From the NCBI GenBank assembly GCA_026388345.1, contig JAPLJY010000042.1, positions 1 to 22,109 of the forward strand: a stretch of DNA of 22,109 nucleotides, given 5' to 3'. Of this stretch, positions 1 through 22,109 are shown piece by piece. The notes under the pieces are model-generated. The model made no database searches. It was not told the origin of the DNA and worked only from the letters and a program-made list of their open reading frames with translations. Position numbers and translations under genes: made by a program. The DNA comes from Deltaproteobacteria bacterium (GTDB taxonomy: Bacteria; Desulfobacterota; Syntrophia; Syntrophales; UBA5619). How positions within the stretch are numbered: the first letter of the stretch is position 1; each line of letters begins with the position of its first letter.

Positions 1-2088
1 CGTCGCAGCGGGCGGCCATCCAGGCCGACATGTTGTCCTTCATGCTGGGCGTGAAGGGGGAGAGTAGCACAAACTCCTCCTTTTCGGCCCCGGGGAGCTT
101 CATGATCGTGTAGTAGGGATCCATGGCATTTTGACCGCCGGGGCCGGCGACCTGTTTCCCCGGGATGTACCAGAGGTCTTCCTTGTTGTAGAAGACCTGC
201 GCATCCTGCATGTGGTAGACCCGGTACATCCGTGCCTGGATTGTAAGCAGTCCCGGCGGATAGCGGACATGGCTCCGGAGCGCCTCCGGCATCTCGCCCA
301 TCGGCTTGAAAACGCCCGGAAAGATCCGGCTGTAGGTCTGCATGATGGGATCGGTCGGATCGCTCACGTAGAGCTGGACCGTTCCGTCATAGGCATCCAC
401 GACCGCCTTCAAGGTGTTGCGGATGTAGTTGCCCATGTCCGGGGTCGGCTCCGAATAGGGGAAACGGTCCTTAACCGTGTATCCGTCGATGAACCACAGC
501 AGGCGCCCCTCCGGCGAGATGACGAGATAGGGGTCTGCATCCAGGTGTGCAAAGGGGGCGACCATGGAAACCCGCTCGCGGACGTTCCGGTGGTACATCA
601 CCCGGCTGTCGGAGGTGATGTCGTCGGACAAAAGCAGTGTGATGGAACCGAAACGGACCGCAAAGATCAGTTTCTTCAGAAAGGAGAGGGGAACCCCCCC
701 TTTTCCTTCGTAGCGGGAGTAGACGTTCTTGTCGCCCACGGGGTAGTCGAACTCCGGCATTTTGGTCTTGACGAAGACATATTCGTTGGAGTTCTCCCCG
801 AAGTAGATCTCCGGGCGGTTGACCTTCAGCGGTGTCGTCGAGACGGGGGGGATGTCCTTGATGAAGAATTCCGGGAGTCCCTCGGGGGAGATGCGGTTCA
901 CCGGCCCCAGGACGACGCCGTAGCCGTGGGTGTAGGCGAGATGCTCGTTGACCCAGGTCCGGGACGGCAGCGCCGGATAGGAGATCTCCCGCGGGGAGAG
1001 CATCACCTGCCGGTATTCGCCGTTGATCGTGTAGCGGTCGTTGTCGACGCCGGTAAACTTGTAGTAGGTCCGCATCTCCTGGAGCTGGCTGTACGTCTGC
1101 AAGAGCGGGGCATGGTTCCACAGCCGGATGTTCTTCACGGTCAGGTTGTTCTTCTCCAGATCCTTCGCCGTCAGATTGTCCTCCGTCGGGAACTCCTTCT
1201 CCTCGATCTGGGTCAGGCCGTAGGCGAGGCGCGTATACCGGATGTTCTTCTCGATGTAAGGGGTTTCGGCGACGATCTCGTTGGGAATGACCTGGAATTT
1301 CTGGATCAGGGAGGGGTAGATTCCCCGGCCCAGGACCGACACGGCGATGAGGAGCGCAACGGCGGCCGCCGGGAAACGCCAGTCGGGCTTAACGGCGAAG
1401 AAGATCGCGGATAGTCCGGCGACGGCGTAGAGCCCCATCATGAGTTTCAGGACCCAGAGCTGCGTGGTCACGTCGGTGTAGCCCGGCCCGAAGACCACCC
1501 CCCGTTTCGTGAAGAGCAGATCGTTGAGGTCGAGCCAGGCGCCGAAGACGCCCCAGAAAAAGAAGAGGGCGATGAGGAGCGCAAGATGAATCCGTGCCGC
1601 CGGGGCGATCTTCCAGATCCGGGGCGGGGGAAGAGCGGGTCGGAGACGCCGAAGGGGGAGGGATTCAGGAAGAGCAGAAGATTTTCCCACTGGGCGGAAC
1701 CGTTGGCGGCGGCGAAGAGGGCGAACAGGAGGGCGGCGACAGGGATCATGACCTTGAGGAGGCCCGGCCCCATCTCCTGCAGCGGGATGCGGAACCCTGC
1801 CGCACCAGCCTGGTCGCCGAAGAGGGGTACCCGCGACAGGTGAAGCGCGATCAGCAGACTGCCGCAGAAAATGATGAAGAAGCCCGCCCCGAAGAGGGCG
1901 CCGGTCTTGATCTTTGCCAGCAGGGTCACGGTAAAGATCGTCTGGTAACCAACCTCCTGGAACCAGAACCACTCGGTGATCAGGCCGATGATTCGAAGAA
2001 AGATTACCAACAGGACCATCACGGCGATGAAGAGGATCACGCCTTTCATCTGTCTCATCTGGGACTGGGGTGTATGGACGGTGGTCAT
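1..2088 (-). pseudogene. UPF0182 family membrane protein gene, frameshifted and internally shortened; 3' end outside window
   Basis: This is a large inner-membrane protein of the UPF0182 family, whose biochemical function is unknown. The 5' part (start at 2088) has hydrophobic segments at about residues 15-35, 50-80 and 110-125 and reaches the family motif FGVSDPLF. In that frame the family sequence then stops making sense. From about 1640 the next frame gives recognisable UPF0182 sequence (IAPAARIHLALLIALF, GVVFGPGYTDV, THGYGVVLGPVNRISPEG, SPFTPSMKDNMSAWMAARCD) and stays open to the window edge. The segment expected after DP-(I/L)-F, starting GxDIGFYVF and carrying a membrane pair, is missing, so a deletion of perhaps 45-60 codons accompanies the frame change. 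An AAGGAG site lies 7 bases before the ATG. The start overlaps the stop of the radical SAM gene by 4 bases (ATGA), implying co-transcription. The family call is firm; whether the lesion is biological is not. Confidence 0.85.
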
Positions 2089-3821
2089 GGTTTCGTCTCC
2101 TTGCTGATGAGGACGGATTTAAAATCCGTCCCCGGTGGCCCGGACAGTGCCTCCCGGTATTCGCTGATGAGCAGTGTTTTCTCGGTGCCGTGGTCGATGA
2201 AGTCCCACGGCAGGATCTCCTCGGTTTCCTTCCGGCGGTAGACGTAGAAGTCGGGATTCACATTGACCTCCCGGAAGGCGTTTGCCCAGTTGCCTCCCCG
2301 CCGATGGACCGCCAGCAGCAGCCTGCCCACCGTTCGGTCGCCCAGCGAGAGCAGGGCCTGGATGTAATTCCACTTCGGGATGTCGTGGATGACCCGGACC
2401 GCCTTCTCGCCGCGCAACGCGTCGGTGATTCGCCGGATCCTCCGCTTGACGACCGCCGTATCCTCTAACGGGTGCCATTGGAACGGGGTGCCGGGTTTGG
2501 GGATGAACTGATTGATGCTGAGCGTCAGACGCCGGAACCCTTTCCTGCCTTTCGAATACCGGCGTGCGTGGTGCTCCATCCCCTTGACCAGCCGGACGAT
2601 GGCATCCATATCCTCGTCCGTCTCCGTCGGGAGGCCCACCATGAAATAGAGCCTCACCTGCACCATATCACAATCCATGAGTTTTTCCACTGCAGAAAAA
2701 ATCTCCCCTTCGGAGATCCCCTTGCGGATCACATCCCGGAGACGCTGGGAGCCTGCCTCGGGGGCAAGCGCGACGGTCTCCACACCGGTTTCCTTCAGGA
2801 GCGCCGCCATTTCGGTGCTGAACCGGTCCAGACGGAGGGATCCGACGGACACGGACCCGCCCGCACCGAGAATCGCCCGGCAGAGCGGAATCAGGGCAGG
2901 GTGGTCGGAGACGGCCGTACCCAGGAGGCCGATCGTCTTTCGTTTTTCGAGTCCCCGCCAGAAGGAGGCCGAAAGCACCTCGGCACTGCGGAAACGTGCC
3001 GGCCGGCAGACGAAACCGGCGGCACAGAAGCGGCAGCCCCGCCGGCAACCCCGGCTGATCTCCGTGACAAACATGCCGCCGAATTCGGTATCTGCGGTGG
3101 TGATGCCCTGTTCGGTCGGGAAGGCGTCGAGGTCGAGGGGATAGGGCCGGGCAATCCGTCGGGGAAAGGCGGGATCGAGGGGTTCCCGGGAGGAGATGCG
3201 TCCGTCTTCCCCGGTGGTCACCCGGTAAAACCGGGGGACGTAGGCCCCGGCAATCTCCTTCTGGACCCGGGCGAGATAGGCCTCCCGCGGGAGATCCCGT
3301 TCCCGGGATGTCGCGAGATCCAGAAATCCGGGGAGAACCGCCTCGCCTTCGCCGAGAAGGAAGAGATCAAAGAAGTCGGCGAGGGGTTCGGGGTTCAGCG
3401 TCACGGCGATACCGCCCGCGATGACGAGAGGATCCTTCTCTCCCCGGGACGCGGTATCGAGGGGGATTCCCGCCATCTCCAGCATCCGGAGGATCTGGGG
3501 ATAATCGTTCTCGAAGGAGAGGGAGAAGGCGACGATGTCGAAGTCGGCGACGGGCCGCTGCGACTCGATGCTGATCAGGGTGTCGCCGGCGCCGGCGGGC
3601 GGCTCGTCGCCGGGTTCGGGGAGGAAGACCCGTTCGCACAGGCAGGCGGGATGGCGGTTGATCAGCGCGTAGACAGCCTGAAAGCCGAGGTTGGACATCC
3701 CCGTCCGGTAAAGGTTCGGATAGGCGAGGCAGACCGTCAGGGATTCTCCCCAGACCTTCCGGGACCAGCCCTCTTCGCCGGCGAGAAGATCAAGGCATCT
3801 TTTCTTTTGTTTCCAAGTCAT
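2085..3821 (-). CDS. B12-binding / radical SAM protein (TIGR03960-like N-terminal type)
   Basis: This 578-residue protein has an N-terminal cobalamin-binding-like region (about 25-200, including YPNLYRTGMSNLGFQ and FSLSFENDYP), followed by a radical SAM core. The cluster-binding motif CRRGCRFC has its cysteines at 259, 263 and 266, the CxxxCxxC spacing that holds a 4Fe-4S cluster and S-adenosylmethionine. LAPEAGSQRLR (about 352-362) and FMVGLPTET (about 393-401) are typical of later core strands. It resembles the short members of the TIGR03960 group, which lack the fused C-terminal DUF2344; the substrate is not known, though relatives are suspected of RNA or cofactor modification. The ATG has only a weak Shine-Dalgarno match (CGAAG directly before it) and begins 13 bases after the stop of the Fic remnant. 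The last dozen codons contain a palindromic repeat that probably altered the C terminus. It overlaps the UPF0182 start by 4 bases. Confidence 0.88.
   Translation of the reverse strand: MTWKQKKRCLDLLAGEEGWSRKVWGESLTVCLAYPNLYRTGMSNLGFQAVYALINRHPACLCERVFLPEPGDEPPAGAGDTLISIESQRPVADFDIVAFSLSFENDYPQILRMLEMAGIPLDTASRGEKDPLVIAGGIAVTLNPEPLADFFDLFLLGEGEAVLPGFLDLATSRERDLPREAYLARVQKEIAGAYVPRFYRVTTGEDGRISSREPLDPAFPRRIARPYPLDLDAFPTEQGITTADTEFGGMFVTEISRGCRRGCRFCAAGFVCRPARFRSAEVLSASFWRGLEKRKTIGLLGTAVSDHPALIPLCRAILGAGGSVSVGSLRLDRFSTEMAALLKETGVETVALAPEAGSQRLRDVIRKGISEGEIFSAVEKLMDCDMVQVRLYFMVGLPTETDEDMDAIVRLVKGMEHHARRYSKGRKGFRRLTLSINQFIPKPGTPFQWHPLEDTAVVKRRIRRITDALRGEKAVRVIHDIPKWNYIQALLSLGDRTVGRLLLAVHRRGGNWANAFREVNVNPDFYVYRRKETEEILPWDFIDHGTEKTLLISEYREALSGPPGTDFKSVLISKETKP
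2111..2131. repeat. 21-base perfect palindrome inside the 3' end of the radical SAM gene
   Basis: Ten-base arms GGACGGATTT and AAATCCGTCC flank a single central A. On the minus strand it is read in frame as part of the C-terminal residues GTDFKSVLI. Short palindromes giving a (T)D(F/L)KSV peptide are, as far as I recall, dispersed in several deltaproteobacterial genomes, so this looks like an inserted repetitive element rather than a designed hairpin. No second full copy was seen in the window. Confidence 0.7.
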
Positions 3822-3834
3822 CTTCGTGCTTTTG

Positions 3835-4339
3835 TCAAAATCGCTTTTCGCCTTCGCAGATGTTGATCAGTTCGGCAAGCGCCAGGATTTGTGGCCTGCG
3901 CCATTTGCCTTCCCTCAATACTGTGATGATCCATGCCATTTTCAGCTTTCCCAGCATGTTCATGATCATGGGTAGACCCGGCATACCGGTGCAGGTTTGT
4001 AGCAGATAGCTGGTGAAAATCGGTTGATCAAAGAGGCTGTCCAAAAGAGGGATGACATAGCGGGAATGGGTAAGATGAAGGACACGTTCTGTCGGGGTGT
4101 TATACAGATCGCAAAACCTCCCCCAATGTGGCCTGCGTCCCTTCGATCTTCGAGGATAAAACCGCTTCCTGGGTGGTCAGGGGCGAAAGCAGGACATCAG
4201 GATTGGCGACGCCGCAGAGAACACCGGCAAAATAGGCCAGGGAACGATTCGCCCTTCCGATCATCGGGATCAGGGAATCCCATTGGATGGTCTCGATCGG
4301 GAGTGTTTGAGTTTCAAAGGGTTTCAACTTGTCTATCAC
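3835..4339 (-). pseudogene. Remnant of a Fic-family (AMP-transferase fold) protein gene, core deleted
   Basis: Two pieces of one Fic protein remain in different frames. The N-terminal piece (GTG at 4339 to a TAA near 4100, 79 codons) ends in LSSKIEGTQATLGEVL, the signature of the helix before the Fic core in the long Fic family. The C-terminal piece starts near 4095 with DLYNTPTERVLHLTHSRYV and continues to a TGA at 3835, covering the winged-helix tail (LLDSLFDQPIF, then VLREGKWRRPQ and ELINICEGEKRF). The central catalytic segment that should carry the HxFxDGNGR motif is absent, so roughly 200 residues are gone compared with the usual length of about 370. An active enzyme would transfer AMP or a related group to target proteins; this one cannot. 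The junction lies around 4095-4105. The C-terminal piece also looks degenerate within its helix-turn-helix. It sits between the signalling module and the radical SAM gene. Confidence 0.82.
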
Positions 4340-4356
4340 CGGCTATTCACAAAGTG

Positions 4357-4395
4357 GTTTGTCTATAACAATATGCAATCTCTTTATAGACAAAC
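4357..4395. promoter_or_regulatory. 12-base inverted repeat upstream of the Fic remnant, probable operator
   Basis: The arms GTTTGTCTATAA (4357-4368) and TTATAGACAAAC (4384-4395) are perfect reverse complements separated by 15 bases. A partial third copy, TTGTCTAT, lies at 4329-4336 over the first codons of the Fic remnant. The pair is 18 bases upstream of the GTG start, where a promoter would be expected, so binding of a dimeric repressor (possibly the Fic protein's own winged-helix tail) is a reasonable inference. No direct evidence shows which protein binds. Confidence 0.55.
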
Positions 4396-4656
4396 TGCAA
4401 TGCGGTGTCAATACGAATATTTGGGTTTTATACGCTAACCCTGTTTTGCCGCGGGTCAATGAGGAAGACCTTTTTGTCACCCGAACGGCAGCTAATGCGC
4501 TTTTGTCGTGGATTTCAACTTGTACTGCTCATGCATGAGGGCAGAAAAATGGAATTTATCGATTATTGGCGACACCTATAAGTCAACGCTCTTGTGGCAT
4601 AACTAAAGCTAAGTATTACTGTTTATAACCAACAAATTTTAAATTTAGCTTCATAT
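4396..4656. other. AT-rich gene-free stretch between the Fic remnant and the HD-GYP gene
   Basis: Together with the inverted repeat it makes about 317 bases between genes. It is more AT-rich than its surroundings. I see no convincing reading frame on either strand, no tRNA-like fold and no strong terminator. A 7-base complementary pair (AAGCTAA and TTAGCTT, around 4607-4652) just beyond the HD-GYP stop could form a weak hairpin but lacks a T run. Confidence 0.5.
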
Positions 4657-5799
4657 CTATGCCCCCATCTGCTTTGCCTTCAACTGCACGTCGTGCTCCG
4701 TATCTTCATAGCGTTTCGCTATCTGGATAAATTCATCGGCAATTTCCATAAAGGCATCCACGATATCAGGGTCAAAATGGGTGCCGCTGCTCTCGCGGAT
4801 GATTCCCAACGCCTTTTCATGGGGCATGCCCTCTTTATATACGCGCCGGCAAATCAGGGCGTCGTATACGTCCGCCACGGCCATCAGACGTCCGGAAATC
4901 GGGATGTCATCACCGGACAATCCTTCCGGGTAGCCCATGCCATCCCATTTCTCCTGATGGGAATAGGCGATTTCCTTGGCGAAGGAAAGGAACGGCAGAT
5001 CCAACCCAAGGCGTCGTTCCGCAGCGATGATGGCATCCCGCCCCAAGGCTGTATGGGTTTTCATGATTTCAAATTCCTCATCGGTGAAACGTCCCGGTTT
5101 CAGAAGGATGTGGTCGGGGATGCCCACCTTGCCGATATCATGCAACGGAGCTGATTTGAAAAGCAGATCAATGGTTTTGTCATCGTCGAGAAAATGGCTG
5201 AACCGTGGATGGCGGCGGAGCTTTTCAGCGAGGGCCCTGACATAAAACTGGGTGCGGCGGATGTGGTTGCCCGTATCGTTGTCCCGAGTTTCCGCCAGCG
5301 ACGCCATGGCCAGAATGGTAACTTCCTGGACTGCGACAACCTCCTGTGTTCGGCGCTGCACTTCCGCTTCCAAGAACACGTTTTGATCCTTGAGGTAGTC
5401 GCGCATTTTCTTTAATTGAAGATGGGTATTCACACGCGCAAGTACAACGGGCGGACTGATCGGCTTGGTGATGTAATCAACCGCGCCGAGTTCGAAACCC
5501 TTCATTTCATCCTCGACTTCAGCCTTGGCGGTCAGAAAAATCACAGGGATATCCCTGGTCTTCAGGTCTGTCTTTAACTGGCGGCAAGTCTCATAGCCAT
5601 CCATGACCGGCATCATGATGTCTAGCAGGATGATGTCGGGAGGCGTGCCGGTCATAGCGACTTTCAAAGCCCGCTCACCGTTGTTGGCAATTTTGACCTT
5701 GTACAGATCCTTGAGTAATCCACTCATCAAAGATAGATTGTCCGGTGTATCATCGACGACCAGAATCGTCGGCTTATCCATATAACTTGCCTCTGCCAT
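4657..5799 (-). CDS. Response regulator with HD-GYP domain (cyclic di-GMP phosphodiesterase, RpfG type)
   Basis: The 380-residue cytosolic protein has a receiver domain at about 10-130, with phospho-acceptor Asp60 (IILLDIMMPVMDG) and the conserved Lys112 (YITKP), then a helical linker at 130-165 and an HD-GYP domain at about 165-365. The HD pair is His220-Asp221 in HDIGKVGIPDH, and the GYP signature is HQEKWDGMGYPEGL at 281-294. Both metal-binding and signature residues are present, so hydrolysis of cyclic di-GMP under phosphorylation control is expected. AAGGAGG sits about 6 bases before the ATG. It is the last gene of the signalling module, 75 bases after a single-domain receiver that closely resembles its own receiver. 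The hybrid kinase two genes upstream is the natural phosphate donor (inference). Confidence 0.93.
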   Translation of the reverse strand: MAEASYMDKPTILVVDDTPDNLSLMSGLLKDLYKVKIANNGERALKVAMTGTPPDIILLDIMMPVMDGYETCRQLKTDLKTRDIPVIFLTAKAEVEDEMKGFELGAVDYITKPISPPVVLARVNTHLQLKKMRDYLKDQNVFLEAEVQRRTQEVVAVQEVTILAMASLAETRDNDTGNHIRRTQFYVRALAEKLRRHPRFSHFLDDDKTIDLLFKSAPLHDIGKVGIPDHILLKPGRFTDEEFEIMKTHTALGRDAIIAAERRLGLDLPFLSFAKEIAYSHQEKWDGMGYPEGLSGDDIPISGRLMAVADVYDALICRRVYKEGMPHEKALGIIRESSGTHFDPDIVDAFMEIADEFIQIAKRYEDTEHDVQLKAKQMGA

Positions 5800-5874
5800 T
5801 TCTGCCTCCTTGCCATTAAGGCTTCAAAAAATAAGCCATCTGCCAGATAACTTCTTGGTCATGCACGATATTAT

Positions 5875-6315
5875 TTACGACGGGTTATTCTCACCCAGCT
5901 TATTTTTCAAATAGTCCGTTACTCTCTTGAGTTGCAGATGAGTCCGGACGCGGGCCAATACGATGGGGGGGCTTACCGGTTTTGTAATATAGTCCACAGC
6001 TCCGAGTTCAAAGCCCTTCATCTCATCGTCAACATCAGACTTTGCCGTCAGAAAAATAACAGGGATATCTGCCGTTTGAGAGTCGTTTTTCAATTGGCGG
6101 CACACCTCATAACCATCCATTTCGGGCATCATGATGTCGAGGAGGATCAGGTCAGGCGGGTCCTGAGAATAGGCGATCTGAAGGGCCTTCTTGCCGGTCG
6201 TGGCAATTTTTATCTTATATCGGTCACTGAGCATCGAGCTTACCATCGCCAGGTTTTCAGGTGTGTCATCGACGATCAGTATCGTTTGCTTTTCTTGATC
6301 GTTTCCGTCAGTCAT
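5875..6315 (-). CDS. Single-domain response regulator (receiver only)
   Basis: The 146-residue protein is a CheY-type receiver with the acidic pair in ILIVDDTPEN, the phosphorylation site in LILLDIMMPEMDG and the conserved lysine in YITKP. It stops soon after the receiver fold with a short helical tail (LKNKLGENNPS). The chosen ATG at 6315 has GGAGG 8 bases upstream. A longer frame would begin at a TTG overlapping that same GGAGG and is less likely. It is very similar to the receiver of the downstream HD-GYP protein over its whole length (shared FELGAVDYITKP and VLAR.. THLQLK), so the two look like duplicates. It probably acts as a phosphate sink or intermediate competing for the hybrid kinase, or signals by protein contact, since it has no output domain. 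Confidence 0.9.
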   Translation of the reverse strand: MTDGNDQEKQTILIVDDTPENLAMVSSMLSDRYKIKIATTGKKALQIAYSQDPPDLILLDIMMPEMDGYEVCRQLKNDSQTADIPVIFLTAKSDVDDEMKGFELGAVDYITKPVSPPIVLARVRTHLQLKRVTDYLKNKLGENNPS

Positions 6316-6323
6316 CGCTTCAT

Positions 6324-6328
6324 CCTCC
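6324..6328 (-). promoter_or_regulatory. Ribosome binding site that sets the receiver start
   Basis: GGAGG, 8 bases before the ATG at 6315. It overlaps the alternative upstream TTG frame, which argues for the shorter start. Confidence 0.7.
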
Positions 6329-6386
6329 AAAAAATTATCCTAACGTTTTCGTCTTACCCCGGGGCTCTCTCCCCATTCGCAGGAAA

Positions 6387-9194
6387 CTACCGATGCTTGT
6401 TGAACTTTTCCGCCTGCGATTTCATTAACTCCAGGGCTTGTGCAAAATCGTACTGTTTGACGGCGTGATCGAACGGGCCGAAGTGCTCCATTCCCAGGAT
6501 GTAGCGCAGGGCATCCTTTTCCGCCTCGAGATAGTCCACCGCTTCGCTGTCATCGTTGGCGAGGAGTTCCATCATTTTTTCACAAACCGCCGTTGCCTTT
6601 GCCTCATCCACCGTGTCAACCTCTTCCCGGACTGCCGCCACGGGAAAAGCTTCCATCAGGCCGGCAATGAGTTTGCCGTGCTCTGCGCCGAAGGTGTCCA
6701 GCATCGTCCCGATTTCCTCGCGGGGCGATTTCTCCCGGATCGCCTTCTCCAGGGTAGCCGCCATCCCCTGCAGCCCTGTCGCGCCGATGTTCCCGCTGAC
6801 CCCCTTGGCCGTGTGGGCCAGACGCTCCGCCGTCCCGTAATCGTCGGCATCGAGGCTCTGGCGGATCTGCGCCGGGGCCTGACCTTGATTGTCGATGTAC
6901 TTCCTCAGCATGTCCATGTAAAAGGCCTTCTTGCCCATGACCCGTTTCAAACCGAGGCTGATATCGAGTCCGGGGATATCGGGCAGGTCGTCCTTCTTTG
7001 CCGGTTTTGGTTCCTCCTTTTCTATCTCCTTTGGCGCCTTGGCGGTTTCCTGAACCTCCTCGATCTTCCGAGGCTTCACCCACTTCAACAGCTTGCCGAA
7101 CAGCTCATCGGGGTCAATCGGCTTGCCGATATGATCCCACATGCCCGCGTCCCGGCATTTTTCAATATCCGCCTCCATGACATTGGCCGTCATAGCCAAA
7201 ATGGGCAGATCCTTATACCGTTCATCCTTGCGGATCTCACGCGTGGCTGTCGTACCGTCCATGACGGGCATCTGCATATCCATGAGCACGATGTCATAGG
7301 AACGTTTATTCACCATCTCGATCGATTTCTGGCCATTCTCCGCCACGTCCACCTTGAACCCGGCATCGGCGAGCAGTTCGCAGGCGATCTGCTGGTTGAA
7401 CTCGTTGTCCTCCACAAGGAGGATCGAAGAACCCTTGATGGTGTTGAGGTTTTCCATCAACGGTGTTGCCTGCTGAGTTTCTTCCCCCTTCTCATCATGC
7501 TTCCCGCCCAGAACCTGGACCAGCGTGTCGAACATCGTCGAAGCGCTTACCGGTTTAATGAGGACATCTTCGAGTCCTGCCAGGGCCGCCTCCTTCAATA
7601 CCTCCTCGCGGCCATAAGCCGTCACCATGACCATGTGCGGGATGGGAGAGAGGGGCAGCTCCCGGATTGCTTTTGCCGTTTCGATGCCGTCCATCCCCGG
7701 CATTCGCCAATCCAGCAATACCACATCATAAGACTCACCGGATTCGGCAGCGGTGCGGATCTCTTCCAGCGCCGCCTTGCCAGAGGCGACATCCTTCACA
7801 CTGAAGGTCATCCCGGTCAGCATGTCGCCAAGAACGATGCGGCTCATCTCGTTGTCATCCACCACCAGCACCCGCCGTCCCCGCAGGTCGGGTTCGGGCA
7901 GGAATGTTCTTGCTTTGGCAATGCCCTTGCCCAAGCGGGCCGTAAACCAGAAGGTGCTGCTTTTGCCGTATTCGCTCTCCACCCCCACATCGCCGCCCAT
8001 AAGGGTGGCCAATTTCTTGGAAATGGCCAGACCCAGTCCGGTGCCGCCGTACTTCCGCGATGTCGACATGTCGGCCTGCTGGAAGGACTGGAACAGCTTA
8101 CCGATCTGTTCCTCCGTCAGCCCGATGCCCGTATCACGGACGGCAAAACGGAAAAGGCCGTCATGGTCGGTTTCTTCAACAACCCTGACGGACACGACGA
8201 TCTCGCCCTGATCGGTGAACTTGACCGCATTGTTGGCATAATTGACCAGGATCTGCCCCAGCCTCAGCGGGTCGCCCACCAGATAATTGGGGGTTCCTTT
8301 CTCGACATGGAACACCAGCTCCAGACCCTTTGCGGCAGTCTTCTCGGAAATGAGGTTGGATACATTACCCAGTACCTTCTCCAGTTCAAATTCTGTCTGT
8401 TCCACCGCCAGCTTGCCCGCCTCGATCTTCGAGAAATCGAGGATGTCGTTGATAATTCCGAGCAGATGCTGTCCCGACTGCTGGATTTTACTGAGGTAGT
8501 CACGCTGCTTCCGGTCTAGGTCCGTCTTCATCGCCAGGTTGGAAAACCCGATGATCGCATTCATTGGGGTCCGGATCTCGTGGCTCATGTTCGCCAGGAA
8601 GTCCGCCTTGGCTTTGGCGGCGGCGTCGGCCGCCTGTCTTGCCTCATCGAGATCCTCGAGGATATTCAACATCGCTTTCCGTGCCTTGCTTAACTCATCA
8701 ACCTGCCGCTGGGAATCGTCCAAAATGTTTAACATCGCCGTCCGAGCCTCTGCCAACTCGTCAAGCTGATGCTGGAGATCCTCCTCGGATTTCTTTCGTT
8801 CCAGGAAGGAGTTTTCCAACTGCGCGGTCATGCTGTTGAAGGCCTCGGAGAATTCCCCCATAAAACTGACTTTTTGAGTGAAATCTCCCGCGGCAATCTG
8901 CTTGGTGGTCCAGGTCAAGGTTCTCAAGCTTGCGTGGAGACTCTTGAGCGACTGGGCAAAGATCAAGCCCACCTTGGGCGGGTCGAGATCGATCTCTCCC
9001 CGCCCCAGATGATAAGCAAAGGTGGTCATTTCATTATATTCAGCAATGAATTTGTTGAGATAACCGACCGCCTGCCGGATTTCATTGTCGGGATAATCCT
9101 GCGGCAGCTCGATTGGCACAGGTTTCTTGCCTTTGAGCATCGAATAAAGGACCGCCGTGACCTTGTCGATATCCTGCTCGTTGATCTGGATCAT
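6387..9194 (-). CDS. Soluble hybrid sensor histidine kinase (HAMP-like, HisKA, HATPase, two receivers, HPt)
   Basis: This 935-residue protein has no membrane segment. Domains in order: an N-terminal helical region (1-80); a HAMP-like segment (about 85-135, with [11 protein letters not shown]); a coiled coil with an exact-length 21-residue tandem repeat (140-181); HisKA with the phospho-accepting His205 in MSHEIRTP; an HATPase domain (about 300-425) with N and G boxes DTGIG and YGGTGLGL; a first receiver with Asp495 ([10 protein letters not shown]); a second receiver with Asp639 ([13 protein letters not shown]); a proline/lysine/glutamate-rich linker (710-740); and an HPt domain with His794 in AHTAKG. 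An 80-residue helical tail follows. All phosphorelay residues are present. It starts 11 bases after the V4R gene, so the V4R protein is the likely input partner. Its HPt domain can pass phosphate to the separate receivers downstream. GAAGGAA precedes the ATG by about 6 bases. Confidence 0.95.
8652..8777 (-). repeat. Tandem 21-residue (three-heptad) coiled-coil repeat within the hybrid kinase
   Basis: Residues 140-160 and 161-181 align without gaps; both contain DEL..ARxAMLNIL(D/E)D. A 21-residue period equals three heptads, so the copies can stack in register in the signalling helix between the HAMP-like segment and HisKA. The DNA copies have diverged, so this is not a recent slip. Confidence 0.8.
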
Positions 9195-9205
9195 TTGTTA
9201 TTCCT

Positions 9206-9733
9206 TCAGGCTGCCGGTTTGACGTTAAACCGGCAGACGCGGTCACCGGAACACCAGCAATCGACCTCTTTTACATCGAATTTCTTTCCGGAAAACGCCA
9301 AAAGCAGGCCGCTGATGAATCCCTCATCATAGGTGCAGATGGTTTCTTCGCAGACCGGCAAACCCGAACAGTCCAGATCTTCCGCCACGGTTAGTGTGAA
9401 TTCCATTTTCGCAAGATCTGCTTTTTCCACCCTCAGGATGCCGATTTTCAAGGCAGCCAGAAGATCCTGCAATTCCTTGACAAAGGCGCCGAAATCGGTC
9501 TTGTGGGTAATCAAGTTCTTGAACAACTCCCGGCCTGCGAGCTCACCCGCCTTGTAATAAATTCGTTCGGCCGTTGCCGCGTCAAACTCCTGAATAATGA
9601 TGTCCCGCAGCGTAAACTGCATGAGGCGATAGACCGCCACATCCATGGTGGAGCCAAGATTGGGGCGGCCCTCCGCAAGATTTCCGATCATGCTCCAGTC
9701 AAATAACGGCGCGTCTCTTTCTTCTTTGAACAT
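9206..9733 (-). CDS. V4R (4-vinyl reductase-like) small-molecule-binding domain protein
   Basis: The 175-residue single-domain cytosolic protein matches the V4R fold used as a ligand sensor in XylR/DmpR-type regulators and in bacteriochlorophyll-related proteins. The C-terminal signature is visible: a cysteine in CTYDEGFISGLL (133), then CWCSGDRVCRF with cysteines at 159, 161 and 167. Further cysteines at 122 and 128 make six in the last third, which would suit a metal site (inference). It has no catalytic or DNA-binding domain, so it should act on a partner. The gene lies between the PocR sensor (29 bases upstream) and the hybrid kinase (11 bases downstream). AAGGAGG is 5 bases from the ATG, a strong translation signal. 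The ligand is unknown; characterised V4R-containing regulators respond to small aromatics. Confidence 0.88.
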   Translation of the reverse strand: MFKEERDAPLFDWSMIGNLAEGRPNLGSTMDVAVYRLMQFTLRDIIIQEFDAATAERIYYKAGELAGRELFKNLITHKTDFGAFVKELQDLLAALKIGILRVEKADLAKMEFTLTVAEDLDCSGLPVCEETICTYDEGFISGLLLAFSGKKFDVKEVDCWCSGDRVCRFNVKPAA

Positions 9734-9762
9734 GGCAACCTCCTTTTTTATGAATGATTCTG

Positions 9763-12699
9763 TTATTCTTCAACGATCTTATACTTCTTCTCCCTGCCCG
9801 TTTGCTCCAGAAGGAGATTAATTTCCTCCTTGAGCTGAATCATCTTTTCCTCGCGGTTGATGGTCAGATGACTGAACCGTTCCAGCTCTTCCATTCGCTC
9901 CTGCAGCACTCTTTCCGCTTGCCTGCGCTCCGTGATGTCCGTCAGCCAACCGAGAATACCCTCCTCGCCCTCGACGGTGATCGGCAGAAACGTAACGAGC
10001 ATATCCCTGACTTGTTTATGACGGTCGTACATTTGAATCTCATGGTCCCTGGCAATTCCGTCGCGTTTCATGCGTTCAACCAGCGCCTCCCGCTCTTCCG
10101 GGTGCACGTAAAGCTGGGGAGAGGCATCGCCCACCTTGGCGCCGAACGTTTCCGTGAAAAGCGGATTGGCAAAATGAATCCTGCCTTTGGTCGAGAAGGC
10201 GATGCTCACAGGCGCCGTTTCGAGGATCTGTCGGCTTCGTTCCTCGCTGGCGCGCAGCTCGTCGGTCCGCTGCTGGACAAGCAGCTCCAGGTTAGCCCTG
10301 TATTGCTCAACCTCTGTCCTGGCCTGGTCGGCGTCCTCAGCCAGACTCATCGCGGCGGAGCGCTCCAGTCTCAACTCCTCGGCCTTCTTTGTGCTTGAAT
10401 TTTCGGCCATTTTCGCTCGGTAGCGCTCCATGGACATGGTTGCCACGGTTTGCGCCATTCCTGCCAGGAATTCCAGGATCGACTCGAGTTTGTTTTCGGC
10501 GACCACCGGAACTTCCCGGATGGCCTCCAGGTATTTTTCTGCATCCAGACCGCACTCTTCGGCCTGGCGCCGGAAGAATTCCACATCCGGGGGGCTGGTG
10601 AAAAACTGGCCCACGAAGGTGTTGGCCATGTGCCTGCCATCGATGACAATGGGTGCTGCCGCGTCCGTGAGGCCGTTCCTGCAGCGGTAAACGGAAAAGG
10701 GTTTGCCTTCATTCATCTGGATGGCGAGCTCGGTATCGCTTTCTATGCAGCGGGCACAGGTTTTTTCATTGACCCGGTGGAAATCGGTACAGGCCCGCTG
10801 CCACCGGGCCGCAGCCAGGACCTCGCCCTTCAGGTCGATAATGGCGGCGGCGATGCCCACCGACTCGCAAAAAGCAACCAGCAGGTGTTGAAACTGATCC
10901 ACGCTGAGCATTTCGAACAGGTTATAGGGTTCCGTTTCTGTTTGTTCCGGCTCCGGCGGTGACAACACGGTCTGGGCCGATGTTTCACCCGGTTCCGCTG
11001 CCAGTGCCTGTTCCCGATAGAGTGGCTTCTCGCCTGCCTTGGCGGCAAGGGCATTCACCTGCCTTTTTAACTCAATGATTTGTTCTTCCCGGCCCAGGAA
11101 TAGGCGGTGGGAGCGCTCGATCTCCAGGATCTTGGCCCCCAGTTCCTGCTGGGCCCGTTCTGCCCGGGCTGCCGCCTCTTCGGCAACCTCCTTTTCCACC
11201 TTCAGGCCTTCGGCTTTTTTGCGCTCGATAATGTCGTGAAATGAAACGACTGTCCCGCCCACCTGGCCGTCTTTCCAGACCGGTGTCGTCGCGTATTCCA
11301 CGGGAACCGCCGTGCCGTCCTTGCGCCAGAGCACCTCGCTGTCCACCATGCGGGCCGTGCCATCCTGGGAAGTCAGGAACATGGAGCACTGCAACCGCGG
11401 GAATTCCGAGCCGTTGGGATAGGCGTAATGAATCAGGTCATGCAGTGATTTGCCGAGCAATTCCTCTTCTGTATAGCCAAGGATGGCGCACCCCGCGGGA
11501 TTGACGAAGATTACCTTCCCTTCCGGATCAATGCCAAAGATCCCCTCGCTCATGGAACCGAGGATCAGTCGGCTCCTCTCTTCGGTTTGCGCCAAAGACG
11601 CCTTGCTTTCCTCAAGCTCGCGACGCTGTTCGATAAGCGCTTCTTTCTGGGACTCCAGTTCGTCCGTTCGGGCCCGCAGTTGCTGCTCCGAATCAACAAG
11701 GGCCGCTGCCTGTGATTGACTCTCCTTGAGCAGCGTCTTCATCCTGAAATTCGACTGTGTGAAGATATAAACCGTTGCCAGAAAACTGAGGGTCAATAAA
11801 AGGGCCAACAGGGTCAAAACAATGCCGACGGACCGGTACATGCTGATCTGTCCTGTCGGCCAGAGAAGGACAACAGAGACGCCTTCGTACGGTGTGGCGT
11901 TCTGTGATGCCAGATACTGCCCCCCCTGAAAAGTCACTTCCGTTTTTTCTTTGAATGGCTTTTGCAGAACGGGTTCGAAGGGTCCCGGACCGTATTGTTT
12001 TGAAAGGATGATTTTCTGCTGCTGCTCGTCGCTCAGCGGCCATAGACTTTTCAGACGCGCCTCCGGCTGCGAAGATATAAAGATGATGCCGCTTTGGTCC
12101 ACCAGGAACCAGCGATACTGGCTAAGCTTTGTTTCGATATCCTCAATTTCCTTTTTGATGGTCACAACCCCGACGATCTGACCTTCCTTGTCCCTGACCG
12201 GGGCGCTGGCGTAAAAGCCGCGCCTCTTCGATACCGTTCCATAAGCGAATAAGTAGCCGATGCCGCCCTTGATCGCCTGCTGGAAGTATGGCCTGAACGT
12301 GTAGTTCTGCCCGACAAAACTGTCCTTTTCGTTCCGGTTGGAGGATGCCAGCGTCAACCCGTTCTGATCGATGAGGTAACAGGCTGCCGCTTCCAAAGAC
12401 TTGTGATAACGATCCAGGATGTTGTTTACCTTTTCCATGTTCTCAGGGGTATTGGCCTGCAACAGGGGAAGGGTCAAGGGGGATCCGGCAACGGCCACGG
12501 CAGCGCTCTCAATGCGCTTTAATTCACTGGTCAGGTTAATGGATATGACCGCATTTGCATTTTCCAGCTCTCTTTCGACGATGCGTGTTGCCATTCCGAC
12601 AAGATAGCCGGTAAAGACCCATCCTGCCGCCGTCACGATGAAGAGCGCGCACAAGACTGAAATCACAAAGCTTTTTTTTGTAAAATGAAATGTCGGCAT
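9763..12699 (-). CDS. Membrane sensor with Cache-like, PAS, PocR and PAS domains, no kinase domain
   Basis: The protein is about 978 residues. Membrane helices at about 11-36 and 290-314 enclose a periplasmic domain of about 250 residues with double-Cache character. The cytosolic part holds a coiled coil (320-370), a PAS domain (370-495), a short helical motif (ERSHRLFLGREEQIIELK, about 528-545), a PocR ligand-binding domain (about 592-758) with cysteines near 637, 648, 651 and 673, a second coiled coil, a second PAS (820-928) and a C-terminal tail MEELERFSHLTINREEK..IQLKEEINLLLEQ. There is no HisKA, HATPase, GGDEF, EAL, HD-GYP or methyl-accepting region, so it must signal through another protein. 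The ATG at 12699 has GAGGT 9 bases upstream; a TTG two codons earlier is the alternative. It shares its tail with the PAS sensor upstream and is followed 29 bases on by the V4R gene. Confidence 0.9.
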   Translation of the reverse strand: MPTFHFTKKSFVISVLCALFIVTAAGWVFTGYLVGMATRIVERELENANAVISINLTSELKRIESAAVAVAGSPLTLPLLQANTPENMEKVNNILDRYHKSLEAAACYLIDQNGLTLASSNRNEKDSFVGQNYTFRPYFQQAIKGGIGYLFAYGTVSKRRGFYASAPVRDKEGQIVGVVTIKKEIEDIETKLSQYRWFLVDQSGIIFISSQPEARLKSLWPLSDEQQQKIILSKQYGPGPFEPVLQKPFKEKTEVTFQGGQYLASQNATPYEGVSVVLLWPTGQISMYRSVGIVLTLLALLLTLSFLATVYIFTQSNFRMKTLLKESQSQAAALVDSEQQLRARTDELESQKEALIEQRRELEESKASLAQTEERSRLILGSMSEGIFGIDPEGKVIFVNPAGCAILGYTEEELLGKSLHDLIHYAYPNGSEFPRLQCSMFLTSQDGTARMVDSEVLWRKDGTAVPVEYATTPVWKDGQVGGTVVSFHDIIERKKAEGLKVEKEVAEEAAARAERAQQELGAKILEIERSHRLFLGREEQIIELKRQVNALAAKAGEKPLYREQALAAEPGETSAQTVLSPPEPEQTETEPYNLFEMLSVDQFQHLLVAFCESVGIAAAIIDLKGEVLAAARWQRACTDFHRVNEKTCARCIESDTELAIQMNEGKPFSVYRCRNGLTDAAAPIVIDGRHMANTFVGQFFTSPPDVEFFRRQAEECGLDAEKYLEAIREVPVVAENKLESILEFLAGMAQTVATMSMERYRAKMAENSSTKKAEELRLERSAAMSLAEDADQARTEVEQYRANLELLVQQRTDELRASEERSRQILETAPVSIAFSTKGRIHFANPLFTETFGAKVGDASPQLYVHPEEREALVERMKRDGIARDHEIQMYDRHKQVRDMLVTFLPITVEGEEGILGWLTDITERRQAERVLQERMEELERFSHLTINREEKMIQLKEEINLLLEQTGREKKYKIVEE

Positions 12700-12708
12700 G
12701 ATCAAAAT

Positions 12709-12729
12709 ACCTCGCTTGTTAATACAAGC
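12709..12729 (-). promoter_or_regulatory. Ribosome binding site and adjoining 16-base palindrome upstream of the PocR sensor
   Basis: GAGGT (12709-12713) precedes the ATG at 12699 by 9 bases. Immediately upstream is GCTTGT-TAAT-ACAAGC (12714-12729 on the plus strand), perfect 6-base arms around a 4-base loop. Its position against the Shine-Dalgarno sequence would suit an operator or an RNA hairpin that limits translation (inference). Confidence 0.45.
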
Positions 12730-12785
12730 CCGTCATTTTTCAAAGAAACATTAAGATTCAGTGCACGCGGATTGTGGCTTTGAAT

Positions 12786-12858
12786 GGCTGAAGGATTGAA
12801 CGAGTGCAAAATATTCAAAAAGTACCATCGGTCAATCCTTTTTGAATATGCTTCAGCC
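12786..12858. repeat. Nested inverted repeats between the two sensor genes
   Basis: An inner perfect pair, ATATTCAAAAAG (12811-12822) and CTTTTTGAATAT (12838-12849), with a 15-base loop lies inside an outer pair, GGCTGAAG (12786-12793) and CTTCAGCC (12851-12858). AAGGATTGA (12791-12799) is also repeated in inverted form at 12831-12840 with one mismatch at its edge, so two alternative folds are possible. No T run follows in the minus-strand direction, so it is not a standard terminator. It occupies the 249-base gap that divides the signalling module in two. Confidence 0.6.
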
Positions 12859-12948
12859 CGCCGTAAAAGACAAGTTTTTTAATGGCCTGCATCCTCCTGT
12901 CTCATCTCTTTGCGTTCTCCAACAGCGAGAAATCTGATGGTTCTGTTT

Positions 12949-14535
12949 CTAAGCAACGATTTTATACTTTTGCTCCTTGCCCGCCTGTTCCAGAAGCAGA
13001 TTGATTTCCTCCTTGAGTTGAATCATCTGCTTCTCGCGGTTGATGGTTAGGCGACTGAACCGCTCGAGTTCTTCCATCCGCTTCTTGAGTTCTCTTTCCG
13101 CCTGTTTGCGTTCGGTGATGTCCTCGAGTGTACAGACGATGCCCTGCGAAATGTCTTGCGCATCCACCGCGCGAACCCGGAAGAGGCACCAGAACAAGCT
13201 TCCGTCCTTGCGGGGTAGCTCTTGTTCACGCTGATGTATAGCCTGATGCTTCAAATCTTCGTAAGTGCTCGCGCCTATGCCTAAATACTCTTCTTCGTTC
13301 TTATACCAGATGCGTGTGGTCTGCCCAACCATTTCGTCCAAAGGTCGGCCGAATAATTCCCCGAGCTTCGCGTTTCCGCGAAGAATGATCCGATCCTTGA
13401 TGAAGGCGATGCCGAGAGTAAGCGATTCGAATATGGCGGCCTGTTCCTGGCCCGCCTGCTTCAGGGCCTCGGCCGCCGCCTTGCGCGAGGTGATGTCTCG
13501 CACCGTACCCACTGCGAACCACTCTTCGTCCAATTGGAAGGGGGACAGGTTGACCTCCACGGGAAAAACCCTGCCAGCATGGTTGATGGCGGTCGTTTCA
13601 ATTGCAGCGCCGAAAAGGACGCCTTGCCCGGTCTCCGCAAATTGCCTCACTCCCTCCTGGGCTTTCTCCCTGGTTTCGGCCGGCACAGCCATTTCGTGGA
13701 AATCCTTGCCCATGGCTTCGGAGGCGGTGTAGCCGAACAGCTTCTCCGCCGCCTGGTTCCAGAAAAATACCTTGCCCTGACCATCGATCATCACCAGGGC
13801 ATCATTGACCGCCTGGCTCATGGCATCGATCTTGTGCATGGTGGATTCAACTTCCTTGGTGCGCTCCAGCACACGCTCTTCCAATACCTCATTTGCAGTT
13901 GAAATTTCCGTCTGTAATCGCACTTGTTCAGCCAGATCAGCCCGGGTTCTGCGCGAAAACATGATGCCTGTCCACAGCAACAGACAGAGTGCGCCGATTC
14001 GGGCGGCGAGCGCCGCCGTTTTTATTCTGTTAAAGCGCTTTTCAATCGCACCGATTTCTCCCAGAACAACCCCCGGGATGGTTTCGCTGTCAATTTCATA
14101 GGTTTTTTTTGCACTTAAATACTCGTCGCCAAAGAGGATGTCCCGCGCCTCTTTCCATTTGTCCGATCTCATCCGTCGGAGGACCATTTCTTCAATGTCG
14201 CGAATTTTTTTCTGGCCCTCACTCAATGCAGAAACTTCCTGGGTCATGCTCTGGTCTTTTGTGAGTTCAATTACCTTCTGTATAGCTGCCTCTACATCCT
14301 GACGAACCGTTTCATACCGGGTTACGCGCAACTCATTATGCTCGACGACGGCAAGCGCGAGCATGCCGGTCAACTCTTGGTCAAGCCGAACCATCCTTTC
14401 CAATGCGGTGCTTATTTGCAGATGCCGGGCATCCATGGCTTCGTTCTGAACATCCAGGTAGTAGCCAACAACAAGGATGATAAACAATATGCCGACCGCC
14501 GAATATAATGCTTTGACGCTATTGAAAAATCGCAT
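12949..14535 (-). CDS. Membrane PAS-PAS sensor, no kinase domain
   Basis: This 528-residue protein has a membrane helix at about 8-28, a helical periplasmic region (30-170) resembling four-helix-bundle sensor domains, a second membrane helix at about 174-193, a coiled coil (200-235), PAS domains at about 237-352 and 362-478, and a C-terminal tail MEELERFSRLTINREKQ..IQLKEEINLLLEQ ending KYKIVA. PAS-associated ends VRDIT and LEDITERK are visible. No transmitter or output domain follows; the reading frame simply stops after the tail. The tail is almost the same as that of the next gene's product. A purine-rich GGGGAGAGGGGG lies 4 bases before the ATG. It is 43 bases downstream of the binding-protein gene, so a link between captured ligand and this sensor is likely (inference). 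Confidence 0.9.
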   Translation of the reverse strand: MRFFNSVKALYSAVGILFIILVVGYYLDVQNEAMDARHLQISTALERMVRLDQELTGMLALAVVEHNELRVTRYETVRQDVEAAIQKVIELTKDQSMTQEVSALSEGQKKIRDIEEMVLRRMRSDKWKEARDILFGDEYLSAKKTYEIDSETIPGVVLGEIGAIEKRFNRIKTAALAARIGALCLLLWTGIMFSRRTRADLAEQVRLQTEISTANEVLEERVLERTKEVESTMHKIDAMSQAVNDALVMIDGQGKVFFWNQAAEKLFGYTASEAMGKDFHEMAVPAETREKAQEGVRQFAETGQGVLFGAAIETTAINHAGRVFPVEVNLSPFQLDEEWFAVGTVRDITSRKAAAEALKQAGQEQAAIFESLTLGIAFIKDRIILRGNAKLGELFGRPLDEMVGQTTRIWYKNEEEYLGIGASTYEDLKHQAIHQREQELPRKDGSLFWCLFRVRAVDAQDISQGIVCTLEDITERKQAERELKKRMEELERFSRLTINREKQMIQLKEEINLLLEQAGKEQKYKIVA

Positions 14536-14578
14536 TTGCCCCCTCTCCCCACTTCTTAAGGATGCAATCTGAAGATCT

Positions 14579-15556
14579 TTACTTGAGGACCTTGTCGGCC
14601 TTCTTCAAAATATCGGGTGGAATGATCACCCCCTGGATCTTTGCCGCACTTTGATTGATGACCAGACTGAACTTCTCCATCGGCCCCCAGGGAATCTCGC
14701 CGGGTTTCAGGCCCTTAAGCGCCAGCACGGCCTTTTTCCCCGCCGCGTAGCCGACCAGGAAATAATCCAACCCGTATGCGGCGATTGCCCCCTTGGGAAC
14801 GCTGTCCACATCACCCGCGAAAAGCGCAATCTTCTTTTCATTGCATACCTTAACAATGGTCCCGAAATCTGAAATCGCCGTATTATCGGATGAGATCACT
14901 ATGGCCTGGACCTTGCCGACCAGGGAGTTAACGGCCCGCGGAACCTCCGAGCGATCGGTAATCGTCACCTCAACCAGCTCCATCCCCAGTTTTTTTACGG
15001 TTTCTCTCATTTCCTTGATATGCACGACAGAGTTTGCCTCTCCGGCATTGTAAATGGTGCCCCATTGTTTTGCTTTGGGGACGAATTTTGCGTACATCTC
15101 CATCTGGCGAAATACCGGCCAGCGATCGCTGACACCGGTCACATTGGTGCCCGATTTCTTTCCGGGAGCGCTGTCCTTCGGGACGATCCCGGCATTGATC
15201 GGATCGGTGATCGATGAAAAGATAACAGGGATATTTCGGGTAATCTTCACCACCGCCTGGGTCGTCGGGGTGGCAATGGCATGAATCAGATCCACCTTCT
15301 CATCAATGAACTTCTGGGCAATGGCGTTGGCTTTGTTCATATCCCCCTGTGCATTTTGACGGTCATAGGTGACATGGACGCCTTCCTTGAAGCCGCTGCT
15401 GCTCAAAGCATTTTCAAACCCCTTCTGGTCTGCATCCAGCGCCTGGTGGGAAACGATCTGGGTAACCCCGATCCGGATCTTTTTCTTGTCTTGAGCAAAC
15501 GCTACAATAGACATGAAAACCATCATAATTGACAACAGCGTACACAACTTTTTCAT
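14579..15556 (-). CDS. ABC transporter substrate-binding protein (ABC_sub_bind / TrpX-like, PF04392)
   Basis: The 325-residue protein is exported: residues 1-21 form a Sec signal peptide (KK, then a hydrophobic core, then AFA before QDKKK). The mature part has the two-lobed periplasmic binding fold typical of ABC_sub_bind: IRIGVTQIVSHQALDADQKG at the start, QNAQGDMNKANAIAQKF, then IPVIFSSITDPI and LDYFLVGYAAGKKA. Some family members bind tryptophan or other aromatic or amino-acid-like compounds; the ligand here is unknown. No permease or ATPase gene is adjacent, which is unusual because the family normally sits with both. The gene lies 26 bases after the porin and 43 bases before a membrane sensor, so it may deliver its ligand to a sensor instead of, or besides, a transporter. 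A purine-rich GGAGAGGAGAG precedes the ATG. Confidence 0.9.
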   Translation of the reverse strand: MKKLCTLLSIMMVFMSIVAFAQDKKKIRIGVTQIVSHQALDADQKGFENALSSSGFKEGVHVTYDRQNAQGDMNKANAIAQKFIDEKVDLIHAIATPTTQAVVKITRNIPVIFSSITDPINAGIVPKDSAPGKKSGTNVTGVSDRWPVFRQMEMYAKFVPKAKQWGTIYNAGEANSVVHIKEMRETVKKLGMELVEVTITDRSEVPRAVNSLVGKVQAIVISSDNTAISDFGTIVKVCNEKKIALFAGDVDSVPKGAIAAYGLDYFLVGYAAGKKAVLALKGLKPGEIPWGPMEKFSLVINQSAAKIQGVIIPPDILKKADKVLK

Positions 15557-15582
15557 GGCTGATCTCTCCTCTCCTTTACAGT

Positions 15583-16938
15583 TCAGAAGAAGTTATACTG
15601 AATCATGGTATTGATGCGATGCTGGGTTCCTTCCTCGTCGGCGAACGTGATGCGCCTGCCCCAGGAGTATTCTATGCCCGCCTCCACGTTTTTCATGACG
15701 CCCCAGAGGAGGTTGACGCTCGCCTGGTCGACCCGCTTGTTGGGCACAAATTCATCCGCTTTCCCTGACCAGAAGCGTCCGTAAGCGTTGGAAATCTCGT
15801 CCGTTCCGAAATAGGTCTGGCTGGCGATGAAATTGGAACGTAAGGCGGAACTCCACGGCAACGTATATCCGATATGCCAGCCCATCGCACGCCAGAGGCG
15901 CAGATCCGTACCGGTGTCGGTCGCGCCCTGCATAACGGAATTGAACATGTAGCGGCCGATCCCGTCCCCTCCCTGGATGCTGGCCACCAGCGTTCCCGCC
16001 CCCAGCCTGCTGCTGCCGCTCAGGGCCAGCGCATAACCGCGTTGGCTGTGATTGTCGTTGTTGTATTCCATCGTCACCGCACGGGCGGAAACATGGGCCT
16101 TTTCACCGTTCAACGTCCAGTTGACCACGAAATCGTGCACCCTGTCGAAATCGATACGACCCGTGTTGGATCTATTTTGATACGGAGGCAAACCGGACAG
16201 GCCTTCCGGATTCTCGATGGAAAACGCCAGCGAGGAGCCGCCCAGCGGCAATGTGTAGCGCAGTTGCGCCTGACGGATCAGCGTCACGTCCCCGGTGGGG
16301 TTGAAATCCACCGTTTCCGGGTACGATCGGAGGTCGATGAAGTTCGACCAGGTCTGCCCCACCAGCAGATTGCCCCATCGGCCGTAGGCATGCCGCAGGC
16401 GGAACTGGGTGCCATTGGAGCCCAATTCACCCATGTAAGCATTGGGCGCATTGAAATCTCCCTCTACTTTGACTTCCAGATCCCCCCACTGGGAAGGCGT
16501 GCTGGTCACGATGCCGAGGCGGCTTGCTCGTGCGGTTGCATAGAGCTGGTTTTTGCGCTGCTGGTTTGCGCTGTTGGTGTCCAACGGCTGGGCGAAGACG
16601 GCGGCGGACCAGTCATTGTTGTTAATATCGTTGCTGCGGCCGGCAAAATCGTAGGTGGCATCAACCCGGACATTGCCGTAAATTTTCAGCGACGTATCCG
16701 TTCCGGGTATCATGATAGAGCCGGGCATCGAGCCGGCCATGACCGGCTTGGCGGGTTCTGCCGCTTCGGCCTTTGCGGGCGGCTTTGTAACCTGCATTTT
16801 TTGCTGGTTTTCCAACTGCTCGATCCGCTTCTGCAACTGGAGAACCGTTGCCTTCAGTTCATCCAGCTCGCTGCCGAATGCCGGCATGCTCATCGTTCCC
16901 GCAATCATCAACGCAAGCACAAATATCCATCGTCGCAT
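15583..16938 (-). CDS. DcaP-like outer-membrane porin
   Basis: This 451-residue protein has a signal peptide (about 1-22, ending PAFGS), then a short coiled coil (ELDELKATVLQLQKRIEQLE, about 24-43), a proline/alanine-rich spacer and a beta-barrel region from about residue 83 (KIYGNVRVDATYDF) to the C-terminal phenylalanine (MIQYNFF), the usual outer-membrane insertion signal. The N-terminal coiled coil before a 16-strand-type barrel is characteristic of DcaP, a trimeric porin that passes dicarboxylates and other negatively charged small molecules. SRLGIVTSTPSQWGDLEVKVEGDF and LRHAYGRWGNLLVGQTWS are typical strand and turn sequences of this group. It is the first gene of the signalling module and has AAGGAGG 4 bases before the ATG. 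Substrate specificity cannot be read from sequence. Confidence 0.88.
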   Translation of the reverse strand: MRRWIFVLALMIAGTMSMPAFGSELDELKATVLQLQKRIEQLENQQKMQVTKPPAKAEAAEPAKPVMAGSMPGSIMIPGTDTSLKIYGNVRVDATYDFAGRSNDINNNDWSAAVFAQPLDTNSANQQRKNQLYATARASRLGIVTSTPSQWGDLEVKVEGDFNAPNAYMGELGSNGTQFRLRHAYGRWGNLLVGQTWSNFIDLRSYPETVDFNPTGDVTLIRQAQLRYTLPLGGSSLAFSIENPEGLSGLPPYQNRSNTGRIDFDRVHDFVVNWTLNGEKAHVSARAVTMEYNNDNHSQRGYALALSGSSRLGAGTLVASIQGGDGIGRYMFNSVMQGATDTGTDLRLWRAMGWHIGYTLPWSSALRSNFIASQTYFGTDEISNAYGRFWSGKADEFVPNKRVDQASVNLLWGVMKNVEAGIEYSWGRRITFADEEGTQHRINTMIQYNFF

Positions 16939-17487
16939 AAGACCTCCTTTCGAAAGCAGAGATGTAATGCTTCACGTTTTATTGCATCTTATATCGCCTG
17001 TTCCGATTTCCTTAGCACAAATATCGATGGAAAAACAACAATGTTTATAAGTTGAAATGGTTCAGGTTGGCACCTTGTGGTCGGAGAAATGTCATTCTTA
17101 ACTGCCGGCTCTTTGGGAACGACTCCCGCGATCCCGTCCGGGCGTTGAATCGTTTTTTCAACACGGATTTTCGCAGAGCGATTTGGTATATGATTTTTTT
17201 AGGTTCTACGAGGAGTCACTTGCATCTCTGACCACCTCGATATACATAAATCTTTTGTTGTTGAGAGGAAGGACCGCGTCCGCACCAAGGCGGTGAAGAA
17301 CTGAGATCCCATAGACGTCCGATGCCAAATTTGTATTTAAAGTCCGTTGGCTCCTTCGTGCCCACGCCTCACGCATTCAGGTAGTACGTGGAGCACACAT
17401 CAACCGGATAAATAATTTTGGAACAGCCTGCAAAGGAGACTCTTCCAACAGGATCAAAGGCTGCTGAAAAAAACTGTCTTCAAAATA
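16939..17487. other. Gene-poor stretch between ftsZ and the porin gene
   Basis: About 549 bases. It should hold the promoter of the porin-led module near 16960-17060, where the minus strand is AT-rich, but no clear -35/-10 pair stands out. The ftsZ end is followed by a T run without a strong preceding stem, so I do not call a terminator. The central part (17206-17376) contains the short frame listed separately. A compact fold around ACCGC and GCGGT (about 17273-17295) is present. Confidence 0.5.
17206..17376 (-). CDS. Possible 56-codon reading frame or gene remnant, function unknown
   Basis: An ATG at 17376 opens a frame ending in TAG at 17206. The peptide has a protein-like segment (LASDVYGISVLHRLGADAVL, then PLNNKRFMYIEVVRD), but I do not recognise the family. 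No Shine-Dalgarno sequence precedes the ATG, and a TGA lies directly before it in frame. A second overlapping frame (containing DFKYKFGIGRLWDL) is also open across much of it. It may be a remnant or part of a repeated non-coding element rather than a working gene. Confidence 0.25.
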   Translation of the reverse strand: MREAWARRSQRTLNTNLASDVYGISVLHRLGADAVLPLNNKRFMYIEVVRDASDSS

Positions 17488-18636
17488 CTAATCCGCCTGC
17501 CGCCGGAGGAACGTGGGGATTTCCAGATCCGGACGGCTGTCGTCTTCAGACGCGTCGGTCTTTCCCGGAGGGAACGCGTCTGCGGGCCTTTCGTTCCGGA
17601 TGAAGGTGGGGACGGCCATGTTGTTCACCCGGCGGAAGTTGCCGAGCGATGCAACGTTCGCCCTGGCCGTGTTCTCGGCGGTCTCAAAGCCGGTCGCGAT
17701 GACGGTGATCCGGATCTCGTCTCCCATCGACTCGTCGACGACCGTACCGAAGATGATGTTCGCGTCCTCGTGGGCCTCCGCCTGGATCATCGACGAGGCC
17801 TCGTTGATTTCGTGAATGGTCATGCCCGGACCGCCGGTGATGTTCAGAAGAACACCGCGGGCGCCCTGGATGGTGTTGTCTTCCAAGAGCGGCGAGGAGA
17901 TTGCCTTCTGCGCCGCCTCCACCGCCCGGTTCTCGCCGCTGGCCGTTCCGGTTCCCATGAGGGCCAGTCCCATCTGCGACATCACGTTCTTCACGTCGGC
18001 GAAGTCGAGGTTGATCAGCCCCGGAACCATGATCAGGTCGGAGATCCCCTTGACGGCGTGGTAGAGGATGTCGTCGGCCTTCTTGAAGGCGTCCAGCAGG
18101 GAGAGTTCCCGTCCTCCGAGGCTCAGAAGTCGCTGATTGGGAACGATGATCAGGGTGTCTACGATCTTTCGCAGTTCGGCGATCCCCACCTCCGCCTGTC
18201 CGTTCCGCTTTTTCCCCTCAAACTGGAAGGGTTTCGTCACGACCGCCACGGTCAGGGCGCCGATTTCTCTGGCGATTTCCGCCGCGATCGGCGCGCCCCC
18301 GGTTCCCGTGCCTCCGCCGAGGCCCGCGGTGATGAAGACCATATCGGATCCGTCGAGGTGTTCGCGCAGCGTCTCGCGGGTTTCGATGGCCGCCTGCCGG
18401 CCGATGTCGGGGTCCGAACCGGCACCCAGCCCCTTGGTGGCTTCGGCGCCCAACTGGATCTTGATCGGTGAGGCGGACGCCTCCAGCGCCTGCGCATCGG
18501 TGTTGGCCGCGATAAAGTCCACGCCTCGCAGGTTGTAGGAGATCATCGTGTTCACCGCATTTCCGCCCGCGCCGCCGATGCCGATCACCTTGATCGTTGC
18601 CGTGCTCACCAGACCCTTATCCGACAATTCGAACAT
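17488..18636 (-). CDS. ftsZ: Cell division protein FtsZ
   Basis: The 382-residue tubulin-like GTPase polymerises into the Z ring at mid-cell. The GTP-binding motif GGGTGTG is at 107-113, the N-terminal glycine-rich loop GIGGAGGNAVN at 19-29, and the T7 catalytic loop NLDFADV at 209-215 with Asp211 and Asp214, so GTPase activity should be intact. A variable acidic linker (about 345-370) leads to the conserved C-terminal peptide LEIPTFLRRQAD, which binds FtsA and other partners. GGGGAGG is 4 bases before the ATG. It begins 14 bases after ftsA and is the last gene of the division cluster in this window. Confidence 0.98.
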   Translation of the reverse strand: MFELSDKGLVSTATIKVIGIGGAGGNAVNTMISYNLRGVDFIAANTDAQALEASASPIKIQLGAEATKGLGAGSDPDIGRQAAIETRETLREHLDGSDMVFITAGLGGGTGTGGAPIAAEIAREIGALTVAVVTKPFQFEGKKRNGQAEVGIAELRKIVDTLIIVPNQRLLSLGGRELSLLDAFKKADDILYHAVKGISDLIMVPGLINLDFADVKNVMSQMGLALMGTGTASGENRAVEAAQKAISSPLLEDNTIQGARGVLLNITGGPGMTIHEINEASSMIQAEAHEDANIIFGTVVDESMGDEIRITVIATGFETAENTARANVASLGNFRRVNNMAVPTFIRNERPADAFPPGKTDASEDDSRPDLEIPTFLRRQAD

Positions 18637-18650
18637 AACGCCTCCCCTCC

Positions 18651-19877
18651 CTAAAAGAATTCAAGAACCCACTGTTTGAGCCTCTTGAACGGACGACTGA
18701 TGAAATTTCCCTCCGCCCGGATCAGCTTTTCCCGGGCGATATTCCGGCTCCCGAAGAGCACCAGTCCAACGGCTGTCGCATACAGGGGGCTGTTGACCAC
18801 ATCCGTGAGCCCTCCGATGCCCGTCGGGCAGCCCCGTCGGACCGGCATGTTGAAAATCTGTTCCGCCAGCTCCGGAACCCCCTCAAGGATCGCCGTTCCC
18901 CCGGTCAGGACCACGCCCGCGGCGAGGATGTCTTCGCAGCCGGAGCGGGTGATCTCCTTGCAGGCCATGCCGAGGATCTCGTCCATGCGGGGCTCGATGA
19001 TCCGGCCGAGGATCTGCCGGGAAACCTCCCGTGGCTCCCTCCCCCCGACGCTGGGTACCTCGATGATTTCATCCTTGGGGATCAGGGGCATGAAGGCGCA
19101 GCCGTACTTGATCTTGATCCTCTCCGCCTCGGCGAGGGGCGTTCTCAAGCCCGTGGCGATGTCGCTCGTGACGTAATGACCGCCGACCGGCAGGACCGCC
19201 GTGTGTTTGATGCTCCCCTCCGAGAAGATCGCGATATCTGTCGTGCCGCCGCCGATATCGATCAGCGCGACGCCCAGGTCCCTTTCGTCGTTGCTCAGGA
19301 CCGCCTCGCTTGCGGCGAGCTGTTCCAGCACGATCTCGCTGATGTCGAGACCCACGCGGTTGACCGATTTCACGATATTCTGGATGGAGGTGACGGCGCC
19401 GGTCACGATATGGACCTTGGACTCCAGGCGGACGCCCGCCATCCCGATCGGGTCGCGAATCCCGTCCTGTTCATCGACCAGATAGTACTGGGGCAGGGTA
19501 TGGAGAATCTGCCGATCCAGCGGGATCGCGATGGCCCTGGCCGCGTCGATCGCCCGCTCGACGTCATCCTCTTCCACCTCACGCCCCTTGACGGCCACGA
19601 TGCCCAGACTGTTCTGACCGCGGATGTGGCCGCCGCCGATGCCGGTGTAGACCGAACGGATCTCGCAGCCGGAGGTGCGCTCCGCCTCTTCCACCGCCCG
19701 TTTGATCGATTCGACGGTGCTTTCGATGTTGACCACGACACCCTTCCGCAACCCCTCCGAGGGGTGGGAGCCGATGCCGATGATGTCGATTCCCGTTTCC
19801 CGGATCTCGGCGACGATCGCACAGGTTTTTGTCGTTCCGATGTCCAGACCGACAATGACGTTTTCTCTTTTTCCCAT
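18651..19877 (-). CDS. ftsA: Cell division protein FtsA
   Basis: The 408-residue actin-fold ATPase tethers FtsZ to the membrane and recruits later division proteins. Visible features are the phosphate-1 loop (GLDIGTTKTCAIVAE, about 10-24), the FtsA-specific 1C region (about 80-160), the phosphate-2 motif IDIGGGTTDIAIF (about 207-219), the adenosine motif VVLTGGTAILEG and a C-terminal amphipathic helix (RPFKRLKQWVLEFF), the usual membrane anchor. The length is normal. GGAGG lies 4 bases before the ATG. It stands between ftsQ (94-base gap) and ftsZ (14-base gap). Confidence 0.98.
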   Translation of the reverse strand: MGKRENVIVGLDIGTTKTCAIVAEIRETGIDIIGIGSHPSEGLRKGVVVNIESTVESIKRAVEEAERTSGCEIRSVYTGIGGGHIRGQNSLGIVAVKGREVEEDDVERAIDAARAIAIPLDRQILHTLPQYYLVDEQDGIRDPIGMAGVRLESKVHIVTGAVTSIQNIVKSVNRVGLDISEIVLEQLAASEAVLSNDERDLGVALIDIGGGTTDIAIFSEGSIKHTAVLPVGGHYVTSDIATGLRTPLAEAERIKIKYGCAFMPLIPKDEIIEVPSVGGREPREVSRQILGRIIEPRMDEILGMACKEITRSGCEDILAAGVVLTGGTAILEGVPELAEQIFNMPVRRGCPTGIGGLTDVVNSPLYATAVGLVLFGSRNIAREKLIRAEGNFISRPFKRLKQWVLEFF

Positions 19878-19971
19878 CGATCCTCCAACCTTGGTCGATT
19901 GTCATGCAAACATTTGTGAAAAAATCATCTCCGCTGGTTTCCCTAAACGACCGGGAGGGTTGCGGATGCCC

Positions 19972-20826
19972 CTACAGCCGGAATCCCTTTCCGGCGCCCC
20001 CCGGTTTCCTGGGTCCCGCCGGTTCCAGCACGTTGCGCCTCTGGACGTTGATCTTGGCCGGGTTGCTCAGATCGATGAGCAGAAAGCCCGTTTTCAGATT
20101 TTTCCGGTCCAGATCCGCCATGACGGGGGTCAGGCGTTTGAGTTTGTTTTCATAGCCGTCGAAGCCAAGCTGCAGGCAGAGGCCCGCGTCGGTGAACAGG
20201 GAGAGGCCGAAGGTCTCGTTCCCGTGGATCTCCGATACATTGCCGATCTGGGGACCGTCTTTGATCCCCGCCAGATCGTTCAGAAGCGCGAGGGATTTCT
20301 TCACCAGCGCCTCATCGAGGATTCCCCCCCGGACGCAACCCGTCAGCACGGGAAGATTTGACTCCTCTCCGGTTTCCAGTTTCTTGAAGGGCGTGCCTTC
20401 GCCGTCCACCAGGGAGAGCCCGTCATCCCTCTCGATGAGGGCGACCGCCTTTCTTTCCCGTACGACGATGACCAGCCGGTCGGGAAACTCCCGCCCGACG
20501 AAGACCTCCCGCACCCAGGGGTTCGCCCGGATCCGGCGGGCGATGGCATCCCGGTTGATCGTCAGCATGTTCGAAGGGGCGCGGACGGAGGCCAGGGTCA
20601 GGATCTCCTTTTCGGTCAACTCCTGGCATCCCTTCACGACGGTCTCCCGGATACGGAGATCGGGGGAACAGAGGATCCGGTCGTAGCCGATCAGGAGCGC
20701 AGCCGTGACAAGGACGATGGCGCCGGTCAGCAGGATCGCCCGGCCGATCTCCCGCAAAACCTCACCCGCGCCGCGTCTCAGCCGGTTTTTTTTTGCCTCC
20801 AATTGCAGATGAAACAGCTTTTTCAT
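19972..20826 (-). CDS. ftsQ: Cell division protein FtsQ (POTRA domain)
   Basis: The 284-residue bitopic membrane protein links early and late division proteins through FtsB and FtsL. It has a basic cytosolic N terminus (1-27), one membrane helix (about 29-50), a POTRA domain (about 56-125, with LRIRETVVKGCQELTEKEIL and NPWVREVFVGREFPDRLVI) and the FtsQ/DivIB beta domain (about 128-255, with KINVQRR closing it). The basic tail (GPRKPGGAGKGFRL) is not conserved in the family. The start lies 12 bases after the murB stop, with GGGGAG about 14 bases before the ATG, so translation may depend on coupling to murB. Confidence 0.95.
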   Translation of the reverse strand: MKKLFHLQLEAKKNRLRRGAGEVLREIGRAILLTGAIVLVTAALLIGYDRILCSPDLRIRETVVKGCQELTEKEILTLASVRAPSNMLTINRDAIARRIRANPWVREVFVGREFPDRLVIVVRERKAVALIERDDGLSLVDGEGTPFKKLETGEESNLPVLTGCVRGGILDEALVKKSLALLNDLAGIKDGPQIGNVSEIHGNETFGLSLFTDAGLCLQLGFDGYENKLKRLTPVMADLDRKNLKTGFLLIDLSNPAKINVQRRNVLEPAGPRKPGGAGKGFRL

Positions 20827-20838
20827 GGGCGAATCCGC

Positions 20839-21759
20839 TTACTCCCCGATGATCTTGACCTCGGTTTCGAGGGCATGGCCGGTCTTTTCAAAAACACGCT
20901 GCTGAATCAACGCAATCAGACGAAGGACATCGTCCGCAGTAGCCATCCCCCGGTTGACGATGAAATTCCCATGTTTTTCAGAGACCTGCGCGTCTCCGAT
21001 CCGGACCCCCTTAAGTCCTGCCTCTTCGATGAGCCTGCCGGCGGGGCAATCCTGCGGGTTCTTGAAGACGGAGCCGGCATTCCGGAATTCCAGCGGGTGC
21101 TTTTCCCTTCTCATCCCGATGATTTCCCGGATGCGTCCGGAGATTTTCTCCGTCTCTCCCCGCCGCAGACGGAAAGTTGCGCCGATGATAATCGTTTCCG
21201 CCGGCAAGTCAAGATTTCTGTATGCAAAAGGAAGATCCTCCCGCGCGGCGGTGCGGATCCTGCCCGAATCATCGAGCAGACTTACGGATTCAACGATATT
21301 CCTGATCTCCCCCCCCTAGGCCCCGGCGTTCATCCGGACGGCGCCGCCCACGCTGCCGGGGATGCCGGCGCAGAACTCCATCCCCGCGAGCGCTTCGCGA
21401 ACCGCGAGGCTCACCAGTTCGGAAAGCGGACAGCCAGCTTCTGCAAGAAGAAGAACGCCGCCCTTGCCTTCATCCCGGAGGTTCAGGCCGCGCAGGCGCG
21501 CAAGCGAGACGAGGGCGCCTCTGTACCCCCCGTCCCGGACGATCAGATTGGTCCAGTTGCCCACCGGGAGGAAAGATACCTGCCGCCCCCGGAGAAAACC
21601 GACGACCTCCGTGAGTTCCCCCTCATCTTCCGGGAAGAGCAGGGCGTCGATTCCCCCGCCGACGCCGATCGAGGTATGGCGTCCGGCCGGTTCGTCGAAG
21701 AGGATCTTCCCCGTCATCCGCTGCCGGAGCTCTCCGCGGAAAGTCTCATCCCCGCTCAT
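20839..21759 (-). pseudogene. murB: UDP-N-acetylenolpyruvoylglucosamine reductase gene with an in-frame TAG
   Basis: MurB is the FAD enzyme that reduces UDP-GlcNAc-enolpyruvate to UDP-MurNAc in peptidoglycan synthesis. The frame covers 306 codons, a normal length, but codon 148 (21316-21318) is TAG. The surrounding peptide is NAGA-stop-GGEI, where the family has NAGAYGGE, so one base change (TAC or TAT to TAG) explains it; the frame is unbroken on both sides. The N-terminal part has HTSIGVGG and the FAD loop PVGNWTNLIVRDGG, with Trp where a glycine is usual. The C-terminal part has SVFKNP with the catalytic serine and the glutamate-bearing VSEKHGNFIVN region. It overlaps murC by 4 bases (ATGA) and precedes ftsQ by 12. 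Because murB is normally essential, a sequence error or a second MurB is more likely than true loss. Confidence 0.93.
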
Positions 21760-22109
21760 CCCTGCTTCTCCTCCCCGAGTCTCTTCAAAAGGGCCTCTCC
21801 CACCTTCCAGACGCTCCCCGCTCCTTGCGTCAGGATGACGTCGGTCGGCTGCACGATCTGCAGGAGGTGGTTCACAATGGCGTCAAAACCGGAAAAATGG
21901 ACGGCGTCCGGATGACCCGCGCGCCGGATCGCCTCGCAGAGGATCTCCGCGGTTACCCCGGGGATCGGCTCTTCGCTTGCCGCGTAGATGTCGGTAATGA
22001 TCAGGAGGTCGGCATCGCCGAAGGCCGTCAGAAATTCGGTGAAGAGGGCCTGCGTCCGGGTATAGCGGTGGGGCTGGAAGATGACAATGATCCGCCCGGT
22101 CCAGACCTG
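21756..22109 (-). CDS. murC: UDP-N-acetylmuramate-L-alanine ligase, C-terminal 117 residues (5' part outside window)
   Basis: MurC adds L-alanine to UDP-MurNAc using ATP. Only the C-terminal domain is inside the window. It opens with FQPHRYTRTQALFTEF, a strongly conserved MurC stretch, and ends with LTQGAGSVWKVGE, the MurC version of the family's GAG(D/S)(I/V)WKVGE motif, followed by a short basic and acidic tail. The stop TGA overlaps the murB ATG, the tight coupling expected in a division and cell-wall operon. The frame is intact to the window edge. Confidence 0.95.
   Translation of the reverse strand, partial: QVWTGRIIVIFQPHRYTRTQALFTEFLTAFGDADLLIITDIYAASEEPIPGVTAEILCEAIRRAGHPDAVHFSGFDAIVNHLLQIVQPTDVILTQGAGSVWKVGEALLKRLGEEKQG

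What the first reader, a model, noticed from the sequence alone, without database searches (positions are those of the whole stretch)
4657..16938. A single-strand module that may run from outer-membrane uptake to cyclic di-GMP control
Eight collinear genes encode a porin, an orphan binding protein, two kinase-less membrane sensors, a V4R protein, a complete hybrid kinase, a lone receiver and an HD-GYP phosphodiesterase. Each tier supplies what the next lacks: the sensors have no transmitter, the kinase has no membrane or sensory domain, and the binding protein has no transporter. The individual families are known; the arrangement as one trans-envelope relay is my inference and I do not know of a described example.
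Basis: partly seen in the sequence, partly recalled or inferred. Interest (0 to 1): 0.8.

Follow-up and report, generated by a model that had tools for sequence, protein, structure and literature searches.

The report
Kinase-less sensors sharing one V4R-linked kinase
Two membrane sensors that lack a kinase of their own end in the same conserved tail and lie next to a small V4R protein and a soluble kinase; because related bacteria carry these neighbouring parts fused into single proteins, V4R likely hands the sensors' signal to that shared kinase, which would then control the messenger cyclic di-GMP.

Summary
The two sensors have no transmitter and the kinase has no membrane segment. The eight-gene order as a whole is not conserved; a core is: tail-bearing PAS sensor, V4R protein, hybrid kinase, HD-GYP phosphodiesterase. 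(1) Both sensors end in one tail of about 55 residues; 120 of 120 listed relatives carry it at their C-terminus and none of the 120 has a kinase core. (2) The kinase begins with a soluble HAMP-like module. In 26 of 27 intact V4R loci the next same-strand gene carries this module, joined to kinase, GGDEF, nucleotide cyclase, SpoIIE phosphatase or nothing. Searching from the module, 40 of 47 hits lie beside V4R. (3) Natural fusions join sensor-tail-V4R (8 clusters) and V4R-module-cyclase (1), giving the order sensor, V4R, module, output. The binding protein pairs with a tail sensor in two other genomes; the porin pairs with nothing found. Nine literature searches found no description. Contact, phosphotransfer and ligands are untested; 16 of 24 tail-bearing genomes in one sample lack V4R.

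The parts
12949..14535 (-). Sensor 1: two membrane segments, two PAS domains, C-terminal tail, no kinase
12952..13128 (-). Conserved C-terminal tail of sensor 1 (residues 470-528 used as query)
9763..12705 (-). Sensor 2: dCache, PAS, PocR, PAS, C-terminal tail, no kinase; likely start ATG at 12699
9766..9945 (-). Conserved C-terminal tail of sensor 2
11011..11124 (-). Degenerate internal copy of the tail in sensor 2, before PocR
   Evidence: sequence from residue 528
9206..9733 (-). Stand-alone V4R protein, proposed coupler; C122, C133, C159, C167 invariant in 28 sequences
6387..9194 (-). Soluble hybrid kinase: module, HisKA, HATPase, REC, REC, Hpt
8661..9194 (-). HAMP-like input module of the kinase (residues 1-178)
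5875..6330 (-). Lone receiver, 71% identical to the REC of the HD-GYP protein
4657..5799 (-). REC-HD-GYP, predicted cyclic di-GMP phosphodiesterase
14579..15556 (-). Substrate-binding protein (PF04392), beside a tail sensor also in G002 and G004; below the TrpX model cut-off (244 against 390)
15583..16938 (-). DcaP-type porin; neighbour only, no conserved link found

Best explanation
This locus is best read as a sensor kinase cut into separate proteins: two membrane sensors end in a shared tail that likely docks on the V4R protein, and V4R in turn likely switches the HAMP-like input module of the soluble kinase encoded next to it. The binding protein probably presents its ligand to sensor 1. 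Sensor 2 adds a Cache and a PocR input. V4R, with four invariant cysteines, would be both the coupler and a cytoplasmic redox or ligand gate. The kinase would pass phosphate through its REC and Hpt domains to the lone receiver and to the REC of the HD-GYP protein, changing hydrolysis of cyclic di-GMP. Shown by sequence: domains, motifs, gene order in relatives, co-occurrence and fusions. Inferred: docking, signal direction, phosphotransfer, ligands and the effect on cyclic di-GMP. The porin is left out.
For: V4R then module: 26 of 27 intact V4R loci, chosen by V4R alone, in records labelled Deltaproteobacteria, Nitrospirae, Calditrichaeota, Lentisphaerae, Firmicutes families, Bacteroidales and an archaeon. 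From the module: 21 of 25, 7 of 9 and 12 of 13 hits lie beside V4R in three phylum samples. 18 of 20 module genomes are among the 23 strong V4R genomes of 247, p = 6e-21. V4R and module distances correlate, r = 0.805 in 56 pairs, 0 of 2000 permutations. A tail sensor is directly upstream of V4R in 9 of 27 loci. Eight clusters fuse sensor-tail-V4R, with 11 to 16 residues between in seven and 25 in P0246; one fuses V4R-module-cyclase without linker. Strong tail hits: 8 of 9 genomes have strong V4R, p = 1e-8 (G001, the centre, is one of them). Tail and kinase lists share 15 contig lengths of 113, against a mean of 0.69 and at most 3 in shifted lists. HD-GYP follows the module gene in 5 of 6 tail loci that extend beyond it, and in G118, G253 and G082. 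In Desulfamplus the tail leads into a hybrid kinase in one protein, next to an HD-GYP gene.
Against: Tails are not tied to V4R everywhere: of 24 genomes with a tail hit among 247, 16 have no V4R hit at E <= 1e-5, including all 15 whose best tail hit is weaker than 1e-12; some of their neighbours are a tRNA synthetase or a GAF-HD-GYP protein. 18 of 27 V4R-module loci have no tail sensor directly upstream, so V4R must be able to work without one. In G004 two tail sensors and the V4R genes lie on different contigs. Seven of 47 module hits have no V4R beside them. L011 has no HD-GYP after the kinase. G029 has a tail but neither intact V4R nor module. No structure or complex could be predicted. The 243 bp gap may mean two transcripts.
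Confidence: 0.6

Rival explanations
1. V4R and the module are a self-contained cytoplasmic redox or ligand switch for the kinase. The two membrane sensors are separate proteins that signal to other, unlinked partners and are neighbours only.
For: 18 of 27 V4R-module loci have no tail sensor directly upstream, and 16 of 24 tail genomes have no V4R hit. Three V4R cysteines have the spacing of the MsvR redox cysteines.
Against: Eight clusters fuse sensor, tail and V4R in one chain; the tail sensor is the gene directly before V4R in 9 loci of several labelled phyla.
Confidence: 0.2
2. The tail acts on the kinase directly, as a coiled-coil linker would, and V4R is a side input that tunes the same kinase.
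For: In Desulfamplus (L146) and in P0340 the tail is in one chain with a hybrid kinase and no V4R was found in that chain.
Against: These are 2 cases against 8 clusters where the tail is followed by V4R; 0 of 120 module kinases carry a tail.
Confidence: 0.12
3. The whole eight-gene run is one dedicated trans-envelope pathway with the porin as the outer gate.
For: One strand, short gaps in most places; binding protein and sensor 1 pair in G002 and G004.
Against: The porin has no orthologue at the system in 23 genomes; G253 has the core without binding protein, sensor 1 or porin at the locus; 243 bp gap.
Confidence: 0.08

Closest known systems
H-NOX with its adjacent kinase or cyclase (HahK; HnoB/C/D network of V. 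cholerae and S. oneidensis)
   Same: A small stand-alone sensor protein encoded beside a kinase or a cyclic di-GMP enzyme, with cyclic di-GMP hydrolysis downstream (passages of PMC8738867; the names HnoB and HnoC are partly recalled). The V4R and heme-NO-binding domains are reported as similar to a third domain, MetOD1 (passage of PMC5847659).
   Different: No H-NOX domain was hit and no histidine is invariant in the V4R alignment. Here membrane sensors with a shared tail are added and the effector carries a HAMP-like module.
Chemoreceptor - CheW - CheA arrays (recalled)
   Same: Membrane receptors without a kinase, a conserved cytoplasmic end, a small coupler and a soluble kinase.
   Different: No MCP signalling, CheW or CheA domain among the Pfam hits of the eight proteins.
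NosP with NahK (recalled)
   Same: Separate sensor protein and hybrid kinase.
   Different: The kinase scores 202 against the cut-off of 400 for the NahK/ErcS model; the partner encoded here is V4R.
V4R regulators MsvR and PoxR/MopR/DmpR
   Same: V4R as the regulatory input. MsvR cysteines C206, C232, C240 (passages of PMC3729527) have the spacing (26 and 8) of C133, C159, C167 here. PoxR and MopR are among the weak PDB hits.
   Different: Those V4R domains sit in transcription regulators; here V4R is a separate protein that would act on a kinase. The MsvR model is not met (59.6 bits against 220).

Membership tests
V4R family (PF02830) | Pfam score above the gathering cut-off | tested here: met
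   46.6 bits against 31
V4R family (PF02830) | The three cysteines described for MsvR | tested here: met
   C133, C159 and C167 invariant in 28 sequences, spacing as in MsvR; C122 also invariant
MsvR transcription factor | NCBIfam MsvR model above cut-off | tested here: not met
   59.6 bits against 220; only residues 32-171 match the C-terminal part of the model
H-NOX/HahK NO-sensing system | Heme-binding H-NOX domain | tested here: not met
   No HNOB hit in the V4R protein; no invariant histidine in A1
H-NOX/HahK NO-sensing system | Adjacent kinase and a response regulator acting on cyclic di-GMP | tested here: met
   Hybrid kinase, REC and REC-HD-GYP adjacent; action on cyclic di-GMP is predicted only
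Chemoreceptor-CheW-CheA | MCP signalling, CheW and CheA domains | tested here: not met
   Not among the Pfam hits of the eight proteins
NosP/NahK | NahK/ErcS kinase model above cut-off | tested here: not met
   202 bits against 400
Hybrid kinase phosphorelay | HisKA, HATPase, REC and Hpt with phospho-acceptor residues | tested here: met
HAMP domain (PF00672) | Score above the gathering cut-off | tested here: inconclusive
   Window 18.0 against 25; above it in L005 (34.2), L013 (27.2), L016 (25.2) and L021 (29.5), below it in L015, L018, L020 and L023, not listed for L017 and L022
HD-GYP phosphodiesterase | HD and GYP motifs | tested here: met
   HDIGK and HQEKWDGMGYP
HD-GYP phosphodiesterase | Hydrolysis of cyclic di-GMP | not testable with these tools
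   Needs an enzyme assay

The most novel reading that the evidence does not exclude
A second way, unrelated in parts to chemoreceptor arrays, for several membrane receptors to share one soluble kinase: kinase-less PAS receptors carry a common C-terminal tag, a V4R protein reads the tag, and the V4R-HAMP pair is a portable switch that evolution has placed in front of kinases, diguanylate cyclases, nucleotide cyclases and SpoIIE phosphatases.
Probability: 0.4. Interest if true: 0.86.

Novelty: new variant of a known kind. Interest (0 to 1): 0.72.

Why it matters
Many of the tail proteins listed are named only 'PAS domain S-box' protein and have no known output. A C-terminal tag that predicts their partner would make their output testable. 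[quoted passage not shown] If receptors share one kinase through a tag, the system is a natural parts set for plugging new inputs into a fixed output, and a counterpart to CheW/CheA arrays.

Tried and rejected
Rejected: the porin as part of the relay. No Rfam family in the window at gathering scores, nor in the gap between the sensors at E up to 1. Not informative: promoter and terminator scans (6 promoter-like sites against 8.6 in shuffles; 21 terminator-like against 16.3), and the PDB sequence search with the module, which mostly hit designed coiled coils. The PDB search with V4R gave only weak hits (best E 0.039), among them MJ1460, PoxR and MopR. V4R gave no match in the plasmid collection. 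Idea that the tail is an ordinary PAS linker: not favoured, since in 800 random pairs the tail is 74% identical on average and the 125 residues before it 28%. The weak tail hits were followed only partly (6 of the 15 weak-tail genomes were fetched: G063, G068, G076, G090, G148, G226; one downstream protein each of two of them was scanned with Pfam); their partners stay unclear. Two loci with truncated V4R (L028, L029) were set aside from the count of 27. Some loci cover the same places (for example L082 and L112), so counts use places. Literature: nine searches about this arrangement and one on H-NOX; only open-licence PMC papers are held, and subscription papers could describe it. Papers were seen as listings; PMC12826048, PMC5847659, PMC8738867, PMC2253512, PMC3729527 and PMC9756655 as found passages. 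The one hit in PMC9756655 was an accession number, not the domain.
Full report
What is there. The window holds eight collinear minus-strand genes at the stated coordinates. Domain scans give a porin (DcaP), a substrate-binding protein (PF04392), a membrane sensor with two PAS domains, a membrane sensor with dCache-PAS-PocR-PAS, a stand-alone V4R protein, a soluble hybrid kinase with HisKA, HATPase, two REC and Hpt, a lone REC, and REC-HD-GYP. The sensors lack any transmitter and the kinase lacks membrane segments. Phospho-acceptor and HD-GYP motifs are present. A gene that I recognise as ftsZ lies upstream (recalled; no call named it) and a radical SAM gene downstream.

First, both sensors end in the same tail, 78% identical over the last 50 residues. 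A search with residues 470-528 of sensor 1 found 169 proteins. In the 120 listed, the aligned tail ends 0 to 12 residues from the C-terminus every time, and none of the 120 has HisKA or HATPase in the Pfam list or a match to the kinase core. The search accepted proteins of about 290 to 924 residues, so kinases were not excluded by length. In 800 random pairs the tail is 74% identical on average and the 125 residues before it 28%. Input domains vary: Cache, SBP_bac_3, GAF, PocR, HAMP. Second, kinase residues 1 to about 178 form a module that lies at the N-terminus of 120 of 120 listed relatives of 320 found. It resembles HAMP, below the Pfam cut-off in the window protein and above it in four of ten relatives scanned.

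V4R and the module belong together. A genome scan by V4R alone gave 29 loci. In 26 of the 27 with intact V4R the next gene on the same strand carries the module in its N-terminal part. The exception, L004, has it 8 kb downstream. Ten of these downstream proteins were scanned: five end in GGDEF, one in a nucleotide cyclase, one in SpoIIE, two in kinase domains, and one (L005) has no output domain. In the opposite direction, the module profile found V4R beside it in 21 of 25 places in the phylum of G001, 7 of 9 in that of G017 and 12 of 13 in that of G006. Of 20 module genomes among 247, 18 are among the 23 with a strong V4R hit (E below 1e-30; p = 6e-21). In 56 non-redundant pairs the V4R and module distances correlate (r = 0.805, 0 of 2000 permutations). 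Species kinship contributes to this, so it shows joint inheritance, not contact.

The tail belongs with V4R in many genomes. A tail sensor lies directly upstream of V4R in 9 of the 27 loci. A search with that part found eight clusters with this fusion, two of them nearly identical to the query, with 11 to 16 residues between tail and V4R in seven and 25 in P0246. One further protein, P0249, joins V4R directly to the module and a cyclase. The overlapping fusions give the order sensor, tail, V4R, module, output, which is also the gene order in the window. In Desulfamplus the tail leads into a hybrid kinase in one protein, and an HD-GYP gene follows; P0340 also holds tail and kinase. Contig lengths shared by the tail and kinase lists are 15 of 113, against a mean of 0.69 and at most 3 for shifted lists. 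Of nine genomes with a strong tail hit (E below 1e-12) among 247, eight have strong V4R.

Output. HD-GYP directly follows the module gene in L001, L003, L005, L006, L009 and L014. Of the nine tail loci, L002 and L007 end within the kinase and L012 ends in a truncated REC gene. Of the other six, five have HD-GYP and L011 does not. HD-GYP also follows in G118, G253 and G082, which were picked for having tail and V4R. In L005 and L006 the module stands alone between V4R and HD-GYP, with a separate large kinase gene upstream of the sensor.

Outer part. The closest relatives of the binding protein (85%, 68%) lie beside tail sensors in G002 and G004. Of the 24 other places, 8 were checked within about 1.5 kb and showed no tail. 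The porin has hits in 2 of 23 genomes, 28% identical and on contigs or positions away from the system. G253 has sensor 2, V4R, kinase and HD-GYP without binding protein, sensor 1 or porin in the 20 kb fetched. A gap of 243 bp separates sensors 1 and 2. The unit is therefore best read as a core with an optional pair of binding protein and sensor 1.

Sharing of one kinase. In G001 to G013 there are 23 tail hits, 18 V4R hits and 18 module hits. Tails outnumber modules in five: G001 (both copies in one protein), G002, G004, G011 and G013. Sharing is thus suggested in some genomes, the window among them (two sensors, one kinase), but it is not general.

Results against. Of 24 tail genomes in the 247, 16 have no V4R hit at E up to 1e-5, among them all 15 with weak tails. 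18 of 27 V4R-module loci have no tail sensor directly upstream. G029 has a tail, only a truncated V4R and no module hit. The picture is of two layers: a widespread V4R-module switch, and tail sensors added in some lineages and perhaps used elsewhere with other partners.

Mechanism and likelihood. I give 0.6 to the route sensor tail to V4R to module to kinase, with phosphotransfer to the HD-GYP receiver; each step of contact and chemistry is inferred. V4R may itself sense: C133, C159 and C167 have the spacing of the MsvR cysteines tested in PMC3729527, and C122 is invariant too.

Novelty. The parts are known families. A stand-alone sensor plus kinase is known from H-NOX. Kinase-less sensors with a C-terminal tag, a V4R coupler and an interchangeable output were not found in nine searches of open-licence papers. 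I rate it a new variant of a known kind.

Noticed in passing
window 20839-21759, minus strand: murB is split: the FAD-binding part (21316-21759) and the MurB_C part (20839-21207) lie in one frame with a stop codon between them.
   Followed up: partly
window 1471-2088, minus strand: A UPF0182 gene looks broken: a 206-residue ORF matches only positions 3-137 of the 770-position profile.
   Followed up: partly
L005:10535-11071 and L006:10470-11066: The kinase module stands alone between V4R and HD-GYP, with a large hybrid kinase gene upstream of the tail sensor; it may work as a loose adaptor.
   Followed up: partly
L137:4955-9748: V4R, module-SpoIIE, then a second V4R fused to SBP_bac_3-PAS-tail: two V4R copies flank one output in a single locus.
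   Followed up: partly
L141, L142, L143, L148: Weak versions of the tail end PAS proteins in genomes without a V4R hit; neighbours include HD-GYP proteins, kinases and a tRNA synthetase.
   Followed up: partly
P0250, P0252, P0253: Proteins listed with dCache, GGDEF and EAL domains carry V4R at the C-terminus: V4R joined to cyclic di-GMP enzymes without a module hit.
   Followed up: no
L010 and L013 (Lentisphaerae): V4R followed by a module gene (cyclase output in L013; cut off by the contig end in L010); tail hits of these genomes lie on other contigs.
   Followed up: no
L158, L159, L160, L165: Open frames of about 940-980 residues contain PF04392-like binding domains, some with two hits per frame.
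   Followed up: no
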